Source: Mesosutterella porci (GTDB lineage Bacteria > Pseudomonadota > Gammaproteobacteria > Burkholderiales > Burkholderiaceae_F). Taken from it: 64,000 bases of DNA. Shown in pieces: positions 1-64,000 of the stretch (positions within the stretch are counted from its first letter, which is position 1; every line of letters starts with the position of its first letter). The stretch covers positions 62,001 through 126,000 of the forward strand of contig NZ_JAKNCT010000009.1 of NCBI RefSeq assembly GCF_022134585.1, written 5' to 3'. The notes below the pieces were generated by a model. That model was not told the DNA's origin. It did not search any database and was given only the letters and a program-made list of their open reading frames with translations. A program made the translations under genes and the position numbers.

Positions 1-384
1 GGCGCGGAGGTGGTGGCCGAGCCCTTTTTCAGCCCGCAGCTCACTGAGCGCATGAAGGCCTTTAAGCCGGAGGTGCTGCTCACTGACTACGATTTGGGCG
101 AGGGCGTGCCCAACGGCATCGACAGCTGCCTCACCCTGGCGCACGAACTGCGCACCCCGCTGCCTGCCGTGGTGCTCACCGCGGTGCCCGACGGGGTGAT
201 CGAGGAGGCCTGGCGGGAGAGGCTGCCGACGAGGGGGCTCGCGGAGATGCCGGAAATCCTGCAGAAGCCGGCGGGCGAGGCGGAGCTCAATTCGGCCCTG
301 CGCAGGGCCTGCGAGTCGGGGAGCACGGGCAGCGGCCCTCGCTCCCAGGCGCCTCTGCCCGACTTTTCCCGCTACCCGGCATAA
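1..384 (+). CDS. C-terminal receiver (REC) domain, 5'-truncated; probably end of a hybrid sensor kinase
   Basis: The frame is open from the first base of the window to the TAA stop, so the start lies upstream; a GTG at base 10 is only an internal candidate. The visible 127 residues look like a CheY-like receiver domain: a phospho-acceptor Asp in LLTDYDLGEG, a strand ending PAVVLTAVPD, and the conserved Lys in LQKPAG, followed by a short unstructured tail. A terminal REC domain is typical of hybrid histidine kinases. The next gene is a convergent LuxR-type response regulator, which fits a two-component pair, but the kinase part is not visible. It could also be a stand-alone regulator. Confidence 0.6.
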   Translation, partial: GAEVVAEPFFSPQLTERMKAFKPEVLLTDYDLGEGVPNGIDSCLTLAHELRTPLPAVVLTAVPDGVIEEAWRERLPTRGLAEMPEILQKPAGEAELNSALRRACESGSTGSGPRSQAPLPDFSRYPA

Positions 385-484
385 AGCGCGGCTGCGCAAA
401 GCCTGAGGCCCGGCCCCGCATGCGCCTCCCGCCTCTCTCTTCTGAAAATGCCCCGCGGCCAGGCCGCCGGACGCAGCTTTTTTC

Positions 485-507
485 AAAAAAAGAGCCGGAT
501 TCCGGCT
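485..507 (-). terminator. Rho-independent terminator of the LuxR-type regulator
   Basis: Read on the minus strand, the hairpin AGCCGG-aat-CCGGCT is followed by C and a run of seven T. It lies directly after the TAG stop of the response regulator. Confidence 0.7.
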
Positions 508-509
508 GC

Positions 510-1205
510 CTACAGCCTCACGTCGTAGCCCGCGCGGTGCGCGGCGATGAGCGCCTCGGTGCGGTTGCGGGCGCCGAGCGCCCGGTAGATGGCGGAAACG
601 TGGGTTTTGACTGTGCCCTCCGAGAGCCCGAGCGTCTGGCAGATTTTCTTGATGGGGCTGCCCTTGGCCAGCTCGCGCAGCACGTCCATCTGCCGGGGCG
701 TGAGGGCCTGGGGGGCCGCGGCGGGCTCGCGCATGGACCTGGAGGCCTCGTCGAAGAAAAGCGCGCGCTGGCTCTCCTCGATGATCCGCGAGGGCAGGTA
801 CACGCCGCCTTTGAGCACAAAGTGGATCGCGGTGGTGAGCAGCCCCGCGTCAAGCGTCTTGGGAACGAATCCGGCCGCTCCCTTCTGCAGGACTCCAAGC
901 ACAGTCCTCCTGTCGAGCAGCCCCGAAAGCACCAGAATCTTGAGAGAGGGGTGGGCTTTCACGAACTCCTCGAGCAGGCTCGTGCCCACCACCCCCGGCA
1001 TCGACAGGTCCAGAATCAGCAGGTCGGCCTCCTCGCCGTGCTCGGCGAGCAGCCGCCGCGCTGAAACGACGTCGTTCGCCGCATAGACCTCGGCCGAAGG
1101 GGAGTCGGCCCGGATGAGCGCGGAGAGCGCCTCGGTGATGAGCGAGTGGTCGTCGACGACGATGAATTTGAGACTGCCGGGCAAGATAAGGCCTCCGAAG
1201 CGCAT
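510..1205 (-). CDS. NarL/FixJ-family response regulator (REC + LuxR HTH)
   Basis: The 231-aa protein has the two-domain layout of the NarL/FixJ family. The N-terminal receiver domain shows the acidic pair in VVDDHS (residues 16-21), the phospho-acceptor Asp66 in LLILDLSMPG and the conserved Lys in GFVPKTLD. The C-terminal LuxR helix-turn-helix (about residues 167-225) contains LTPRQMDVLRELAKG and LSEGTVKTHVSAIYRALGARNR. It is presumably activated by phosphorylation from the convergently encoded kinase fragment at the window edge and acts as a DNA-binding dimer. Target genes cannot be read from the sequence. The first ten residues lack similarity to the family, so a slightly later start is possible. 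Confidence 0.92.
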   Translation of the reverse strand: MRFGGLILPGSLKFIVVDDHSLITEALSALIRADSPSAEVYAANDVVSARRLLAEHGEEADLLILDLSMPGVVGTSLLEEFVKAHPSLKILVLSGLLDRRTVLGVLQKGAAGFVPKTLDAGLLTTAIHFVLKGGVYLPSRIIEESQRALFFDEASRSMREPAAAPQALTPRQMDVLRELAKGSPIKKICQTLGLSEGTVKTHVSAIYRALGARNRTEALIAAHRAGYDVRL

Positions 1206-1364
1206 GTGCGGGAAAGAGCTTTGAGCCGCCCCATTCTATAGCGCGGGCCGCCGCCACGGGATTTTTTCCCGCTAAAATGACAGAGTCCGCAGCGTTGCGG
1301 CCTTCAGGGCCCTCGCCTGCCGCGGATTTTCAGGCTTTCTTGTTTTTACTCGGAGAATTGCGCC

Positions 1365-1640
1365 GTGCCGCTGCCCTTTAACGCTGCCCAGCTCGCCTTT
1401 CTGCTCTCAAGGCTTCCCGCTGCGAGCCAGCAGGCGATCAGGCTTCTTGCCAGGACGAAGGGAAAGACTCCCCAGGAGGTGTTCGCCGAGTGCCTGAAGG
1501 AATACCTCGCGGGCCGCATCCCGCCTGTGGATGTCTCGGCTGCGCTTTCCACGACGCACGAGGTCATGTACAACATGGGCTACGCCTTCGGGCGCCTGAG
1601 GACGCTCGCCAGGAACTGGTCCGAAGGGAAAGGGGGCTGA
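1365..1640 (+). CDS. Small protein of unknown function (91 aa)
   Basis: GTG start with a plausible Shine-Dalgarno (CGGAGA) about 8 nt upstream. The product is mostly helical in appearance, with hydrophobic and Arg-rich stretches (LLSRLPAASQQAIRLLARTKGKTPQEVFAECLKEYL) and no Cys cluster, signal peptide or membrane span. I do not recognise a family. It stands alone between a minus-strand regulator and a convergent gene, and the stop codon lies inside the terminator stem. Codon use looks like that of its neighbours, which supports real coding. Confidence 0.55.
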   Translation: MPLPFNAAQLAFLLSRLPAASQQAIRLLARTKGKTPQEVFAECLKEYLAGRIPPVDVSAALSTTHEVMYNMGYAFGRLRTLARNWSEGKGG

Positions 1641-1670
1641 AAGGCCCCCTTTCGGGCAGTTTTTTTTTTT
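1629..1670 (+). terminator. Rho-independent terminator of the 91-aa gene
   Basis: Stem AAAGGGGG / CCCCCTTT, with a short spacer and then a run of more than ten T. The stop codon of the preceding gene is in the loop. Confidence 0.7.
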
Positions 1671-1672
1671 CC

Positions 1673-2317
1673 TCAGGCCCTTTGCACGCCCGGGCCGGAG
1701 TCTTCCGAGAAATCCATGTGCGAGAACGCCTCCGGCAGGTCGACCGATTTCGACACTCCGGCGGCAAGCTTCGCGAAAACTGAGACCATCCCCTCGAAAT
1801 CAGCCTCGTCAACCGGTTCGCCAAAGCGCCTGAGCAGCTGCTCCCAGGAGGAGAATTTGCCGCTCACGTGGCTGAAGATCAGAACGAAGTTCTCGATCGC
1901 CGCCTCGGGCGTTCCTTCGGCGAAGGACGGGCTTTTCTCGTACAGGTTGCCGGGAATCGCGGAGGCGAGCCACTGCGCGGCCGGCGCCCCGGCCCAGCCG
2001 GGGAGCGCCGCCCCGCCGAGCTGCCCGGACAGCAGCGCGGAGAGCACCATGAGCCCGCGCATCTCGGAGTCCATCAGGGCCTGGATCTCGGGTCCGGGCT
2101 CGGGGGGCTGCTGCGCAGGCCCTCCCGCTGAGGCGCACTTTTCGTAGTGCGCGTTGATCGCTGCCGCGGACCTGCGCGAGGCCATGCCCGAGGCGCGGAA
2201 TAGGGCGGCAAGGCTCTCCGGGTCCCTGAGGTTCACGGGCCCTTTTTTCGTAAGAGCTTCGAGTGCCGCGAGGACCGGCACCTCGGCCTGATCCTTCCTG
2301 CTGGTATTGTCATTCAT
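1673..2317 (-). CDS. Hypothetical protein (214 aa)
   Basis: ATG start with GGGAAA upstream. The protein is soluble in appearance, Ala/Pro-rich in the middle (GGPAQQPPEPGPEIQAL) and has an amphipathic helical C-terminal half (FVLIFSHVSGKFSSWEQLLRRFGEP; VSVFAKLAAGVSKSVDLPEAF). There is no signal peptide, metal motif or recognised domain. It lies downstream of the RDD gene on the same strand, beyond a hairpin, so it may be transcribed separately. Function unknown. Confidence 0.55.
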   Translation of the reverse strand: MNDNTSRKDQAEVPVLAALEALTKKGPVNLRDPESLAALFRASGMASRRSAAAINAHYEKCASAGGPAQQPPEPGPEIQALMDSEMRGLMVLSALLSGQLGGAALPGWAGAPAAQWLASAIPGNLYEKSPSFAEGTPEAAIENFVLIFSHVSGKFSSWEQLLRRFGEPVDEADFEGMVSVFAKLAAGVSKSVDLPEAFSHMDFSEDSGPGVQRA

Positions 2318-2373
2318 GGCGATTTCCCGTTTCTCCCGGAGGTCGGCCGGTGAGCATCAAAACAAACGCGAAA

Positions 2374-2393
2374 GGGCGCGGGAAGCCGCGCCC
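2374..2393 (-). terminator. Hairpin at the 3' end of the hup-hyp-RDD operon
   Basis: Perfect 8-bp stem GGGCGCGG-gaag-CCGCGCCC located 15 nt after the RDD stop on the minus strand. It is followed by a T-rich but interrupted stretch (TTTCGCGTTTGTTTTG), so the U-tract is weak. Confidence 0.5.
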
Positions 2394-2407
2394 TGAGAGG
2401 GGGTCCC

Positions 2408-2920
2408 TCAGCTGCCCTCGGCGCGCACGGAGATCACTTTGGTGTGGTTCCTCGCGTCCCAGGGCTGCGCCGGGCGCTTCTTGGACCACAGATAGGCGAA
2501 GGGCAGCAGCAGAGGATAGCAGAAGTACCAGTACAGGCCGAAGTATAGGAGGTCGGTCGATCGGCGTAGCGCCTGCATGAAGCCCGGCCGGCGGCCCGTT
2601 TCCGAGTCTACGACCCGCAGCCCCGTGGCGAGCTTCCCGGGCGTCGCCCCGAACCAGGTGAGCCACAGGCACTCCCAGGCGCAGTGCACGGCGGCGATCG
2701 TCGCGAACGTGCAGACAAGGTAGAGCACCATGGGGCCGGTCTTCGTCACTTCCTGCCCGGTCGACTCCTCGAGCTGCAGGAAAGAGAGGTAGACGAAGAA
2801 GCCGTTCGGAAAGCCGAGCAGGAACACGGTGAGGGAGTCGATCCCCCGGGCGATGGCCCGGCGCCGCAGCAGACGCTTGTCCTCGGGCGGTACTTTCAGA
2901 ATGTCGCTGGTGCTTGCCAT
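2408..2920 (-). CDS. RDD-family membrane protein
   Basis: Predicted 170-aa inner-membrane protein with three to four hydrophobic segments (DSLTVFLLGFPNGFFVYLSF; MVLYLVCTFATIAAVHCAWE; LLYFGLYWYFCYPLLLPFAYLW). The RDD hallmark RAIARGIDSL is followed by the conserved block FGATPGKLATGLRVVD. The ATG at 2920 (GAAGG about 8 nt upstream) is preferred over a TTG at 2959 that overlaps the hypE stop. It is the last gene of the hydrogenase maturation operon. Transport or structural roles have been proposed for RDD proteins; no specific function is evident here. Confidence 0.8.
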   Translation of the reverse strand: MASTSDILKVPPEDKRLLRRRAIARGIDSLTVFLLGFPNGFFVYLSFLQLEESTGQEVTKTGPMVLYLVCTFATIAAVHCAWECLWLTWFGATPGKLATGLRVVDSETGRRPGFMQALRRSTDLLYFGLYWYFCYPLLLPFAYLWSKKRPAQPWDARNHTKVISVRAEGS

Positions 2921-2955
2921 GGAAAAGCCTTCAATGAGCCTCCGGTCGGCTTTTT

Positions 2956-4008
2956 TCAACAGATCCGGGGCAGCTGGTCGGCGTTGAGCCAGTCGACCAT
3001 GCGCACGCCTCCCATCAGGGTCGTCATCTGTACGTAGCCCGGGTCTTCAGCCGTTACAGTGCCGACGATAGCAGACTCTTCGCCGTGCGGTGCGGCGCGC
3101 ATGGCCTTCAGGCACGCGGCGGCTTCCTCTTCGGGCACGATCGCGATCAGCTTGCCCTCGTTTGCGACGTAGAGGGGATCGAGCCCCAGGAACTCGCAGG
3201 CCTGGGCCACGTCTTCGTGCACGGGAATCGAGGCTTCGTCGAGCATGATGCCCACGCAGCTCTGGGAGGCGATTTCGTTGAGCGTCGTGGCAAGCCCCCC
3301 GCGGGTCGGGTCACGCAGCACGTGCACATGCGGGGCGGCGCGGCAGATCTCCTCGACCAGAGCGTTGAGGGGCGCCGAGTCGCTCTGGATCCCCGAGCCG
3401 AAGGACAGCCCCTCGCGCTCGGACATGATCGCCATGCCGTGGTCGCCCATCGAGCCCGAGATGATTACCCGGTCGCCGGGCCGGGCGAGCCTTCCGGAGA
3501 CCCGGATCCCCGGCAGCACCTCGCCGATCCCGGTGGTCGTGATGTAAAGCCCGTCGCCGTGGCCTTTTTCAACGACCTTGGTGTCCCCGGTTACGATCTT
3601 CACGCCGGCCTCGCGGGCCGTGCGGCCCATGGACTGGACGATCCGGTCGAGATCGGCGATCGGGAAGCCTTCCTCGATGACGAAGCAGGCCGCGATATAA
3701 AGGGGCTTCGCCCCGCACATGGCTACGTCGTTCACGGTTCCCGCCACGGCAAGCGACCCGATGTCGCCGCCGGGGAAGAAAAGCGGGCGGATCACGTGCG
3801 CGTCGCAGGACACGACAGGCGTGCCGTGGATCTCGGGCAGGAAGGCCCCGTCGTGCCCCTCCTCGAGGATCTCGTTGCTGAAGGCGCGCGCGAAAACCTG
3901 GCTGATCAGCTGGGCGGTCGCGCGGCCTCCGGCGCCGTGGGTGAGGTCGATGATGCCGTGCTTCACGTCAATGGGCGTAGCGAAATAGCGCCGTTTCTCT
4001 TCTGCCAT
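2956..4008 (-). CDS. hypE: [NiFe]-hydrogenase maturation protein HypE (thiocyanate-forming dehydratase)
   Basis: 350-aa member of the PurM/AIR-synthase-like family. HypE accepts the carbamoyl group from HypF on its C-terminal cysteine and dehydrates it with ATP to a thiocyanate, the source of the CN ligands of the NiFe(CN)2CO centre. The sequence ends in ...QLPRIC, giving the essential terminal Cys. N-terminal DLTHGAGGRATAQLI and the GD-rich nucleotide-binding segments (SGSMGDHGMAI; DPTRGGLATTLNEIA) are typical. It lies 57 nt downstream of hypD in the hypABFCDE series. Length and motifs are complete, so it is probably functional. Confidence 0.97.
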   Translation of the reverse strand: MAEEKRRYFATPIDVKHGIIDLTHGAGGRATAQLISQVFARAFSNEILEEGHDGAFLPEIHGTPVVSCDAHVIRPLFFPGGDIGSLAVAGTVNDVAMCGAKPLYIAACFVIEEGFPIADLDRIVQSMGRTAREAGVKIVTGDTKVVEKGHGDGLYITTTGIGEVLPGIRVSGRLARPGDRVIISGSMGDHGMAIMSEREGLSFGSGIQSDSAPLNALVEEICRAAPHVHVLRDPTRGGLATTLNEIASQSCVGIMLDEASIPVHEDVAQACEFLGLDPLYVANEGKLIAIVPEEEAAACLKAMRAAPHGEESAIVGTVTAEDPGYVQMTTLMGGVRMVDWLNADQLPRIC

Positions 4009-4065
4009 GACTTGCTTTGTCCTTAAAAAATCCTTTTTGGGGGTAGCCGCAGCGGGCCTGTCCTT

Positions 4066-5208
4066 TCAGGCCGCGGGGCTCTTTTCCGAGCCGCGGCGCA
4101 GCCGCCCGTAGCTGTAGAAGGCCGCACAGGCGCCTTCGCTTGAGACCATGCAGGCCCCGATCGGGTGGGCGGGAGTGCAGGCGCGCCCGAAGGCCTTGCA
4201 CTCGAAGGGTTCTTTTTCTCCGCGCAGGATCGCGCCGCACTGGCAGGCCTTGCTGTCGGGAACCTCGCGCTCGACGAGACCGAAGCGCCGTTCGGCGTCG
4301 AACTCTTCAAACTCGGGGGAGAGCCTGAGGGCCGAATGCGGGACCGAGCCCAGGCCCCGCCACTCGAAGCTGTCGCGCACGCGGAAGACCCGCTCCATCA
4401 GTTTTTTCGCGATCAGGTTGCCCTCCGGGGTCACGGCCCGGGTGAATTCGTTTTCCACCTCGTGGCGGCCCTCGTTCACCTGCCGCACGAGCATGAGGAT
4501 CGTCATCAGCATGTCAAGCGGCTCGAACCCGCAGATCACGACGGGCATCTTCCACTTGTCGGCGAACATCCGGTAGGGCTCCGAGCCGATCACGACCGAG
4601 ACGTGCGCGGGGCCGACCAGGCCGTCGAGGACCGGAGCGGCCTCGCGCCTGGGCGCCGTGACGAGGATGTGCTCCATCGCGGCGGGCGTGAGCACGTGCG
4701 AGCAGATCACGGAAAAGTTTTTGATGCCCTCTTTCTTCGCCTGGAGCAGGCACACCGCCGTGGGCGGCGTCGTGGTCTCAAAGCCGATCGCAAAGAAAAC
4801 GACTTCGCGGTCTGGGTTTTCGCGCGCGACGGCGAGCGCATCCATTGGCGAGTAGACCATGCGGATGTCCGCGCCTTCGGCCTTTGCCATGAAAAGCGAC
4901 TTCCCGCCCGAGGCGGGCACGCGCAGCGTGTCCGCGTAGGTGCACAGAATCGCCTTGTGCTGCAGGGCGGCCTCCATCGCCATGTCGATGCGGCCGATCG
5001 GCAGCACGCAGACCGGGCAGCCCGGGCCGTGGATCATGCGCACGTTGCCCGGCAGCAGGTCCGTGAGTCCCCAGCGGGCGAGCACGTGGGTGTGGCCGCC
5101 GCAGAATTCCATGAAGCGGTACTGCCGGCCGGGCTGCGCGGCGTGCTCGAGTTCGGAGGCGATGGCCCGGGCCTGCCGGGAGTTCCGGTATTCGGTCACG
5201 TACTTCAT
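4066..5208 (-). CDS. hypD: [NiFe]-hydrogenase maturation protein HypD (Fe-S scaffold)
   Basis: 380 aa. HypD with HypC forms the scaffold on which Fe(CN)2CO is assembled. Visible hallmarks are FCGGHTH (Cys36), GPGCPVC (Cys65 and Cys68) and the Cys-rich C-terminus (CQCG, then FECKAFGRACTPAHPIGACMVSSEGAC), which binds a [4Fe-4S] cluster. The start codon overlaps the hypC stop by four bases (ATGA), suggesting translational coupling with its partner HypC. Confidence 0.97.
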   Translation of the reverse strand: MKYVTEYRNSRQARAIASELEHAAQPGRQYRFMEFCGGHTHVLARWGLTDLLPGNVRMIHGPGCPVCVLPIGRIDMAMEAALQHKAILCTYADTLRVPASGGKSLFMAKAEGADIRMVYSPMDALAVARENPDREVVFFAIGFETTTPPTAVCLLQAKKEGIKNFSVICSHVLTPAAMEHILVTAPRREAAPVLDGLVGPAHVSVVIGSEPYRMFADKWKMPVVICGFEPLDMLMTILMLVRQVNEGRHEVENEFTRAVTPEGNLIAKKLMERVFRVRDSFEWRGLGSVPHSALRLSPEFEEFDAERRFGLVEREVPDSKACQCGAILRGEKEPFECKAFGRACTPAHPIGACMVSSEGACAAFYSYGRLRRGSEKSPAA

Positions 5209-5456
5209 GCCGCCGCTCCCGCTCCTTGGAGGGCTTCGCCCGAGCGCGCCGCCGCTTCGAGCGCGCGCAGCGTCTCCTGGGCCTGCTCTTCGTCAATCTT
5301 CTGCAGGGCGAAGCCCACGTGAATGATCACCCAGTCCCCGGGCTTCGGGTCGTCGATGAGGCTCACGTTCACTGCTTTCCTGATGCCGCCCAGGTCCGCT
5401 ACGGCCTCCTCGGGAGAACTCACGCTCACGATTTTTCCTGGAACTGCAAGACACAT
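5205..5456 (-). CDS. hypC: Hydrogenase assembly chaperone HypC
   Basis: 83-aa small chaperone starting MCLAVPGKIVS; Cys2 is the invariant ligand that binds the iron fragment shared with HypD and carries it to the large-subunit precursor. The central GDWVIIHVGFALQKIDEEQA block is typical of the HypC/HybG family. It lies between hypF and hypD, overlapping hypD by 4 nt. A second paralog (HupF) is encoded further upstream in the same operon. Confidence 0.97.
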   Translation of the reverse strand: MCLAVPGKIVSVSSPEEAVADLGGIRKAVNVSLIDDPKPGDWVIIHVGFALQKIDEEQAQETLRALEAAARSGEALQGAGAAA

Positions 5457-5483
5457 AGCTGAAATCCTCTTTTCTGTATTGTT

Positions 5484-7859
5484 TTAACGACTTTGGTTCT
5501 TTGTAAATGAAGCGCCCGTGCGAAGGACGTCGCCCGGGCCGGGGACGCCCTCCCTCTGCGCCATGAGGGCGCACCAGGCCTGTCCGAGAGCGACCCCGCC
5601 GTCGCCAGGCGGCACCCGCGAGGGCAGCAGCGGACGGATTCCCCGGGCTTCGAGCAGCTCCAAGAGCCGCACCGTGAGCCTGCGGTTGAGAAAGCACCCG
5701 CCCCCGAAGCAGACGGGAAGTCCCGAGGGCCCCGTCTCGAGGAGCCAGTCCGCGAGCGCCTGCGCGAGTCCTTCGTGGAAGTCCGCCGAGGCCTGTGCGA
5801 CGGCCTGAGGGTCGTTCGGAACCTCAAGGAGCCGCTCGAACAGAGGCAGCAGCGAGAGCGTTCCATCGGGCGCGATCTCCCAGGCCTTCCCCGCCGCGCG
5901 GGCGGAGACTCCCGCGGCGGCCGACTCCAGCCGCATGGCGGCGGTGGCCTCGTCCCGCTGCTCGAGGCAGAGTCCGAGAAGCGCCGAGGCGGCGTCGAAG
6001 AGCCGGCCCATGGAGGTCGTGCGTCCGGTGAGGCGCGGATTTTCGATCAGCCGCGCCATGGCGCCCGAGCCCGGCATGGACGGAAACCTCTGCGCGATTT
6101 CGCCCGCTCGGCCCAGCGCCCAGAGCACCGAGGCGGCCATGCGCCAGGGCTCGCGGGCCGCGCGGTCTCCGCCCGGTAGCGGCAGGGCCAGAAGGTGCGC
6201 GCGCCGCTCGAACCCGGCGGGCGATACGATCAGCAGCTCTCCGCCCCAGGCCGAGCCGTCGGTGCCCAGCCCCACGCCGTCCAGCGCGAGCCCGAGCGCG
6301 CTCGAGGCGATCCGGTGCTCGGCCATCACGGCTGCGATGTGCGCCCGGTGGTGCTGCACCGCATAGCGCGCGATCCCCCGCTCGCGCTCGATCCGAAGGG
6401 CGAGCTGCGTGGAGAAGAAGTCGGGGTGCAGGTCGTGGGCTACGGTCTCGGGCCTGATTTCAAGCAGCCGCTCGAGGTGCTCGACCGCGAGCTCGAGGGC
6501 CCGGCAGGAGGAGGCGTTCGAGAGGTCTCCGATGTGCTGCGAGAGAAAAGCCTCGCCGCCTCTCGTGAGGCAGGCCGTTGACTTGAGCCAGGGGCCCGTG
6601 GCAAGCACGGGCCTGCCGCCGAAGGCAAGCGGCACGGCCTCCGGCGTGTAGCCGCGGGCGCGGCGCACCATGCGCGGAGCCCCGGCCACCACCCGCACCA
6701 CCGAATCGTCGCAGCGGATCAGGATGTCGCGGTTGTGGACGAGCAGATAGTCCGCGATCGGGGACAGGCGCTTCAGCGCCTCGCGGTTGCCGATCACGAG
6801 GGGCTCGCCCCCGGGGTTCGCACTCGTCATGACGACCACGAGGGGGATGGCGCGCTCCAGCCACTCGACTCCGTCGGGGCGGCCCGCCGCCTCGTGGAAG
6901 AAAAGCAGGTGCAGGGGCGTGTAGGGCAGCATGACGCCAAGCTCGGAGAGTCCCGGCGCGACCCCGGGAAGCCGGGCGTCGCACCCCGGCTTCTTTCTTG
7001 CGAGCACGATGGGCCGGGCGCGCGAGCGCAGCGTCTTCTCCTCAAGCTCCGAGAGCTCGACCAGGCTCCGCGCCGAGGCGACGCTGCCTGCCATGACCGC
7101 AAGCGGCTTCTCGCTGCGCTTCTTGCGGGCGCGAAGCCTCGCGACCGCGGCGGCGTTCTCCGCGTCGCAGACGAGGTGAAAGCCCCCGAGCCCCTTCACG
7201 GCGAGGATCGAGCCCCCGCGGATCAGAGCGAGGGCGCGCTCGATCACGTCCCCGCAGTCGATGCGCTCTCCGTCTGCGCTCCAGAGCTCGAGATGAGGCC
7301 CGCACTCGGGGCAGGCGTTGGGCTGCGCGTGGAAGCGCCGGTCCAGGGGATCGCCGTACTCGGCCTCGCAGGCCGGGCACATGCGGAAGGGCGCCATTGA
7401 GGTCTGCGGACGGTCGTAGGGGAGGGCGCGCGTGATGGTGAAGCGCGGTCCGCAGTGCGTGCAGTTCGTGAAGGCGTAGCGGTAGCGGCGGTTGCCGGGC
7501 GTGAACATGTCGCGGGCGCACTCGAGGCAGGTCGCGGCGTCCGGAGTGATGGCGGTGGTGACGGCCCCGCCACGGCTCTCGACGATCCGGAAGCCCGTCT
7601 CGCCCGTGGGCGGCAGATCGCTCTGCCTGATCGAGTCGATCCTCGCAAGCGGCGGGCAGTCCTTTTCCAGCGCCGCGGCAAAGCCCCCGACCGCCTCGGG
7701 CGCGCCTTCTAGCTCGATGCCGACCCCGGCCGCGTCGTTGTAGACGAAGCCCGAGAGCCCGCGCTCGAGCGCGAGGCGGTAGACCGTGGGCCGGAAGCCC
7801 ACGCCCTGCACGAGTCCCGTGACCCGAAGCAGCTTCCGAATGTTGTGCTCTGCCTGCAT
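5484..7859 (-). CDS. hypF: Carbamoyltransferase HypF (CN-ligand synthesis)
   Basis: 791 aa from the ATG at 7859; an open frame extends upstream over hypB but has no HypF similarity. Domains in order: N-terminal acylphosphatase-like (VTGLVQGVGFRPTVYRLA), two zinc-finger motifs (CLECARDMF...CTHCGPRF and CPACEAEYG...CPECGP), a YrdC-like domain with ARKKRSEKPLAVM, and a C-terminal Kae1-like domain with HHRAHIAAVMAEH and ALDGVGLGTDGSAWGGE. It converts carbamoyl phosphate and ATP into carbamoyl adenylate and transfers the carbamoyl group to HypE. It sits between hypB and hypC, as in the rhizobial hypABFCDE order. Confidence 0.97.
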   Translation of the reverse strand: MQAEHNIRKLLRVTGLVQGVGFRPTVYRLALERGLSGFVYNDAAGVGIELEGAPEAVGGFAAALEKDCPPLARIDSIRQSDLPPTGETGFRIVESRGGAVTTAITPDAATCLECARDMFTPGNRRYRYAFTNCTHCGPRFTITRALPYDRPQTSMAPFRMCPACEAEYGDPLDRRFHAQPNACPECGPHLELWSADGERIDCGDVIERALALIRGGSILAVKGLGGFHLVCDAENAAAVARLRARKKRSEKPLAVMAGSVASARSLVELSELEEKTLRSRARPIVLARKKPGCDARLPGVAPGLSELGVMLPYTPLHLLFFHEAAGRPDGVEWLERAIPLVVVMTSANPGGEPLVIGNREALKRLSPIADYLLVHNRDILIRCDDSVVRVVAGAPRMVRRARGYTPEAVPLAFGGRPVLATGPWLKSTACLTRGGEAFLSQHIGDLSNASSCRALELAVEHLERLLEIRPETVAHDLHPDFFSTQLALRIERERGIARYAVQHHRAHIAAVMAEHRIASSALGLALDGVGLGTDGSAWGGELLIVSPAGFERRAHLLALPLPGGDRAAREPWRMAASVLWALGRAGEIAQRFPSMPGSGAMARLIENPRLTGRTTSMGRLFDAASALLGLCLEQRDEATAAMRLESAAAGVSARAAGKAWEIAPDGTLSLLPLFERLLEVPNDPQAVAQASADFHEGLAQALADWLLETGPSGLPVCFGGGCFLNRRLTVRLLELLEARGIRPLLPSRVPPGDGGVALGQAWCALMAQREGVPGPGDVLRTGASFTKNQSR

Positions 7860-7891
7860 CAGTGAGCGGCCCCTGCGCGCGCTTTTCTTTT

Positions 7892-8683
7892 TTAAAGGGA
7901 GGCGAGAGTGAGCTCGGCCTCGAGCCACTTGATCCAGCGCTCGAGCCCGTCGCCTTTCGTGGCGGAGACCCGCATCGAGCGGATCTTCGGGTTCACGCGC
8001 CGCGCGTACTCCTCGCACTTGTCGATGTCGAAGTCGACATAGGGCAACAGGTCGATCTTGTTGATCAGCATGAGGTCGGCCGCGCGGAACATGTCCGGAT
8101 ACTTGAGGGGCTTGTCCGCGCCCTCGGTCACGGAAATCACGACCACCTTGTGCGCCTCCCCGAGGTCGAACTCGGCCGGGCAGACAAGATTGCCGACGTT
8201 TTCAATGAGGCAGGCGCTCCCGGGCTCCGGATTGAGGTGCTCGAGCGCGTGGGCGACCATGGCGGCGTCGAGGTGGCAGCCCTTGCCGGTGTTGATCTGC
8301 ACGGAGCGGGCGCCGGCCGAGCGGATGCGGTCCGCGTCGTTGTTCGTCTCCTGGTCGCCTTCGATCACGGTGATCGGAAGCTTTTTCGGATCCGCGCGGC
8401 GGATGGTGGCCGCGAGCAGCTCGGTCTTTCCCGAGCCGGGGCTCGAGACGAAGTTGAGGGCGAGGATGCCGCGGCTCGCGAAAAAGGCGCGGTTTTTTGC
8501 CGCATCGGCGTTGTTTCTCGCGAGGATGTCCTCCTCGACGCTGATCGTCCTGGAGCCCTCGTCGTGGTGATGATGGTCGTGATCGTGGCCATCCTCGCCC
8601 GCGTGGATCGTGACGTTGCTGTTTTCGTCGGTGTGGGCGTGGATATGGCTGTGGTTTCCGCCGCAGCCGCAGGTGGTACACAT
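7892..8683 (-). CDS. hypB: Nickel-insertion GTPase HypB
   Basis: 263 aa. The N-terminal MCTTCGCG is the high-affinity nickel motif. It is followed by a His/Asp-rich stretch (residues 11-41, including HDHDHHHH) of the kind used for nickel storage. The G domain shows the P-loop [11 protein letters not shown] (residues 78-88), the switch region [12 protein letters not shown], and INKIDLLPY. HypB with HypA delivers Ni2+ to the hydrogenase large subunit after iron insertion. It is followed by hypF, with hypA immediately upstream. Confidence 0.97.
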
Positions 8684-8703
8684 ATCAGCAGTCTCCTTTC
8701 ATT

Positions 8704-9072
8704 TCAAGAATTGCGTTGTTCGTCCGGGCCGGAGTCGGCTTTGAGGTCGATTACCTTCATGTCCCGGCCCTGGGTGGGTGCGAGGTGATAGCCTCCGCAA
8801 AGCGGACAGGCGTCGCCGAAGCGGTGCAGCGGCACTTCGCGCCTGCAGTCGAGGCACCAGGCCCGCCCCTCGGGCCGCTCGATCACGAGCCGGGCTCGGT
8901 CGGCGACGGTCCCTTTTTTCACGGACTCGAAGGCGAAGGAAAGTGCTTCGGTTTCGACCGCGGAGAGCTCTCCCACCGCGACCCGTACCTCGCTCACCGA
9001 CTTCGCCCCCGCCTTCGCGGCGGCGCTGGAAACGATCTCCATGATGCCTTCGGCAATCGAGACCTCATGCAT
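8704..9072 (-). CDS. hypA: Nickel metallochaperone HypA
   Basis: 122 aa from the ATG at 9072, giving the canonical MHEVSIAEGI with His2 as nickel ligand. Two CxxC motifs (WCLDC and CPLCGGYH) form the structural zinc site. The start overlaps the end of hupK by 8 nt. A longer open frame upstream lies over hupK and has no family similarity. It partners with HypB for nickel insertion. Confidence 0.96.
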   Translation of the reverse strand: MHEVSIAEGIMEIVSSAAAKAGAKSVSEVRVAVGELSAVETEALSFAFESVKKGTVADRARLVIERPEGRAWCLDCRREVPLHRFGDACPLCGGYHLAPTQGRDMKVIDLKADSGPDEQRNS

Positions 9073-10204
9073 GGCCGCTCTCCGTGACGATCTTGTAGGG
9101 TATGCAGGCGTCGAACTGCCGCAGCACGATCTCGGCCCGGGTCTGCCAGCTCTTCCAGTCGGAGACCGAAAGGGCGTTGAGCGCCTGCTCGGCTGCGCCT
9201 CCCGGCACGAAGTTCCATTCGGTGGGCGCGACAATGGAGGCCTCGCGCACGATGCCCCCTGTGATCCTGACGCGGTGGGTGAGGGTGCCGCGGGCGGTCT
9301 GCACGAAGCTGATGCCCACCCCCGGCTCCGGGCTGAAGCCCGAGACGAGCTTCTCGGGCGGCTCGAATCCGCCGCACCAGGAGCCGAGTTCGAGCACGCG
9401 CGCGTAGTAGTAATCGAAGCAGCCGGGACTGCGCCGCAGCAGCTCGGGCATGAGCGCGGGGCAGGTGGCCCGGCGGGTGAGGGCTGAGGTCTGCGCGGGG
9501 CCGCTGAAAAGCCTCGGCTCAAAGCAGAACGCGCTCTCGCGCAGTCCCGAGGCGAGCTCCTTGCGCACAGTGGGGGATTCCGGATCGAGATCCCGCACGC
9601 CCGTTGCGCCCAGCGTGCGCGGCAGCGTGGAGAGGTAGGTGAGCCCTGAGCGCAGCGGCGCGGGCAGGCGCGTGATCCAGTCCTCGATTTCGTGCTGGCT
9701 CCGCCACTCGGAGAGCTTCGTAATCAGCTCCTCGGATCCGAAAAGGAGGTTTGCCGCGACGCCGCGGATCACGCGAAGAAGGTTCTCGCGGCCCGCAGCG
9801 TCCACGCCGCGCACGCCCGTGATCTTCATACGGAGGAACCCGAGGGGCCGCAGATCGAGCTGCTCGTCGATTCCGAGTGCGCGCGGCAGCTCGACCAGCA
9901 GGCACCTCAGGTGCTCGCTCATCGCCTCGAGCTGCACGATGGCGCCCCACTGCGCGAGCTTCTGCTCGGGCAGCCGTCCGGTTTCGGCCAGCGAGGCGGC
10001 CGCCTCCCAGGCGCAGCTCTGAGCCGCGGGGCAGAGCGCGAAAAGCATGGAGATCAGCTTTGGAATGGAAGCGTCGGCAGGGCGCCCCACGAACAGGTTC
10101 GCCACGGGAAGGCGGCGGGTGCTCCTCACGGTCACTTTTCCGGGCGCTCCGGCCTCGGGATGCATGATCACTTCGACGGTGCCGATGTCGGGAAACGCGC
10201 TCAT
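9065..10204 (-). CDS. hupK: HupK/HoxV-like hydrogenase assembly protein (large-subunit paralog)
   Basis: 379 aa, distantly related to the hydrogenase large subunit but with altered metal-ligand motifs: CPAAQSC near residue 60 where the catalytic subunit has RICGVC, and FDACIPYKI near the C-terminus where it has DPCLAC. In rhizobia and Ralstonia HupK/HoxV acts as a scaffold during large-subunit assembly. It lies between hupJ and hypA with 4-nt and 8-nt overlaps, matching the conserved order. The family assignment rests on these motifs and context; overall conservation in this family is low. Confidence 0.85.
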   Translation of the reverse strand: MSAFPDIGTVEVIMHPEAGAPGKVTVRSTRRLPVANLFVGRPADASIPKLISMLFALCPAAQSCAWEAAASLAETGRLPEQKLAQWGAIVQLEAMSEHLRCLLVELPRALGIDEQLDLRPLGFLRMKITGVRGVDAAGRENLLRVIRGVAANLLFGSEELITKLSEWRSQHEIEDWITRLPAPLRSGLTYLSTLPRTLGATGVRDLDPESPTVRKELASGLRESAFCFEPRLFSGPAQTSALTRRATCPALMPELLRRSPGCFDYYYARVLELGSWCGGFEPPEKLVSGFSPEPGVGISFVQTARGTLTHRVRITGGIVREASIVAPTEWNFVPGGAAEQALNALSVSDWKSWQTRAEIVLRQFDACIPYKIVTESGHA

Positions 10205-10818
10205 GGGGTGTCTCCGGAGTCAGAATCAGAGGGCCGGCCGGCCGGGGCTTCGCTCCTTGCGGGCCGGGTGAAGAAGTCCCGGCGGGAGAGCCGCGACGGG
10301 TCTGCGGCCCGGGCGCTGCCCGCCCGGGGCGCCCCGCAGGCCTGCTGTCCGGACGCGTCCGCCTCCTGCCTGTCAGGCGCGGTAAGCATCGTCTCAAGCG
10401 AAATCCGCACCACGGCCTCGGCCGTCTCCTGGTCGCCCACCTCCCAGGTGGGCGAGAGCAGCGAGCAGCTCTGGTACTCGCCCATCTCGAGGTCTCGCAC
10501 GCACATGAAGCTGAAATCTCCGCCCGGCAGCTCGATCGAGCCCACCTTGGTCTCCGCGATGCGCTCCCAGCTGGCCGGAGTCGCGCAGGCCCGGATCACG
10601 AGCAGCGACCAGGGCGTCACAACGCCCCCGATCCACTGTCCGTTCACCAGCCTGAAGGGCAGGGTGGAGACGTGCAGCTTCGGATTGCAGATTGGAACCC
10701 CTTTCATGCGGGTGTTCGCTATTTTCCGAAAGCCCGCGAGGAAGAACTTCTCGGGGCTTTCGCGGAAGACCCGCACGCGCACCCGGGGGCGGACGGGTTC
10801 TGCGGCTTTGTCAGTCAT
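10201..10818 (-). CDS. hupJ: HybE/HupJ-family hydrogenase chaperone
   Basis: 205 aa. The HybE-family core (about residues 20-140) is recognisable by GGVVTPWSLLVIR, LPGGDFSFMCVRDLEMGEYQSCSLLSPTWEV and the following helix. The C-terminal extension is disordered and ends in a SRRDFFTRPARSEA segment, similar in style to HupJ proteins. HybE-type proteins bind the small or large subunit before Tat export. The gene overlaps the rubredoxin gene by 8 nt and hupK by 4 nt. Confidence 0.88.
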   Translation of the reverse strand: MTDKAAEPVRPRVRVRVFRESPEKFFLAGFRKIANTRMKGVPICNPKLHVSTLPFRLVNGQWIGGVVTPWSLLVIRACATPASWERIAETKVGSIELPGGDFSFMCVRDLEMGEYQSCSLLSPTWEVGDQETAEAVVRISLETMLTAPDRQEADASGQQACGAPRAGSARAADPSRLSRRDFFTRPARSEAPAGRPSDSDSGDTP

Positions 10819-11074
10819 TTTCGTGTCCCCTTTCGCGGTCGAGGATGATGAAGGAGGAGTGCGGGCAGCCGCAGGCCGGGCAGTCGTAGTTCTGCGGGAC
10901 CTCGAGAAAGGGGGTCCCGGGCGGCACCTGCCACTCGAGGCATCCTTCGTCCGGATCGTAGACGAAGCCGCAGACCTTGCACTGCATGCGGGTGCGCGGG
11001 CCGATTCTCTGCTGCTCGAAGCGCTCGAGGTAGTAGAGCGGGTCGTTCGTGAGGCCTGCGTTCTTTTCTGTCAT
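10811..11074 (-). CDS. hupI: Rubredoxin-like HupI/HoxR
   Basis: 87-aa rubredoxin with the iron ligands CKVCGFVYD (Cys32, Cys35) and CPACGCP (Cys65, Cys68), plus an N-terminal extension of about 30 residues typical of hydrogenase-linked rubredoxins. HupI/HoxR helps mature or protect the Fe-S clusters of the small subunit under oxygen. This fits the oxygen-tolerant signature of the small subunit encoded in the same locus. Confidence 0.94.
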   Translation of the reverse strand: MTEKNAGLTNDPLYYLERFEQQRIGPRTRMQCKVCGFVYDPDEGCLEWQVPPGTPFLEVPQNYDCPACGCPHSSFIILDRERGHEND

Positions 11075-11105
11075 CTCCAGCTCTCCCTCCGTGTTTTCCA
11101 GGGCA

Positions 11106-11927
11106 TCAGCCGATCGCGCCGCGGGAAATGTCGATTTCCACCCACTCGATCATGTCGGAGAGCTTCTTCACGGCCTCCGCCAGGTCGTCGGGCGTGCTCG
11201 GGATTTCGGGCGGCAGCGGCGAAACCACGACCTGGTCGAGCAGCTCGCGGCCCGCGTTGTTGAGGATTTTGCTTCTCCAGAGGCCGCGCACCCGGGTCTG
11301 CGTGATTGTGCTCTTCGCAAAGCCCTGCATCTGGACGTGGATCGAGCCTTCGCCCAAGATCTCATTGATGTAGGCCTTGTCTGCGGGCGACAGGGGCTCG
11401 CGCGAGAGCTCGACGGCGTGGGGGATCGCGTGCGGGTCGAAGCGGGTCATGTCGCAGTGCCGCAGCTGCGAGCGCAGCTCCGAGAAGATCGCGGGCGTCG
11501 CGAAGAGTCCGTCGGGCTTCTTTTCGGGCTCGACGATCGTATCTGCTCCCTCGGTGCGGCTGAAGCGCAGCACCACCTCCGGAATGTAGGCCGTCACGAT
11601 CATGTCCTGCTGGCCCACGAGCATGCGCCAGAGCGTCGGCACGCCCGTTTCCTCCATGCGGATGCGGCCGCCGTCCATCGTGATGCGGATTTCGCCGCTC
11701 TCGAGCGTGTCAAACAGAAATTTCTTGAACTCGTCGCTGCGGCCGTTCAGGTCCGTTACCTCGTGCAGCCCGCCGCCGTCGCGCTGGGTCTTCTCGAGCA
11801 GCGCCCGGGTCGCCTTGAGCCACTCGAGGGCTTCGCGGGCCACGGCGACCTTTTTTTCGTCGCGCACGAAACTGCGGGCCTGTTTGCCTGCCTCAAGAAT
11901 GCTGCTGGCGGAAATCACATTGTCCAT
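11106..11927 (-). CDS. hupH: HupH/HyaF-family hydrogenase expression protein
   Basis: 273 aa, of the HupH/HyaF/HoxQ family. Recognisable segments are ALEWLKATRALLEKTQRDGGGLHEVTDL, VPTLWRMLVGQQDMIVTAYIPEVV and RGLWRSKILNNAGRELLDQVVVSPLPPEIPS. These proteins are needed for Fe-S cluster maturation of the small subunit, especially in oxygen-tolerant hydrogenases. It lies between hupG and the rubredoxin gene, as in rhizobia. Confidence 0.93.
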   Translation of the reverse strand: MDNVISASSILEAGKQARSFVRDEKKVAVAREALEWLKATRALLEKTQRDGGGLHEVTDLNGRSDEFKKFLFDTLESGEIRITMDGGRIRMEETGVPTLWRMLVGQQDMIVTAYIPEVVLRFSRTEGADTIVEPEKKPDGLFATPAIFSELRSQLRHCDMTRFDPHAIPHAVELSREPLSPADKAYINEILGEGSIHVQMQGFAKSTITQTRVRGLWRSKILNNAGRELLDQVVVSPLPPEIPSTPDDLAEAVKKLSDMIEWVEIDISRGAIG

Positions 11928-12008
11928 GGAAATTGTGTCCTGAGATGGTTTGTGCGCTTTGGACCGCCGGGCTCCGGTTTGGGGGAGACCCGTGGGACCG
12001 GAGCGCGG

Positions 12009-12467
12009 TCAGTTGGATTGGATGGAAATCGTGTGCCTTGCGGGCTGCTGTCGAGCGCCGATCTCGGTAAGCCCCTGGATGTACTCCGACCACCCCTTGA
12101 GGCCCTGCAGCGCCCCGAGGAACTCGCCGTCGCGGAAAAAGCCGACGGCCGGCAGCCGCGTCAGTCCGTAGCGCGAGGCGATCGCGCGGCCCACCCTCGG
12201 GTCGGTGAAACCGCGGCCGGAGAGATAGGCGCCGAACGCGCGGCCGATCTCGGGCGCAATCACCGCGATGTCGATGCTTTCCTTGAAGGTGGTGGGATTG
12301 TCGGCGAACACGGCGAGCACGAGCCCCTTCTGGGACGCGAACGCGCCGAGGTTCTCCTCGGTGACGCGAGTGAAGCCCTCGGCGCCCCAGAGCCTCTGGA
12401 AGACCGGATGGCGGTCGACGTCGACCTGGGTGATTTCACGCGTGGGTTCGTTAAGCTTGACTGGCAT
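12009..12467 (-). CDS. hupG: HupG/HyaE thioredoxin-like small-subunit chaperone
   Basis: 152 aa from the ATG at 12467 (the open frame extends upstream without similarity). Thioredoxin-fold protein of the HyaE/HupG/HoxO family: VLAVFADNPTTFKESIDIAVIAPEIGRAF and YGLTRLPAVGFFRDGEFLGALQGLKGWSEY match the family, and the CxxC redox motif is absent, as expected. Such proteins bind the Tat-exported small subunit precursor. Confidence 0.9.
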   Translation of the reverse strand: MPVKLNEPTREITQVDVDRHPVFQRLWGAEGFTRVTEENLGAFASQKGLVLAVFADNPTTFKESIDIAVIAPEIGRAFGAYLSGRGFTDPRVGRAIASRYGLTRLPAVGFFRDGEFLGALQGLKGWSEYIQGLTEIGARQQPARHTISIQSN

Positions 12468-12519
12468 CTTTTTCTGTGTCTGTTCCGGTGGTGGGTGAAA
12501 ATCGATGGAAGCACGCGGT

Positions 12520-12840
12520 TCACGAGCCGCGGGGGCCGGGCTTGAGAAAGTCCGGCAGCTCCCCGGTGTGGGCCGTGATGTCGGCAAAGGCCGCATCAAT
12601 TCCTTCGCGGGTCGCGGTGCCGTCCATGACCGAGGAGAGGGCCCCCAGGGCCGCGCGCATCTGCAGCGCCTCGCTCTGCTCCATCGGGCGCACGGCGCTG
12701 CCCTGGAAGACGAGGAGCCAGTCGCCGGGCTTCGCCCGGCCTGTGAGCTCCGTGTTCACCCGGACTTCCTCCGGGCCGTTGCGGCAGCAGGCGCTCAGAG
12801 CGTCGCTTGAGACCACCTGCATGGGAATTGCGATGCACAT
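12520..12840 (-). CDS. hupF: HupF/HoxL, HypC-family hydrogenase chaperone
   Basis: 106 aa beginning MCIAIPMQVV, with the invariant Cys2 of the HypC family and AKPGDWLLVFQGSAVRPM in the middle. The longer form with a C-terminal tail (residues 75-106) is characteristic of HupF/HoxL. In R. leguminosarum HupF protects the large subunit under oxygen. It follows hupD. The longer open frame upstream is an out-of-frame shadow of hupD. Confidence 0.92.
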   Translation of the reverse strand: MCIAIPMQVVSSDALSACCRNGPEEVRVNTELTGRAKPGDWLLVFQGSAVRPMEQSEALQMRAALGALSSVMDGTATREGIDAAFADITAHTGELPDFLKPGPRGS

Positions 12841-12871
12841 GTGCTTGAAATCCTCCTTCGATCGGCCGCGC

Positions 12872-13516
12872 TCAATTGCTGCCGCGGCGCGGCTCCTGCG
12901 GGGTGCAGAAGCGCGGGTCTGCGAACCGGCAGGCCTCGTCTTCGGTCGGGCGCCCCTGCTCGTAGACGTCCTGCTCGAGGCAGGATTCCGCAAGCGGGGC
13001 GACCTTCTCGCCCTCGCCGCGCGGCTCGAGCTCGACTCCCCAGAGCGACAGCTCGCGCTCGGCCGCCTCCAGCACCTTCGGGATCGCGGCCTGGGCCGCG
13101 GGGGTGAGCGAACCGCCGTAGTCTTCGATGTTTTCGGGCTGGCAGCCGAGCACCGTGACATGCTCGGGATAGCGCCCGAGCAGCATCGCCGTAGCAAAGA
13201 GGTCGTTGAGCCCCGCCTGGTGCACGGACACCTTCGTCGCGAGCCACGGTCGGATGCTCTGGTCGGCAAAGCGCGTCACCTCGCCCGGGCGGCCGTGGAA
13301 GTCGCAGCAGTCGAAGACAAGCAGCCGCTCGGCGTTTTCGATGTATTCGGCAAGAAAGTAGCCGAGCACGCCCCCGTCGATCACCTCGACGCCGGCCGGG
13401 ACCTTCCACCTGCGGTGAAAGGCGTCGACCGCTCGCACGCCGAAGCCTTCGTCGGCCCAGAGGATGTTGCCGACGCCCATGACGACGACTTTGTATTTTT
13501 TCGCGACCGCAGGCAC
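12872..13516 (-). CDS. hupD: Hydrogenase maturation endopeptidase HupD/HyaD
   Basis: 214 aa; GTG start with AAGGAG 8 nt upstream. Peptidase family M52: MGVGNILWADEGFGVRAV (Glu23), LLVFDCCDFHG (Asp69) and VSVHQAGLNDL (His99) supply the nickel-sensing residues. It removes the C-terminal extension from the large subunit after the metal centre is complete. The tail after residue 160 is unusually long and Cys-containing. It is the first gene after the inter-genic terminator that follows hupC. Confidence 0.95.
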   Translation of the reverse strand: MPAVAKKYKVVVMGVGNILWADEGFGVRAVDAFHRRWKVPAGVEVIDGGVLGYFLAEYIENAERLLVFDCCDFHGRPGEVTRFADQSIRPWLATKVSVHQAGLNDLFATAMLLGRYPEHVTVLGCQPENIEDYGGSLTPAAQAAIPKVLEAAERELSLWGVELEPRGEGEKVAPLAESCLEQDVYEQGRPTEDEACRFADPRFCTPQEPRRGSN

Positions 13517-13602
13517 CTTGCCTCTCCTTGAATTTCAGGGAAGGGGACGCGCCGTCAGAAGCGGGCGGTCCCAACGCCCCTTAGCAGACGCCTGTTAGGT
13601 TA

Positions 13603-13650
13603 ACAAAAAAAAATCGGCGGGACTTCCACCATGGGAGGGAAGTCCCGCCG
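13603..13650 (-). terminator. Strong terminator between the structural (hupSLC) and maturation (hupD-hyp) genes
   Basis: On the minus strand a perfect 13-bp stem (CGGCGGGACTTCC with its complement; arms at 13615-13627 and 13638-13650, 10-nt loop) is followed by A and nine T. It is located 68 nt after the hupC stop and 87 nt before the hupD start. Confidence 0.85.
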
Positions 13651-13717
13651 TGAGGTTCATACCCCTCTCGTCGTAGATAAGAATGTCATCCGCGGCGGGA
13701 GAGGGGCGCAGCCAGCC

Positions 13718-14428
13718 TTACTTCGCGTGCTTGAACATGCGCAGGCCGTTCGTAATGGCCGACATCTCGGTGGCGCCGCCCATGATGTCCTCGCGGCTGG
13801 CCATGTAGAGGTGAGCCACCATGAACAGGCAGAACACGTACATCAGGGCATGGTGCGTCGTGCGCACGGCCTGGGAGTCGCCAAAGAGCGGAATCACCCA
13901 CCCGGTGAGCGTCTCCCAGCCGGTCCCCGCGCCGAAGGCCTGACCGTAGAGGGCGAAGCCCGTGATGATGATCCCGAAGGATCCCAGCACGAAGAACGCG
14001 AACATCGCGATCGCAGCGAGCGGGTTGTGGGCCGCGTACTCCGGGGCGCTCTTCTTGATGAAGAGGTAATAGAGCGCCTGGTTCACGATGCCCTTGATGA
14101 ACTTCCAGGACCACAGCGGCGGCAGGAAGATCTGACGCGCGTAGCGGTTGCCCATGAAGGCCCAGAAGATGCGGTAGATGAACAGGCCGGTGAAGGCGAA
14201 CGCCGCAATGAAGTGAAGCATGCGGATGTAGCCGAACTGATAGGTCTGCCACGTGTCAGCCATGTTGGAGCTGAGCGGGCGGCCGATCAGGTAGCCGGTC
14301 ACGATCATCGTCACCATCGTGACGACCATGAGCCAGTGCCAGACGCGCACGGGAGCTTCCCATACGTAGATAGGCTGGCACTTGCCGTCCGAGAGGTCGA
14401 CCTCGTAGGTGGTGTTGTCGATTTTCAT
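13718..14428 (-). CDS. hupC: Hydrogenase b-type cytochrome subunit (HupC/HyaC)
   Basis: 236-aa integral membrane di-heme cytochrome b that anchors the hydrogenase and passes electrons to quinone. Four membrane spans are visible, with heme-ligand candidates in RVWHWLMVV, RMLHFIAAFAF, TTHHALMYVF and VAHLYMASRED. Length and the N-terminal YVWEAPVRVWHW are typical of the HyaC family. It lies 12 nt downstream of hupL and is followed by the operon-internal terminator. Confidence 0.96.
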   Translation of the reverse strand: MKIDNTTYEVDLSDGKCQPIYVWEAPVRVWHWLMVVTMVTMIVTGYLIGRPLSSNMADTWQTYQFGYIRMLHFIAAFAFTGLFIYRIFWAFMGNRYARQIFLPPLWSWKFIKGIVNQALYYLFIKKSAPEYAAHNPLAAIAMFAFFVLGSFGIIITGFALYGQAFGAGTGWETLTGWVIPLFGDSQAVRTTHHALMYVFCLFMVAHLYMASREDIMGGATEMSAITNGLRMFKHAK

Positions 14429-14440
14429 GAGGATGCCTCC

Positions 14441-16195
14441 TTACTCGGAAACGACCTTCGTGATTTCCTTGCCGTCGGCCGAGAAGAGATGCGACGCGCA
14501 GGCGAGGCACGGGTCGAACGAGTGAATCGTGCGAAGGATTTCGACCGGGCGCTTCGGATCGGCGATCGGGGTTCCCTTGAGGGAGGCCTCGAACGGGGCG
14601 ATCTCGCCGTCGTCGGAGCGCGGCGAAGCGTTCCAGGTGGTGGGCACGATGGCCTGCCAGTTGGTGAGCTTGCCGTCCTTGATGACGCACCAGTGGCCGA
14701 GCGCGCCGCGCGGGGCTTCGCAAAGGCCCACGCCCTTGCACTCCTTCGGCCAGGTCGAGGGCTCCCACTTCTCCATGTTGGCGGCGGCTTCGTCGCCCGC
14801 CTTGATGTTGGCGGTGAGGTCGTCGACGTACTGCACCATCTTGTCAGCGACCCACTTCGCCTCGAGGGCGCGGGCGGCCGTACGGCCGAGGGTGGAGAAG
14901 GCGGCTTCCAGCGGCAGGTTGAGTTCCTGCAGCAGCTGCAGCGCGGGCTGCTTCACGTGATCGACGTCAAGGGCGATGCCGACCGCGAGGCGGGCGAGCG
15001 GGCCCACTTCCATCGCGTGACCCTTCCAGCGCGGCGCCTTGATCCAGGAGTACTTGCCGTTCGTGGTGAGCCAGGAGAACTTCGTGCGGGTGCCTTCGGC
15101 GCCCTTGGGCAGCTCGTAGTGCGGCGTGGTGTCGCCTTCCCACGGATGCAGGCCTTTCTTGCCGTCCTCGTACTTGAACCACGAGTGATCGACGAACTCC
15201 TGGATTTCCTCGGTGTTGCGGGGATCGACCGGCATGACCTCCTTGAGGTTGCCGTTGAGGATCGCGCCGGAGGGCATCTGGCAGCTCTTGTTGTCCCACT
15301 GGTTCGCGATCTCCGGGAAGTCGCCGTAGCACAGGAAGTTCTTGTAGCCGCCCACCTTCGTCCACTCGGGATAGAAGGCAGCGATCGCCTTGAGGTCGGG
15401 CAGGTAAACGTTGTTCACGAAGTCGACGGCGTACTTGGCGATGTCGCGCATGTAGTTGAGCGTCACTTCGTTCAGGCCGTTGCCGGCGGCGCCCGTGCCG
15501 CTCACGTTGATCGGGCAGGCAACGCCGCCCACGAGGTAGTTCGGGTGCGGGTTCTTGCCGCCGAGGATCGTGTGGATCTTGATCACTTCGCGCTGGAAGT
15601 CAAGAGCCTCCAGGTAGTGAGCGGTCGCGAGCAGGTTCACCTCGGGGGGCAGCTTCATGGCGGGGTGGCCCCAGTATCCGTTCTTGAAGATCGAGAGCTG
15701 GCCGGTGGCGACAAAGTCCTTCAGGCGGCGCTGAATGTCGCTGAAGTAGCCCACGCCGTTGAGCTCATGGTGCGGCGCGATCTTCGCTTCGATGGCGGCG
15801 GTTTCGCGCGGATCGGCCTTGAGTGCGGAGACGACGTCGACCCAGTCGAGCGCGTGCAGCTGATAGAAGTGCGTCACGTGGTCCTGAGCGTAGAGCGTCG
15901 CGTTCATCAGGTTGCGGATGATGTTCGCGTTCTTCGGGATCTTGATGCCGATCGCGTCCTCGACGGAGCGCACGGCGGCGAGCGCGTGAATGCCGGTGCA
16001 GACGCCGCAGATGCGTTCGACGAAGGCCCAGGCGTCGCGGGGATCGCGGCCCTTCAGAATGACTTCGAGCCCGCGCCACATCGTGCCGGTGGAATAGGCG
16101 TCGGCGAGCTTGCCGTCACTGCCCATGACAGCCTGAACGCGCAGGTGGCCCTCGATTCGGGTCAGCGGGTCAACGACGATACGGGTTTCACTCAT
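14441..16195 (-). CDS. hupL: [NiFe]-hydrogenase large subunit (HupL/HyaB), group 1
   Basis: 584-aa catalytic subunit with both nickel-ligand pairs: RICGVC (Cys63, Cys66) and DPCLAC (Cys563, Cys566). His569 is the cleavage point, followed by the 15-residue C-terminal extension [15 protein letters not shown] that HupD removes. No signal peptide is present; it is exported by the Tat system together with the small subunit. The start overlaps the hupS stop (ATGA). High similarity to E. coli HyaB is visible at both ends ([23 protein letters not shown]). Confidence 0.98.
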
Positions 16196-17289
16196 TTGCC
16201 TTCTCCAATGTGCTTGTTATTGCCTTTCGCGCGGGCCTGGACCACGGCGCTTGCCGCGATATGGGCAGCCGCGGCGACGCCCACGACGGCCATCACTCCG
16301 AGGCCGACCTTGTCGACGGTCGCCTCGACGCCGCCCCAGCCCGGAGGCAGGACGGTGGTCTCGTGGTCATAGAAGGAGCCCTTGTCGAAGAAGTTCGCCT
16401 CGGAGCAGCCGATGCAGCCGTGGCCGGACTGGACCGGCCAGGACAGACCTTCGTTCCAGCGCAGGGTCGAGCAGGAGTTGTAAGTGGTCGGACCCTTGCA
16501 GCCCATCTTGTAGAGGCAGTAGCCGAGCTTCGCGCCCTCGTCGTCGAACTTCTCGACGAACTGTCCGGCGTCGAAGTGGCCGCGGCGGTAGCACTTGTCG
16601 TGGATGCGCTGGCCGTAGAACATCTTCGGACGTCCCTGGCGGTCGAGCGGGGGCAGGCGGTCGTAGGTGAGGATGTAGGTGAGCACGCCGGTCATCACCT
16701 CGGGAATCGGCGGGCAGCCGGGCACGAGCACGATCGGCTTGTCGGAGATCACTTCGGTGATCGGCACGGAGCCGGTGGGATTGGGCTTGGCGGTGTTGAT
16801 GCAGCCCCAGGCGGCGCAGGAGCCCCAGCCGATCACGGCCTTGGCGTCCTTGGCGACGCGGATGAGCTTGTCGCGGAAGATCTGGCCCGAGGGCACGCAG
16901 AACGTTCCGTCGTTGCCGAGCGGCACGTTGCCTTCGACGGCGAGGATGTATTGGCCCTTGTACTTGGTGATCGTATCTTCGAGCGCTTCCTCGGCCTGCT
17001 CGCCGGCGGCGGCCATCAGCGTGTCGTCGTAGTCGAGCGAGACCATCGACAGAACCACGTCCTTGATGATCGGGTGGTAGGAACGGATAAAGGACTCCGA
17101 GCAGCAGGTGCATTCCAGACCGTGCAGCCAGACGACCGGGACGCGGGGTTTGGTCTGCATCGCTTGGGCGATGTCCTTGGCGCCGGCGCTGCCGAGCCCG
17201 AGGCTCGCGGCGGTCAGTGAGCAGAACTGCAGAAAGCTTCTGCGGCTCACGCCCTGGCGGCGAAGGGCCTCATACTGAGTTTCAGCCAT
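16192..17289 (-). CDS. hupS: [NiFe]-hydrogenase small subunit (HupS/HyaA), oxygen-tolerant signature
   Basis: 365 aa from the ATG at 17289 (SD AGGAG), giving the Tat signal RRSFLQF (residues 16-22). The proximal-cluster motif is LECTCCSES with Cys60, Cys62 and Cys63, and GTFCVPSG carries Cys131. Cys62 and Cys131 correspond to the two extra cysteines that make the [4Fe-3S] proximal cluster of oxygen-tolerant group 1d enzymes such as E. coli Hyd-1. Medial and distal cluster cysteines follow ([34 protein letters not shown]), and a C-terminal membrane anchor ([23 protein letters not shown]). First gene of the operon. Confidence 0.97.
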
Positions 17290-17491
17290 AGCTATCTCCT
17301 CTTTCAAGCCGTCTGTTCGACCGGCCCGCGGTTCCCTGTTCTTTAGGGGACCCGGCCGGCTGCGGCTTTGGATTTCGCTTCTGTGGTGGGTAAAAAAACC
17401 TGGGAGTGAGGTGCACTCGTCTCCCGTCGATCCCCACTCTAAGGGAAGACCCGGCAAAAATAAATACCTGTCGGATTTTTCAGAAAGACTA

Positions 17492-17508
17492 AGTGTTAAC
17501 ACTAGTGT
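17492..17508. promoter_or_regulatory. Overlapping palindromes, candidate operator
   Basis: AGTGTTAACACTAGTGT: a perfect 12-bp palindrome AGTGTTAACACT overlaps a perfect 10-bp palindrome ACACTAGTGT, producing three AGTGT/ACACT half-sites in 17 bp. The binding protein is unknown. Confidence 0.5.
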
Positions 17509-17546
17509 ATTTTTGTACAGTATTAATGGTTTGGCCGATGATTATC

Positions 17547-17608
17547 CCTTTAAGGGTAGTAATTTGATGCGAGTCAAATTGGAAGAGGGAGCAGACTACC
17601 CTTAAAGG
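17547..17608. repeat. 14-bp inverted repeat flanking the FNR-like site
   Basis: CCTTTAAGGGTAGT at 17547-17560 and its exact complement ACTACCCTTAAAGG at 17595-17608, separated by 34 nt that contain the FNR-like box. It could be a pair of binding sites or a cruciform/RNA stem. Confidence 0.7.
17564..17577. promoter_or_regulatory. FNR/FixK-type binding site
   Basis: TTGAT-GCGA-GTCAA matches the consensus TTGAT-N4-ATCAA at nine of ten positions, and the symmetry extends outward to AATTTGA / TCAAATT. The dyad is centred 281 bp upstream of the ccmA start and 282 bp upstream of the hupS start, so it could serve either promoter. Confidence 0.7.
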
Positions 17609-17720
17609 CGGTATAGGGCGGCGGTAGTTTAGGCAGGTATAAGGGAAAATACTAATGTTTCCCTGTTCCATGAATCGGGCCGGGAGCCTTAAGCGAGGCT
17701 TAATGACGATTCCCTAAACT

Positions 17721-17752
17721 TTCGCAGACAAAGTAAGTACCGCGTCTGCGAA
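17721..17752. repeat. 9-bp inverted repeat upstream of ccmA
   Basis: TTCGCAGAC at 17721-17729 and GTCTGCGAA at 17744-17752 with a 14-nt spacer. There is no T-tract after it on either strand, so an operator or leader stem is more likely than a terminator. Confidence 0.45.
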
Positions 17753-17850
17753 GGCGCGGCGCACTCCGGTCTCTATATAGATAGAGAGCCGGCTGCAAAA
17801 AAAGAAAAAGCTGGCAGACGTGCCGTCTGCAACATGAGACGATCCATCCG

Positions 17851-18546
17851 ATGAACAGACAGGAGCAAAAGCCGCTTGCCGCCCCCCAGCTCACCCTCCG
17901 GGGGGTGGCCTGCGTGAGGGGAGAGCGTTGCCTCTACCGGGGGCTCTCGCTCGAGGCCCGCGCCGGTGCAGTCGTTCGCCTTTTCGGGGAGAACGGCGCG
18001 GGAAAGACCACCCTCATGAGGATCATCACGGGGCTGCTCGAGCCCGAGTCGGGCGAAGTGCTCTGGCGCGGCCGCCCGATCAGGGAGCTGGGCGGGGACT
18101 ACCGCGCGGAGCTTCTTTACATCGGGCACATGAACGGCCTGAAGGAGGAGCTCTCCTGTCTTGAGAACCTCCGGGTGAACGCGGCGCTTTTCGGCCGCCC
18201 GGCAGACGAGGGCGGGTGCCGCGAGGCGCTTCGCCGCGTGGGGCTTGCGGGCTACGAGGACGAGCCCGCGCGCTCCCTCTCCCAGGGTCAGCACAGGCGC
18301 GCGGCCCTCGCGCGGCTCTACCTTTCGGAGCCGGTTCCGCTCTGGATCCTCGACGAGCCCTTCACGGCGCTCGACCCCCGCGGAGTTGAGGCCCTGTGCC
18401 GCCTCATCGAGGCGCACGCCGCCTCGGGAGGAATCACCGTGATGACGACCCACCAGGCCTCCGGGCTGAGCGCTCCCGGGTATTTCGAGTTTGACGTCTC
18501 GGCTTTCGCGCCGGGGCGGAAAGGCCGGGAGGCGCGCCATGCTTAA
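17851..18546 (+). CDS. ccmA: Heme exporter ATP-binding subunit CcmA
   Basis: 231-aa ABC ATPase of System I cytochrome c maturation. Walker A GENGAGKTTLM, signature ARSLSQGQHRRAALARL and Walker B PLWILDEPFTALD are all visible, followed by MTTHQA. With CcmB and CcmC it powers release of holo-CcmE. First gene of ccmABCDEFGHI; its 3' end overlaps ccmB by 8 nt. Confidence 0.96.
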   Translation: MNRQEQKPLAAPQLTLRGVACVRGERCLYRGLSLEARAGAVVRLFGENGAGKTTLMRIITGLLEPESGEVLWRGRPIRELGGDYRAELLYIGHMNGLKEELSCLENLRVNAALFGRPADEGGCREALRRVGLAGYEDEPARSLSQGQHRRAALARLYLSEPVPLWILDEPFTALDPRGVEALCRLIEAHAASGGITVMTTHQASGLSAPGYFEFDVSAFAPGRKGREARHA

Positions 18547-19207
18547 GCTGTTTTTTGCCGTCGTGCGCCGCGACCTGATGCTGGCCATGCGCCAGAAGGC
18601 CGACCTGCTGCAGACTGTCTTCTTCTTTCTTGTCGTGATCACGCTCGTGCCCCTGGGCGTGGGGGCGGAGACGGGGCTGCTGCGCAGCATCGCCCCGGGC
18701 ATCGTCTGGGTGGCGGCGCTGCTGGCGGCGCTTCTGTCGCTGCCGCGGCTGTTCGCGCAGGATTTCGCCGACGGTACGCTCGAGCAGATGATCCTCTCGC
18801 CCGACCCCCTCGCGCTCATCGTGCTGGCGAAGGTTTTCGCGCACTGGCTTACCACGGGAATCCCCATCACGGTCTTTTCGCTGCTCGCGGGCCTGATGTT
18901 CGATCTGGAGCCCGCCGTGACGGGGGCGCTGGCCGCCTCGCTGCTGCTGGGCACCCCGGTGCTCTCGCTGATCGGGTCGGTGGGGGCCGCGCTTACGCTG
19001 GGGCTTCGGGCGGGCAGCGTCCTCACCTCGCTGCTGGTTCTTCCGCTTTACATCCCGGTGCTCATTTTCGGCGCCGGGGCGGCGGGAGCGGTCGCCGTAT
19101 CGGTGGCGCCCGGCGCCTACTTTCTCATCACCGCGGCTCTTTCGCTTTTTGCACTCGCGGTGGCCCCCTGGGCTGCTGCCGCGGCGCTGCGCATTGCGGT
19201 CTCCTGA
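18539..19207 (+). CDS. ccmB: Heme exporter membrane subunit CcmB
   Basis: 222-aa integral membrane protein with six hydrophobic spans, starting MLKLFFAVVRRDLMLAMRQ at the ATG overlapping the end of ccmA. The family block LPRLFAQDFADGTLEQMILSPDPL is clear. Partner of CcmA in the ABC-type complex. Confidence 0.95.
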   Translation: MLKLFFAVVRRDLMLAMRQKADLLQTVFFFLVVITLVPLGVGAETGLLRSIAPGIVWVAALLAALLSLPRLFAQDFADGTLEQMILSPDPLALIVLAKVFAHWLTTGIPITVFSLLAGLMFDLEPAVTGALAASLLLGTPVLSLIGSVGAALTLGLRAGSVLTSLLVLPLYIPVLIFGAGAAGAVAVSVAPGAYFLITAALSLFALAVAPWAAAAALRIAVS

Positions 19208-19291
19208 AGGCGCGGCGGGGAGAATGGGGCGGAGTTCCGCGGGGGACAGGTCGACCGATTGAAGAATGATTGGAGAAAAGAGGCTGACGCC

Positions 19292-20026
19292 ATGAGCTTT
19301 CCTTGCTTTACGGATCCGGAGCGCTTTTACAAGTCTGTGGGCCCCCTTGCCAAAGGCTGTTTTGCGGTCTCGCTCGTCCTTTTTGCGGTCGGGTTTTACA
19401 TGGGCTTTTTCGTGACCCCGATCGACTATCGGCAGGGCAATTCCTACCGCATCATCTTCATGCACATCCCGGCCGCTTGGATGAGCCTCTTCATTTACGT
19501 CATGATGGCGCTCTACACGGTCTGGGGGCTTGTCACGCGCTCGAAGATGGCCCCGGCTTTCGCCGTGGCGATGGCTCCGACCGGCGCCCTGATGGGCTTC
19601 ATCGCACTTTTCACCGGCTCGATGTGGGGCAGGCCCACCTGGGGCACCTACTGGGTCTGGGACGCGAGGCTCACGAGCATGCTGATCCTCTTTTTTCTCT
19701 ATCTCGGGTACATCGCGCTGCACGAGGCGATCGACGACTACCGCAAGGCCGACCGGGCTGCCGCGGTGATCGCGATCGTGGGCGCGCTCAACGTGCCTGT
19801 CATCTATTTTTCGGTGCGGTGGTGGAACACCCTGCACCAGGGCGCCTCCATCACCACCCGGGGCACCTCGATGGAGACCACGATGTTCTACACCGTGCTC
19901 ATCATGGTGGCGGCCCTGTGGATTTACTGCACGGGAGCGGTTCTTGAGCGCACCCGCACCGAAGTGCTGAGGCGCTGCCGCCGCGAGCCCTGGGCCCGCG
20001 CGGTCGCGCTCCAAGGAGACCGTTAA
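19292..20026 (+). CDS. ccmC: Heme handling protein CcmC
   Basis: 244 aa from the ATG at 19292 (GAGG 9 nt upstream; a TTG at 19259 is a less likely start). Six-span membrane protein with the tryptophan-rich WWD motif (TWGTYWVWDARLTS) flanked by His residues (FMHIPAAWMS; NTLHQGAS) that hold heme for transfer to CcmE. Directly followed by ccmD with no gap. Confidence 0.95.
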   Translation: MSFPCFTDPERFYKSVGPLAKGCFAVSLVLFAVGFYMGFFVTPIDYRQGNSYRIIFMHIPAAWMSLFIYVMMALYTVWGLVTRSKMAPAFAVAMAPTGALMGFIALFTGSMWGRPTWGTYWVWDARLTSMLILFFLYLGYIALHEAIDDYRKADRAAAVIAIVGALNVPVIYFSVRWWNTLHQGASITTRGTSMETTMFYTVLIMVAALWIYCTGAVLERTRTEVLRRCRREPWARAVALQGDR

Positions 20027-20230
20027 ATGCATTGGGAAAGCGCATCAGCCTTTTTCGCGATGGGCGGGCACGGCTTCTGGGTCTGGATGGCCTGGGGCGT
20101 CGCAGTGCTCGCGATCGTCCTTGAACTGATCAGCCTGCGGCGCGGCAGGCGCTCGGCGCTGGCCGAGATCCGTCGGATCGCGCGCCTGGAAGACGAACAG
20201 GCCGGGGCCGAGCTCCGGCCGCGGGAGTGA
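20027..20230 (+). CDS. ccmD: Heme exporter protein CcmD
   Basis: 67-aa single-span membrane protein (HGFWVWMAWGVAVLAIVLELI) with a basic cytoplasmic tail (RRGRRSALAEIRRIARLE). The size, topology and position between ccmC and ccmE identify CcmD, which helps release holo-CcmE. Confidence 0.92.
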   Translation: MHWESASAFFAMGGHGFWVWMAWGVAVLAIVLELISLRRGRRSALAEIRRIARLEDEQAGAELRPRE

Positions 20231-20234
20231 AGCG

Positions 20235-20696
20235 ATGATGGCAGGAAACCGCTCAAGAAGAAAGATCCTCATCCTCGGGGGGCTGGCCCTCGTTGCGTGC
20301 GGCGTGGCCGGAGGCCTCATTTACTCGGCCATGTCGGAGAACGTGGTCTTCTTTTACTCGCCCAGCCAGGTCGCGGCCGGCGAGGCCCCCAAAGGGCGCG
20401 CCTTCCGCGTGGGAGGCATGGTGAAGACGGGCACGGTGAAGATCTCCCCCGACGGGATGGCCACTACTTTCGTCGTGACCGACGACAGCCATGACGTCGC
20501 CTGCTCTTACAAGGGGGCGCTGCCTGATCTTTTCGCAGAGAACACGGGCGTGGTCGCGCAGGGCAGGCTTGGCGAGTCGGGGATTTTCGTCGCCTCCGAG
20601 GTGCTCGCGAAGCACGATGAAAACTACATGCCGCCCGAGGCGGCTAAAGCGATGGAAGACGCGAAGAAGGCCCGCGCGGCCGCCGCTCCGCGATGA
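20235..20696 (+). CDS. ccmE: Periplasmic heme chaperone CcmE
   Basis: 153 aa with an N-terminal membrane anchor (ILILGGLALVACGVAGGLIY) and an OB-fold domain. The heme-binding motif AKHDENYMPPE provides His127, which binds heme covalently, and Tyr131. A second in-frame ATG follows immediately. Carries heme from CcmC to CcmF. Confidence 0.96.
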   Translation: MMAGNRSRRKILILGGLALVACGVAGGLIYSAMSENVVFFYSPSQVAAGEAPKGRAFRVGGMVKTGTVKISPDGMATTFVVTDDSHDVACSYKGALPDLFAENTGVVAQGRLGESGIFVASEVLAKHDENYMPPEAAKAMEDAKKARAAAAPR

Positions 20697-20749
20697 CGCC
20701 CCTTGCTTCAGCCCGCAGGGGAAGGTTTTAGACAACGGGAGAAAGTTCT

Positions 20750-22699
20750 GTGATAGCCGAAATTGGACATTTTGCCCTGATACTCGCCCTCGTCCTGTCC
20801 CTCGTGCAGGGCGTGCTGCCCATGGCAGGCACGTATCTGGGCGTACGCAGCTGGGCCGACCTCGCGCGCCCGGCCTCGATCGCCGTGGCGCTGTGCCTTA
20901 CGCTCGCCTTCGGCACGCTCGCCTGGTGCTTCTTTGTGAGCGACTTCTCTGTGCTCAATGTCGCGAACAACTCGAACTCGATGCTGCCCTGGTACTACCG
21001 GCTCGCGGCGACCTGGGGTTCGCATGAGGGCTCGATCCTCTTCTGGGTCGTGTGTCTCGGATGGTGGTCCTGCGCGGTGGCCTTCTCCGCAAAGCGCTTC
21101 CCTGAAGTGACGCAGGCCCGCGTGCTCTCAGTGCTGGGTCTTGTCGCCACAGGGTTCCTGCTTTTCATTCTGACCACTTCCGATCCCTTCCTGCGGCTTT
21201 TCCCGCCCGCGCCTGAGGGGGCTGACCTCAATCCCCTGCTGCAGGACCCGGGAATGATTTTCCATCCCCCGCTGCTCTACCTGGGCTACGTGGGCTTCTC
21301 GGTGCCGTTCGCTTTTGCGATCGCGTCGCTGCTCTCGGGCCGCCTTGACATCGCATGGGCGCGCTGGATGCGCCCCTGGACCACGGCGGCCTGGGTGTTT
21401 CTCACCGTGGGCATCGCGCTCGGCAGCTACTGGTCGTACTACGAGCTCGGCTGGGGCGGCTGGTGGGCCTGGGATCCGGTGGAGAACTCGTCCTTCATGC
21501 CGTGGCTTACCGCGACTGCACTGATGCATTCGCTCGCGGTGGCTGAAAAGCGCGGCTGCTTCAAGATCTGGACGGTCTTTCTTGCGATCGTCACCTTCTC
21601 CCTGTCCCTGCTCGGAACCTTCCTCGTGCGTTCGGGCGTGCTCACTTCCGTGCACGCCTTCGCCACCGATCCGGCCCGCGGGCTCTTCATCCTCGTGTTC
21701 CTGTGCCTCGTGATTGGGCTCTCGCTCGTGCTCTTTGCCTGGAAGGCCCCCGAGGTGGGCAGCGGCGGGAGCTTCGCGATCGTGTCCCGGGAGTCGATGC
21801 TGCTCGTGAACAACATCTTCCTGCTGGTCGCGATGGCCGCAGTGCTGCTGGGCACGATCTACCCGCTTGTTCTCGACGCGCTGGGACTGGGGAAAATTTC
21901 CGTGGGCGCGCCGTACTTTGATGCGGTGTTCGGACCGATCATGATGCCGGTGGTCTTTCTCATGGCGATCGGCCCGATGACGCGCTGGAAGGAGGCCGAT
22001 CCCGTGGCCATCTGCCGTGAGCTCTGGCTCGTGCTGCTGCTGTCGGTCGCCGCGGCCGTCGCCGTGCCGCTCGCGATGGGAAGCCTGAAGCTCTGGCCTG
22101 CGGTGGGCGCCTTCCTCGCCTTCTGGGTCCTCTTTTCGATCATCCACGAGGCGCGCGCCGGATCCCGCAACGCCTCTTCGTTCCTCGCCGGCCTGCGCCG
22201 GCAGAGCGCCTCCTGGTGGGGCATGCAGCTCGCGCACCTGGGCATCGGCGTCACGGTCTTCGGCATTGCGATGGTGATGGGCTATCAGGCCGAGCGCGAC
22301 GTGCGCATGCACCCCGGCGACGTGGTGACGGTGCGATCGACCACTTTCCGGTTTGACGGCGTGACCGAGCAGCGCGGCCCCAACTACCTCTCGCGCAGGG
22401 CTGACATCACTTTGATCGAGGGCGGGCGCGAAACCGGCAAGCTCCATCCGGAAAAGCGCGACTACTTCTCCTCGCGCGGCATGCCCATGACCGAGGCTTC
22501 GATCAGGCACCGTCTGACCGGCGATGTCTACGCGGCGCTCGGCAATCCGACCAGCGACGGGGGCTGGATCGTTCGCGTGTACGCGAAGCCCTTTGTGCTT
22601 TTCATTTGGATTGGAACGCTGCTGATGGCGCTGGGCGGAATTTTCTCGATCTGCGACCGGCGCTACCGGCGCTCAAGCCGCGCCGCGGACGCGGGCTAG
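20750..22699 (+). CDS. ccmF: Cytochrome c heme lyase CcmF
   Basis: 649-aa polytopic membrane protein (about 15 spans), GTG start. The WWD domain GWGGWWAWDPVENSSFMPWL and conserved His residues (TWGSHEGSILFW; IFHPPLLYLGYVG) are visible. With CcmH and CcmI it ligates heme to the apocytochrome CxxCH motif. Full length for the family. Confidence 0.97.
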   Translation: MIAEIGHFALILALVLSLVQGVLPMAGTYLGVRSWADLARPASIAVALCLTLAFGTLAWCFFVSDFSVLNVANNSNSMLPWYYRLAATWGSHEGSILFWVVCLGWWSCAVAFSAKRFPEVTQARVLSVLGLVATGFLLFILTTSDPFLRLFPPAPEGADLNPLLQDPGMIFHPPLLYLGYVGFSVPFAFAIASLLSGRLDIAWARWMRPWTTAAWVFLTVGIALGSYWSYYELGWGGWWAWDPVENSSFMPWLTATALMHSLAVAEKRGCFKIWTVFLAIVTFSLSLLGTFLVRSGVLTSVHAFATDPARGLFILVFLCLVIGLSLVLFAWKAPEVGSGGSFAIVSRESMLLVNNIFLLVAMAAVLLGTIYPLVLDALGLGKISVGAPYFDAVFGPIMMPVVFLMAIGPMTRWKEADPVAICRELWLVLLLSVAAAVAVPLAMGSLKLWPAVGAFLAFWVLFSIIHEARAGSRNASSFLAGLRRQSASWWGMQLAHLGIGVTVFGIAMVMGYQAERDVRMHPGDVVTVRSTTFRFDGVTEQRGPNYLSRRADITLIEGGRETGKLHPEKRDYFSSRGMPMTEASIRHRLTGDVYAALGNPTSDGGWIVRVYAKPFVLFIWIGTLLMALGGIFSICDRRYRRSSRAADAG

Positions 22700-22718
22700 G
22701 CAATTAGGACGCAAAAAG

Positions 22719-23258
22719 ATGAAAAAACTCAAGTATCTTCTTCCGCTTGTTCTTTTCGTGGTGCTCGCGGGCTTTCTGGTGAAGGGGCTGTACCTCGATC
22801 CCCACGAGGTGCCTTCGCCCCTGATCGGCAAGCCTGCCCCCGCCTTCGAGCTGCAGGATCTCTACCACATGGAGCGCAAGGTCTCCAGTAGCGAGCTCAA
22901 GGGGCGGGTGTGGCTGCTCAACGTTTGGGCCTCCTGGTGCGAGAGCTGCCGCGAGGAGCATCCCTACATCATGAACCTGCGCCGCTCCGGGGAACTGAAG
23001 AGCGTTGTCGTGGGACTGCAGTACAAGGACAAGGCGGCCCCGGGGCTGGCCTTCCTCTCGCAGTTCGGCAACCCCTATGACTACGTGCTGCGCGACCCCG
23101 AGGGCAAGCTTGGAATTGACTACGGCGTCTACGGCGTGCCGGAGACCTTCATCGTGGACAAGAAGGGCGTGATCCGTCACAAGGTGATCGGGCCCATGAT
23201 GGAGAAGGCCTGGAAGACGGACGTGAAGCCCCTGCTCGAAAAACTGGAGGCGGAATGA
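22719..23258 (+). CDS. ccmG: Thiol:disulfide reductase CcmG/DsbE
   Basis: 179-aa membrane-anchored thioredoxin-like protein; N-terminal span (YLLPLVLFVVLAGFLVKGL) and active site WASWCESCREEHPY. Reduces apocytochrome or CcmH disulfides in the periplasm. The stop overlaps the ccmH start by 4 nt. Confidence 0.95.
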   Translation: MKKLKYLLPLVLFVVLAGFLVKGLYLDPHEVPSPLIGKPAPAFELQDLYHMERKVSSSELKGRVWLLNVWASWCESCREEHPYIMNLRRSGELKSVVVGLQYKDKAAPGLAFLSQFGNPYDYVLRDPEGKLGIDYGVYGVPETFIVDKKGVIRHKVIGPMMEKAWKTDVKPLLEKLEAE

Positions 23259-23845
23259 TGACGAATAAATTGAAGCTGGCGGCCGCGGCGGCTGCGGGCG
23301 CTCTCCTTCTCGCGGCGGCTTCGGCCGGCGCGCAGACCGCGCCATCGGCCTCTGCCCCGGCGGGCTCCTCTGCCGCGGCGGCCTCCGCGGCCGCTCCGGC
23401 AGCGGGCCGCGAGGCGGCCTCCGACGAGTTCGATCCGGCAAAGAACAAGCGGCTGCTGAAGATCTCGGAGAACCTGCGCTGCTTGGTCTGCCAGAACCAG
23501 ACGATCGCGGACTCGAATGCGGACCTGGCGATCGACCTGCGCCGCCAGGTGCGCGATCAGATCGCACAGGGGCGCACCGACGAGGAGATCATCCGCTACA
23601 TGACGGACCGCTACGGGGACTTCGTGCTGTACAAGCCCCCGTTCAAGGCAACAACCGCGCTGCTCTGGCTCGGGCCTGCGGTTCTGCTTGTGCTGGTGCT
23701 CGCCTGGTACGTCGTCACGGTGCGCCGCAGGAGAAAGGGCGGGGGCCAGAAGCCCGCGCCCCTGACCGATGAGCAGCGCAGAGAAGCGCTGCGGCTTTTG
23801 AACGGCGGCTCGGACGAAAGCCGCGGCGGAAAGGGAGATGCGTGA
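23255..23845 (+). CDS. ccmH: Cytochrome c maturation protein CcmH (CcmL type)
   Basis: 196 aa with a Sec-type signal region, an Ala/Ser-rich linker (residues 25-50), the redox motif LRCLVCQNQTIADSNADLA and a C-terminal membrane span (LLWLGPAVLLVLVLAWYVV). The TPR part found in fused CcmH proteins is encoded separately by the next gene. Confidence 0.95.
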   Translation: MMTNKLKLAAAAAAGALLLAAASAGAQTAPSASAPAGSSAAAASAAAPAAGREAASDEFDPAKNKRLLKISENLRCLVCQNQTIADSNADLAIDLRRQVRDQIAQGRTDEEIIRYMTDRYGDFVLYKPPFKATTALLWLGPAVLLVLVLAWYVVTVRRRRKGGGQKPAPLTDEQRREALRLLNGGSDESRGGKGDA

Positions 23846-25119
23846 TGGCAGCCTTCATCATTACCGCGGTGATTCTCACCGTCCTGGCCCTGCTGCTGCT
23901 TTTCTGGGGAGCAAGAGGCGGCTCCGCCCGCACGGGCGATGGCGGCCGCGTGAAGACGAACCTTGAGGCGCTGCAGGGCGAATACGCCGCCCTGGAGAAA
24001 AACCGCAGCGAGGGACGCCTGAGCCAGGCCGAGTACGAGGAAGTCCGCGCGGAGCTCGAACGGCGCGTGCTCGAGGAGACGAAGCCCGACACGGGCCTTG
24101 AGAAAGCCGACCGCAGGCAGCGCCTCGGCACCTTCCTCTTCATCGCGCTTTTTGTCCCGATCGCCGCCGGGGTGATCTACTGGCGTTTCGGTACATGGGA
24201 CGCCTTCAACCCCGAGGTGGCCCAGGCGCAAAGCAGCACGGGCGGGCACTCGATGGCAGAGCTCGATGCTCAGCTTGCCCACCTGGAGCAGAACCTGAAG
24301 GACAATCCCTCGGACGTGAACGGCTGGATGCTCTACGCCCGCACGAACGATGCGCTCAAGCGCTTTGACAAGGCCTCGGCGGCCTACGAGAAGCTGGCCT
24401 CGCTGCTGCAGGGCAGCGCCCGCGCCCAGGTGCTCGCCGACTGGGCGGACTGCCTTGCCGCGCAGACCGGCAACCTGTCCGGACGGCCCGAGGCGCTGGT
24501 TGACGAGGCGCTGAAGATCGAGCCCTCGCTTTGGAAGGCCCTCGCCCTCAAGGGTACGGCGCTTTACAACCGGGGCGAATACCGGCAGGCAGCCTCCGTC
24601 TGGGAGCGGATCCTGCGCACGCAGGAGCCGGGCAGCGAGGACTGGGGCAACACCATCGCGATGGTGAACGACGCCCGCGCGAAGGCCGGAATGCCGCAGC
24701 TCACCGAGACCGCCCAGGTCAAGCGCCTGGAGGAGCGCCCGAGCGGCAGCGCCGCTGCGTCCGCCGCTGCGGCGAGGCTCTCCGGCACGGTGACAATTTC
24801 CCCCGACCTGAAGGCCAAGCTCAGCGGCGACGAGACGGTCTTTGTCTTCGCCCGCCCCATCGAGGGCTCGAAGATGCCGGTCGCGGTGACGCAGCTGAAG
24901 GCCTCGGAGCTTCCCGCGTCCTTCACCATCGACTCCTCGATGCGGCTGCCGGGCGGCATGGGCGGGCTTGAATCCCTCAGCCGCGTGGTTGTGGGCGCGC
25001 GGGTTTCCAAGACCGGCAACCTGATGCCGCAGCCGGGCGACCTCGAGGGCTATACGCCTGCGGTCTCGGTCGGCAGCTCGAACCTTGTGGTGAAAATCAC
25101 CTCCGAGGTCTCGCGCTGA
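23845..25119 (+). CDS. ccmI: CcmI, TPR apocytochrome chaperone
   Basis: 424 aa from the ATG at 23845 (TGATG overlap with ccmH; a GTG one codon earlier is also possible). N-terminal span, a loop with LEALQGEYAALEKNRSEGRLSQAEYEEVRAELERRVLEE, a second span, then TPR-like helices (WMLYARTNDALKRFDKASAAYEKLASLL) and a periplasmic beta-rich domain. It presents apocytochrome c to CcmFH. Confidence 0.93.
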   Translation: MAAFIITAVILTVLALLLLFWGARGGSARTGDGGRVKTNLEALQGEYAALEKNRSEGRLSQAEYEEVRAELERRVLEETKPDTGLEKADRRQRLGTFLFIALFVPIAAGVIYWRFGTWDAFNPEVAQAQSSTGGHSMAELDAQLAHLEQNLKDNPSDVNGWMLYARTNDALKRFDKASAAYEKLASLLQGSARAQVLADWADCLAAQTGNLSGRPEALVDEALKIEPSLWKALALKGTALYNRGEYRQAASVWERILRTQEPGSEDWGNTIAMVNDARAKAGMPQLTETAQVKRLEERPSGSAAASAAAARLSGTVTISPDLKAKLSGDETVFVFARPIEGSKMPVAVTQLKASELPASFTIDSSMRLPGGMGGLESLSRVVVGARVSKTGNLMPQPGDLEGYTPAVSVGSSNLVVKITSEVSR

Positions 25120-25172
25120 AAGGCCGGGGCTAGGGAAAGCCCCGCCTTCCAGGAGGCGGAGCTGCAGGCGGT

Positions 25173-25197
25173 GAAAGGCGCCCTCCGGGCGCCTTTC
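25173..25197 (+). terminator. Hairpin at the end of the ccm operon
   Basis: Perfect 11-bp stem GAAAGGCGCCC-tcc-GGGCGCCTTTC. The T-rich part is within the stem and the downstream tract is short, so termination may be partial. Confidence 0.6.
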
Positions 25198-25252
25198 GCT
25201 TAAGATGGCAGTGGTGCCTTTTGCCTTAACGAAAGAAAGAGAGGAACAAAGA

Positions 25253-25993
25253 GTGACGAAGCGCAGGCCCCGCATAGCTGTTACCGCCACCGCCGGCGAA
25301 GTCCCGCAGATGCCCGCGATGACGGCCTACAATGAATCCGACGGCCTCCTTGAGGTGATTGAGTCGCTGGGAGGCGTGCCGGTAATTTTCGCTGAAACGG
25401 AGCGGGTGCCTCCCGAAGCCTACACGCAGCTTTTCGACGGCTTCATCGCGCCGGGAGGCTGCGATGTGGCGCCGCATTTCTACGGCGAGGAGCCCCGGCG
25501 CGGGCTCGGGCGGACGACTCCGGTGCGCGATGCCTTTGAAATCGGGATCATCCGGGCGGCTAGATCGCAGGGCCTGCCGGTTTTCGGCATCTGCCGCGGT
25601 CTGCAGGTGATCAACGTCGCCCTGGGCGGCACGCTCTACCAGGACATCCCCACGGAACTCCCGGGCTCCTTCGTCCAGCACAGCCAGAAGGCAGCGCCGG
25701 ACCGCCCCGTGCACCATGTCTCAATTGAGCCGGGGAGCCGCCTCGCGGCTATTTTCGGCGAAGAGGCTTTTGTGAATTCGCGCCACCATCAGGCGGTGAA
25801 GGATCCCGCTCCTTCCCTCGCGGTCGCGGCGCGCGCGAAAGACGGCGTGGTTGAGGCGCTTGAAAGCGGGGACGGCCTCGTCTCGGCCGTGCAGTGGCAT
25901 CCGGAGGATCTCTGGCAGAGGGATCAGGCGCAGAGGCGCCTCTTTGAGGTTTTCATGGATCTCGCCGCGGCGGCCGCCGCGAGACGCGCCTGA
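25253..25993 (+). CDS. Class I glutamine amidotransferase-like hydrolase (peptidase C26 / PuuD type)
   Basis: 246 aa from the GTG at 25253, which has GAGGAA 8 nt upstream; an ATG at 25205 lacks a Shine-Dalgarno and abuts the ccm terminator. The triad is visible: nucleophile in FGICRGLQVINVALGG, and His/Glu in VQWHPEDLW. The N-terminal FDGFIAPGGCDVAPHFYGEE is typical of gamma-glutamyl-GABA hydrolases. The true substrate is uncertain because no putrescine pathway genes are adjacent. Confidence 0.88.
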   Translation: MTKRRPRIAVTATAGEVPQMPAMTAYNESDGLLEVIESLGGVPVIFAETERVPPEAYTQLFDGFIAPGGCDVAPHFYGEEPRRGLGRTTPVRDAFEIGIIRAARSQGLPVFGICRGLQVINVALGGTLYQDIPTELPGSFVQHSQKAAPDRPVHHVSIEPGSRLAAIFGEEAFVNSRHHQAVKDPAPSLAVAARAKDGVVEALESGDGLVSAVQWHPEDLWQRDQAQRRLFEVFMDLAAAAAARRA

Positions 25994-26039
25994 GCGGGAC
26001 TAAAGCAAAAGCGCCCCGATCGACAGGGAGGAAAGGGTC

Positions 26040-26831
26040 ATGAGCGACAGTGAAAAGGGCCTGTACCGCGTGCCGGGCAAGGGCTACGTGATCGGAGCCG
26101 GCCGTCCCGGCATCCTCGTCTCCGCCTCCGGCGACACGCCCGGAGCGATACTCGAATCAGTCTCGAGCCTGAGCGAGCGCCCCGAGATCGCAGGCATCGA
26201 GCTGCGGCTCGACCGGCTGGACCGCGGCCGCAACAGCGACGAGATTCTCGAGCTCGCCGATCTTGTGAACGTCGCCTGGGCCCGCGCGGGCGCCAAGCTC
26301 CTCATCGTCACCGTCCGCTCCAGGGGCGAGGGCGGCGAGGCCTCCTTTTCCGGCCCGGAGTACGAGCGGCTCGTGGGCAGCCTCGCGCGCAGCGCCCGCG
26401 CCGACCTGATCGATGTCGAGCTCTGCTGGGGCGAGGGGATCGTGAGGCGGCTTGTGCAGGCCGCGCACCTGAGCGGCGCGGGCGTGATCGTGAGCCGGCA
26501 CGATTTCGAGAAGACACCGGAGCTCGAGGCGATGCTCTCGGTGCTGCGGCGCGAAGCCTCGCTCGGGGCCGATGTCGCGAAAATCGCCGTGATGCCGAAG
26601 ACTCCGGAAGATGTCGCACGGCTGCTGCTCGCGACCGCGCGGGCCCGCGCGGAGCTTCCCTGCCCGCTCATTACGATGGCGATGGGCGCTCTCGGGGCTG
26701 TATCGCGCGTTTCGGGGGAAATCTTCGGCTCGGCGCTCACCTTCGCCCGGATCGGGGGCGGCTCGGCCCCGGGGCAGCTCGAGGCCGGGGAGGCTGACGC
26801 CGTAATGCGGGCGCTGTCGCTGCAGCGCTGA
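26040..26831 (+). CDS. aroD: Type I 3-dehydroquinate dehydratase AroD
   Basis: 263 aa. Shikimate-pathway enzyme forming a Schiff base: catalytic Lys in VAKIAVMPKTPEDV and catalytic His in VSRHDFEKTP. IAGIELRLDRLDR and the C-terminal GAVSRVSGEIFGSALTFA are further family blocks. It starts 46 nt downstream of the amidotransferase-like gene and may be co-transcribed. Confidence 0.95.
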   Translation: MSDSEKGLYRVPGKGYVIGAGRPGILVSASGDTPGAILESVSSLSERPEIAGIELRLDRLDRGRNSDEILELADLVNVAWARAGAKLLIVTVRSRGEGGEASFSGPEYERLVGSLARSARADLIDVELCWGEGIVRRLVQAAHLSGAGVIVSRHDFEKTPELEAMLSVLRREASLGADVAKIAVMPKTPEDVARLLLATARARAELPCPLITMAMGALGAVSRVSGEIFGSALTFARIGGGSAPGQLEAGEADAVMRALSLQR

Positions 26832-26884
26832 AACGCAGGGCCGGCGGGCGGACTTTAAGAGCCCGGCCCGGCATCAGACCCATG

Positions 26885-26927
26885 AAAAAACGGATCCCGC
26901 GCCTGCGCCGCGCGGCATCCGTTTTTT
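26885..26927. terminator. Bidirectional terminator between aroD and the ankyrin gene
   Basis: AAAAAACGGAT (26885-26895) pairs with ATCCGTTTTTT (26917-26927), with further GC pairing inside. T-runs are present on both strands, serving the two convergent genes. Confidence 0.85.
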
Positions 26928-26951
26928 ATTGCCGGGCTGAAGGTCCGGTTT

Positions 26952-27665
26952 TTACTTCGCGCACTTGTTGGTTGCGAGCAGGTCGATCAGCTTCGTGTCG
27001 AGCGTGGTCGTGTTCGCCTTCACCATGTCGGCTGGGCTCTGGCCGCGATCGTTGCAGAGATCCTTGCGGGCGCCCGCCTTGAGGAGCCGCTCAATGCAGG
27101 CGCGGTTGGCGATCCGCGCGGCCATGAACAGCGGGGTCACGCCGGACTTGGTGCGGACGTTCGGGTTGGCGCCCTTCTTGAGAAAGAGATCCACGAGCTC
27201 GGGCGAGCCCGCGGCCGCCGCATAGTGCAGCGGCGACCAGCCCGAGGACCGGTCAACGATCGCGCCCTTTGCGAGCAGCTCGTTCACGAGCGTGCGGTTC
27301 TTCTTATAAGCGGCCACCATCAGGGCGGATTCCCCGGAGGCGTTGGCCTTGTCGACGTCGATGCCCTTCGCCTTGAGCAGCAGCGGGATCACCCTGTCGT
27401 TGTCAGCGCGGATCGCGTAGACGAGGGCGGGATCGCCGTTGGGCATCTTGACGTTGGGGTTGTAGCCCTGGTCGAGCATCTTCTTGACGACATCGGCGCG
27501 GTTGTTCTTCACCGCTCCGGTGAAGTTCGCATAGGCCTCCTCGGCGCCTGCCTGAGCGGACTGCGCGGCAGCGGCGGGCAGCGCCGTGAGGGCTGCGGCC
27601 GGCGCAAGCGCCGCTGCAGCGGCCGCCAGAGCTGAAAACAAAGAGGTTTTGACAAATTTCTTCAT
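26952..27665 (-). CDS. Exported ankyrin-repeat protein
   Basis: 237 aa from the ATG at 27665. Signal peptide MKKFVKTSLFSALAAAAAAL with an AXA-type end near residue 34. Then four to five ankyrin repeats (GDPALVYAIRADNDRVIPLLLKAK; GESALMVAAYKKNRTLVNELLAKGA; GWSPLHYAAAAGSPELVDLFLKKGA; VTPLFMAARIANRACIERLLKAGA). A periplasmic protein-binding role is likely; the partner is unknown. Last gene of the fadD-fadD-tatD series. Confidence 0.85.
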   Translation of the reverse strand: MKKFVKTSLFSALAAAAAALAPAAALTALPAAAAQSAQAGAEEAYANFTGAVKNNRADVVKKMLDQGYNPNVKMPNGDPALVYAIRADNDRVIPLLLKAKGIDVDKANASGESALMVAAYKKNRTLVNELLAKGAIVDRSSGWSPLHYAAAAGSPELVDLFLKKGANPNVRTKSGVTPLFMAARIANRACIERLLKAGARKDLCNDRGQSPADMVKANTTTLDTKLIDLLATNKCAK

Positions 27666-27694
27666 GCTGGTTCCTGAAAAACACGCGCCTTGCC

Positions 27695-28504
27695 TCACGC
27701 GGGTCCGCCCTGCTGCTGCGGACAGGCGCCGCCGGGGAGGCGGAAAAACTTTATTGCGTTCTGCGTGGTGGCGGACGCCGCCTCTTCGACGGTGCAGCCA
27801 TGCAGTTCTGCTATTTTAGCCACTGTGAAGGAGACGAACGACGGTTCGTTGCGCCGGCCGCGCATGGGGACGGGGGCTAGGTAGGGGCAGTCGGTCTCGG
27901 CAAGGATCCGGTCCAGGGGTACCGCCCGGCAGGACTCCTGGATCAGGGCGGAGCGCCTGAAAGTGACGTTGCCGTTGATGCCTACCATGCCGCCTGCGTC
28001 GAGCACCCGCCGCGCGACCTCAGGACTTGAGGAAAAGCAGTGCAGCACGAAGCCCGTCTCGCCGGCGTTCTCCGACCGGAGAATGTCGGCGGCCTCGGCC
28101 TCGGCCTCCCGGGCATGCACGATGAGGGGCTTGCCCAGGCGCCGCGCGGCCTCAATGTGCCGCAGGAAGCGCTCGACCTGCCAGTCCCGCGGGGGCTCGC
28201 ACCAGTGGAAGTCAAGCCCCGTCTCGCCTACGGCGACAAAGTCCTTCGGGCTGTTCGCGCGGACGATTGCCTCCACGTCCGGCTCGGGTTCCGTGTCGCG
28301 GTATTCTGGATGGTAGGCCCAGGCACCCCAGAGATATCCCGCGTTCGCGGCCACAAGCGAGCGCAACGGCTCGAGCTCGCGCGTTTCGCAGCCGATCACC
28401 ACCGCGCCGCACAGCCCGGCCTCCTTCATGCGTGCGATCACCTGTGCGCGGTCCTGGTCGAATTCCGGAGCGTTGATATGGCAGTGGGAGTCAAAGAGGA
28501 GCAT
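27695..28504 (-). CDS. tatD: TatD-family metal-dependent hydrolase
   Basis: 269 aa. Metal ligands are visible in FDSHCHINAPE (HxH), VAVGETGLDFHW, LIVHAREAEAEAADIL, LHCFSSSPEVA and AETDCPYLAP. Members are 3'-5' exonucleases or related hydrolases. It starts 3 nt after the upstream acyl-CoA synthetase stop. Confidence 0.93.
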   Translation of the reverse strand: MLLFDSHCHINAPEFDQDRAQVIARMKEAGLCGAVVIGCETRELEPLRSLVAANAGYLWGAWAYHPEYRDTEPEPDVEAIVRANSPKDFVAVGETGLDFHWCEPPRDWQVERFLRHIEAARRLGKPLIVHAREAEAEAADILRSENAGETGFVLHCFSSSPEVARRVLDAGGMVGINGNVTFRRSALIQESCRAVPLDRILAETDCPYLAPVPMRGRRNEPSFVSFTVAKIAELHGCTVEEAASATTQNAIKFFRLPGGACPQQQGGPA

Positions 28505-28507
28505 CTC

Positions 28508-30370
28508 TCAGGCTGGGCTGTTCTGATAGAGCCGCTCGATCTCACCGAGGAAGCGGCTAACGATCTGCTGGCGGCGCAGCTTCATCGTGGAGGTGGTGAG
28601 GCCGTTCTCCGGAGTCCAGTGCTCGGAAAGCAGCATCACCGCGCGCGGCACCCCGTACTGCGGGAAATGTTTCGTACGGGCCCGGATGCGCAGGATCGCC
28701 GCGCGCCTCGCCTTCGGGTGCCTGAGCGTCGCGGGGTCGGCCGGATCAAGTCCGAGACCGCGGCAGAACATCGCCCACTGCTCGGGGTTGACCACGACGA
28801 GGGCCGAGATGAAGGGGCGGCCTTCGCCTACCACGAGGACCTGCTCGAAGAGGGGATCGCCCTGGATCGCATACTCGAGGTCGACCGGCGGGATTTTCTC
28901 GCCCGTCGAGGTGACGATGATCTCCTTGATGCGGCCCTTGATGCGGATGCGGCCCCCGTCGGAGAGGTCGGCCTGGTCTCCGGTCTTCAGAAAGCCGTCT
29001 TCGGTGAACGCTCCGCGGGTTGCCTCCGGGCGGTTCCAGTAGCCGTCCATGAGCTGGGCGCCGCGCACGAGCAGCTCGTCGTTTTCGCCCAGCTTGGCTT
29101 CGATCCCGGGCATCGGACGGCCGACGGTGGCGGGGTGGTTCCCAGGGGTTTCGGAGACTGAGATCACGGGCGCGGACTCGGTGAGCCCGTAACCCTGCCG
29201 CAGGTTGATGTCCATCGCGCAGAAGAACTTCGCCACCGAGTAGTTGAGCGCGGCCCCGCCGCAGATCAGCTCCCGGATGCGGCCGCCGAATATCGCCCGC
29301 ACGCGGCCGGCCACCTTTTCGTCGAGCTGCGGCCACACCGCCTCGTCGAGCTCTTCGCGGGCCGTGTGCTCGACGGGCAGGTCGTTGATGCGGCAGAAGC
29401 GCCTCCAGCCGGCCTCCTGCGCCCAGGCGAGCGTCTTGAGAGCTTCCTCGCCCCCTGCGGAGGCGTCGTTGAAGAATTTCGTGTGGATTTTCTCAAGCAC
29501 CCGCGGCACGGTGTTCATGTGCGTGGGGCGGGTGTGCTGCATGTCCTCGAGCAGCGTGCCCACCGAGCGCGCGATCGCAAGACACGCGCCGTTTGCGATC
29601 GAGTAGTAGTAGGCCACGGTCCGCTCGAAGGCGTGCGAGAGCGGAAGATAGGAGAAATAGGTGTCCTTCGAGCTGAGCGGGAAGACGTGCGACATTTGCT
29701 CGAGGTTCGCGATGATCGCGCGGTGCGAGAGCATGACGCCCTTGGGCCGCCCGGTGGTCCCGGAGGTGTAGACCAGCGCGGCGAGGTCCTGGGGGCCCGG
29801 CCGGTTCTCGGGCCGCAGCGCGGCCGACTCGCCCGCGGCGAGGAAGTCCTCGAGCGAAACGACTCGCTCGGGGTACGGCGCGTCCTTTTCGCTGGGAGAG
29901 TCCGAGATCAGCACGACCGTTTCGAGCGCGTCGAGCCCGTGCTCCGGGGCGGCGTCGCGGATCGCGTGCCAGCGCGCCTCTGAGGCCGACATCAGGGCCC
30001 GCGCGCCGCTGTCCTGCAGCACGAAGGCGCAGGCTGCCGGCGTGTCGATCGCGTGCATGGGCACGGGCACGAGGCCGCTTGCGAGCAGCGCCTGGTCTGT
30101 GAGGATCGCCTCAGGCCCGTTCGTGAGGAGCACCGCGACGCGGTCCCCGCGCTGCAGCCCGAGGGCGGAGAAGGCTTTCTGCCAGCGCCGTACGAGGCCG
30201 AGCGATTCTTTCCAGGAGATCCTGCGCCAGCTCTCGGAGCGGCGGTCGAACCACTCGTAGGCCCGGCCGTCAGGCCAGAGCCGGGCGGCTCGCTCGAGCA
30301 GATCGGGCAGCACCCGGCAGCCCTCTGGGTACTCCACAGGCCTCATATCCAAACGGTTGCTGTATGTCAT
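28508..30370 (-). CDS. Long-chain acyl-CoA synthetase (AMP-forming), copy 1
   Basis: 620-aa AMP-binding enzyme of the bacterial FadD15-like long-chain group. P-loop-like motif LVYTSGTTGRPKGVMLSH, adenine motif QGYGLTESAPVIS, hinge/Asp motif FLKTGDQADLSDGGRIRIKGRIKEIIV and the C-terminal catalytic Lys region EKIPPVDLEYAIQ. It activates free fatty acids with CoA. Tandem paralog of the next gene upstream, 2 nt apart. Confidence 0.93.
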   Translation of the reverse strand: MTYSNRLDMRPVEYPEGCRVLPDLLERAARLWPDGRAYEWFDRRSESWRRISWKESLGLVRRWQKAFSALGLQRGDRVAVLLTNGPEAILTDQALLASGLVPVPMHAIDTPAACAFVLQDSGARALMSASEARWHAIRDAAPEHGLDALETVVLISDSPSEKDAPYPERVVSLEDFLAAGESAALRPENRPGPQDLAALVYTSGTTGRPKGVMLSHRAIIANLEQMSHVFPLSSKDTYFSYLPLSHAFERTVAYYYSIANGACLAIARSVGTLLEDMQHTRPTHMNTVPRVLEKIHTKFFNDASAGGEEALKTLAWAQEAGWRRFCRINDLPVEHTAREELDEAVWPQLDEKVAGRVRAIFGGRIRELICGGAALNYSVAKFFCAMDINLRQGYGLTESAPVISVSETPGNHPATVGRPMPGIEAKLGENDELLVRGAQLMDGYWNRPEATRGAFTEDGFLKTGDQADLSDGGRIRIKGRIKEIIVTSTGEKIPPVDLEYAIQGDPLFEQVLVVGEGRPFISALVVVNPEQWAMFCRGLGLDPADPATLRHPKARRAAILRIRARTKHFPQYGVPRAVMLLSEHWTPENGLTTSTMKLRRQQIVSRFLGEIERLYQNSPA

Positions 30371-30372
30371 GT

Positions 30373-32223
30373 TTACTCGCGGGAGCCGTAAAGCTCTTCA
30401 ATGTCCTTGTTGAGGCGCTGCAGGATCACGCGGCGCTTGAGCTTGAGCGTGGGGGTGAGCGCCCCGTTGTCGATCGTCCAGGGCGACAGGGTGAGAAGCA
30501 CGTCGCGCGGGATGCCGTAGTTCGGAAAGCTGCGGGTGGCGGCCTTCACCAGGTGCACGACCGCCTGCCGCACGGGCCGGGCCCGGAGCGAGGCGGGATC
30601 CGCGGGGTCGACGCCGAGCTTCGCGCAGAGCGCCTCCCAGGCCTGCTTGTTGGGCACGATGATGGCTGCAATGTAGGGGCGGTTGTCGCCGATCACCATC
30701 ACCTGGTCGACGAAGGAGTCGACTTCGATCGCCTGCTCGAGATCAGCGGGCGGGACCTTCTCGCCTGTCGAGGTGACGATGATCTCCTTGATGCGGCCCT
30801 TGATGCTGATCTGCCCGTCTTCGTAGATTTCCGCGACGTCGCCCGTGTGCAGCCAGCCCTCGGAGTCTTTCGCTTCGTCGGTGGCCTTCGGGTTGTGCCA
30901 GTAGCCCTTCATCACCGAGGGGCCGCGCACGAGAAGCTCGTCATCCTCGCCCAGCTTCACCTCGAGGTTCGGCAGGGCCGGACCCACCGTGGTCGGGTGG
31001 ATTGCGCCTTTTTTGTGCACCGAGATGATCGGAGAGGCCTCGGTCATGCCGTAGCCCTGGACGATGGTGACGCCGAGGCCCAGCAGGCACCGCGCGACAA
31101 CCGGGTTGAGCGCGGCGCCGCCGGACACGAAGACGTTAATGTGGCTGTGCTCGCCGAAGGCCGAGCGCACCTTGGCGCCGACGAGCCGGTCGAGAGGGCC
31201 GGCCACGATCGGGTCGAGGAACGAGAGCCGGCCGGGCGCGGCCGGCAGCCCGTTTTCGCGGCAGAAGCGCCGCCAGCCCACGTCTACGGCCCAGTTGAAG
31301 AGCGCCTGCGCAAACTTGGGCTGTCGGCGCACCTCCTGCATGATCTTCGCGTAGATCTGCTCGTAGACTCGCGGGACCGCCATCATCACGTTGGGCGCCG
31401 CGTACTTGAGATCCTTGGCGAGGGTGGCGATCGAGCGGTAGAAGATGATCGGGTTGCCCATGCCCATGCCCACGTAGTAGGTCGTCGTGCGTTCGAAGGT
31501 GTGCGACAGGGGCAGGAACGAGAACCAGCGGTCGGTAGGCTCGGGCTGCAGGTGCTTGAGCACGGCCCGCACGTTGCTCAGGATGTTGCGGTGGGTGAGC
31601 ATCACGCCCTTGGGGCGCCCGGTGGTGCCGGAGGTGTAGACGATCGCCCCGAGGTCTGTGTCCTTCGGGCCGGGGGGCAGCGGCGTGCCGCGCCCGCGCT
31701 CCAGGAAGGTCTCGAGCGTGATGACCTCGATGCGGTCGGCGGGGTCGCTGGGGACCTCGTCGTCGGTGATCACGACAAGCTTCAGATCGGGCAGCTCCAC
31801 ACCGCAGTCGCGGATGCCCTTCCACTTCAGATATTTGTTCGTGACAAGAACGCGGCTGCCGGAGTCCTGCAGGATGTAGGCCGAGGAGCCCGGGGTGTCT
31901 ATGGCATGCAACGGCACCGGCACGAAGGCATCGGAGAGCACGCCCTGGTCGAAGCAGATCGCGTCCACGCAGTTCGGCATCAGCATCGCGCAGCGGTCGC
32001 CGCGCTCGAGCCCCGCCGCGGCGAAGGCCTCGCGCCAGCGCTGCACCCGTTCGTTCATTTGCTCGTAGTTGAGGCTCACCCAGCGCTTTTCGCGGTTGCT
32101 GTACTCCCTGAATGCTTCGAGACGGGCGTGGCAGGGGATGTGCTGCGTGAGCAGCTCGGGGAGCGTCTGCACCAGTTCTAGGCTTCTCAGGCGCGCTTCG
32201 ATAGTGTCAGATGGCTGGTCCAA
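30373..32223 (-). CDS. Long-chain acyl-CoA synthetase (AMP-forming), copy 2
   Basis: 616 aa; TTG start with AAGGA 8 nt upstream. Same architecture as its neighbour: IVYTSGTTGRPKGVMLTH, VQGYGMTEASPIISV, WLHTGDVAEIYEDGQISIKGRIKEIIV, EKVPPADLEQAIE. First gene of a four-gene operon. Tandem duplication followed by divergence is evident from the shared motif spacing; different chain-length preferences are possible. Confidence 0.93.
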   Translation of the reverse strand: MDQPSDTIEARLRSLELVQTLPELLTQHIPCHARLEAFREYSNREKRWVSLNYEQMNERVQRWREAFAAAGLERGDRCAMLMPNCVDAICFDQGVLSDAFVPVPLHAIDTPGSSAYILQDSGSRVLVTNKYLKWKGIRDCGVELPDLKLVVITDDEVPSDPADRIEVITLETFLERGRGTPLPPGPKDTDLGAIVYTSGTTGRPKGVMLTHRNILSNVRAVLKHLQPEPTDRWFSFLPLSHTFERTTTYYVGMGMGNPIIFYRSIATLAKDLKYAAPNVMMAVPRVYEQIYAKIMQEVRRQPKFAQALFNWAVDVGWRRFCRENGLPAAPGRLSFLDPIVAGPLDRLVGAKVRSAFGEHSHINVFVSGGAALNPVVARCLLGLGVTIVQGYGMTEASPIISVHKKGAIHPTTVGPALPNLEVKLGEDDELLVRGPSVMKGYWHNPKATDEAKDSEGWLHTGDVAEIYEDGQISIKGRIKEIIVTSTGEKVPPADLEQAIEVDSFVDQVMVIGDNRPYIAAIIVPNKQAWEALCAKLGVDPADPASLRARPVRQAVVHLVKAATRSFPNYGIPRDVLLTLSPWTIDNGALTPTLKLKRRVILQRLNKDIEELYGSRE

Positions 32224-32379
32224 TTTCTTATCCTTTTTTAATGTCCGCTCTGTCCCAGGCCGCCCTGATCCGGACGGAGGAATGACCGGGCTTTAAGGCA
32301 TTTTGACATGATTTCGGCGAAGCTGGGGGAAGAGGATAACGCAACGGCCGCGGCCGGGCGCGAAAGGCCGCGCCGGAGC

Positions 32380-32415
32380 AAAAAAAAACGGCCCAAGTCT
32401 GAAAAGACTTGAGCC
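32380..32415 (-). terminator. Rho-independent terminator upstream of the acyl-CoA synthetase operon
   Basis: Minus-strand stem CAAGTCT-tttc-AGACTTG extended by GGC/GCC pairing and followed by nine T. It lies about 160 nt before the first gene of the operon, so it either ends a small RNA or acts as an attenuator. Confidence 0.8.
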
Positions 32416-32530
32416 TGCAAAAGCATGATCACTTTTGTCTGGCGGAACCGCCAGCCCCTCGAAAGGGATCACGCAGGGAGAAACTCTCAACTGGCCGGCA
32501 CTGGAGGTGTTACCGCACTCCTTGCCGGAC
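32390..32530 (-). ncRNA. Candidate structured RNA or terminating leader
   Basis: In minus-strand order: stem CCGGCA...TGCCGG enclosing GGAG...CTCC (32495-32528), a CCCT/AGGG hairpin with CGAA loop (32456-32467, named on the plus strand), a TGGCG/CGCCA hairpin (32440-32453), a CAAAAG/CTTTTG hairpin (32418-32437) and the terminator. I compared it by eye with glycine, cobalamin, TPP, 6S and tmRNA patterns without a convincing match. It could be a small RNA or a riboswitch-like leader. Confidence 0.4.
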
Positions 32531-32564
32531 GCCTGAAAGTTTAGCCTTGCCTAGATAAAATCAA

Positions 32565-32626
32565 ATAGGTAAAAACACCTATATTTCATTCATTACGCCG
32601 CGGGCTCCCGAGAGTGTAGGTGTTTT
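32565..32626. repeat. Inverted TAGGTGTTTT repeats upstream of the candidate RNA
   Basis: AAAACACCTA (32572-32581) is the complement of TAGGTGTTTT at 32617-32626, and ATAGGT/ACCTAT (32565-32582) forms a palindrome over the first copy. Their position is upstream of the minus-strand RNA/fadD operon. Confidence 0.4.
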
Positions 32627-32786
32627 CACTAATGCCTGAGATAACTTCGGACACAAATTGTGGGCGCAGAGCGCCCGGAGAGCCTTTTTTCGGTCCAAAA
32701 ATTGGGGTCTGCCTCACCGGGCCGCGCGTGCGGCGGCACAGTCGTTCCCGCGCCCGCATGTTATAGTTATCAGACTGTCTTTGCTT

Positions 32787-32833
32787 ACGCTATATTTAGA
32801 TAATGAACGGACATAAAACGCTAAATATTGTGT
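32787..32833 (+). promoter_or_regulatory. Tandem NrdR boxes of nrdD
   Basis: ACGCTATATTTAGATA (32787-32802) and ACGCTAAATATTGTGT (32818-32833) resemble the NrdR consensus ACACWATATWTWGTGT. They are exactly 31 bp apart, three helical turns, as in known NrdR promoters, and lie 60-106 bp upstream of the nrdD start. NrdR is the ATP-cone repressor of ribonucleotide reductase genes. Confidence 0.75.
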
Positions 32834-32892
32834 TTGAATAGATTAACTCTTCAATTTTAAAAGATAAAATTTTCTCTTAAGGAGCCCTATCC

Positions 32893-34920
32893 ATGGAACA
32901 GGTTCAGGAGCCTCTTCACATCATCAAACGCGACGGAAGCATCCGGAGCTTCGACCCGGACAAGATCGTGATCGCGATCACGAAGGCCGGCAAGGCGACC
33001 GGGGAAATCGGCCCCGAGCAGGCCCGGGAGCTCACCGTGCGCGAGGTGATGCCGAGGATCCGTGCCCTGAAGACCCTCACGCCCGACATCGAGCGAGTGC
33101 AGGACGCCGTCGAGAAGTCGATTTTCGCGGCCGGGTATTTCGACACGCTGCGCGCCTACATCGTCTACCGCGAGCAGCATGCGAAGAGCCGCAACGCAAA
33201 GCACTCCTGGGTGGATGTGGAAAGCTCCATCAATGAGTACCTGAATCATCTTGACTGGCGCGTCAACGCCAATGCGAACCAGGGCTACTCGCTGGGCGGC
33301 CTGATCCTCAACGTCTCGGGCAAGGTGATCGCCAACTACTGGCTCAACGCCGTCTATCCCCCGGAGGTGGGCCTCGCGCACCGCAACGGCGACATCCACA
33401 TCCACGACCTCGACATGCTCTCGGGCTACTGCGCGGGATGGTCCCTGCGCACGCTGCTGCAGGAGGGTCTGAACGGCGTGCCCGGCAAGGTCGAGGCGGG
33501 AGCTCCGAAGCACATCTCGTCGGCCACCGGGCAGATCGTGAATTTCCTGGGCACCATGCAGAACGAGTGGGCGGGTGCGCAGGCGTTCTCCTCCTTCGAC
33601 ACGTATCTCGCCCCGTACGTCCGCAAGGACCACGTTTCCTACGAGGAGCTGCTGCAGTCGATCCAGGAGCTCATCTACAACCTGAACGTTCCCTCGCGCT
33701 GGGGCACGCAGACCCCGTTCACCAACCTCACCTTCGACTGGGTCTGCCCGGAGGACCTGCGCGGCCAGCACCCGGTGATCGCGGGCGAGGTCCAGCCCTT
33801 TACCTACGGCGAGCTCAAGCCCGAGATGGACATGATCAACCGCGCCTACATCGAGGTCATGATGAAGGGCGACGCCAAGGGGCGCGTCTTCACCTTCCCG
33901 ATCCCGACCTACAACATCACGAAGGACTTCGACTGGGACAGCCCGAACACGCTGCTGCTGTTCAAGATGACGGCCAAGTACGGTCTGCCTTATTTCCAGA
34001 ATTTCATCAACTCCGACCTGAAGCCCAACATGATCCGCTCGATGTGCTGCCGCCTGCAGCTCGACCTGCGCGAGCTGCTCAAGCGCGGCAACGGTCTGTT
34101 CGGCTCGGCCGAGCAGACCGGATCTGTGGGCGTGGTGACGATCAACACGGCCCGTCTCGGCTATCTCTTCAAGAACGACCGCGAGGGCCTCTATCGGCGG
34201 CTTGACCATCTGCTCGAGCTCGCCCGCGACTCGCTCGAAATCAAGCGCAAGGTGATCCAGCGTCACATTGACGCCGGGCTCTTCCCGTATACGAAGCGCT
34301 ACCTCGGCACGCTCCGCAACCACTTCTCGACGATCGGCGTGAACGGCATGAACGAAATGATCCGCAACTTCACGGACGATCAGCACGACATCACCGATGA
34401 CTGGGGACATCAGTTCGCGCTCGACTTTCTGGACCACGTGCGCGAGCGCATGGTGGAGTTCCAGACTGAAACCGGCCACCTTTACAACCTTGAGGCGACG
34501 CCGGCTGAGGGCACGACCTACCGCTTCGCCAAGGAGGACCGCAAGCGCTTCCCCGACATCCTGCAGGCCGGCACTCCGGACCACCCGTACTACACGAACA
34601 GCTCCCAGCTGCCGGCGGGCTTCACCGACGATCCCTTCCTCGCCCTCGAGATGCAGGACGACCTGCAAAAGAAGTACACGGGCGGCACCGTGCTCCACCT
34701 CTACATGAACGAGGCGGTTTCCTCGGCCGAGGCCTGCCGCGACCTCGTGCGCAGGGTGCTCACGAACTTCCGCCTGCCTTACATCACCGTGACGCCCACG
34801 TTCTCGATCTGCCCGAAGCACGGTTATATCTCGGGGCGGCACGACTACTGCCCGATCTGCGACGCGGAGCTGCTGGCAAAGAAGAAGGCTCGCGCGGCAG
34901 AGGCGGCCGGAGCCGACTGA
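32893..34920 (+). CDS. nrdD: Anaerobic (class III) ribonucleoside-triphosphate reductase NrdD; glycyl-radical motif not found
   Basis: 675 aa; ATG with AAGGAG upstream. N-terminal ATP-cone (IIKRDGSIRSFDPDKIVIAI; about residues 8-100), then the NRDD barrel: HRNGDIHIHDLDMLSGYCAGW (Cys180), NVPSRWGTQTPFTNLTFDW and RSMCCRLQLDLRELL (Cys385, Cys386). The C-terminal zinc site is partly visible as CPKH (Cys640, His643) and CPIC (Cys653, Cys656). The protein stops 19 residues later in a Lys/Ala tail (LLAKKKARAAEAAGAD). The RVxGY glycyl-radical motif expected after the zinc site is absent, in this and the other two frames. It is paired with nrdG and has NrdR boxes, so it belongs to the class III family, but catalysis by the usual mechanism is questionable. 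Confidence 0.9.
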   Translation: MEQVQEPLHIIKRDGSIRSFDPDKIVIAITKAGKATGEIGPEQARELTVREVMPRIRALKTLTPDIERVQDAVEKSIFAAGYFDTLRAYIVYREQHAKSRNAKHSWVDVESSINEYLNHLDWRVNANANQGYSLGGLILNVSGKVIANYWLNAVYPPEVGLAHRNGDIHIHDLDMLSGYCAGWSLRTLLQEGLNGVPGKVEAGAPKHISSATGQIVNFLGTMQNEWAGAQAFSSFDTYLAPYVRKDHVSYEELLQSIQELIYNLNVPSRWGTQTPFTNLTFDWVCPEDLRGQHPVIAGEVQPFTYGELKPEMDMINRAYIEVMMKGDAKGRVFTFPIPTYNITKDFDWDSPNTLLLFKMTAKYGLPYFQNFINSDLKPNMIRSMCCRLQLDLRELLKRGNGLFGSAEQTGSVGVVTINTARLGYLFKNDREGLYRRLDHLLELARDSLEIKRKVIQRHIDAGLFPYTKRYLGTLRNHFSTIGVNGMNEMIRNFTDDQHDITDDWGHQFALDFLDHVRERMVEFQTETGHLYNLEATPAEGTTYRFAKEDRKRFPDILQAGTPDHPYYTNSSQLPAGFTDDPFLALEMQDDLQKKYTGGTVLHLYMNEAVSSAEACRDLVRRVLTNFRLPYITVTPTFSICPKHGYISGRHDYCPICDAELLAKKKARAAEAAGAD

Positions 34921-34939
34921 AAAACGAGGACGCCAGCCG

Positions 34940-35743
34940 ATGAGGACGAGCCAGGACGGAGGGGAAGAGTGCGCACGGGCCGAGTGCGCTGCGGGGGCCA
35001 GCTCTTTGCAGGGCGGGGCCCCGGAGGCCCGCGCGCTGCGGCTGGGCGCTATCACGCCCTTTACAACGATTGACTTCCCGGGCCGGCTCTCCGCGGTCGC
35101 CTTCCTGCAGGGCTGCCCCTGGGACTGCGTGTACTGCCAGAACCCGTGGCTGAGGCCTTTCAGGTTTGATCCGCGCTACGAGCACTCGAGCTGGGAGGAG
35201 CTGCAGTCGCTTTTGAGCCGCCGCCGCGGGCTGCTCGACGCGGTGGTTTTCTCCGGCGGCGAGCCGCTGGCCGATCCGGCGCTTCCCTCCGCGATCCGCG
35301 AAGTGAGGAAGATGGGGTTTCTCGCCGCCGTGCACACCTGCGGGGCCTACCCGCGTGTGCTCGAGCGGATACTGCCCGAGCTCGCCTGGGTGGGGCTTGA
35401 CGTGAAGGCCCCGCTCGACGACGCGGCCGGCTTCCGGAGGATCATCCGCGCGGAGGGCGGGGCGCCGAGGACGAAGCGCTGCCTCGAGCTGCTGCTAGGC
35501 AGCGGAGTGGCGTTTGAATGCCGCACGACCTGCCACCCGGACTTTCTTTCCGAAGCGGCGCTGCTGGAGATCGGGCAGTCGCTTGCAGAGGCGGGGGTGC
35601 GCAGCTTTGCGCTGCAGCCCTTCAGGCAGCCCCCGGGGCTCGAATCCGAGGCGCTGTTCTCGAACTGCCCGCCTGACTACCCGTCGCTCGGCCTGCAGGA
35701 GAAGCTGCGTCCGCTTTTCGACCATTTCGAAGTCCGCCGCTGA
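34940..35743 (+). CDS. nrdG: Anaerobic ribonucleotide reductase activating protein NrdG (radical SAM)
   Basis: 267 aa, located 19 nt after nrdD. The radical SAM cluster motif is CPWDCVYC in FLQGCPWDCVYCQNPWL, preceded by the family block LGAITPFTTIDFPGRLSAVAF. The GGE motif is VVFSGGEPLADPAL. The first 33 residues (MRTSQDGGEECARAEC...) are not conserved in NrdG, so the true start may be later or the extension is a local addition. It would normally generate the glycyl radical on NrdD; the target glycine is not visible in the partner. Confidence 0.92.
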   Translation: MRTSQDGGEECARAECAAGASSLQGGAPEARALRLGAITPFTTIDFPGRLSAVAFLQGCPWDCVYCQNPWLRPFRFDPRYEHSSWEELQSLLSRRRGLLDAVVFSGGEPLADPALPSAIREVRKMGFLAAVHTCGAYPRVLERILPELAWVGLDVKAPLDDAAGFRRIIRAEGGAPRTKRCLELLLGSGVAFECRTTCHPDFLSEAALLEIGQSLAEAGVRSFALQPFRQPPGLESEALFSNCPPDYPSLGLQEKLRPLFDHFEVRR

Positions 35744-35765
35744 ACGGAGCTACGCCTGCGCTTCC

Positions 35766-36356
35766 TTACTGCTGCGTGAAAAAGAGCGCCCGAATCTCCC
35801 GGGCGGCCTCGGGATTGCCGTGTTCGGCCGACAGCACGTACCAGGCTGAGGCGGTTTCGAGGTTCCGGGGCACTCCCCAGCCCCGCCGGTAGGCGTCGCC
35901 GAGCAGCTTTTCAGCATTCGCGGAGCCCGCCTCCGAGGCCCGCTTCAGCCACCAGATCGCGTAGCGCTGGTTTTTGTGCGCGCCGAACTCCCCGGTGAGC
36001 AGTATGCGGCCCACGTCGAAGGCGGCCCTAGGGTTTCCGTTGTTGAAGGAGCGGATCAGCCACCAGATGCCCTTGACGGGTTCGCGCCGGGTGCCGACTC
36101 CCTCGAAGTAAAAGAAGGAGAGCTGCTCCTGGCAGAGCGCGTCGCCCATGATCGCGCAGGCCCGGCTGTTGTGAAACTCCGCGCGCAGCCCGGCCTCGGT
36201 GCCGCCGCTCTGCGGCTCGGGGACCGGGGTGACGAGCGCATGAAAGCGAAGCGCCGCGGCGGCCGCCGCGGCCAGCAAAAAGACTCCTGCAGTGCGCCTG
36301 AAGCGCCGCGTGAGGCTGCGGCTCACGACCTGTGGGGAGTCTGACTCGGGGGTCAT
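35766..36356 (-). CDS. Membrane-anchored Sel1-repeat protein
   Basis: 196 aa. One N-terminal membrane span (TAGVFLLAAAAAAALRFHALV), then three Sel1-like repeats (GDALCQEQLSFFYFEGVGTRREPVKGIWWLIRS; GNPRAAFDVGRILLTGEFGAHKNQRYAIWWLKRAS; GSANAEKLLGDAYRRGWGVPRNLETASAWYVLSA). Likely a periplasmic scaffold. The start overlaps the antiporter stop by 4 nt (ATGA). Confidence 0.82.
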   Translation of the reverse strand: MTPESDSPQVVSRSLTRRFRRTAGVFLLAAAAAAALRFHALVTPVPEPQSGGTEAGLRAEFHNSRACAIMGDALCQEQLSFFYFEGVGTRREPVKGIWWLIRSFNNGNPRAAFDVGRILLTGEFGAHKNQRYAIWWLKRASEAGSANAEKLLGDAYRRGWGVPRNLETASAWYVLSAEHGNPEAAREIRALFFTQQ

Positions 36357-37912
36357 GCCCTGCCGCTGCCTGCCCGGGCCGGATGGTGGTAGAAGTGCAG
36401 CGCCGCGGAGGCCGCGGCAAGCAGCACGGCGGCCGTTCCGAAGGAGGCCGCCCAGTTGCCGTGCGTGAGTCCCGCCACAAGGTAGCCCGTGAAGGCGCAG
36501 GCCGCGATGGTGCAGGAGTAGGGCAGCTGCGTCGAGACATGGTCAATGTGGTTGCAGCCCGAGCCCGCCGAGGACAGGATGGTGGTGTCGGAAATGGGCG
36601 AGCAGTGGTCTCCGAAGACGGACCCGGCGAGCGTGGCCGAAAGGATGACGATCATCATGTCGGGGGCGACGCTCTGGGCGATCGGAATCATGATCGGAAT
36701 CAGGATCCCGAAGGTGCCCCAGGCCGTGCCGGTCGAAAACGAGAGGAACGCGGCCACGAGGAAGATGGCTGCGGGCAGCAGGATCGCGGTCATCGAGCCC
36801 GACTGGACCAGCCCCTGGATGAACTGCGGCGTCTGCAGCATGTCGCGGCATACCCCCGAGAGCGCCCAGGCGAGCACGAGAATCATGTTGGCGGGCAGCA
36901 TCACCTTCACGCCCTCGACGAATCCGTTCATGTACTCGCGGAAGGAGAGCACGCCGCGCGGCACGAACATAAGCAGCGCCACGATGTGCGCTCCGAAGCA
37001 GGCCCACACGAGGGCCTTGGAGGCGGAGGTGTTGCCGAGGGCATCCACGATCGTGTGGAACTTCGGATCGTCGCCCCAGTAGCCGCCCACATAAAGCAGG
37101 GAGAAGACCGCAAAGCCGACGAGCGCGAGGATCGGCACCACCATGTCCCACACGCGCCCCTTCGAGCCTGCGCGCTCAAGCGCGTCGGAGTTCACCACGC
37201 CGCGGCCGGCCCCGAGCGAACCGCCCTCCATCGCCTCTTTTTCGAAGCGGCGCATCGGGCCGAAGTCATAGTTCGTCCAGCTGATGAAAATCGCGAGCGC
37301 GATGGCGAGAATCGCATAGAAATTCCAGGGGATGGCGGCGGTAAAGGCGGCGAGGTCGTTGCTGAAGGCCCCCGTCGACTTGAGCGAGGAGCCCACCGCG
37401 GCGGCCCAGGAGGACACCGGAGCGATGATGCAGACGGGCGCGGCCGTGGTGTCCACCAGGTAGGCGAGCTTGGTGCGCGAGATGTGGTGCGCGTCGGTCA
37501 CGGGGCGCATCACAGTGCCGGTGGTGAGGCAGGAGAAATAGTCGTCGATGAAGATGCAGATCCCGAGCCCCGTGGTGGAAAGCAGCGCCCCGCGCCGCGT
37601 TTTGATGCGCGACAGAGCCCAGGCCCCGTAGGCCTTGGTCGCGCCCGACAGCGAAATGCAGTAGACGAGGGCGCCCAGCATCGAGGTAAAGAGGATGATG
37701 GTGAAGTCAAGCTTCGCGACCATCACGCCGAAGGTCGAGGACACGGTTCCCATGACAGGGTTGGCGCCTGTGCCGAGCGCCCAGATGAGCGAGCCCGAAA
37801 GTATGCCGATCAACAGCGAGGAGAGCACCTCCTTGCTGATGAGTGCGAGTCCGATCGCGATGATCGGGGGCAGTATCGAGAGCCATCCCGCCGCGTAGGG
37901 AGTGATTTCCAT
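36353..37912 (-). CDS. NhaC-family Na+/H+ (or organic acid) antiporter
   Basis: 519 aa from the ATG at 37912 (AAGGA upstream). About 12 membrane spans; characteristic FSTGTAWGTFGILIPIMIPIA and SATLAGSVFGDHCSPISDTTILSSAGSGCNHIDHV. Members exchange Na+ for H+ or couple to malate/lactate; the substrate cannot be fixed from sequence. Followed by a coupled Sel1 gene. Confidence 0.88.
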   Translation of the reverse strand: MEITPYAAGWLSILPPIIAIGLALISKEVLSSLLIGILSGSLIWALGTGANPVMGTVSSTFGVMVAKLDFTIILFTSMLGALVYCISLSGATKAYGAWALSRIKTRRGALLSTTGLGICIFIDDYFSCLTTGTVMRPVTDAHHISRTKLAYLVDTTAAPVCIIAPVSSWAAAVGSSLKSTGAFSNDLAAFTAAIPWNFYAILAIALAIFISWTNYDFGPMRRFEKEAMEGGSLGAGRGVVNSDALERAGSKGRVWDMVVPILALVGFAVFSLLYVGGYWGDDPKFHTIVDALGNTSASKALVWACFGAHIVALLMFVPRGVLSFREYMNGFVEGVKVMLPANMILVLAWALSGVCRDMLQTPQFIQGLVQSGSMTAILLPAAIFLVAAFLSFSTGTAWGTFGILIPIMIPIAQSVAPDMMIVILSATLAGSVFGDHCSPISDTTILSSAGSGCNHIDHVSTQLPYSCTIAACAFTGYLVAGLTHGNWAASFGTAAVLLAAASAALHFYHHPARAGSGRA

Positions 37913-38263
37913 TTTTTCTTTAGATCCTTGGGGGTTTGTGTTCCGGCCCCGGGCGGCTTTCGCCGGGGACAGCGTATGCGCGATTTTAAGCAACGCATGC
38001 GCCATCCCTCAAGGCGGAGTCCGGCGGCCGGGCGTCTTTAGTCATTTAAATAAGCTACACGTAAACACTTATAAAAAATTAATCATAAATGTCTAGTTAT
38101 TTAGTATTTACACATAAAAAACATACATTTATCAATTTTCTCCAGAAAATCTAATTATTGATTTAAATCAAATTTATTTTATCGCCGAAGGTTATTGTTT
38201 TTTTATGACAACAGGGCGCGAGGGCGCCTTTCGAATCACAACGGATGCTCCTTTGGAGGATTT
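37913..38263. promoter_or_regulatory. AT-rich divergent intergenic region (antiporter / aldehyde dehydrogenase)
   Basis: No coding sequence. From about 38040 to 38200 the base composition drops sharply to AT-rich, typical of promoters in this genome. Contains a perfect FNR box (listed separately). The Shine-Dalgarno GGAGG of the dehydrogenase is at 38255-38259. Confidence 0.6.
38158..38171. promoter_or_regulatory. Consensus FNR binding site
   Basis: TTGAT-TTAA-ATCAA matches the FNR consensus at all ten positions. It lies about 93 bp upstream of the aldehyde dehydrogenase ATG. Confidence 0.8.
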
Positions 38264-39739
38264 ATGAACAACATCTGTGACAGTTTCTACGGTCTGTTCA
38301 TCAACAACGAATTCGTGAAGGCTTCGGACGGCGGAGCCTTTGCCTCGCACTGCCCCGCCAATGGGGAAAAGTTGGCCGACGTGGCGTCCGCCACCGTTCA
38401 GGACCTTGACCGCGCGGTCAAGGCCGCCGACGAGGCTTTCAAGACCTGGAGCCGCACCTCGCCCGCGTACCGTGCGGGACTGCTGCTGAAGATCGCTGAC
38501 GCGATTGACGCGAACGCGCAGCGCCTGGCTGAAATCGAGTCGCTCGATAACGGCAAGCCCTGGCGCGAGACGAAGAACATTGACATTCCGGCCGGCTCTG
38601 ACCACTTCCGCTATTTCGCGGGAGCGCTTCGCGCGGCCGAGGGCCGCGCCGCGCAGATCGACGAGAACACCCTCTCGCTCGTACTCCACGAGCCGATCGG
38701 CGTCGTGGGGCAGATCGTGCCCTGGAACTTCCCCTTCCTCATGGCCTGCTGGAAGCTCGCCCCGGCGCTTGCGGCCGGCGACACGATCGTGTTCAAACCC
38801 GCCTCGGCCACGCCGCTGAGCATTCTCGAGCTGGCCAAGTTGCTGAAGGAGATCCTTCCCGCCGGCGTCGTGAACGTCCTGCCGGGCTCCGGCCGCGTGC
38901 TGGGCGAGGCGATGCTGCACCACCCCGGCTTCGCGAAGCTCGCCTTCACGGGCTCCACTTCGGTGGGGCGCAACGTGGGGCTGGCCGCCGCGCAGCGCAT
39001 CATTCCCGCCACGCTCGAGCTGGGCGGCAAGTCCGCGAACATCGTCTTTGACGACTGCAATTTCGACAAGGCGATCGAAGGCGCGCAGATGGGCATCCTG
39101 TTCAACCAGGGCCAGGTCTGCTGCGCGGGCTCGAGGCTGCTCGTGCAGGACACGATTCTCGACCGGTTCGTTGCGGCCCTTAAGAAGGAGTTCGAGTCTG
39201 TGAAGGTCGGCATGCCCTGGGAGCCGGGCGTGCAGATGAGCGCGCAGGTTGACGAGAGGCAGGTGAAGACCATTCTCGACTATGTCGAGATCGGCCGGAA
39301 GGAGGGCGCCACGGTGCTCACGGGCGGCCGCCGCCTCACCGAAAACGGCCTGGACAAAGGCTGCTTTGTCGCCCCCACGATCCTCACCAACGTGAACAAC
39401 AGCATGCGCGTGGCCCAGGAGGAGATCTTCGGGCCGGTGGTGGTCGTGATCCCGTTCCACACCGAGGAGGAGGCCGTCGCGATCGCGAACGACTCCAAGT
39501 ACGGTCTGGGCGGCGCAGTCTGGACGCAGGACATCAACCGGGCGCTGCGCGTTGCAAAGGGCGTGCGCACCGGCCGCATGTGGGTGAATACCTACAATGA
39601 GCTGCCCGCCCACGCTCCGTTCGGCGGCTACAAGGAGTCGGGCATCGGCCGCGAGACCTATCTGTCGATCCTGAACGCCTACACGCAGACGAAGAACATC
39701 TTCATTTCGCTCTCTGAAAAGAGGATGGGCATGTACTGA
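38264..39739 (+). CDS. NAD(P)-dependent aldehyde dehydrogenase (AldB/ExaC-like)
   Basis: 491 aa from the ATG at 38264 with GGAGG 5 nt upstream. Catalytic Cys in FNQGQVCCAGSR, catalytic Glu in LELGGKSANIVFDD, NAD-binding FTGSTSVGRNV and PWNFPFLMACWKLAPALAAG. The C-terminal block GYKESGIGRETYLSILNAYTQTKNIFISLS resembles acetaldehyde dehydrogenases of the AcoD/ExaC group. The FNR box suggests anaerobic control. Exact substrate not determinable. Confidence 0.92.
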   Translation: MNNICDSFYGLFINNEFVKASDGGAFASHCPANGEKLADVASATVQDLDRAVKAADEAFKTWSRTSPAYRAGLLLKIADAIDANAQRLAEIESLDNGKPWRETKNIDIPAGSDHFRYFAGALRAAEGRAAQIDENTLSLVLHEPIGVVGQIVPWNFPFLMACWKLAPALAAGDTIVFKPASATPLSILELAKLLKEILPAGVVNVLPGSGRVLGEAMLHHPGFAKLAFTGSTSVGRNVGLAAAQRIIPATLELGGKSANIVFDDCNFDKAIEGAQMGILFNQGQVCCAGSRLLVQDTILDRFVAALKKEFESVKVGMPWEPGVQMSAQVDERQVKTILDYVEIGRKEGATVLTGGRRLTENGLDKGCFVAPTILTNVNNSMRVAQEEIFGPVVVVIPFHTEEEAVAIANDSKYGLGGAVWTQDINRALRVAKGVRTGRMWVNTYNELPAHAPFGGYKESGIGRETYLSILNAYTQTKNIFISLSEKRMGMY

Positions 39740-39814
39740 CGTCCGGGCGCCGGCCTCCGGCCTTCGGGCCGGGGGCTTCCTGCGGTCCCCCGCGGGAGGA
39801 GGCGGCGAGATGCG

Positions 39815-39871
39815 AAAAGCCGGGAGCGGGGCTTCAAGAGAACTGGAGCCGTCACCGCAGGCCCGGCTTTT
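39815..39871 (+). terminator. Terminator of the aldehyde dehydrogenase gene
   Basis: AAAAGCCGGG (39815-39824) pairs with CCCGGCTTTT (39862-39871) and is followed by more T. The intervening 37 nt form a large loop or substructure. Confidence 0.6.
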
Positions 39872-39965
39872 TTTAGTTTGAAACAAAATGTTAGGGAAAC
39901 CCCGTCCGCAGCTTTAAGGGGGTACAATTAACCTCGTCTTAGAAGGCATCCCACCCCGTCCCGGT

Positions 39966-40050
39966 TTCAGGTGAATCGGACGGAATCCACCGCCGTCCCG
40001 CTGTGTCATCCGGGCGGCGTTCCGTAAAAGTTCCCCTTCCTGTACCTGAA
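39966..40050 (+). ncRNA. Candidate structured 5' leader with alternative pairings
   Basis: TTCAGGT (39966-39972) can pair with ACCTGAA (40044-40050), closing an 85-nt element. Inside, GGACGG/CCGTCC competes with CGCCG-t-CCCG / CGGGCGGCG for the same bases. Mutually exclusive stems are a hallmark of riboswitch-like leaders. No known class was recognised; it precedes a 67-codon ORF by about 195 nt. Confidence 0.35.
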
Positions 40051-40244
40051 GCCTCCGGCATGGGCGCCGGCGTCTCTTTTGCTCGCGCCGGTCTCTCAGG
40101 CCCGTTCCTCTGTCACGCTTTTGACAGATTCCTGTCATGGAAGCGCCATCCGCGGCGGGCACAATGGGCATGGTTCAAAGACAGCAGCAGTTCAATCTCT
40201 CCGCCAGAAAAGCAGGCGGTGCAAAAACAAGAAGGTAATAAAAA

Positions 40245-40448
40245 ATGATGGAAAAGAAAATTGATGAAAAGAAGGGGCTTGCCCATGACTCGCTCGCCGC
40301 GCTCGCGGTGAGGCGCTACGGGCTTTCCTCCCGAGCCCGGCAGACCTGCAGGGCGTTCTCCGACAGCGGCCGCGACAACTACCGCGACATCGCCTGGCGC
40401 GAGGCGGTCAGAGGGCTCGACGACTTTATGAAAGAACGCGCGCTCTGA
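40245..40448 (+). CDS. Small Arg/Lys-rich protein of unknown function (67 aa)
   Basis: ATG (two in tandem) with GAAGGT about 9 nt upstream and a strong terminator after the stop. The product is charged (basic residues 22-45) with no membrane span or metal motif: MEKKIDEKKGLAHDSL, RYGLSSRARQTCRAFSDSG, DIAWREAVRGLDDFMKERAL. Codon use is like the genome. Family unknown. Confidence 0.5.
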   Translation: MMEKKIDEKKGLAHDSLAALAVRRYGLSSRARQTCRAFSDSGRDNYRDIAWREAVRGLDDFMKERAL

Positions 40449-40491
40449 TCCTCAGAGCTCTGACCCGGGGCCTTCGCGGTCCCGGCGGCAT

Positions 40492-40531
40492 AAGGCGGCT
40501 TCGCCCCGAAAAAGGGCCGGGCCGCCTTTTT
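40492..40531 (+). terminator. Terminator immediately preceding the group II intron
   Basis: AAGGCGGC (40492-40499) pairs with GCCGCCTT (40521-40528), with CCCC..GGG pairing in the loop and a T-run to 40531. The intron begins five bases later. Confidence 0.8.
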
Positions 40532-40535
40532 GCTG

Positions 40536-41205
40536 GTGCGCCCAGCAGCGCACGTGTGACCAGTGGTGAAAGTCCACCGTCCGCCCGATCGAGGGAAGGA
40601 CTAGCGACTCGGCAGAGTCAGGGAGGTAACAAACTGATGAAGAAAGCCGACAGCAAAACGTCAGCCTGACGAACAGGAACTGGATATGAGGCGGCGACTC
40701 CGGGAGAGCAGGCCACATTCTGTTAACCCCATATCGATACGGAAGGAGCCGTCGTAGATCCAGCAGGCAGGACGCAAAGCGCACGTGTGAGACCTGGGGA
40801 GATCCTTGACGATGCCGCAGGGCTGCCGCGGTCGAGAGGCCAAGGCATATAGACAAGGAAGTCAGCAGAGGCCGTAGTAGGCGGAAGCGCCGAAGGGCCG
40901 AATTTGAACTTGTAAGTAGAGCGTACAGCTCTCCCGAACCCGGCGACAGCAGCTGTAAAAGTCGAACGATAGGAAGTAGATCGCCTCCGGCGGCAATGGA
41001 CGGAATTCGAAAGCCCTCCACATGCGGCAAGCGTTCGACAACAGCTTCTTCAAGCGGATGGGGCTTTTCAGCGCCCTCGAGATGCAGTAAGCCCGCCTCT
41101 TACGTTTGAAAACCGAAAACCGCCGGATGCCGAACGGCATGTCCGCAGCCCTCACTGGGACAGCGGTGTAGGAGGGAGTGACCGTGAGGTCACTCTCTAC
41201 CCGAT
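40536..41205 (+). mobile_element. Degenerate group IIC intron, about 670 nt, reverse-transcriptase gene mostly deleted
   Basis: 5' end GTGCGCCCAGC followed by GTGGTGAAAGTCCAC, the usual intron start. The domain III-like block GAAGTCAGCAGAGGCCGTAG and domain V ACCGCCGGATGCCGAACGG..CATGTCCG closely follow the group IIC pattern, with a CGC triad at 41121-41123. Domain VI is the long hairpin GGGAGTGACC-gtga-GGTCACTC, and the 3' end is CTACCCGAT. Insertion right after a terminator is the known habit of class C introns. The protein gene is reduced to its last codons. Domain V is interrupted by about 17 extra bases after 41145. Confidence 0.85.
40980..41090 (+). pseudogene. Remnant of the intron-encoded reverse transcriptase/maturase (C-terminal tail)
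   Basis: In-frame stretch ending at TAA 41088-41090 and reading ...NSKALHMRQAFDNSFFKRMGL..., which resembles the conserved C-terminal end of group II intron proteins. An in-frame stop just upstream (40977-40979) and the absence of any RT motif show that the rest is gone. Confidence 0.55.
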
Positions 41206-41309
41206 TCCGGCCTTTCGCGCGACTTCCCTCCGTGTATCATCAGGCCGGAAGGGAAGGAAAAGCGCCCTTCCCAGGATGAATTCATTTATTTCAGCACAGG
41301 GGGGTAAGG

Positions 41310-41858
41310 ATGTCCAAAGCGAGCGTTTTCTTTGCCGACGGGTTTGAGGAGATTGAGGCCCTCACGGCGGTGGACCTGCTGCGCCGGGGTGGCGTGCAGG
41401 TGGACATGGTCTCGGTGGGAGAAGGGCTTGAGCGCACGGGAGCGCACGGCGTGAAGGTGCTCTGCGAGCACACGCTCGCCCAGGCGCGCTGGGACTCGGC
41501 CGACATGCTCGTCCTTCCGGGGGGCTGGCCCGGCGCGGAGAATCTCTGCCGCTCGGAGCCCCTTCGCGCGAAGCTGCTGGAGTTTGCGGCCGATCCCCGG
41601 CGCTGGATCGGGGCGATCTGCGCCGCACCCTACGTGCTCGGCTCCCTGGGGCTGCTGCGGGGGCGCCGCGCGACCTGCTACCCGGGCTTCGAGGAAAAGC
41701 TTGAGGGCGCAGTGGCCACCGGCGCCCGGGTGGAGCGGGACGGCCGCATCATCACGGGCCGGGGTCCGGGAGCTGCCACGGAGTTCGCGCTCGCGCTGCT
41801 TGAGGCGCTCGAAGGCGGGCAGAAAGCCGGGGAAGTGCGCGACGGTCTCACGCTTTAG
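41310..41858 (+). CDS. DJ-1/PfpI (YajL-type) family protein
   Basis: 182 aa; ATG with GGGGGGTAAGG upstream. Glutamine-amidotransferase-like fold: FFADGFEEIEALTAVDLLRRGG with conserved Glu, nucleophile elbow AICAAPYVLGSLGLL, and the LPGGWPGAENL loop. Members act on oxidised or glycated proteins or as chaperones. Convergent with the Crp/Fnr regulator gene, with only 36 nt between the stops. Confidence 0.92.
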   Translation: MSKASVFFADGFEEIEALTAVDLLRRGGVQVDMVSVGEGLERTGAHGVKVLCEHTLAQARWDSADMLVLPGGWPGAENLCRSEPLRAKLLEFAADPRRWIGAICAAPYVLGSLGLLRGRRATCYPGFEEKLEGAVATGARVERDGRIITGRGPGAATEFALALLEALEGGQKAGEVRDGLTL

Positions 41859-41894
41859 TCCGGAAAGAGCCCTGCGCCGTTTCGCCCGGGGCCT

Positions 41895-42650
41895 TCAGTC
41901 CGCCATAGGCCTCAGCTCCGAAGGCCGGTAGTTCTCGAGCTTTGAGCAGACGGCCCGCCCCGGGCCGTCAAGCCAGTCGTAGACCGGATCGAACAGCGGC
42001 CCGCGCGCGATGATGGTTCTGCCGCTTTTCTCGATGAGCCCCTCGCGCTGCCAGCCCGCGAGGATCCGGCTCACGCTCACCCGGGTGAGGTTGACGATCG
42101 TGCCGAGCTGCGAGTTGTTCAGCAGCAGCGGCAGCACCGTTCCTTCCTGCCGGATCGGCAGCCCGTAGGCGGCGAGCAGTACCTTGAAGAGCACGCGCAG
42201 CCGCATTTCGGGCTCAAGCGAGAAATTGGCCGCCATGCCCTCGATGTGCGACTCCTCCTTGGCCGTGATGTCATGCATCAGGGCTCGTCCAAACTCCGGG
42301 CTGCGGGCGGCCTCCTCTTCGAGCGTCCCGGGCGGCATCGCCAGCACCACGCTGTCCTGCCAGGCTCTGGTGCGCACGTTCACCCGCTCGTCGACGGCGG
42401 CGGAAATGTCGCACATGCTCCGCCCGGGCACGATCAGCGAGAGCGTGGAGGCGTTGCCGCGCACGAGGTTCGGGATCTCGTAGGCGCACAGTCCCCGCAG
42501 CAGCAGGAAGCACTTCGGGTGCTCCCCGCCGCTTTTGAGCACGTCGCGCTTTTTCACGTTCAGGAGCACGCCGCGGCGCCGGTAGAGCTGCGCGATGGGT
42601 TCTGGAACCGCGGGCGCGACCCAGGGAAGGCTCTGGAAAATCAAACGCAT
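41895..42650 (-). CDS. Crp/Fnr-family transcriptional regulator without the FNR Fe-S cysteines
   Basis: 251 aa. Cyclic-nucleotide-like beta-roll (about residues 25-140) and a C-terminal winged helix with LGTIVNLTRVSVSRILAGWQREGLIE. The N-terminus lacks the FNR cysteine cluster; cysteines occur at CFLLL, GLCAYE and SMCDIS. It is divergent from the periplasmic FAD reductase gene, so it probably regulates that gene from the shared region. The effector is unknown. Confidence 0.88.
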   Translation of the reverse strand: MRLIFQSLPWVAPAVPEPIAQLYRRRGVLLNVKKRDVLKSGGEHPKCFLLLRGLCAYEIPNLVRGNASTLSLIVPGRSMCDISAAVDERVNVRTRAWQDSVVLAMPPGTLEEEAARSPEFGRALMHDITAKEESHIEGMAANFSLEPEMRLRVLFKVLLAAYGLPIRQEGTVLPLLLNNSQLGTIVNLTRVSVSRILAGWQREGLIEKSGRTIIARGPLFDPVYDWLDGPGRAVCSKLENYRPSELRPMAD

Positions 42651-42691
42651 GTCTGCCTCAGGGGAGGCTCCGGGGCGAGTCCGTGCAAAAC

Positions 42692-42765
42692 TGTAACCCG
42701 AGTCCCGGGACCTGTAAATTTTTGTATAAGAAGTTACATTATTATCCGGATTCTCTCCAGATAAT
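42692..42765. promoter_or_regulatory. Repeated TGTAA elements and a dyad between the regulator and the FAD reductase genes
   Basis: TGTAA at 42692-42696 and again 21 bp later (42713-42717), with the inverted copy TTACA at 42734-42738; that is, half-sites on one face of the helix. A second dyad ATTATC/GATAAT lies at 42741-42765. Probable operators of the divergently encoded Crp/Fnr regulator. Confidence 0.5.
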
Positions 42766-42831
42766 TAAACAAGCCGCCGGGAGTAAGTCCGGCGGGGGAA
42801 CCCGAATTATTTCCGAAGGGGAGAGAACCAA

Positions 42832-44322
42832 ATGAAATGCAGGAACGTCATTCTCGCCGCGGCGCTTGCCGCCGCGTTTGCGACCCCCGCGCTTGCCGCT
42901 GACCGCACGCTCAGCACCGACATCGTCGTGATCGGCGCGGGTTGCGGCGGAACCGCCGCGGGCGAGGCCGCCATCGAAAAGGGCGCCAAGGTCATCATGC
43001 TTGAAAAGCAGGGCATCACGGGCGGTACCTGCAAGTTCTCCGAGGGCATCATGGCCGTCGAGTCCAAGATGCAGCGCGACTGGAACTACGGCCTCACGAA
43101 GGACCAGGCCTTCCAGATGATCATGCGCTACGGCCACTGGCGCGGCAACGGCCGCGTGGTGCGCACCTTCGTCGAGAAGACGGCGAGCACGATCGACTGG
43201 ATGCAGTCAAACGGCGTCGAGTTTGAGAAGCTCTTTTCCAACTATCCCGACGGTCTCTACACCTGGCACATTTACAAGGGCCGCGGCGCAGGCTGGCTCG
43301 CGAAGTACCAGGACCGCTTCGTGAAGCAGGGCGGGCAGCTGCTGCTCAACACCCCGGCCACCGGCCTGATTCAGGGCAAGGACGGCGTCGTGCGCGGCGT
43401 GATCGCCACTGAGAAGGACGGCAGCCGCCTCACCATCAATGCGAAGGCCGTGATCATCGCGACCGGCGGCTTCGGCGCCAACAAGGAAATGATGCAGAAG
43501 TACATGCGCTTCCCGGGCGTGGACGGGCTTGCCCAGACCGGCAAGACCGGCGACGGCATCCAGATGGCCTGGAAGGCCGGAGCCGACAAGGACGGCACGG
43601 AGGTTCAGGCCTCTTATCGTCCGGGCCCGAAGGGCGTGGGCACCACCAACCAGGTGGCCGCCTCCGCCAAGCAGCCTCACCTCTGGCTTAATCCGCACGG
43701 CGACCGCTTCGTCGACGAGACCGTGATGCTCGAGTGGCCCTTCGCCGGCAACGCTCTTGAGAGGAACGGCGGCAAGATGTGGGTCGTGTACGACTCCGAC
43801 ACGCTCAACTACATGAAGACCAAGGGCATCGACCTGGGCGTGGGCGTCATGGTTCCGGTCGCCACCAAGCTCACGAAGTTTGACCAGGAATGGGGTGCTG
43901 CCGAGGCGGCGGGCTGGGCCAAGCGCGCCGACACGCTCGACGAGCTTGCGGCGAAGACCGGCATGGATCCGAAGCTGCTCAAGAAGAACGTCGATGAGTA
44001 CAACGGCTACGCCGACATCCGCCACGACGGCCTGTTTGCGAAGAGCGCGAAGTATCTCCGCCCGGTCCGTAAGGCGCCGTTCTACGCGATCCAACTCGTC
44101 GCGGCCTCGCTGGGAACGCTGGGCGGCATCAAGATCGACGACAAGTGGGAAGTGGTTCGCCCCGATGGCAGCGCGATCAAGGGCCTGTATGCGGCCGGCA
44201 ACGACGCGGGCGGCATGTACGGCGACTCCTACGACCTGCTGATGGCCGGCTCGACGATCGCCTGGGCCGTGAATGGCGGGCGCATCGCAGCTGAAAGCGC
44301 CGTGAAGTACATCGGAAAATAA
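42832..44322 (+). CDS. Periplasmic FAD-dependent fumarate-reductase-like oxidoreductase (flavocytochrome c family, no heme domain)
   Basis: 496 aa. Sec signal peptide ending TPALA|AD. FAD-binding GxGxxG in DIVVIGAGCGGTAAGEAAIEKGAKVIMLEK, the TGGTCKFSEGIMA segment typical of flavocytochrome c, and the second FAD motif GLYAAGNDAGGMYGDSYDLLMAGSTIAWAVNGGR. No CxxCH is present, so electrons must come from a separate cytochrome or quinol donor. Substrates in this family include fumarate, urocanate and methacrylate; the one here is unknown. Divergent from a Crp/Fnr regulator. Confidence 0.88.
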   Translation: MKCRNVILAAALAAAFATPALAADRTLSTDIVVIGAGCGGTAAGEAAIEKGAKVIMLEKQGITGGTCKFSEGIMAVESKMQRDWNYGLTKDQAFQMIMRYGHWRGNGRVVRTFVEKTASTIDWMQSNGVEFEKLFSNYPDGLYTWHIYKGRGAGWLAKYQDRFVKQGGQLLLNTPATGLIQGKDGVVRGVIATEKDGSRLTINAKAVIIATGGFGANKEMMQKYMRFPGVDGLAQTGKTGDGIQMAWKAGADKDGTEVQASYRPGPKGVGTTNQVAASAKQPHLWLNPHGDRFVDETVMLEWPFAGNALERNGGKMWVVYDSDTLNYMKTKGIDLGVGVMVPVATKLTKFDQEWGAAEAAGWAKRADTLDELAAKTGMDPKLLKKNVDEYNGYADIRHDGLFAKSAKYLRPVRKAPFYAIQLVAASLGTLGGIKIDDKWEVVRPDGSAIKGLYAAGNDAGGMYGDSYDLLMAGSTIAWAVNGGRIAAESAVKYIGK

Positions 44323-44428
44323 GAAGAAATAAAAGAATCTCTCCGCTGCTTTTTCCGGCCCCTGTCCGCGCCGCTGATCCCTTCGTGAGGGAGAGGCGAG
44401 GCGGAAAGGGGCCGCGGAAAGCCCTGCG

Positions 44429-44457
44429 GCCCGCCTTCGTCGGCGGGCTGTTTTTTT
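44429..44457 (+). terminator. Terminator downstream of the periplasmic FAD reductase
   Basis: GCCCGCC-ttcgtc-GGCGGGC followed by TG and seven T. Confidence 0.8.
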
Positions 44458-44468
44458 AGCAGCTGCAG

Positions 44469-44507
44469 AAAAAAGCCCGCGGCCTGCAGGCTTTTAGGCC
44501 GGCGGGC
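44469..44507 (-). terminator. Terminator of the cysteine hydrolase gene
   Basis: Minus-strand stem GCCCGCCGGCC / GGCCGCGGGC (one bulge) followed by six T. Confidence 0.7.
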
Positions 44508-44572
44508 AGCCCGGAGGCGGGGAGCCCGCCTTCCGTCCTCGCTCCCCGCGCTTGAGGGCGGAGCCTCTTTTT

Positions 44573-45097
44573 TCAGTCCTCGATTTCGACCTGGCAGGCT
44601 GCCATGGCGAGCAGGGCCGTGCGGTGCCGCTCCGGAGTCGAGCCTGCGCAGAGCCCGGAGCGGACGCGGATGCGGGTTTCAGGCGAAAAGGCCCTGATCA
44701 GCATCGCGTTGCTGATGACGCAGATGTCGGTGCACACGCCCGTGAGAAGCACTTCTTCGAATTCCGCGAGGGCCTGCGCGAGCCTCACCGATCCGAAGGT
44801 GTTTTTCTCGAACACGGGGGCGAGCGCCGCATAGCGCTCGAGCGGCTCGCACAGCTTCCAGCCGTCGCTGCCGCGCAGGCAGTGCGGAATGGGCAGCTTG
44901 CGGCCCTCCTGGGTCTGACGGTAGTCCGGCCCGTGCGTGTCCATTGTGAAAAAGACCTCTGCGGGATCTTCCGAGAGCGCGTTGCTGTGCAGCAGCGCCT
45001 CGATCCGCGGCAGCGCCTCCCCTGCCTCCTTCGAGCCGAGCACGCCGGTTACGAAGTCCTTCTGCATGTCGATTACCGCAATCGCTTTTTTCTTCAT
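44573..45097 (-). CDS. Cysteine hydrolase, isochorismatase/nicotinamidase-like
   Basis: 174 aa from the ATG at 45097, which has GGAGG 8 nt upstream (an earlier ATG at 45112 overlaps that site). The triad is visible: Asp in AVIDMQKDFVTG, Lys in VFEKNTFGS, nucleophilic Cys in LTGVCTDICVISNA. Nicotinamidase-like function is possible, since the metal-binding region DTHGPDY is partly conserved, but the substrate is not certain. Confidence 0.88.
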   Translation of the reverse strand: MKKKAIAVIDMQKDFVTGVLGSKEAGEALPRIEALLHSNALSEDPAEVFFTMDTHGPDYRQTQEGRKLPIPHCLRGSDGWKLCEPLERYAALAPVFEKNTFGSVRLAQALAEFEEVLLTGVCTDICVISNAMLIRAFSPETRIRVRSGLCAGSTPERHRTALLAMAACQVEIED

Positions 45098-45131
45098 AAT
45101 CGTTTCCTCCATGCGGGCTGGCGGCAGAGCC

Positions 45132-45464
45132 TCAGTCAGTGTTGTATGTTTCTATGCAGCGGAAGCGCAGCTTCGCTCCCGCGCCGCGCGTGAGCTTGCC
45201 CGCCGCATCCTTCTCGGGCTGGATCAGGACGCTCTCGAGCGGCTGCATCCCCATTTTGCGGTCCGCGCAGAAGCTGCCGGCCGAATCGCTCAAGCCTTCC
45301 TTCACGCGCATCGGGTTGCTCTCCCAGGGCCAGACTTCGGTGCGCTCCCAGATGTTGCCCATGATGTGATGCTGGCTCACCTGCGCAGGGTTTGACAGCG
45401 TCGTGCAGGCCGACAGCGACAGGGCGGCCGCGAGGGCCGCCGGAATCATCCACAAAAGGCGCAT
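45132..45464 (-). CDS. Small lipoprotein of unknown function (110 aa)
   Basis: Type II signal peptide with lipobox LSAC (Cys20) after a hydrophobic stretch (MIPAALAAALSL). The mature part contains two further Cys (SFCADRK; RFRCIETY) that could pair. No known domain. Downstream of, and co-oriented with, another lipoprotein gene. Confidence 0.75.
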   Translation of the reverse strand: MRLLWMIPAALAAALSLSACTTLSNPAQVSQHHIMGNIWERTEVWPWESNPMRVKEGLSDSAGSFCADRKMGMQPLESVLIQPEKDAAGKLTRGAGAKLRFRCIETYNTD

Positions 45465-45483
45465 GGCGGAATCCTTTCTTTTT

Positions 45484-46146
45484 TCAATATCCGTTCAGGT
45501 TGAACTGAAGCAGGTTGTCGTAATTAATGCGGTGGCATTCCTGGAGCCTTCTCACGCGCACGATGGACTCCCCGGGCAGTTCGGTGATGACCGCGCCGCA
45601 GGTGCGGTCGCCCTTGATGCCGCCCCAGGAGAAGGCAAACTCGTAGGAGGCGCCCGCCTTGGGCGTAAAGCGAAAGCCCGTTCGGCAGATTCCGCCCAGA
45701 TCCTTGGGCATTTCGTCGTCGGGGCCGAGCTTCACCTTCGGGGCGCTGCCGGGAATCCGCTCGTAGGGCAGGGAGTACTGTATTTCGATTTCGCGGTCCG
45801 CGGGAACCTTGATCTCGGCCCAGCGGTTTTTGTCAGGGTAGCGCCGGGTGGCGCTGCTCGCGGGCATGCCAAGGGACCTGCCCTGGTAGGGCAGCGAGGC
45901 GGGGGCGGATTTTGTCACGCCCTCCAGGTAGTAGAGCACCTGGTTGCGTTCGGGCTCCCAGCTGAAGCAGAAGTCGGCGTCGTCCTGCGTGACCTCCTTC
46001 ACGGCGATCTGGCCTTCGCCGCCCACCCTCACGAAAGCAGTCTGCCCTTGGGAGGGCTGCACGTAGTGGTTGACCGGCGGCGTTGTGGAGCAGCCCGTTA
46101 TGAGAGCCGCGGCAGCGGCCGCGGCGCAAAGCTCTCGCAGTGGCAA
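45484..46146 (-). CDS. Putative lipoprotein (220 aa)
   Basis: A TTG at 46146 with AAGGAG about 6 nt upstream gives a compact signal peptide MPLRELCAAAAAAALITGC with lipobox ITGC; a longer frame from 46212 lacks a signal sequence. The mature protein is beta-rich with paired Cys (FCFSWEPE; GGICRTGF; DRTCGAV; ECHRINY). Family not recognised. Same transcription unit as the 110-aa lipoprotein. Confidence 0.72.
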   Translation of the reverse strand: MPLRELCAAAAAAALITGCSTTPPVNHYVQPSQGQTAFVRVGGEGQIAVKEVTQDDADFCFSWEPERNQVLYYLEGVTKSAPASLPYQGRSLGMPASSATRRYPDKNRWAEIKVPADREIEIQYSLPYERIPGSAPKVKLGPDDEMPKDLGGICRTGFRFTPKAGASYEFAFSWGGIKGDRTCGAVITELPGESIVRVRRLQECHRINYDNLLQFNLNGY

Positions 46147-46266
46147 ATCAAACTCCTTTGTTTGGGTTGAAGCGAGCTTCAGGGAAAACTCTGTCCTTGG
46201 CATTGTACCCATAAAGGGCCGCCCGGGCGGGGTGCGCGCCGCATCCGCGAAGCCGGGGGCTCAAAT

Positions 46267-46294
46267 AAAAAAGGCGCCGGACTTCTCCGGCGCC
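46267..46294 (-). terminator. Terminator of the copA-copZ gene
   Basis: Minus-strand stem GGCGCCGG-agaagt-CCGGCGCC followed by six T, 48 nt after the stop. Confidence 0.85.
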
Positions 46295-46342
46295 GCGAGG
46301 TCGGGCCGGGCCCTCGAGGGCCCGGGCGCTGCCGCCTTCCGC

Positions 46343-46558
46343 TCAGCCCGCGGGCGTGGCTTCGTACCCCGCCTCGGCCACGGCCTTGGCGAGCGTGTCG
46401 GCCTTCACAGTCTCCTCGCAGGTCACCTGGGCGCTTGCGCCCTTGAGGTCCACCGCGGCCTGCTCGACCCCGGGGACGGCCTCGAGCGCCTTCTTGACGC
46501 GGGCCTGGCAGTGCTGGCACATCATGCCTTTCACGGAAAGGGTAATAGTCTGAGACAT
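46343..46558 (-). CDS. Possible internally initiated CopZ-like copper chaperone
   Basis: 71-aa HMA domain within the copA frame. The ATG at 46558 is preceded by AAAGGAG at an ideal distance (codons for NNKRSSK), so ribosomes can initiate here and make free CopZ in addition to the fusion. CxxC copper site GMMCQHC. This would mirror the E. coli copA gene, which makes CopA and a separate CopZ-like product by frameshifting. Confidence 0.6.
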   Translation of the reverse strand: MSQTITLSVKGMMCQHCQARVKKALEAVPGVEQAAVDLKGASAQVTCEETVKADTLAKAVAEAGYEATPAG

Positions 46559-48913
46559 CTTCGAACTCCTTTTGTTGTTGGAAGTCTGAACCGGGCAGGA
46601 CGAAACGGCGCCCGCTGGTACAGTACGGCAGAGGGCAGCTTCGCTGCTGCCCTTGAAAAAGCGCAGCCTGAGCGCGTTGGTGACAACGCACACGCTCGAC
46701 AGGCTCATCGCGGCAGCGGCAAACATGGGGTTCAGCACCAGCCCCCAGTGCGCGAAGACGCCGGCTGCAACCGGAATGCCGAGCGTATTGTAGATAAAGG
46801 CCCAGAAAAGGTTCTCGTGGATGTTGCGAATCACGGCCTGGGAGAGCCGCCGCGCGTCGGCGAGCGCCATGAGGCGCTTCTGGGCGAGCACGACGTCGGC
46901 CGAACCGAGCGCCACGTCGGTTCCGGTGCCTATCGCGATGCCTACATCCGCGGCTGCGAGGGCCGGGGCGTCGTTGATCCCGTCGCCCACCATCGCGATG
47001 CGGCGGCCCGAGGCCTTGAGCTCGGCAACGATCGAGGCTTTGTCCGCGGGCAGGAGCCCGGAGCGGACCTCGTCGATCCCGGCCCTCGCGGCGATCGCCC
47101 GGGCCGTGAGATCCCGGTCTCCCGTGAGCATCACAAGCCTCAGGCCCTGGGCTTTGAGCGCGCGGACCGCTTCGGCCGCGTCTTCCTTGAGAGGATCCTG
47201 CAGCGCGATCAGGCCGAGCAGCGACCCCGCGCGGGTGAACCACAGCACCGTTTTGCCTTCGCGCGAGAGCCGGTCGTCGAGCGCGCGCGAGGCGGCATCG
47301 AGCTTTACGCCCTCCTTTTCCAGAAGCCTGGCGTTTCCGGCAAGCAGCGCTTCGTCCCCGAGCCGCGCCGCAAGCCCCCCGCCCGGAATCTGGCGGAAGT
47401 CCTCGAGGCGGACGGACTCCAGGCCCTCGTCCGCGGCCCGCGCGACGATCGGAAGGGCAAGCGGATGCTCGGAGAGCTTTTCAAGCGAAGAGGCCAGCCG
47501 CAGCAGCTCCGCGCCTGAGCCCCCTTCGGAGGGCAGCACGTCGGTGATTTCGGGCGCACCCTTGGTGAGCGTGCCCGTTTTGTCGAGCAGCATCGTGTCG
47601 ACCTTGCCCAGCAGCTCGAGCGACCGGGCGTCCTTGATCAAAATGCCCAGGCGGGCGGCGCGGCCCGTGCCCACCATGATCGCGGTGGGCGTGGCGAGCC
47701 CGAGCGAGCAGGGGCAGGCGATCACAAGCACGGAAATCGCCATCATGACGGCAAAGGACACGTCGCCGCGGATCAGGATCCAGGCGGCCAGCGTGAGCAG
47801 CGAGATCCCTATCACGACCGGCACGAAGACCGCGGAGACCTGATCCGCGAGCCGCGCGATCGGCGCCTTGGTGGAGGTCGCCTCCTCAACGAGGGCGATG
47901 ATGCGCGACAGCGTCGTGTCGCGCCCCGTGCGCGTCACCGCGACCCGGAGATGGCCGGAGCGAAGCTGCGTCGCACCCGTGATCGTGTCGCCCTGCAGCT
48001 TCTCAGCGGGCAGCGGCTCGCCGCTGATCGCTGACTCGTCGACCCAGCCCGAGCCTTCGGAGACGATGCCGTCGGCCGGGATGGTCTCGCCCGACTTCAC
48101 AATGAGGATATCGCCCTTGACGACCTCGTCAATCGAAACGGACACCTCTTTGCCGCCGCGCAGCACCACGGCTTTCGAAGGCCTCAGCTTCGCCAGCGCC
48201 GTGACCGCTTCGGTCGCCTTCGACTTGGCCCGCGCCTCCATGTACTTGCCGATCGCGACCAGGGTGGGGACCATCGCGGCCGAATCGAAGTAGAGGTTCC
48301 CGTAGAGGGACAGAACCCGGCCGGTGCTGCCGTCGGCCAGCGCAAAGGCCATCTCGTAGAGGCTGTACAGGCCGTAGAGCCAGGCCGCGGCCGCGCCCTG
48401 CGCAACGAGCGTGTCCATGTTGGGGTGCCCGGAAAAAAGCGCCTTGAAGCCGCTCACGAAATAGTGGCGCTGGATGATGAGGACCAGCCCCGACAGCAGC
48501 ATGAGCGTCAACGTCACGGGAAGCGCGCCCCGCACCCCGGAGAGAAACCCGGGCAGGGCTCCGCGCATGGCGCTCATTGAGATGACCATGAGAAGGAGCG
48601 ACACGGCGGCCGAGGCGACGAGGGCGCGCCAGCGCCTCTTCGCCTCGAGCGCGGCCTCCTGCTCCTGGGAGGTGCGGGCGGCAGGGCCCGAGGCCGCCCC
48701 GTCCTTGGGCGAGGCCCCGTAGCCGATCGAGGCGACCTTGTCGCAAATCGCCTGGCTTGAAGTCTTTGCTTCATCGTACTCGACGGTGAGCGAGTTCGCG
48801 AGCAGGTTGACCACGGCGCTTTTAACGCCCGGCATTTTTCCCACCGTGCGCTCAATGGCGGCCTGGCAGGCGGCGCAGCTCATGCCGGTCACCCGGAAAT
48901 GCTCTTTTTTCAC
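46343..48913 (-). CDS. copA: Copper-exporting P1B-ATPase CopA with an in-frame C-terminal CopZ-like domain
   Basis: 856 aa; GTG start with AAGGA upstream. N-terminal HMA domain (GMSCAACQAA), eight-span ATPase core with the copper-type CPC motif in ACPCSLGLATPTAI (about residue 400), phosphorylation motif DKTGTLTKG (about 444) and GDGINDAPALAAADVG. The canonical CopA end (FFKGSSEAALC) is followed, without a stop, by a linker and a second complete HMA domain with GMMCQHCQARVKKAL (residues 786-856). Exports Cu+ from the cytoplasm. Divergent from an HxlR-type regulator gene. Confidence 0.93.
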   Translation of the reverse strand: MKKEHFRVTGMSCAACQAAIERTVGKMPGVKSAVVNLLANSLTVEYDEAKTSSQAICDKVASIGYGASPKDGAASGPAARTSQEQEAALEAKRRWRALVASAAVSLLLMVISMSAMRGALPGFLSGVRGALPVTLTLMLLSGLVLIIQRHYFVSGFKALFSGHPNMDTLVAQGAAAAWLYGLYSLYEMAFALADGSTGRVLSLYGNLYFDSAAMVPTLVAIGKYMEARAKSKATEAVTALAKLRPSKAVVLRGGKEVSVSIDEVVKGDILIVKSGETIPADGIVSEGSGWVDESAISGEPLPAEKLQGDTITGATQLRSGHLRVAVTRTGRDTTLSRIIALVEEATSTKAPIARLADQVSAVFVPVVIGISLLTLAAWILIRGDVSFAVMMAISVLVIACPCSLGLATPTAIMVGTGRAARLGILIKDARSLELLGKVDTMLLDKTGTLTKGAPEITDVLPSEGGSGAELLRLASSLEKLSEHPLALPIVARAADEGLESVRLEDFRQIPGGGLAARLGDEALLAGNARLLEKEGVKLDAASRALDDRLSREGKTVLWFTRAGSLLGLIALQDPLKEDAAEAVRALKAQGLRLVMLTGDRDLTARAIAARAGIDEVRSGLLPADKASIVAELKASGRRIAMVGDGINDAPALAAADVGIAIGTGTDVALGSADVVLAQKRLMALADARRLSQAVIRNIHENLFWAFIYNTLGIPVAAGVFAHWGLVLNPMFAAAAMSLSSVCVVTNALRLRFFKGSSEAALCRTVPAGAVSSCPVQTSNNKRSSKMSQTITLSVKGMMCQHCQARVKKALEAVPGVEQAAVDLKGASAQVTCEETVKADTLAKAVAEAGYEATPAG

Positions 48914-48958
48914 GGTTTATTCCTTGAATCTTTCCATCTGATTCTGGACATTCTATAT

Positions 48959-49013
48959 ATTGCTGTTAAAATAGCAATAATGATTTAAAAGGAACTTACT
49001 AATAAAAAGTATA
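48959..49013. promoter_or_regulatory. Candidate operators between copA and the HxlR-type regulator gene
   Basis: Dyad ATTGCT-N8-AGCAAT at 48959-48978, and TACT-N7-AGTA at 48997-49011, the latter similar to HxlR-family sites. The region is AT-rich and lies between two divergent starts 106 nt apart. Confidence 0.45.
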
Positions 49014-49019
49014 CCTATC

Positions 49020-49448
49020 ATGATGGAAAAGCATGGATGCGAATGCTGCGCTGGCCACTCGCTGGCCGAGCCCGACGGCGTGAAGACCTACTGCCCGGTG
49101 GAGACCACCCTGGGCCTGATCGGCGGGAAGTACAAGGCCCTGATTGTCTGGAGGCTCATGGAGGGGCCGCTGCGCTTCTCCCAGCTCTCGAAGATCGTAA
49201 AGTGCGCCTCGCCGCGGATGCTCACCCGGCAGCTGCGCGAGCTCGAGGCCGACGGCCTTGTCTCGAGGCGGGCCTATGCCGAGGTTCCGGTGCGCGTCGA
49301 GTACTCGCTCACCCGCATGGGCGAGAGCATCTATCCGATTCTCTCCGCCATGTACCGCTGGGGAAGCGGCTACCTCGCCGAGCAGGGCAAGAGCGTGGGC
49401 TGCGCGATGCGCCCGCCGCAGGATGAGGCAGGCGGCTTCGGGGTCTGA
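49020..49448 (+). CDS. HxlR-family regulator with N-terminal cysteine cluster
   Basis: 142-aa winged-helix regulator. Family blocks: CPVETTLGLIGGKYKALIVWRLMEGPLRFSQLSKIV and SPRMLTRQLRELEADGLVSRRAYAEVPVRVEYSLT. Ahead of the usual Cys (Cys25) is an unusual cluster HGCECCAGH (Cys7, Cys9, Cys10). Many HxlR proteins sense redox or aldehydes through Cys. Divergence from copA suggests metal or thiol-stress sensing. The ribosome site is weak; two tandem ATG codons are present. Confidence 0.88.
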   Translation: MMEKHGCECCAGHSLAEPDGVKTYCPVETTLGLIGGKYKALIVWRLMEGPLRFSQLSKIVKCASPRMLTRQLRELEADGLVSRRAYAEVPVRVEYSLTRMGESIYPILSAMYRWGSGYLAEQGKSVGCAMRPPQDEAGGFGV

Positions 49449-49630
49449 GGAGGCCTAAGCCTTCCCCTGCGGGAAAAAAGGCGGGGCTGAAGGCCGGCGG
49501 CCGGGGCGCGCTGATAGAATGAGGGGACGCCTGAGAAGGGGCGCCGCACGGTGAAAAGACCCGCGGCACGCATTTGGGCTCCTCCTCTCAGCCTTTTTTC
49601 CGAACGCTGCGTAAAAAGGAGAGAAAAGCA

Positions 49631-50512
49631 ATGAAGCTGGGTGTGATCGGCGCCGGCAACATGGGCCGCGCCATTATCTCTGGCATCCTGTCCTCGGGAC
49701 TCGTGAATAAAAACGACGTCATCGCCTCGAACGCGACTGAAGCCTCGAGAAACGAGACCGTGAAGCTCGGAATCGCGGTGTCCGGCGACAACGCCGACGT
49801 GGCCCGCGCCGAGAACTTGCTTATCGCGGTGAAGCCCGCCAGGCTCAGCCAGGTCATCGGGGAGATTGCCCCGGTGGTGAAGCCCTCGACCCTGGTGATC
49901 AGTGTGGCGGCCGGCACGCCGATCGCTGCGCTTGAGGAGCTTTTCGGGCGGCAGGTCCAGATCGTGCGCGCGATGCCCAACACGCCCGCCCTGGTGCGTG
50001 AGGGCATGACGGCGCTTTGTGCGAATTCGCTCGTTTCGGAAGAATCGTTTGCCTGGGTGCAGGCTCTCTTTGCGACCTGCGGCCGCGTGGAGGTCGTCCC
50101 TGAGCCCCTGATGGACGCTGTGGGGACGGTGAGCGGGGCCTCGCCCGCCTGGGTCTATATGCTGATCGAGGCGATGGCCGATGGTGCGGTGCGCGACGGG
50201 ATGCCCCGCGCGCAGGCCTACAAGTTTGCCGCTCAGTCGGTCCTGGGGGCTGCGAAAATGGTGCTCGAGACGGGGCTGCATCCGGGCGCTCTCAAAGACC
50301 AGGTGACCAGCCCCGCGGGAACCACCATCGAGGCACTGAAGGTGCTCGAGCAGCGCGGGTTCCGCGGCGCGGTGATCGAGGCGATGGGGGCCTGCACTGA
50401 AAAAAGCCGCCGCATGGCCGCGGCGGCCTCCGCTGCGGGCTGCCAGAAAAAAGCGGGCGCCCAGGAGGATTCGGGCCGGCTCTCGAGCCTGCTGAAGGCT
50501 CTCAAGGGCTGA
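49631..50512 (+). CDS. proC: Pyrroline-5-carboxylate reductase ProC
   Basis: 293 aa from the ATG at 49631 (AAAGGAG upstream). Rossmann NAD(P) motif LGVIGAGNMGRAII, then RAMPNTPALVREGMTALC and the C-terminal signature AAQSVLGAAKMVLETGLHPGALKDQVTSPAGTTIEAL. Last step of proline synthesis. Monocistronic, convergent with the YigZ-type gene. Confidence 0.96.
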   Translation: MKLGVIGAGNMGRAIISGILSSGLVNKNDVIASNATEASRNETVKLGIAVSGDNADVARAENLLIAVKPARLSQVIGEIAPVVKPSTLVISVAAGTPIAALEELFGRQVQIVRAMPNTPALVREGMTALCANSLVSEESFAWVQALFATCGRVEVVPEPLMDAVGTVSGASPAWVYMLIEAMADGAVRDGMPRAQAYKFAAQSVLGAAKMVLETGLHPGALKDQVTSPAGTTIEALKVLEQRGFRGAVIEAMGACTEKSRRMAAAASAAGCQKKAGAQEDSGRLSSLLKALKG

Positions 50513-50591
50513 AAGCCCGCGAGCGCTCCCCCGGCGGGCCTGAGCCCGCTTGGGCAGAGAGCTCTTTTCTTCAGGGGGCGGAGCGCTTTTC

Positions 50592-51260
50592 TCAGGAAGA
50601 GCCTCCCGGCCCCCCTTCGCTTTCGCTTTCAAAAAGCGCGCCTCCGGCCGTGAGCTCCGTGAGCTCGTGCGTCAGGGGCCCGACAGCGCTTTGAGGCAGG
50701 CGCAGCACGTATTCGGCGTCCATGCCGAAGTTCTGGCTCACCACCGTGGCGCGGTAGCCAGGCAGCAGCCTCAGAAACTGCGTGACGAAGCGGTGTTCGA
50801 TCGTGACGGAGAGCTTTGCCGCGATAAGCCGCTCGGCTGTGGGCAGGGTGGCGAGGGCCTCCTTCAGGGCGCCCTGGTAGGCCCGCACGAGGCCGCCCGT
50901 GCCGAGCAGAATTCCCCCGAAGTACCGGGTGACGACGGCGCTGATTTCTCCCGTGCCGCAATGCAGCAGCACCGTGAGCATCGGGCGGCCCGCCGTGCCG
51001 TGGGGTTCGCCGTCGTCGCTTGCCCCGACCTGCGTCGTGCTGCCCGGGGAGCCGGCGCAGTAGGCCCAGCAGTTGTGCCGCGCGTCGGAAAACTCCCGCT
51101 GCACCGACCCGATGAAGGCCTTCGCCTCCCCGGGGCCCGCGGTATGGCCGATGCTGCAGATGAAGCGGCTGCGCTTGACGGTGATTTCGGCGCGGTGAAC
51201 CTCGCCCGGCGCGAGGTCGGGTACAGGATAGAGAGCTGCGGCGGCTTCAGGACCGGACAT
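50592..51260 (-). CDS. IMPACT/YigZ (UPF0029) family protein
   Basis: 222 aa from the ATG at 51260 (TGATG overlap with the upstream gene). Signature blocks ITVKRSRFICSIGHT, DARHNCWAYCAG, SDDGEPHGTAGRPML and VVTRYFGGILLGTGGLVRAY. Function in bacteria is unclear; eukaryotic IMPACT interacts with GCN1. Confidence 0.93.
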   Translation of the reverse strand: MSGPEAAAALYPVPDLAPGEVHRAEITVKRSRFICSIGHTAGPGEAKAFIGSVQREFSDARHNCWAYCAGSPGSTTQVGASDDGEPHGTAGRPMLTVLLHCGTGEISAVVTRYFGGILLGTGGLVRAYQGALKEALATLPTAERLIAAKLSVTIEHRFVTQFLRLLPGYRATVVSQNFGMDAEYVLRLPQSAVGPLTHELTELTAGGALFESESEGGPGGSS

Positions 51261-51895
51261 CACCGGCGGCCGATCCGACAGCGGTCGATGTAGTACCCGC
51301 AGGCCGAGATCATCATGAGCGCGTAGGCCATGAGCTCCATGCTCTCTTCTGAAAGCCGCTTGGCGACGTAGCGCCAGTGGTGGTCTTCGATGAAGAAGCG
51401 CCACACGTACTTGTCCGAGCCGTAAAGGCGCGAATAAACGAGCAGCATGCCCAGGCCGGCCAGCATGGTGATGAAGGCGCGCGAGCGGACGAACTGCGCG
51501 AGGCCCTCGAGCGTCTCGTCAAGCCCGCGCTTCCATATGACGTAGAAAAGGCACACGAGGAAGGCCGTGACCGCGTAGACCCAGGCGCCGTGCACGATGA
51601 GGTCGAAGTATGCGTCCTGCTCGCGTATGAAGAGCACGGTCATGAAGCCCGCCATCAGCAGGACGCCGCCGCGCTCCTGGGGCAGCTTCCAGGCCGTGAG
51701 GTAGAAAAACACCATGGTCGCGCCGAGCACGACGTCCTGCACCCACTCGATTGCGGTTTCGGACTCCACGCCGTAATGGGACTGCCACACGCAGGTGGCG
51801 ATCAGCAGCAGGTAGACGAGGGCGCAGCCAAGAAAGGCCAGTGCGCCGTAGAGTATGGTTCTGAAATTTTCCCTGTTGCGGTTTTGGTTTGTCAT
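51260..51895 (-). CDS. Multi-span inner-membrane protein of unknown function (211 aa)
   Basis: Five to six hydrophobic segments (ILYGALAFLGCALVYLLLIATCVW; DVVLGATMVFFYLTAW; GVLLMAGFMTVLFI; VYAVTAFLVCLFYVIW; FITMLAGLGMLLVYS; LMAYALMMISACGYYI). The segment FFIEDHHWRYVAKRLSEESMELMAYALMM is charged and may be functional. Coupled to the YigZ-type gene. No family recognised. Confidence 0.75.
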   Translation of the reverse strand: MTNQNRNRENFRTILYGALAFLGCALVYLLLIATCVWQSHYGVESETAIEWVQDVVLGATMVFFYLTAWKLPQERGGVLLMAGFMTVLFIREQDAYFDLIVHGAWVYAVTAFLVCLFYVIWKRGLDETLEGLAQFVRSRAFITMLAGLGMLLVYSRLYGSDKYVWRFFIEDHHWRYVAKRLSEESMELMAYALMMISACGYYIDRCRIGRR

Positions 51896-52182
51896 GATGT
51901 TCTTTCCCAGGGGGCCCGCGTTTCCGGTTGATGGAAAAAAGGGACGAAGCTGCCATTATCTCATTTAAACGGCGGACGGAATCTCCATCCCGCGTTTTCG
52001 GTATTTTTGGGCGGAAGGCGGATTTTCGAGCGGTTTCCGCCTTCCGCGCAGGCAACAGCGCGAAGCGCTGCGGGTAAGCTTAAAACAAAAAACGTCTTGA
52101 GATTAAAACAATTAAGCGGCCTCAGGGCCTGCGGCCCCGTGGCTTGTGGAGCCGGGCCGCGCAATTCAAGGGAGTCTTGCCG

Positions 52183-53751
52183 ATGGACAGCTTCATACAG
52201 ACCTTAAGCAATCTGGTGTGGTCGCCGGCCCTTGTGGCGCTGTGCCTCGGGGGCGGGCTCTGGTTTTCGATCCGGGGCCGCTTTCTGCAGGTGCGGCTCA
52301 TAGGCGAGATGCTGCGGCTCCTGTTTCAGCACAAGGAGGGCAGCACCGGCATCTCCAGCTTCCAGGCTCTCACGATGACCCTGGCCGGCCGAGTGGGAAC
52401 GGGCAACATCGCGGGCGTGGCCACCGCCATCTGCTTTGGCGGGCCGGGGGCCCTTTTCTGGATGTGGGCGGTGGCTTTTCTCGGAGCTTCCTCGGCCTTC
52501 GTCGAGTCAACGCTCGGGCAGGTCTACAAGGTGAACATCAGCGGGGAATTCCGCGGCGGCCCGGCCTTTTATATTGAGAAAGGGCTTCACAGCCGGGCTT
52601 TCGGCACGGTGTTTGCGATCGTCACGATTCTCGCGGCGGGCTTTCTCTGCCCGGGTGTGCAGAGCAACTCGATCACCAACGCCTTCAACAACGCCTTCGG
52701 ACTGAACGTCTATGTCTCCACCGTGGTCGTGATCTCGCTGCTTTGCTTCATCATTTTCGGCGGCCTCACGCGCATCGCGAATTTCTCGGTCATCGTGGTG
52801 CCCTTCATGGCGCAGATCTACATCGTGGCGGCCCTGATCATCGTGGGCGTGAACATTGAGAAGCTGCCGGGTGTGCTCGAGCTCATCTTCTCCTCGGCCT
52901 TCGGCGCAGATGCGATGTTCGGCGCCATGCTGGGCAGCGCCGTGAGCTGGGGCGTCAAGCGCGGCATCTACTCCAACGAGGCCGGCCAGGGCACGGGTCC
53001 GCACGCCTCTTCGGCCGCCGCCGTCTCGCACCCTGCCAAGCAGGGGCTCGTCCAGGCCTTCTCCGTCTACATCGACACGCTCTTCGTGTGCTCGGCCACC
53101 GGCTTCATGGTGCTGCTCACCGGCTGCTACAACGTGATCGCGCCCGACGGGCGCCCGATCCTCACGCAGCTCGCGGGCGTCGAGGCCGGCCCGGGCTACA
53201 CCCAGGCCGCGGTGGAGTCTCTCATGCCCGGCTGGGGCTCGCCCTTTGTTGCGATCGCGCTCTTTTTCTTCGCCTTCACGACGATCCTCGCCTATTACTA
53301 CCAGGCCGAGACGAACGTCGTTTACCTCACCCGCGGGACGCGGCGCGCCTGGCCGATCTTCCTGCTCCGCGTAGTGTTTCTGATCGGCACGGCCTACAGC
53401 GCGATCAAGAGCGCAGGGCTGGCCTGGGCGATGGGCGACATCGGCATCGGGCTCATGGCCTGGGTGAACTTCGTGGCGATTCTGCTGCTGCAGGGTCCGG
53501 CCTTCAAGTGCCTCAGGGACTACGAGGCGCAGAGAAAGCTCGGACTCGAACCCGCCTTCGATCCTTCGAAGCTCGGCATAACGGACGCCGAGTACTGGAC
53601 TCAGCACCAGCGCGAGGTGAACGAGCTGCTGGAGAAATCCGCCGGCGTCGACAACCGCGTGCTCTCCGAGGAGCAGGAAAGGCGCGACCTTGCGGAGGCG
53701 AAGAAAGGCCGCAGGACGGGGCTTTACGGCTCGCACCGCAACGACGATTAA
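52183..53751 (+). CDS. Alanine/glycine:cation symporter (AGCS family)
   Basis: 522 aa from the ATG at 52183 (AAGGGAG upstream). Conserved SSFQALTMTLAGRVGTGNIAGVATAI, GIYSNEAGQGTGPHASSAA and FFFAFTTILAYYYQAETNVVYL are AGCS hallmarks; about 10 spans. Na+-driven uptake of alanine or glycine. Followed by a strong terminator. Confidence 0.94.
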   Translation: MDSFIQTLSNLVWSPALVALCLGGGLWFSIRGRFLQVRLIGEMLRLLFQHKEGSTGISSFQALTMTLAGRVGTGNIAGVATAICFGGPGALFWMWAVAFLGASSAFVESTLGQVYKVNISGEFRGGPAFYIEKGLHSRAFGTVFAIVTILAAGFLCPGVQSNSITNAFNNAFGLNVYVSTVVVISLLCFIIFGGLTRIANFSVIVVPFMAQIYIVAALIIVGVNIEKLPGVLELIFSSAFGADAMFGAMLGSAVSWGVKRGIYSNEAGQGTGPHASSAAAVSHPAKQGLVQAFSVYIDTLFVCSATGFMVLLTGCYNVIAPDGRPILTQLAGVEAGPGYTQAAVESLMPGWGSPFVAIALFFFAFTTILAYYYQAETNVVYLTRGTRRAWPIFLLRVVFLIGTAYSAIKSAGLAWAMGDIGIGLMAWVNFVAILLLQGPAFKCLRDYEAQRKLGLEPAFDPSKLGITDAEYWTQHQREVNELLEKSAGVDNRVLSEEQERRDLAEAKKGRRTGLYGSHRNDD

Positions 53752-53785
53752 AGCCGGCGCCTGTCCTTCCACAGGACAGAGCTCA

Positions 53786-53823
53786 GGGCTTCGGGGAGGT
53801 CTCTGGCCCCGAAGCCCTTTTTT
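53786..53823 (+). terminator. Terminator of the AGCS symporter gene
   Basis: Perfect 11-bp stem GGGCTTCGGGG / CCCCGAAGCCC followed by six T. Confidence 0.88.
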
Positions 53824-53850
53824 CTGGGAGGCATCCCCCGGCTTTATTTT

Positions 53851-54627
53851 TCAGTAGGAGACCTGAGCGGCGATCCCGAGAGCCCGTACCCGGTCCGCGA
53901 TCGCGTCGAGCGACTCCGCGGGCGCCTTCCTCAGGTCGTGGTCAGGCGTCTCGCGAGCAATGGTGTAAATCGTGACCAGCTTCGGCCGGATCTCTCCGAT
54001 CGCCTTCAGCCAGGGGCCTACGTAGCGCTCGGTCGTATTGTCGACGCTGCGGCCTTCGAAGCTGCCCCGCAGGAACATCGACTGGATGATTGCGCGCGGC
54101 CCGAAGGCTTTCATCCGCTCGAGGATCTCCTCAATCCGATAGTGGCCGTTGGGCCGGTCGACCAGAGTGATGTAGTCGGGATCCACGGTGTCAAGCTTGA
54201 GCAGGGCGTTGTCGACCTTGAGCAGAGACTCGAAGATCTCGGGCTTCGTGATCCTCGTCGCATTGGTGAGGACCGACACCTGCGTGGCGGGGCAGTATTT
54301 GGCGCGCAGCGCCAGGGTGTCGTCCACGATGCCGGGAAAGTCGGGATGGCCGGTGGGCTCGCCGTTGCCCGAGAACGTCATGGTGTCGGGCAGCTTCCCG
54401 GCCTTGCGCATCTCCAGCAGCGTCTCCTCCAGCCGGCGGGCGATGAGTCCGCGCGACGGCATTTTGGACTTCGGGCGGAAGTCGGCGTTGAAGCCGCATT
54501 CACAGTAGATGCAGTCAAACGAGCAGATCTTTCCGTCGGGCGGGCACACGTTGATGCCAAGCGACAGGCCGAGCCTGCGGCTGTGCACGGGGCCGAAGAT
54601 GGGGGAAGGATAAATGATGGTGGCCAT
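53851..54627 (-). CDS. Radical SAM protein (COG0731-like)
   Basis: 258 aa. Cluster motif CSFDCIYCECG in GINVCPPDGKICSFDCIYC, SAM-binding TFSGNGEPTGHPDFPG, then LTNATRIT and LLKLDTVDPDYITLVDRP. Similar to radical SAM proteins annotated near wyosine or maturase families; no partner peptide or substrate gene is adjacent. Convergent with the symporter gene. Confidence 0.88.
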   Translation of the reverse strand: MATIIYPSPIFGPVHSRRLGLSLGINVCPPDGKICSFDCIYCECGFNADFRPKSKMPSRGLIARRLEETLLEMRKAGKLPDTMTFSGNGEPTGHPDFPGIVDDTLALRAKYCPATQVSVLTNATRITKPEIFESLLKVDNALLKLDTVDPDYITLVDRPNGHYRIEEILERMKAFGPRAIIQSMFLRGSFEGRSVDNTTERYVGPWLKAIGEIRPKLVTIYTIARETPDHDLRKAPAESLDAIADRVRALGIAAQVSY

Positions 54628-54778
54628 GGGATCCTCTTTTTTGCCGGTATTTTAATCGAGGCCCTGCTGCAGCGTGCTTCATCATCGGTCCGGCAGACGG
54701 TAAAATACGCTGTTTTGGACGCCTGTCTGTCCGGACCGCCCGGATCTTCGCGCAGGCCGATATTTTCTCAGGCTCGTC

Positions 54779-57700
54779 ATGGCGAAACTGCAGTTTGGAA
54801 CAACCTGGTGGGGCAGAAAATGGCTGGAGGCCCTGCAGCAGGGCCAGTCCGAGCCCGGGCGCGAAAGCCGCGGGCGCAGCTACTTCACCCGCAGCCGCGT
54901 GCTGGGGCTCGAGATCGAAGGCGAAACTGGCAGGTTGCTCGCCCGGGTGCAGGGAACCGCCGCGCGCCCTTACCGGGTCACCCTTCGGCTGCCCCGCATC
55001 GACCCTGAGAAGGCCCGCCGTCTTGCCTCGGCTCTTGCCGCGCACCCGCAGACGCTGGCTCTGCTTCTCGAGCACCAGCTCGAGCCCGGGTTCGACGAGC
55101 TCGCCCGCAGCTTTGGAGTGAACCTCTTCCCGACCTCGGCGGAAGACTTCGCCCCCGTGTGCACGTGCCCTGATGAGCCTGGATGCTGCAAGCACGTCTG
55201 GGCCGTGTTCTATGCGCTTGTGCGCCGCATCGACACCGATCCCTTCGAGCTTTTACGGCTCGGGGGCGTCGATTTCGGCAAAACGCTGCGGGGGCTCGGC
55301 GTGGACCTTGAGGCTCAGCCCCGGACGGGGATCCTTACGATCGATTCGTTCCTTTGCTGGAAGCTGCCCGCGGCGGAAGACGGGGCCGCGGCTGGCTCAG
55401 AACCTCCGAAGGGGTTCGAGGCGGTGCCTCTTTACCGGCTCCAGCCGATGGAAAAGGCGCTGCTGTCGCTGCTGCCCGAGAAGTTCGCTCTGCTGCCCGG
55501 CGGCAGAGCCTGGCTCGCGCGCGTCTGGAACCGGCTGAAAAAGAATGCCGCCCGATGCTGGACGCAGCGCTCCCAGGAGGCGAAAAGCGACGTCTGGCGC
55601 TTTATCGACCGCGGGCCGCTCGGCTCCTACGGGCCCGTGGTTCCGCGGATCGGCATTTTCGACGACAGCCTTGATTTCATCCGCCCGCACCCGGCGGGCG
55701 CCGAGCCGAGGGCTCTCTCGGAGCGCCGCCCCGCGGGCTGGCTGCTCGGAGCGCTTCTGGAGCTCGGGCATGCCGAGGCCCAGGCCCATTCCGCAGGCCT
55801 CGCGTTTTGGGAGCAGTTGGCCACCATCGCGCTCGCCCTGATGAAAAACGGGGCGGTCTCCCCCGTGCTGGTGCGCCATCAGGGGGCCCGCCAGACCGCC
55901 TGCACGCTCGCCTGGGAGCCGGCGCTTGCCTCCTCGCTCGTGCGCGATATTGTCGCCTCCGGCGCCCGCGCCATGGACTCGAGCGGCGTGAAGCCGCTTG
56001 AGCTGCCCCCCGAAAGGACAGGAACGCCCGAGGGGCGTTTCCTCACGGTGCTCACGGTGCTGATCACCGCTTTCGCGCACTATTTTCAGGAAAATGCAGG
56101 CCGCGAGCGGATGAAGCTCGTGCCCGGCCTGTTCCTTGACCGCTACCGCTGCCTTGAGGAGGGAGCCTGCGATGCGGAAATCCAGGCCCTCGAAAGGTAT
56201 CTGCGGCCGCTTGTCTTCTACCAGAGCTCCACGCGCTGGAAACCCGTGGTGACGCTGCGGCGTACAAAAGGCGAGGATCTGTCGGCCAATCTCGGCATCG
56301 TGCCGGCGGCGGCCGCCCGCGAAGTCCGGCCGGTGCTGCTCAAGGACCTGCTGTCCTCGCCCGATTATGCGGCCGACCGCTACTCCGTGCTCTCCGACTT
56401 CCAGATCCTCGCCAAGGCTTACCCGCCGCTGTTGCGGGTGATCGAGACCGGGGGGCTTGCCGTGCGGGTTTCTCAGTCCGACCTGAAGGGCTTTCTCTTC
56501 GATTCGAAGCCGGCGCTCGAGCTGCTGGGCGCGCGGGTGCTGCTTCCAAAGAGCCTGAGAAAACTCCTTCGCCCCTCGCTTGTCGCCAGGATCTCGGGCT
56601 CCTCGGGCGGATCGGCCCGCTCCTTTTTCACCAAGGAGATGCTCTCGGAGTTCTCCTGGAAGGTCGCCGTGGGCGGGCACGAGCTCACCGAGGAGCAGTT
56701 TCGGCAGCTCGCCCGGCACAGCGGTGAGATCGCGCGCCTCGGCGAAGACTACGTGTGGCTCGACCCCGAGGACATCGAGCGGATTGAAAAGAAGCTGTCC
56801 TCCCGGCGCGCCCCGGGCTACGCCGAGCGGCTGCGGGCGGTGCTCACCGGAAAGCTCGACGGCGCGCGGGTTGTGGCCTCCTCGGACATCCTTGCCGAGC
56901 TGCGGCGCATGAACCGGAGCATCGAAGTGCGGCTGCCTGGGTCGGTCCACGCGACGCTGCGCCCCTACCAGATGCGGGGCTTCTGCTGGCTCGTGAAAAA
57001 CTTGAAGCTCGGCCTCGGCTCGCTCATCGCCGACGACATGGGACTGGGCAAGACCCTGCAGGTGATCGCCGCGATTGCGTGGCTCAAGGACGAGGGAGGC
57101 CTCGCCCGCGGCCGGGTGCTCGCCGCGGTGCCCGCCTCGCTGCTCGTCAACTGGGTGCGGGAGATCCGGCGCTTTGCCCCGTCGCTGAGCTGCGCCATTT
57201 ACCACGGCCAGGACCGCCTCCTGCCCGCGCAGGAGCAGATGCCGGATGTGCTGCTCACCACTTACGGAACGCTCAGGCGCGACTTCGACGCGCTCTCGAA
57301 GCGCCGCTGGAGGCTGTTCGTCCTCGACGAGGCCCAGGCTGTCAAGAACACGGGAACCGAGGCCTACGGCGCGGCCTCTGCCTTTCCGGCCTCTCAGGTC
57401 ATTGCCATGACCGGCACCCCGGTTGAAAACCGCCTCATGGAGTACTGGTCGATCTTCTCCATCGTGCAGCCTGGCTTTCTGGGCAGCGCCTCCGAATTCA
57501 GGACCAATTTCGTGAACCCGATCGAGGGTGAGCACGACCCGGAAGTCTCGGAGGCTTTCCGCAAGCTCGTCGCTCCGCTGATGCTGCGGCGCGTGAAAAC
57601 CGATCGCAGCGTGATCGAGGACCTGCCCGAGCGCCTGGTGCAGGACGTACCGGTGAGGCTGCTGCCTGCTCAGGCGGCTCTTTACGAGCGCGCGCTTCAG

Positions 57701-58384
57701 GAAGCGCTGCCTGCGATTAGCGAGGCGGAGAAGGGGGGAGCGAAGGATCGCGTCCGCCGCAAGGCGCTTGTGCTCAGGCTGATCACCGAGCTCAAGCAGA
57801 TCTGCAACTCTCCGTCCCAGTATCTGAAGACCCGGGAGCCGGAGCCCGACAGCGCGAAGGCGCAGGCCCTGCTCGAAATCCTGGCCGAATGCCGCTCGAA
57901 CCGCCGCAAGGCGCTTGTTTTCACGCAGTACCGGGAGATGGGCGAGCGGCTTCAGGACTGGATTGAGAAGCGGTTCGGGCGCCGCCCGCAGTTTCTGAAC
58001 GGCAGCGTCGCGGTCTCGCAGCGCGCGGCCATGGTCGATGATTTCCAGAACAATCCCGACTCGGACATCCTGCTCGTTTCGCTCAAGGCCGGAGGCACCG
58101 GACTCAACCTCACCTCGGCTTCGGTCGTGGTCCACTATGACCTCTGGTGGAATCCTGCGGTTGAAAACCAGGCGAGCGACCGCGCCTGGCGGATAGGCCA
58201 GCAGCGCGACGTGCTCATTCTGCGCTTCGTCACTGAGGGGACCTTCGAGGAACGGATCAACGAGATGCTCACTGAAAAGCGCCGCCTCGCGGATCTTGCG
58301 GTGGGCGAGGGCGAGCGCTGGATCGGGGATCTCTCCTCCTCGCAGATTGAGGAGCTCTTCGGGCTCGGGCGGGAGGGCGGCTGA
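54779..58384 (+). CDS. SWIM zinc-finger SNF2-family helicase/ATPase
   Basis: 1201 aa. N-terminal SWIM finger around residues 125-145 (CTCPDEPGCCKHVWAVF). A long middle region is followed by the SNF2 ATPase: DDMGLGKTLQV (Walker A, about residue 752), VLDEAQAVKN (DExx box, about 850), MTGTPVENRL, and helicase-C motifs LVSLKAGGTGLNLTSAS and ASDRAWRIGQQRDV (about 1137). Likely a DNA-translocating remodeller of transcription or repair complexes. Stand-alone gene, without a methylase or nuclease nearby. Confidence 0.93.
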   Translation: MAKLQFGTTWWGRKWLEALQQGQSEPGRESRGRSYFTRSRVLGLEIEGETGRLLARVQGTAARPYRVTLRLPRIDPEKARRLASALAAHPQTLALLLEHQLEPGFDELARSFGVNLFPTSAEDFAPVCTCPDEPGCCKHVWAVFYALVRRIDTDPFELLRLGGVDFGKTLRGLGVDLEAQPRTGILTIDSFLCWKLPAAEDGAAAGSEPPKGFEAVPLYRLQPMEKALLSLLPEKFALLPGGRAWLARVWNRLKKNAARCWTQRSQEAKSDVWRFIDRGPLGSYGPVVPRIGIFDDSLDFIRPHPAGAEPRALSERRPAGWLLGALLELGHAEAQAHSAGLAFWEQLATIALALMKNGAVSPVLVRHQGARQTACTLAWEPALASSLVRDIVASGARAMDSSGVKPLELPPERTGTPEGRFLTVLTVLITAFAHYFQENAGRERMKLVPGLFLDRYRCLEEGACDAEIQALERYLRPLVFYQSSTRWKPVVTLRRTKGEDLSANLGIVPAAAAREVRPVLLKDLLSSPDYAADRYSVLSDFQILAKAYPPLLRVIETGGLAVRVSQSDLKGFLFDSKPALELLGARVLLPKSLRKLLRPSLVARISGSSGGSARSFFTKEMLSEFSWKVAVGGHELTEEQFRQLARHSGEIARLGEDYVWLDPEDIERIEKKLSSRRAPGYAERLRAVLTGKLDGARVVASSDILAELRRMNRSIEVRLPGSVHATLRPYQMRGFCWLVKNLKLGLGSLIADDMGLGKTLQVIAAIAWLKDEGGLARGRVLAAVPASLLVNWVREIRRFAPSLSCAIYHGQDRLLPAQEQMPDVLLTTYGTLRRDFDALSKRRWRLFVLDEAQAVKNTGTEAYGAASAFPASQVIAMTGTPVENRLMEYWSIFSIVQPGFLGSASEFRTNFVNPIEGEHDPEVSEAFRKLVAPLMLRRVKTDRSVIEDLPERLVQDVPVRLLPAQAALYERALQEALPAISEAEKGGAKDRVRRKALVLRLITELKQICNSPSQYLKTREPEPDSAKAQALLEILAECRSNRRKALVFTQYREMGERLQDWIEKRFGRRPQFLNGSVAVSQRAAMVDDFQNNPDSDILLVSLKAGGTGLNLTSASVVVHYDLWWNPAVENQASDRAWRIGQQRDVLILRFVTEGTFEERINEMLTEKRRLADLAVGEGERWIGDLSSSQIEELFGLGREGG

Positions 58385-58447
58385 AGGCCTCCTCGTCCAC
58401 TCCGCGGACAGAGCGCGCGGAGCTGCATTTGGAAAGGAAAAGAAAAA

Positions 58448-58873
58448 ATGAAGATTGCGGCTGCCGTGCTTATCGCTGCGGCGGGAGTTTTCGCCTCTCA
58501 GGCGGCTTTTGCTGCTTCCCAGGCTGCCTCGAGCCTGGGCGCCTGCCTTTACCGCAGCGCCACTCCCGCGCAGAAGGACGTGTTCATCCAGTGGGCGTAT
58601 GTGACGATCGGAGGGTCCGCGGCGGCAAAGCGCATTCAGCCGATTCCTGAGGCTGCCACTCGGCAGGTGACGCAGCGCACGAAGTCGGCGCTTGCTGCGC
58701 TGCTGCTTCGCTCCTGCCCGGGGGAGACCGCGGCGGCCTTCGCTGCCGATCCCCGCAATGCCGCGGCCGACGCCATGGAGGAGTTCGTCTCGCTCATGAT
58801 GCGCGAGAAGGTCCGCTCGAAAATGAGCGAGCTGCTTAACCGCCCGGGCCGGGGCCGCGGGCTGCTGCCCTAG
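58448..58873 (+). CDS. Small exported protein of unknown function (141 aa)
   Basis: Signal peptide MKIAAAVLIAAAGVFASQAAFA|A with an AXA site; GGAAAGG upstream. The mature protein is helical with two Cys (GACLYRSA; LRSCPGET) that may form a disulfide. No recognised domain. It is 63 nt downstream of the helicase, possibly co-transcribed. Confidence 0.7.
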   Translation: MKIAAAVLIAAAGVFASQAAFAASQAASSLGACLYRSATPAQKDVFIQWAYVTIGGSAAAKRIQPIPEAATRQVTQRTKSALAALLLRSCPGETAAAFAADPRNAAADAMEEFVSLMMREKVRSKMSELLNRPGRGRGLLP

Positions 58874-58942
58874 CGGCGGAGTCCGCGGCCGGACCCTTTT
58901 CTCCGGCCGAAAAGAGCCGGCCCTGCGCCCTCTGCGCTGCAG

Positions 58943-58980
58943 AAAAACAAATCCCCGACCGCCCCCGCGGTTCGGGGATT
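58943..58980 (-). terminator. Terminator of the HU gene
   Basis: Minus-strand stem AATCCCCGA...TCGGGGATT with inner CCGC/GCGG pairing, followed by TGTTTTT. Confidence 0.75.
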
Positions 58981-59016
58981 CGCGCTCCGGCAGGCCTCAG
59001 CAGCCTGCTGGCTCAA

Positions 59017-59334
59017 TTACTTGCGGGCCTTCGCGCGGCTGCGGCAGCCCCTTTTCTTCGGTTCGTTCACGGCTGCCTTGAAAGCGGCGCCCGGAACGAA
59101 TTTCGGCACTTTCGTGGCAGGTATCTTGATCTCAGCGCCGGTGCTCGGATTGCGGCCGGTGCGGGCGGGGCGCTCCTGAAGCTTGAACGTTCCAAAGCCC
59201 ACGAGCGTGAGCTTGTCGCCTGACTTCACCGTCTCCTTCACGGCCGTGAGAACGGTCTCCAGAATGCGGGCGGCCTGAGCTTTCGGCAGATTTTCAGCCG
59301 CAGCGACGCGATCCACGAGTTCCTGACGATTCAT
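59017..59334 (-). CDS. HU-family DNA-binding protein
   Basis: 105 aa. MNRQELVDRVAAAENLPKAQAARILETV, the HU signature VGFGTFKLQERPARTGRNPSTG with the DNA-contacting arm, and FVPGAAFKAAVN. A short basic tail (PKKRGCRSRAKARK) extends beyond the usual 90 residues. Nucleoid-associated protein. Long (about 320 nt) upstream region. Confidence 0.95.
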   Translation of the reverse strand: MNRQELVDRVAAAENLPKAQAARILETVLTAVKETVKSGDKLTLVGFGTFKLQERPARTGRNPSTGAEIKIPATKVPKFVPGAAFKAAVNEPKKRGCRSRAKARK

Positions 59335-59658
59335 AAGAAAAGCCTCCTAAAATCCAAAAATTAGAAAGACAATTTGAAGCCCGGGCCGTGATCCTGGCGA
59401 TTCGGCCGCGAAAGTCTGCCGCTTTTCCCATTGGCCCGCCGCGCGATCCGGCGGCTGAGGGCTGGTGCCAGGCGGTCCGCACCCTGTGTCCATCAGGTGT
59501 CCGTTTGATGTTAGCTGAAAAATTTTTCCTGAAAAAGAGCGGCTTACCCCCGGGCAGGCCGCTGAAAGCCTAAAAAATGAGTAAACAATGCCCTGAGTCA
59601 ATGTTTATCGGGGTTTTGTAGGACTTTGCCGTGGGAAAAGCCCGCAGAGCGGGCGCCT
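59335..59658. promoter_or_regulatory. HU upstream region (324 nt)
   Basis: No coding sequence recognised. A -35-like TTGACT is present on the minus strand (complement of 59596-59601). The left half is GC-rich leader and the right end carries the Sel1-gene terminator. Confidence 0.4.
59636..59654 (-). terminator. Terminator of the Sel1-repeat gene
   Basis: GCCCGC-tct-GCGGGC followed by four T on the minus strand. Confidence 0.55.
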
Positions 59659-60768
59659 TCAGCGGTTTTCGAAAGAGCCGGGCCGGTTTTTCCCGCGCGC
59701 CCGCGCTAGCGCCGAGGCGATGAGTTCTGCGTTGCCGTCTGAGCGGTGCAGCAGCTCCTGCGCTTCGGCTTTTTCGGCCGGACTTGCTACGGCCTCGATC
59801 TCCTCGAGCGCACCGCGCCCGAGAGCGCCCCCCGAGAGTTCTCCAGCCCGGCGTGCGAGGGCGAGAGCCCCGGAGAGGTCGCGCGGCACGCCGTCTCCGT
59901 GCCGCAGGCACGAGCCGATAAAAAGCATCGCCCCGGCGTGTCCTGCGGCCGCGGCCGCACGCGCCCACTCAAGGGCGCGCGCGGGATCGGCCTCGCAGCC
60001 GCGCCCGACAGAGTAAAGCAGCGCGAGCCGGTACTGTGCTTCAGCAAGCCCTTCTGCGGCCGCGCGGCTGATCCATTTGAAAGCCTCCGCGGCGCAGTCC
60101 TCCGGGCGGACCCTCAGGCCAAGCCCCTCGCCGTAGAGCAGTCCCAGTTCAAGCGCGGCCTGGGGGTGGCCCTGGCTCGCCGCCCGCCTGAGCCAGAGCG
60201 TCGCTTGGACGGGGTCGGGACGGCATCCCCGGCCTTGCCGGTAGCAGCGCCCGACGTGCAGCTGCGCGAGCAGGTGCCCCTGCGCTCCGGCGAGCCGAAA
60301 CCAGCTGAGAGCTTCGCGCTCGTTCTTTTCGCTCCCGAATCCGTTTTCAAGCGCGATGCCAAGGTGGTACTGGGCCGCGGCGTTGCCTGAGACGGCGGCG
60401 GCCCGAAAGAGCTCGACGGCCCGCTCCGGGTCGGGCCTGACCCCCTGGCCGCGGGCGTAGAGCAGCCCAAGCAGGGCCTCGCTGGCGGCGTGTTCGCGCG
60501 CGCTCGCCTTTCGAAGCCACTTCGCGGCCTCCCGGTTCTGGATTGAAAGGGGGCGCCCCGAGACGAGCAGTCGCGCAAGCTCGTACTGCGCCTGGGGGTC
60601 GCCAGTGGCGGCAGCGCGCGAGTAGGCCTCCATGTCGGATTCCGTCGCCCTTCTCGCCCGGGGCCTGCCCTGAAGTAGGTCGAGGACGGTGCCGGCCGGT
60701 CTCCCCGCCTCATCTCCGCCCGGGGCAGAAAAGAGGCTCTGGCCGATTTCGCGTGCGCTTTTCGCCAT
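59659..60768 (-). CDS. Sel1-repeat protein (369 aa)
   Basis: From the ATG at 60768; the open frame continues upstream over the membrane protein gene without similarity. At least seven Sel1 repeats (GDPQAQYELARLLVSG; ASEALLGLLYARGQGVRPDPERAVELFRAAA; NAAAQYHLGIALENGFG; HLLAQLHVGRCYRQGRGCRPD; HPQAALELGLLYGEGLG; LAEAQYRLALLYSVGRG; HAGAMLFIGSCLRHGDG). No signal peptide, so cytoplasmic. Protein-interaction scaffold; partner unknown, but coupled to the upstream membrane protein gene (5-nt gap). Confidence 0.85.
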   Translation of the reverse strand: MAKSAREIGQSLFSAPGGDEAGRPAGTVLDLLQGRPRARRATESDMEAYSRAAATGDPQAQYELARLLVSGRPLSIQNREAAKWLRKASAREHAASEALLGLLYARGQGVRPDPERAVELFRAAAVSGNAAAQYHLGIALENGFGSEKNEREALSWFRLAGAQGHLLAQLHVGRCYRQGRGCRPDPVQATLWLRRAASQGHPQAALELGLLYGEGLGLRVRPEDCAAEAFKWISRAAAEGLAEAQYRLALLYSVGRGCEADPARALEWARAAAAAGHAGAMLFIGSCLRHGDGVPRDLSGALALARRAGELSGGALGRGALEEIEAVASPAEKAEAQELLHRSDGNAELIASALARARGKNRPGSFENR

Positions 60769-60773
60769 GGCGG

Positions 60774-61244
60774 TCAGGACGCGGGCAGCAGCCCCGCGAT
60801 CTCCCAGAAGGTCTTTGCGATGTAAAAAAGCGCCGTCCAGGCCCCGAGCCAGAGCAGCCCCAGCGTGATCGCCCGCGACATGGGCATGCGGCGGAACTTC
60901 GGGACGTCGCGGATGGTGCGGGAGATCTCCAGGGCGTGGCGCAGGCCGCAGCAGGCGGTCCAGCAGGCAAGCAGCCCGAGGTCGACGGCGAGAAGCAGCA
61001 ACTCCCAGCCCGGGCGGACCGCAGCAAGCGGCTGAACGACGGCCGCGAAGGTGAGCAGCGCGAGCGATCCGCGCGACCACAGGTGCGCTGTGAGCGCTCC
61101 GTCCCTGTCCCCGATGTGCCTCAGGTCCGTTTCGTGCAGGAGCGTTCCGAAAACAGGAGTGAATATGACGGAGAGCAGAAGCGCCGCCCACGGATTCCAG
61201 ATGTCGTTTTCGTGGAATTCGGGCGATGGCGAGGCGCGGCTCAT
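60774..61244 (-). CDS. Small inner-membrane protein (156 aa)
   Basis: Three to four hydrophobic spans (NPWAALLLSVIFTPVFGTLL; GSLALLTFAAVVQPLAAV; LLLLAVDLGLLACWTACC; ITLGLLWLGAWTALFYIA). The N-terminal WNPWAALLLSVIFTPVFG motif occurs in small uncharacterised inner-membrane proteins often encoded near other genes of unknown function. Operon with the Sel1 gene. Confidence 0.72.
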   Translation of the reverse strand: MSRASPSPEFHENDIWNPWAALLLSVIFTPVFGTLLHETDLRHIGDRDGALTAHLWSRGSLALLTFAAVVQPLAAVRPGWELLLLAVDLGLLACWTACCGLRHALEISRTIRDVPKFRRMPMSRAITLGLLWLGAWTALFYIAKTFWEIAGLLPAS

Positions 61245-61297
61245 GTCAAAGTCTCCGTAGTGAAGAGTTGCGCGGGCATTCTAGCTGATTGCTGGGG

Positions 61298-61717
61298 CTA
61301 CCTCACCGTGAGCCTGAAGGAGGCGTCCAGTTTTTCAAGCGCAGCCTCGATCGCTTCCATGCTCGCAAGATCGCGGTCCAGGTCGACCAGGCGCTGCGCC
61401 TGCGTCTGTGAAACGCCCAGCATCTTGGCGAGCTCCGAGAGCCTCCAGCGGTTCTCGAGCATGTAGTTCCAAAGCAGAATCTTCGCCTGAATGCGCACCG
61501 GCAGCGTGAGCCTGTCGTCGCAGCGGCCCTTGGTCGGAGTCGGAATCCGCCTGTGCTTTTTTCGATAGAAGTTGTGCATTGCGACCGGCAGCGCGGCCTT
61601 CGCAAAAGCCTTGGCGTCCTGCCGGGAGGGCTGCACGATGAAAAACTCGGGGATGTCTGGGCAGGAGACTTCGACGCTGCCGTTGGGCAGGTCGTGATAG
61701 TTGATCCGATAGGGCAT
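61298..61717 (-). CDS. HicB-type antitoxin without adjacent HicA
   Basis: 139 aa from the ATG at 61717 (a TTG at 61771 would add 18 residues). The N-terminal HicB partial RNase-H-like domain (YRINYHDLPNGSVEVSCPDIPEFF; AKAALPVAMHNFYRKKHRRIPTPT) and C-terminal HTH (RLSELAKMLGVSQTQAQRLVDLDRD) align in order with E. coli HicB (138 aa). No HicA-like toxin ORF is found on either side. Confidence 0.82.
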   Translation of the reverse strand: MPYRINYHDLPNGSVEVSCPDIPEFFIVQPSRQDAKAFAKAALPVAMHNFYRKKHRRIPTPTKGRCDDRLTLPVRIQAKILLWNYMLENRWRLSELAKMLGVSQTQAQRLVDLDRDLASMEAIEAALEKLDASFRLTVR

Positions 61718-62052
61718 GTCGTTGCGGCGCAGCAAGGCTGCTTCTTTAGACTGGAGAAGAGGCTCTTCCAAGGTGTTTTATTAAGCATACCGTGCTTAAT
61801 TTTTCTCTGCAATCCTGAGATGGCCTGAGCGGCTTCCGGCATCAGGGGGAACTTTGGGCCGGAACGGCCCGGGGCCTCCTCAGGGCCCGGCGCCCAGACG
61901 GCCTGGCCTCCGGCGCGAGCCTTCGGACTGCCGGATTTATACTGTAGGCGGCCGCTCCGCCAGCCGGACTCTTCCCCTTTTGGCGGCGCGATCCATGCCG
62001 CTGAACTGCGGCGGATGCTTTTATTATTCATACGTTGTATAAAAAACGGCCC
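61718..62052. other. Intergenic region between hicB and the methyltransferase (335 nt)
   Basis: Contains the HicB operator-like palindrome. The remaining GC-rich stretch has no credible ORF; in particular no HicA-like frame. The last 40 nt are AT-rich (TTTTATTATTCATACGTTG) and probably hold the methyltransferase promoter. Confidence 0.5.
61780..61800. promoter_or_regulatory. Palindrome upstream of hicB, likely operator
   Basis: Perfect 8-bp arms ATTAAGCA / TGCTTAAT around a 5-nt centre (TACCG), 63 nt upstream of the preferred hicB start. HicB proteins repress their own promoter through their C-terminal HTH. Confidence 0.6.
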
Positions 62053-62880
62053 ATGACAGACGATTACGCCCCGCGCCCCGAAGACATCAAGGACGCCTAC
62101 CGCCGCTTTGAGATTCTCAGCGACGGAGTCTCTCCCGAATCCGAGGCTTCCGACCAGCGGGTGAGCCGCTACTGGGACGGCCGCGCGGCCGGCTTCGGCG
62201 AGGTGCGCTGCAAGGAGCTTCAAAGCGCGCGGCGCGACCTCTGGCTCTCCGAGATCCAGCCGCTGCTGCCTTCCTCGCAGGGTCCGCTCAGGATTCTCGA
62301 CATCGGCACCGGCACGGGCTTCTTTGCCATTCTCATGGCTCAGCTCGGGCACGAGGCGGTTGGCGTTGACCTGTCGCGGCAGATGATCGCACAGGCCCGG
62401 AAAATCGCCCGCAGCTGCGGAGTGAAGCCTGAGTTCAGGATCATGAATGCGCTGAAGCTTGATTTTCCGGACGAGTCCTTCGACGTCGTGCTGACGCGCA
62501 ACCTCACCTGGACGCTGCCCGATGTCCGGGCGGCCTACAGGGAGTGGATCCGCGTACTGCGCCACGGCGGGGTCTTCGTTAATTTCGATGCGGACTACGG
62601 CTACGTCTCCTTTACTGACCTCACCCGCCGTTTAAGGCAGGAGGGCGGGAAAAACGCCCACGAGGGGATCGGCGAGGAAGTGCTCGACGAGTGCGACACG
62701 ATCAAGCGCGATCTTTCGATCAGCTGGGTGCCGCGCCCCGTGTGGGATGAATCGGTGCTTCGCGAGCTGGGCTGCGTCTGCGTGGAGTCCGACACCGGAC
62801 TTTCCTCAAGGATTTACCGCGAGCAGGATGATTCCTGGAATCCGGTCGCGATGTTCCGTCTTTCCTGCCGCAGGCCCTGA
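62053..62880 (+). CDS. Class I SAM-dependent methyltransferase
   Basis: 275 aa from the ATG at 62053. SAM-binding motif I LRILDIGTGTGFFAILMAQLGHEAVGVDLS, then acidic loop, motif post-I and DFPDESFDVVLTRNLTWTLPDV. The small-molecule versus macromolecule substrate is unknown. No clear Shine-Dalgarno; a TTG six codons earlier is an alternative. Confidence 0.85.
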   Translation: MTDDYAPRPEDIKDAYRRFEILSDGVSPESEASDQRVSRYWDGRAAGFGEVRCKELQSARRDLWLSEIQPLLPSSQGPLRILDIGTGTGFFAILMAQLGHEAVGVDLSRQMIAQARKIARSCGVKPEFRIMNALKLDFPDESFDVVLTRNLTWTLPDVRAAYREWIRVLRHGGVFVNFDADYGYVSFTDLTRRLRQEGGKNAHEGIGEEVLDECDTIKRDLSISWVPRPVWDESVLRELGCVCVESDTGLSSRIYREQDDSWNPVAMFRLSCRRP

Positions 62881-63045
62881 AGGGCGCCGGATCCGTGGCC
62901 GGGAGGCCCTGCCGCCCCGGGCGCAGCCTTTCCCCGGCAGGGGCTCCGGCGTCTTCATTGCCGCCGCTTCCTTCCTGCTAGCATTAGCGCAGGCCGGTTT
63001 AATATTGGCAGGACAGAGAAATTTCTATTGGGGGAGTCCGGGGCT

Positions 63046-64000
63046 ATGTCAGAGGAAGCGCTCCTGCAGCAGTACTTCAGTGATCTTCAGACCGAAGTAA
63101 GGAATATCGCCGCCCAGATGGGACTCAATCCCACTTTTGCACAGGTCGAGAGCGCCTTCACTGAACAGGCGGCGGGTCTGATGACTGAGATGGGCCTGAT
63201 CGCCTCCCGGCCGGAAGTGAGCACGGTCGAAGGCCTGTTCGGAAATTCGAAGCTTCGCATCACCGCCTGCGCACTCTCCGATGACCGCGACAGGCTCGAC
63301 CTTTTCGTCTCTCTCTATGAGTCTACAGACAGGATTTTCGAGCTGAGCCTTGAAGAAGCGAAGAAGGCGGCCTGGCAGGCCCTGCAGTTCCTGAAGCACT
63401 GCGCCGACGGATCGCTCTCGAAAAAAATGCCGGAAAGCGGCGTGGCGGCCTCACTTGTGTCACTGATTGAGTTCAACTGGAAGAGCCTGGATCAGGTGAA
63501 GCTCTGGGTGCTCACCAATGGGCTCGCCGGCAGCACCCGCTTCAAGCCCCAGGAGATCGAGGGCAGGCTGGTCGGGCTTGAAATCATCGATCTGCGGCGG
63601 CTTTCGCGAATGGCGTTCGAGGGAGAAAAAGGCGAGAGCGTCAACATTGACTTCTCGCAGCGCTGCGGGGAGCCGCTGCCCTGCGTCTTTTACTCCGACG
63701 AGACGCTGCCTTACGACACTGCGCTCTGCCTTTTTCCGGGCGAAATCCTGCGCTCGCTCTACGAGAACTACGACGCGAGGCTTCTCGAAGCCAATGTCCG
63801 CTCCTATCTGTCGCTCCAGTCCAAGGTGAACCGCGGGATGTACGCCACGCTGCGCGATCATCCCGAGAACTTCCTTGCCTTCAACAATGGCATCGTCGTG
63901 GTGGCCGAGAAGGTGCAGATCGCAAGAACATCGAGCGGCACGACCGGCATCAAGGTGCTCGCAGGCATGAAGATCGTGAACGGGGGACAGACGACGGCAA
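63046..64000 (+). CDS. AIPR-family protein (abortive infection / phage resistance), 3'-truncated by window end
   Basis: ATG with GGGGGAG about 9 nt upstream; 318 codons remain open to the last base. The C-terminal visible part carries the AIPR hallmarks: RLLEANVRSYLSLQSKVNRGMYATL, FLAFNNGIVVVAEKVQ and MKIVNGGQTTA. The N-terminal ~200 residues are acidic and helical with FNWKSLDQVKLWVLTNG. AIPR proteins occur in anti-phage islands and next to restriction systems; their biochemical activity is not well established. What lies downstream is outside the window. Confidence 0.85.
   Translation, partial: MSEEALLQQYFSDLQTEVRNIAAQMGLNPTFAQVESAFTEQAAGLMTEMGLIASRPEVSTVEGLFGNSKLRITACALSDDRDRLDLFVSLYESTDRIFELSLEEAKKAAWQALQFLKHCADGSLSKKMPESGVAASLVSLIEFNWKSLDQVKLWVLTNGLAGSTRFKPQEIEGRLVGLEIIDLRRLSRMAFEGEKGESVNIDFSQRCGEPLPCVFYSDETLPYDTALCLFPGEILRSLYENYDARLLEANVRSYLSLQSKVNRGMYATLRDHPENFLAFNNGIVVVAEKVQIARTSSGTTGIKVLAGMKIVNGGQTTA

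Follow-up and report, generated by a model that had tools for sequence, protein, structure and literature searches.

AbcR1 and AbcR2, the trans-acting alpha-r15 RNAs of Rhizobiales, carry the anti-Shine-Dalgarno motif UUCCCCUC in the linker between stem-loops SL1 and SL2, and CUCCUCCC in a loop, and they repress transporter mRNAs, many of which encode ABC solute-binding proteins, as described in the part of the source consulted (PMC8844928). In the excerpts consulted of a second source (PMC9973317), NgncR_162/163 of Neisseria act via SL2 and the single-stranded region between SL1 and SL2 on targets in amino-acid uptake and metabolism, a D-methionine ABC solute-binding protein being among the genes changed, and in Enterobacteria a single RNA, GcvB, controls many periplasmic amino-acid-binding ABC components.

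We analysed 64,000 nucleotides of Mesosutterella porci DNA (hereafter, the window), which hold a small RNA that is real, previously uncatalogued and found in gut bacteria related to Sutterella. As far as the excerpted description of AbcR1/2 goes, those RNAs and this one have in common an anti-Shine-Dalgarno motif placed in the stretch that joins stem-loops 1 and 2. Unlike AbcR1/2, however, this RNA combines one linker motif, UUUCUCCCU, with an invariant GAGGGG loop in a long P2-P4 arm, has no Rfam match, belongs to another class of bacteria, and has targets that are predicted only. NgncR_162/163, compared here by description only and from excerpts, form a sibling pair, whereas this RNA is present as a single copy in its own genome. 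GcvB reportedly targets C/A-rich elements, whereas predicted pairing with Shine-Dalgarno sequences through a CU linker, and no match in Rfam, characterize the present RNA. We would place it in a family that is new but belongs to a known kind of RNA; its layout resembles that of AbcR and NgncR, to which any kinship would be putative.

Locus and known-family searches

The small RNA gene lies between the divergently oriented nrdD on its 5′ side and a ligase gene on its 3′ side (Table 1). Judged from sequence, minus is the right strand for it, because the terminator reads in the minus direction. The 5′ start is about 12–14 nt upstream of 32530, where the sequence-only reading had ended the element, and the 5′ hairpin begins at 32542. 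The adjoining ligase is one of a tandem pair of long-chain acyl-CoA synthetase-like ligases (window 28508-32223, minus strand; 620 and 616 aa).

Table 1 Features of the small RNA locus, in window coordinates
Feature	Position	Strand	Remarks
Small RNA gene	32544-32380	minus	~160 nt; from fold and homologues; 5′ end deduced from sequence
P1, 5′ hairpin (AAACUUUCAG...UUGAGAGUUU)	32481-32542	minus	Minimum free energy (MFE) fold
CU-rich linker UUUCUCCCU	32475-32483	minus	Anti-Shine-Dalgarno in wording; partly paired in P1
P2, 5′ strand GCGUGAUC	32467-32474	minus	Partner is 32423-32430
Internal loop CGAGGGG	32455-32461	minus	Predicted unpaired; invariant, identical in 7/7 homologues
P4 hairpin (CUGGCGGUUCCGCCAG in the window)	32439-32454	minus	MFE fold
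P2, 3′ strand GAUCAUGC	32423-32430	minus	8/8 positions variable, 40/40 cells paired, 5 distinct sequences
Intrinsic terminator	32380-32415	minus	11-bp stem GTTTTTTTTT and 9 U
Palindromic operator-like site TAGGTGTTTTTACCTA	32566-32581	minus	Upstream of the RNA; 0 mismatches
Inverted half-like copy TAGGTGTTTTCACTAA	32617-32632	plus	3 mismatches; ~50 bp from the TAGGTGTTTTTACCTA site
nrdD	32893-34920	plus	Divergent 5′ neighbour of the RNA; NF006126 (1130 bits), TIGR02487
Long-chain acyl-CoA synthetase-like AMP ligase	30373-32223	minus	3′ neighbour, outside the RNA element

Searched against Rfam 15, the whole window returned two group II intron domains only, with no match at the RNA, and the 701 bases at the locus, scanned with E up to 10, returned no family at gathering score. 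The best permissive match at the locus was ncS025, a Burkholderia sRNA (RF02869; 19.5 bits vs a gathering score of 46, E = 0.57); it lies over the P4-terminator part, so that the likeness rests on one hairpin plus a terminator and is far below the gathering score. The homologues described below likewise gave nothing at cut-off (best 18.6 bits vs 37). Rfam includes an AbcR/alpha-r15 family, and that family was not among the matches listed in the scans of the whole window or of the 701 bases at the locus. In open-licence literature on small or structured RNAs of Sutterella, and on nrdD-linked sRNAs in Betaproteobacteria, there was no description of this RNA among the matches listed, nor, judged by their listing, any paper on small RNAs of Sutterella and its relatives. 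The sequence-only reading had considered the RNA unassigned, as by eye it resembled none of the classes familiar to that reader, and the Rfam scan, with no family at gathering score, agrees; the match to a known Rfam family that was to count against that reading did not turn up. The group II intron, a few kb from the RNA, is represented by D1-D4 domain matches (RF02001, 99 bits; RF01998, 49 bits; 40620-40898, plus strand).

In the window as a whole, TAGGTGTTTTTACCTA-type sites are overrepresented: three with up to 3 mismatches occur vs 0.12 expected, and none of 100 shuffles reached three. A similar palindrome precedes the RNA in G001 and G004 (TAGGTGTTTTTGCCTA), and a shorter one in L003 (TAGGTGTTACCT). 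The conserved palindrome suggests a regulated promoter for the RNA.

Homologues, fold and covariation

DNA similarity search recovered the RNA in 4 of the 5 genomes of the genus (G000 to G004); the match in G002 and G003 was a core of 37 nt. We built covariance models of the core (A2 and R1) and of five sequences (R2); R1 added G004 (E = 2.9e-4), so the RNA is present in all five, at the same syntenic place. Neither R1 (best E = 0.055) nor R2 (best E = 0.13) turned up anything convincing in the family's 62 other genomes, a weak negative because both models also scored poorly on homologues that we recognised in other ways. These emerged from the regions upstream of nrdD in four other Sutterella-type loci (L002, L003, L004, and L011), read after a search with filters off. 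The RNA lies divergently upstream of nrdD in L004 (uncultured Sutterella; model score 13.6 bits, E = 0.09) and in L003 (Sutterella massiliensis), where the model missed the true site; no homologue was recognised upstream of nrdD in L002 and L011. The motif CGAGGGGCTG occurs 11 times in 607,118 bases of 80 nrdD loci, and just two of these are minus-strand copies located no more than 700 nt upstream of nrdD, exactly those of L003 and L004 (chance expectation 0.006 per locus, or ~0.5 over all 80). A descriptor search of the 80 nrdD loci and the window found CGAGGGG flanked by some helix at 34 places, and therefore presence of a helix alone is not rare. The L003 and L004 sites are credible as homologues through loop, place, P4 and terminator in combination. 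The unconstrained MFE fold of L003 has the same architecture (z = -4.97), as does that of L004 without its longer 5′ part (z = -2.3); with the 5′ part, L004 has a different minimum-energy fold (z = -2.0).

Several further matches were set aside. Those of the first model in G052 (E = 0.055), in G034 and G007 (E = 0.19), and weaker ones, have a core broken in the alignment and look chance-like. BLAST matches in L085 and L086 (E = 0.008-0.009) are short and have no surrounding structure, and a site in L005 with CGAGGGG and an 8-bp helix reads CGAGGGGCTC, shows no P4 by eye and was taken as chance. Searches of phages, plasmids, and viral contigs for the RNA gave no match.

The stability of the whole-element fold is above chance. 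The stretch as given (plus strand) folds with z = -4.76, and none of 200 shuffles was equally stable; 186 nt of the minus strand gave z = -4.02, the full-length 164-nt RNA on that strand z = -4.34, and the five genus members z = -3.5 to -4.5, with at most 1 of 200 shuffles equally stable. The best-supported predicted fold has three domains: the P1 hairpin, the P2 stem around P4, and the terminator. The long arm (32474-32423) would comprise P2, an inner 4-bp stem, the internal loop CGAGGGG, and the apical hairpin P4. Where the sequence-only reading had counted five hairpins in ~140 nt, the structured nature of the stretch thus holds up (z = -4.76), but three domains take the place of five independent hairpins.

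Lineages have their own sequences for P1, P4 and the terminator, but hairpins form at the same places. A hairpin of different sequence occupies the P1 position in G002-G004 and L003, and in G002-G004, L003, and L004 P4 is paired, longer, and different in sequence from that of the window. The terminator hairpin runs from 32415 to 32390 and the U tract from 32388 to 32380. Terminator-like sites alone are not above chance (1 found in a 2-kb stretch vs 1.9 expected in shuffles), whereas conservation of the terminator is: a U-A pair of the stem is exchanged for C-G, a compensatory change, between G000 and G001, other terminator sequences stand at the same place in G002-G004, L003, and L004, and all seven homologues have a full terminator. 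The intrinsic terminator that the sequence-only reading had proposed is thus confirmed, on the minus strand and conserved in place, and so is its distance of ~160 nt from the first same-strand coding region, the ligase start codon being a TTG at 32223, ~157 nt beyond the terminator end.

P2 covaries. Within the genus, two of its pairs are changed on both sides and one on a single side, yet all 40 cells are paired (40/40), and pairing falls to 27-50% when the partner is shifted by 1-3 columns. Only 6 of 500 shuffles reached both the observed pairing and the covariation score, although the pair-count and type-count measures did not stand out in this control, there being too few sequences. With L003 and L004 added, all 8 positions have 2-3 pair types (40/40 cells, five distinct sequences); these two were placed by hand in a stem-guided alignment, which is biased towards P2 pairing. 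P2 therefore covaries across seven species, and the lack of covariation among relatives named beforehand as counter-evidence was not what the check found.

A small-protein gene or leader peptide is extremely unlikely. Open frames do occur: the 5′ part of L004 (2488-2700, minus strand) has AGGGAGAA-N6-ATG followed by a 31-codon frame through the core, and G002 and G003 have an open frame of 103-107 codons from stop to stop. However, the L004 frame is not common to the others, the frame in G000 and G001 runs through the terminator, substitutions track base pairing, and CGAGGGG shows no change at any codon position. The seven homologues have no reading frame, start, or stop in common, and the coding explanation is therefore poor. 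The locus shows instead what is expected of a trans-acting sRNA, being standalone and conserved, with its own terminator, covarying stems, and no reading frame.

A diverged 6S RNA was considered in view of the distribution of RF00013, which was found in 0 of 36 genomes of genera g1, g2, g4, and g16 vs 29 of the 31 genomes from the family's remaining genera (this search used stricter filters; a genus-only search also gave 0/5). Shape and genomic context led us to reject this reading, which is exceedingly improbable: the RNA has no 5′-3′ closing stem and no rod with a central bubble, its terminator is a separate hairpin, RF00013 has no match at its locus, and none of six window proteins is encoded close to the 6S loci examined in five genomes from other genera. 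As an observation on the clade, 6S RNA has possibly been lost or has strongly diverged in Sutterella-like bacteria (g1, g2, g4, and g16).

Neighbouring genes of the RNA

The sequence-only reading had offered a riboswitch or attenuator ahead of the acyl-CoA synthetase operon, for which a ligand related to fatty acids would be new, and alternatively a free small RNA. A cis leader is in keeping with the window, where the ligase is co-directional and begins 157 nt downstream of the RNA, and with L003 and L004, where the next large gene is also a ligase. Among relatives, however, the synthetase is separated from the RNA throughout. An opposite-strand IS transposase-like gene (by eye) intervenes in G001. 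In G002 and G003, the genes next to the RNA on its 3′ side are DUF6110-like and P-type ATPase-like, the ligase start being nearly 4 kb away, and in G004 a module of the same kind lies 3′ of the RNA (its DUF6110-like gene scores 25.8 bits, just below the cut-off of 26). The gap is 1-1.4 kb in the two more distant homologues, the ligase frame being ~1.4 kb (L003) and ~1 kb (L004) from the RNA, with ~1 kb holding no gene. The same gene directly downstream, which a cis leader would call for, was thus not found in G001-G004, L003, or L004; moreover, no alternative antiterminator was seen, and the terminator is full in all. Because the 3′ neighbour differs among relatives and the RNA keeps its own terminator, a riboswitch or attenuator of the synthetase fails and is very unlikely; the fatty-acid-related ligand is not supported, a fatty-acid riboswitch being rejected on synteny.

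At L113-L115 (G002-G004), a DUF6110-like gene of 101 aa and then a P-type ATPase-like gene precede the ligase pair; they are absent there in G000 and G001. The DUF6110-like gene and its ATPase-like neighbour are reminiscent of PacL-type partners. A cis link between the RNA and the DUF6110 gene was rejected, as only in G004, and in neither G002 nor G003, is the Shine-Dalgarno sequence of that gene a perfect match to the linker.

On the other side of the RNA, G004 has no close nrdD in its genome (28% identity at best), and there the RNA borders an NhaC-like antiporter gene, which in the window is beyond nrdDG. Persistence of the RNA with its own terminator despite changing neighbours is the behaviour of a free RNA gene. 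The free small RNA of the sequence-only reading is accordingly the option that stands, given the RNA's own terminator, covariation across seven species, and retention without an adjacent synthetase, and we consider it very probable that this is a standalone small RNA gene, with a putative promoter region of its own, conserved beside nrdD in Sutterella-like bacteria.

Linker, loop, and candidate targets

The linker reads UUUCUCCCUG in all five genus members; by fold probabilities most of it is single-stranded in G002-G004, and in G000 and G001 a part pairs within P1. An anti-Shine-Dalgarno linker is a feature of the genus, absent from L003 and reduced to AUCCCUG in L004, and the CGAGGGG loop is better conserved than the linker seed. 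The modelled shape of the RNA is one that may block ribosome-binding sites of other messages, and we regard an antisense action in trans as probable, with some reserve. Within the genus, the linker that joins P1 to P2 would pair with the Shine-Dalgarno sequence CAGGGAGAAA of target messages, and pairing there would block their translation. The U-rich 3′ end, seen as a long U tract, would serve a putative RNA chaperone such as Hfq. The messages proposed as targets encode a MetQ-like lipoprotein, two family-3 solute-binding proteins, an SDF symporter, and a PII protein.

The pattern CAGGGAGAAAN{2,14}ATG returned 18 rows in 4 of the 5 genus genomes vs 1 for the reversed pattern, a lenient control that any Shine-Dalgarno-like pattern would exceed. 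Five genes of G000 match perfectly, encoding a MetQ-like lipoprotein, a family-3 solute-binding protein, PII, and CapA-like and YjiH-like proteins (the last two named by eye), and one of the genes in G004 again encodes a family-3 solute-binding protein; no solute-binding protein was among the 13 rows with AGGGAGAAA in G002 and G003. A fairer control is AAGGAGAAA, an equally good Shine-Dalgarno sequence mismatched to the linker. Uptake and nitrogen genes made up 6 of 25 target frames vs 2 of 42 control frames (one-sided Fisher test: p = 0.027, with the category set post hoc). The 25 targets are 27 distinct frames after two G000/G001 orthologue pairs were merged by eye, and 43 control frames were found, of which 42 entered the test. 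Coverage was nearly all 49 rows for targets vs only 53 loci of 111 rows for the control; DcuC was counted as uptake though it scores 22.4 vs a Pfam cut-off of 23.1, and some class labels were given by eye. We treat the enrichment as a lead only, and a weak one. Predicted linker duplexes with five candidate leaders range from -16 to -24.5 kcal/mol vs -8.2 for the adjacent ligase, the candidates having been chosen as linker matches and so matching by construction. That the targets form the named class (amino-acid and dicarboxylate uptake, and PII) is doubtful.

A rather unlikely alternative takes the CGAGGGG loop for the business end, as a protein sponge or ligand sensor, with the linker merely closing a pseudoknot with the loop. 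The loop is the one stretch identical in 7/7 homologues while every stem changes, and in L004, as in all five members of the genus, the linker has a UCCCU complementary to AGGGG. The pseudoknot shows no covariation, however, as neither side varies, L003 has no UCCCU, and no known protein motif was recognised; the CsrA-type motif, ANGGA, is absent from the loop. Under antisense action in trans, the loop may hold the seed closed through UCCCU-AGGGG pairing, or may bind a protein. Decidedly improbable is a sensor-gated form of the trans-acting RNA, linked with nrdD as an anaerobic locus, in which a bound protein or ligand would open or close the seed at a CGAGGGG-linker pseudoknot; with it the Sutterella lineage, a clade where 6S RNA goes undetected, would have a functional class of RNA not known before.

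In Sutterella and related gut bacteria there is thus a conserved family of RNAs for which a consensus, well-defined predicted stems, and candidate targets are available. Should the target reading prove correct, it would be another anti-Shine-Dalgarno RNA over amino-acid uptake, beside AbcR, NgncR, and GcvB.

Follow-up and report, generated by a model that had tools for sequence, protein, structure and literature searches.

A hairpin-split domain V in group IIC introns of the Sutterellaceae, with a degraded copy in Mesosutterella porci

In the 64,000-nucleotide stretch of Mesosutterella porci DNA analysed here (the window), we identified an ORF-deleted member of a Sutterellaceae clade of group IIC introns from gut bacteria. 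Domain V (DV) of this clade is split by an extra hairpin, and with high probability its introns can still splice. In group II introns the metal-binding active site is formed by DV, which is generally regarded as a hairpin close to invariant. A wider reading, at a probability of roughly 0.55, is that the clade consists of active, retrotransposing bacterial introns in which the triad helix of DV is separated from the helix with the metal bulge and the triad pair is G-C, i.e. the U2/U6 architecture in one RNA, and that the hairpin makes a new functional contact. Genomes, contigs and loci are labelled G, C and L, respectively; G000 is the Mesosutterella genome to which the window belongs.

The initial annotation had recognised a group IIC intron targeted to a terminator, and both points hold. 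In a covariance-model search of the window, the two Rfam models of domains I-III, RF02001 (group-II-D1D4-3; 99.1 bits, E=5e-19) and RF01998 (group-II-D1D4-1; 48.9 bits, E=9e-6), both matched above the gathering score (coordinates in Table 1). An uninterrupted empty site was found in G001, a genome of the same genus (..gcctttttgctg|cccggcctttcgagg..), where the joined window flanks match at 87% identity; because G001 has these flanks as a continuous stretch, the ends of the element can be placed exactly. The intron at 40536 is most simply an insertion that postdates the split of the window and G001 lineages. Its first nucleotide follows the T-run of the terminator (40527-40531) after a gap of 4 nt, a T-run likewise precedes the intron in 10/10 G000 copies with a 5' flank that could be read, and clade members in other genomes also sit directly after terminators. 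The G000 copies have a common 5' end, GTGCGCCC, and a common 3' end, CCCGAT; a branch-point A is predicted at position 41199. Of the two neighbours, the one that precedes the terminator is a 67-residue ORF with no match in Pfam (40245-40448), and the one beyond the intron encodes a DJ-1/PfpI family protein (41310-41858).

Table 1. Features of the intron copy and its insertion site, in window coordinates
Feature	Position	Strand	Evidence
Group IIC (class C) intron, ORF-deleted copy, 670 nt	40536..41205	+	Rfam, sibling copies, exact empty site in G001
Intrinsic terminator, GC stem + T5, insertion target	40494..40531	+	Sequence
Intron 5' end GTGCG (GUGYG)	40536..40540	+	Sequence; identical start in all 5'-complete copies
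Domain I core	40620..40787	+	Rfam RF02001
Domains II/III	40824..40898	+	Rfam RF01998
Maturase ORF deletion junction at 11-bp near-repeat GGAATyCGAAA	41002..41012	+	Alignment with L017/L021
RT/maturase ORF remnant, last 28 codons + stop	41004..41090	+	Alignment with intact 414-aa ORF of L021
7-bp tandem duplication GAAAACC x2, start of DV	41108..41121	+	Alignment; not in aligned siblings
Domain V (DV)	41119..41167	+	Alignment with insert-free class C DVs
Catalytic triad CGC and partner GCG	41121-41123 and 41163-41165, within DV	+	Same alignment
Hairpin inserted in DV 3' strand, 17 nt in window copy	41146..41162	+	Copies, three Sutterellaceae genera, covariation
Domain VI + 3' end (..CCCGAT)	41168..41205	+	Sequence, conserved among copies

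Past retrotransposition in this genome, also proposed initially, is borne out by about 14 further copies in G000; about 14 intron 5' ends and 11 3' ends were counted, many of them at contig breaks. A genome search for an intact copy able to act in trans found one in G000, L021 (C1:72871-74772), which is full-length and has an open RT/maturase ORF of 414 residues. The encoded protein contains RVT_1 and GIIM domains and scores 372.7 bits against TIGR04416 (cut-off 300); an endonuclease domain was not found in it. Another copy, C12:20327-22231, is likewise full-length, with a disrupted ORF. At L028 (G000:C1:236306-236827) the copy begins at an internal GGTGCGCCCCGCGCGCAC directly after a terminator, and the resemblance of this sequence to the intron 5' end suggests either a deletion between near-repeats or a cryptic 5' end. 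In addition, a 30-nt relic of an intron 5' end follows a terminator at the same site in two genomes (G000:C22:47717-47746 and G001:C1:1224078-1224107). The relic is evidently an old insertion, mostly deleted, and since G000 and G001 have it in common, the presence of the intron family in the genus is not recent.

The window copy is a degraded, ORF-less, non-autonomous member of the hairpin clade. According to the alignment, its ORF was lost through a deletion of ~1.2 kb between two GGAATyCGAAA copies, both of which are present in the full-length copy. The initial annotation was right that the maturase is lost, but the remnant amounts to 28 in-frame codons plus a stop rather than to about 36 codons. 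Its diagnosis of decay stands in part: judged by comparison with the siblings, the true lesions are the ORF deletion, the 7-bp GAAAACC duplication and a DV insert that is 2 nt shorter than in the siblings (17 vs 19 nt), and the DV segment itself is not among them. This copy would depend on a maturase supplied in trans, from the intact ORF at G000:C1:72984-74225, and the damage may be too great for splicing.

Three other ORF-less copies in G000, of 460-467 nt, are L022, L023 and L024 (C4:66335-66802, C27:131003-131476 and C5:35280-35746, respectively). They are located at three different terminators and have an identical deletion junction, GGCCGTA|TGCAGTAAG, almost without microhomology. The simplest reading is a single deletion followed by mobilisation in trans, which suggests a non-autonomous sub-family. 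The C5 copy has several substitutions in common with the intact C1 copy, so that recombination is possible in its case. G064 has an ORF-less copy of its own, of 698 nt. The ORF-less TeI3 introns of Thermosynechococcus are similar in having a single deletion junction, many sites and intact relatives in the same genome (PMC2882425); in contrast to these, G000 has three copies with the shared junction, the introns are of class C, and the deletion also takes out the 3' part of domain III.

In all G000 copies with a 3' end, a segment usually of 19 nt is present in DV between GTCCG and GCGGT. Its position in the 3' strand of DV is precisely where the triad partner (GCG) would otherwise adjoin the strand of the distal helix (GUCCG). 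The initial annotation had noticed an interruption of about 17 bases at this point and took it for a lesion that disables splicing; the interruption exists, but it can no longer be regarded as disabling, since full-length copies in G000 and in other genomes carry a covarying hairpin there. An RT search combined with a split-DV pattern identified the insert in nine genomes from three Sutterellaceae genera (G000, G002 of the same genus, G034, G060, G063, G064, G066, G069 and G070), whereas DV is continuous (..GTCCGGTGGTGTG..) in class C relatives from Clostridium, Alicyclobacillus and Bacteriovoracaceae. Within the clade, neither the distal DV nor the triad strand has changed, apart from the middle triad pair: the hairpin introns have G-C, and those insert-free relatives that were read have G.U.

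The inserts clearly differ in sequence (AGCCCUCACUGGGGCU, GGCCCAAUCACGGGGCC, GCCAUUUCACUGAUUGGC, GGCCUUUUCACUGGAAGGUU, AGCCUACUUCACUGGUAGGUU, AGCCCGUGUCACUGGCGGGUU, GCUCAGCACUGAUUGAGC), yet their potential to form a hairpin is retained. Over four stem pairs, 28 of 28 cells are paired, compared to a shuffled mean of 78%, with arms picked by eye, a choice that favours pairing. Double changes occur in three of the four pairs, and the covariation score is 0.80 vs 0.34, a value as high being reached in 0/500 shuffles. Nine of the eleven inserts folded (window copy and L021 not among them) form hairpins more stable than letter shuffles (p<0.05). The stem of L021, the sole intact-ORF copy of G000, is weakened by a C.C mismatch. 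The comparative data show that the DV segment is not decay, but a clade-wide hairpin that has been kept by compensatory changes and copied to new terminators. A degenerative insertion that kills the ribozyme would fit with DV being the most conserved group II intron domain, and with the failure of the Rfam model RF00029 on the hairpin DV. Such an origin is nevertheless extremely improbable, considering that the segment is found in all copies, including the full-length copy with an intact ORF, and in three genera, with a covarying stem and in near-identical recent copies; at the family level it is refuted by the presence of hairpin copies at many independent sites.

Family tree analysis of the RT (31 rows) shows the hairpin-bearing introns to be monophyletic (100/99), beside insert-free Sutterellaceae introns, the insert-free status of the neighbouring rows being based on rows other than L071 and L090, in which DV was not seen. 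For the insert-free sibling in G070, its 105 C-terminal residues gave no settled placement in the tree. The RT dN/dS is about 0.08-0.16 between species. In G066, three copies with 2 to 7 differences in about 1906 nt are found at three terminators, all with the hairpin. Because reverse splicing requires DV and these copies are near-identical, the hairpin was most likely already part of the element when it moved; we infer catalysis by the hairpin-bearing DV from this mobility. Alternatively, the hairpin DV could be dead, and splicing could proceed through the canonical DV of another intron in trans, as insert-free class C introns are also present in G070 and G063. However, an insert-free class C DV was not detected, using the same pattern, in G000, G002, G060, G064 and G066, the last of which nonetheless has recent copies, and we consider splicing through a second intron very improbable.

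Another class C clade of the Sutterellaceae (L080 and L091 in G029, L081 in G035, L084 in G008; RT identity about 43%, tree support 100/99) shows, beyond the 3' end of the RT ORF, a non-canonical DV of the form CCGCC..hairpin (covarying stem, GNRA loop)..CCUACCAGAYCGGUACGG..GGCGG, which folds as a three-way junction and is missed by RF00029. Here a three-way DV of a comparable kind may have arisen separately.

RF00029, the model of the canonical uninterrupted DV/DVI, gave no match at gathering in the window and none at E<=10 in clade members; in G070 it scores the insert-free sibling at 45.9 bits and misses the hairpin copy. Rfam searches also found no second DV elsewhere in the hairpin introns, even at E=10. 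Probably, the hairpin introns were previously hidden because the Rfam DV model misses them. As their DV is otherwise that of class C, we file them as a variant that departs in the uninterrupted DV alone. The split-DV pattern, which is strict and may let rarer variants escape, was not found outside the Sutterellaceae in 399 genomes of the order and 299 of the phylum, save for one unrelated chance match, nor was a split DV found in IMG/VR. Pattern matches in G053, G055, G056 and G621 were judged to be GC-rich unrelated sequence lacking a distal DV, and were set aside. The open-licence literature yielded no precedents for DV insertions, or for group II introns in Sutterella. Insert-free class C introns occur at high copy number, with 11 DV matches in G070 and 20 in G063, many at contig ends. 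In G070, a single hairpin copy is found beside the 11 insert-free matches, which have an otherwise identical distal DV; since the insert-free sibling thrives there, introns of this kind can do without the hairpin.

Of the 10 insert-bearing DVs folded, 8 have as their minimum free energy (MFE) structure a three-way junction of triad helix, distal helix with a 2-nt bulge, and extra hairpin; the remaining two, from L021 and the window copy, have other MFE folds, the canonical fold being possible as a suboptimal one. In most clade members, the MFE fold leaves the bulge unpaired. In agreement with the MFE folds, the alignment places the DV break between the triad helix and the ISL-like helix in all clade members. 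We propose that in this junction the triad helix would stack coaxially on the distal helix with its bulge, keeping the canonical contacts, with the extra hairpin directed outward. The ribozyme would therefore forward- and reverse-splice although one strand of its catalytic helix is interrupted, as it is in U2/U6, and the hairpin loop would probably touch either the maturase or a different region of the intron.

A covarying RNA partner of the hairpin loop was not found. One candidate, CAGUG near the 5' end of the Mesosutterella intron, lacks conservation in the rest of the clade. Another, GGUGAAAG in domain I, has the potential to pair with UCAC; it is invariant, and for that reason this pairing is beyond the reach of covariation. 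The hairpin could also be a harmless passenger without a contact of its own, if DV tolerates a bulged helix and the stem only averts misfolding by an unpaired 20-nt loop. The variation between species in stem length (4-8 bp) and linkers, as well as the insert-free siblings in G070, would be in line with this, whereas the CAC core of the loop (usually UCACUG) is kept in all distinct inserts despite their rewritten stems, and we therefore regard a mere passenger as possible but rather doubtful. Conservation of the loop above the stem is typical for a protein site, and group IIC introns depend strongly on protein (PMC10190682). Another possible role of the hairpin, chiefly beyond the ribozyme core, is to give the maturase an additional anchor or a host factor a handle; as DV sits within the RNA core, we rate this as unlikely, with protein contact a candidate.

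Known bacterial class C/IIC introns (O. iheyensis, E. rectale; RT relatives in Clostridium and Alicyclobacillus) share with the Sutterellaceae clade the RF02001/RF01998 domains I-III, the CGC triad, an RT and maturase without detected endonuclease domain, insertion after terminators, and GUGYG..AU ends. They differ in having an uninterrupted DV and a triad G.U, the triad G of group II introns being paired as a G-U wobble (PMC3669008), where the Sutterellaceae clade has a 3' strand split by a hairpin, and G-C. Another conserved, clade-specific extra stem-loop of mobile introns is the domain VII 3' extension of Bacillus class B introns (PMC3261151, PMC9294222). Unlike the DV hairpin, it lies past domain VI and outside the catalytic helix. 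The U2/U6 pair of the human splicing machinery also has a catalytic helix broken between the triad helix (Ib) and the ISL, and a G-C in the triad. The U6 G pairs with the U2 C in helix Ib. This C is U2-C22 (PMC4081067). That the spliceosomal helix is divided into Ib and ISL was called a 'perplexing' difference from group II introns by Zimmerly and Semper (PMC4424553). In U2/U6, however, the triad partner is a second RNA, whereas both strands belong to one RNA in the Sutterellaceae intron, with a hairpin occupying the gap. We consider the parallel an analogy of architecture, not of descent, and presumably convergent.

Since DV serves surveys as a detection mark for introns (PMC8919778; see the caveat in PMC4424553), the implication is that bacterial introns are undercounted by DV-based surveys. 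A mobile bacterial intron with a broken DV like that of U2/U6, its catalysis deduced from mobility, would be new. The hairpin at the foot of DV suggests that the active site can become discontinuous, a step needed for the transition from DV to U2/U6, and the hairpin clade offers a natural, cloneable system for testing the tolerance of such a break.
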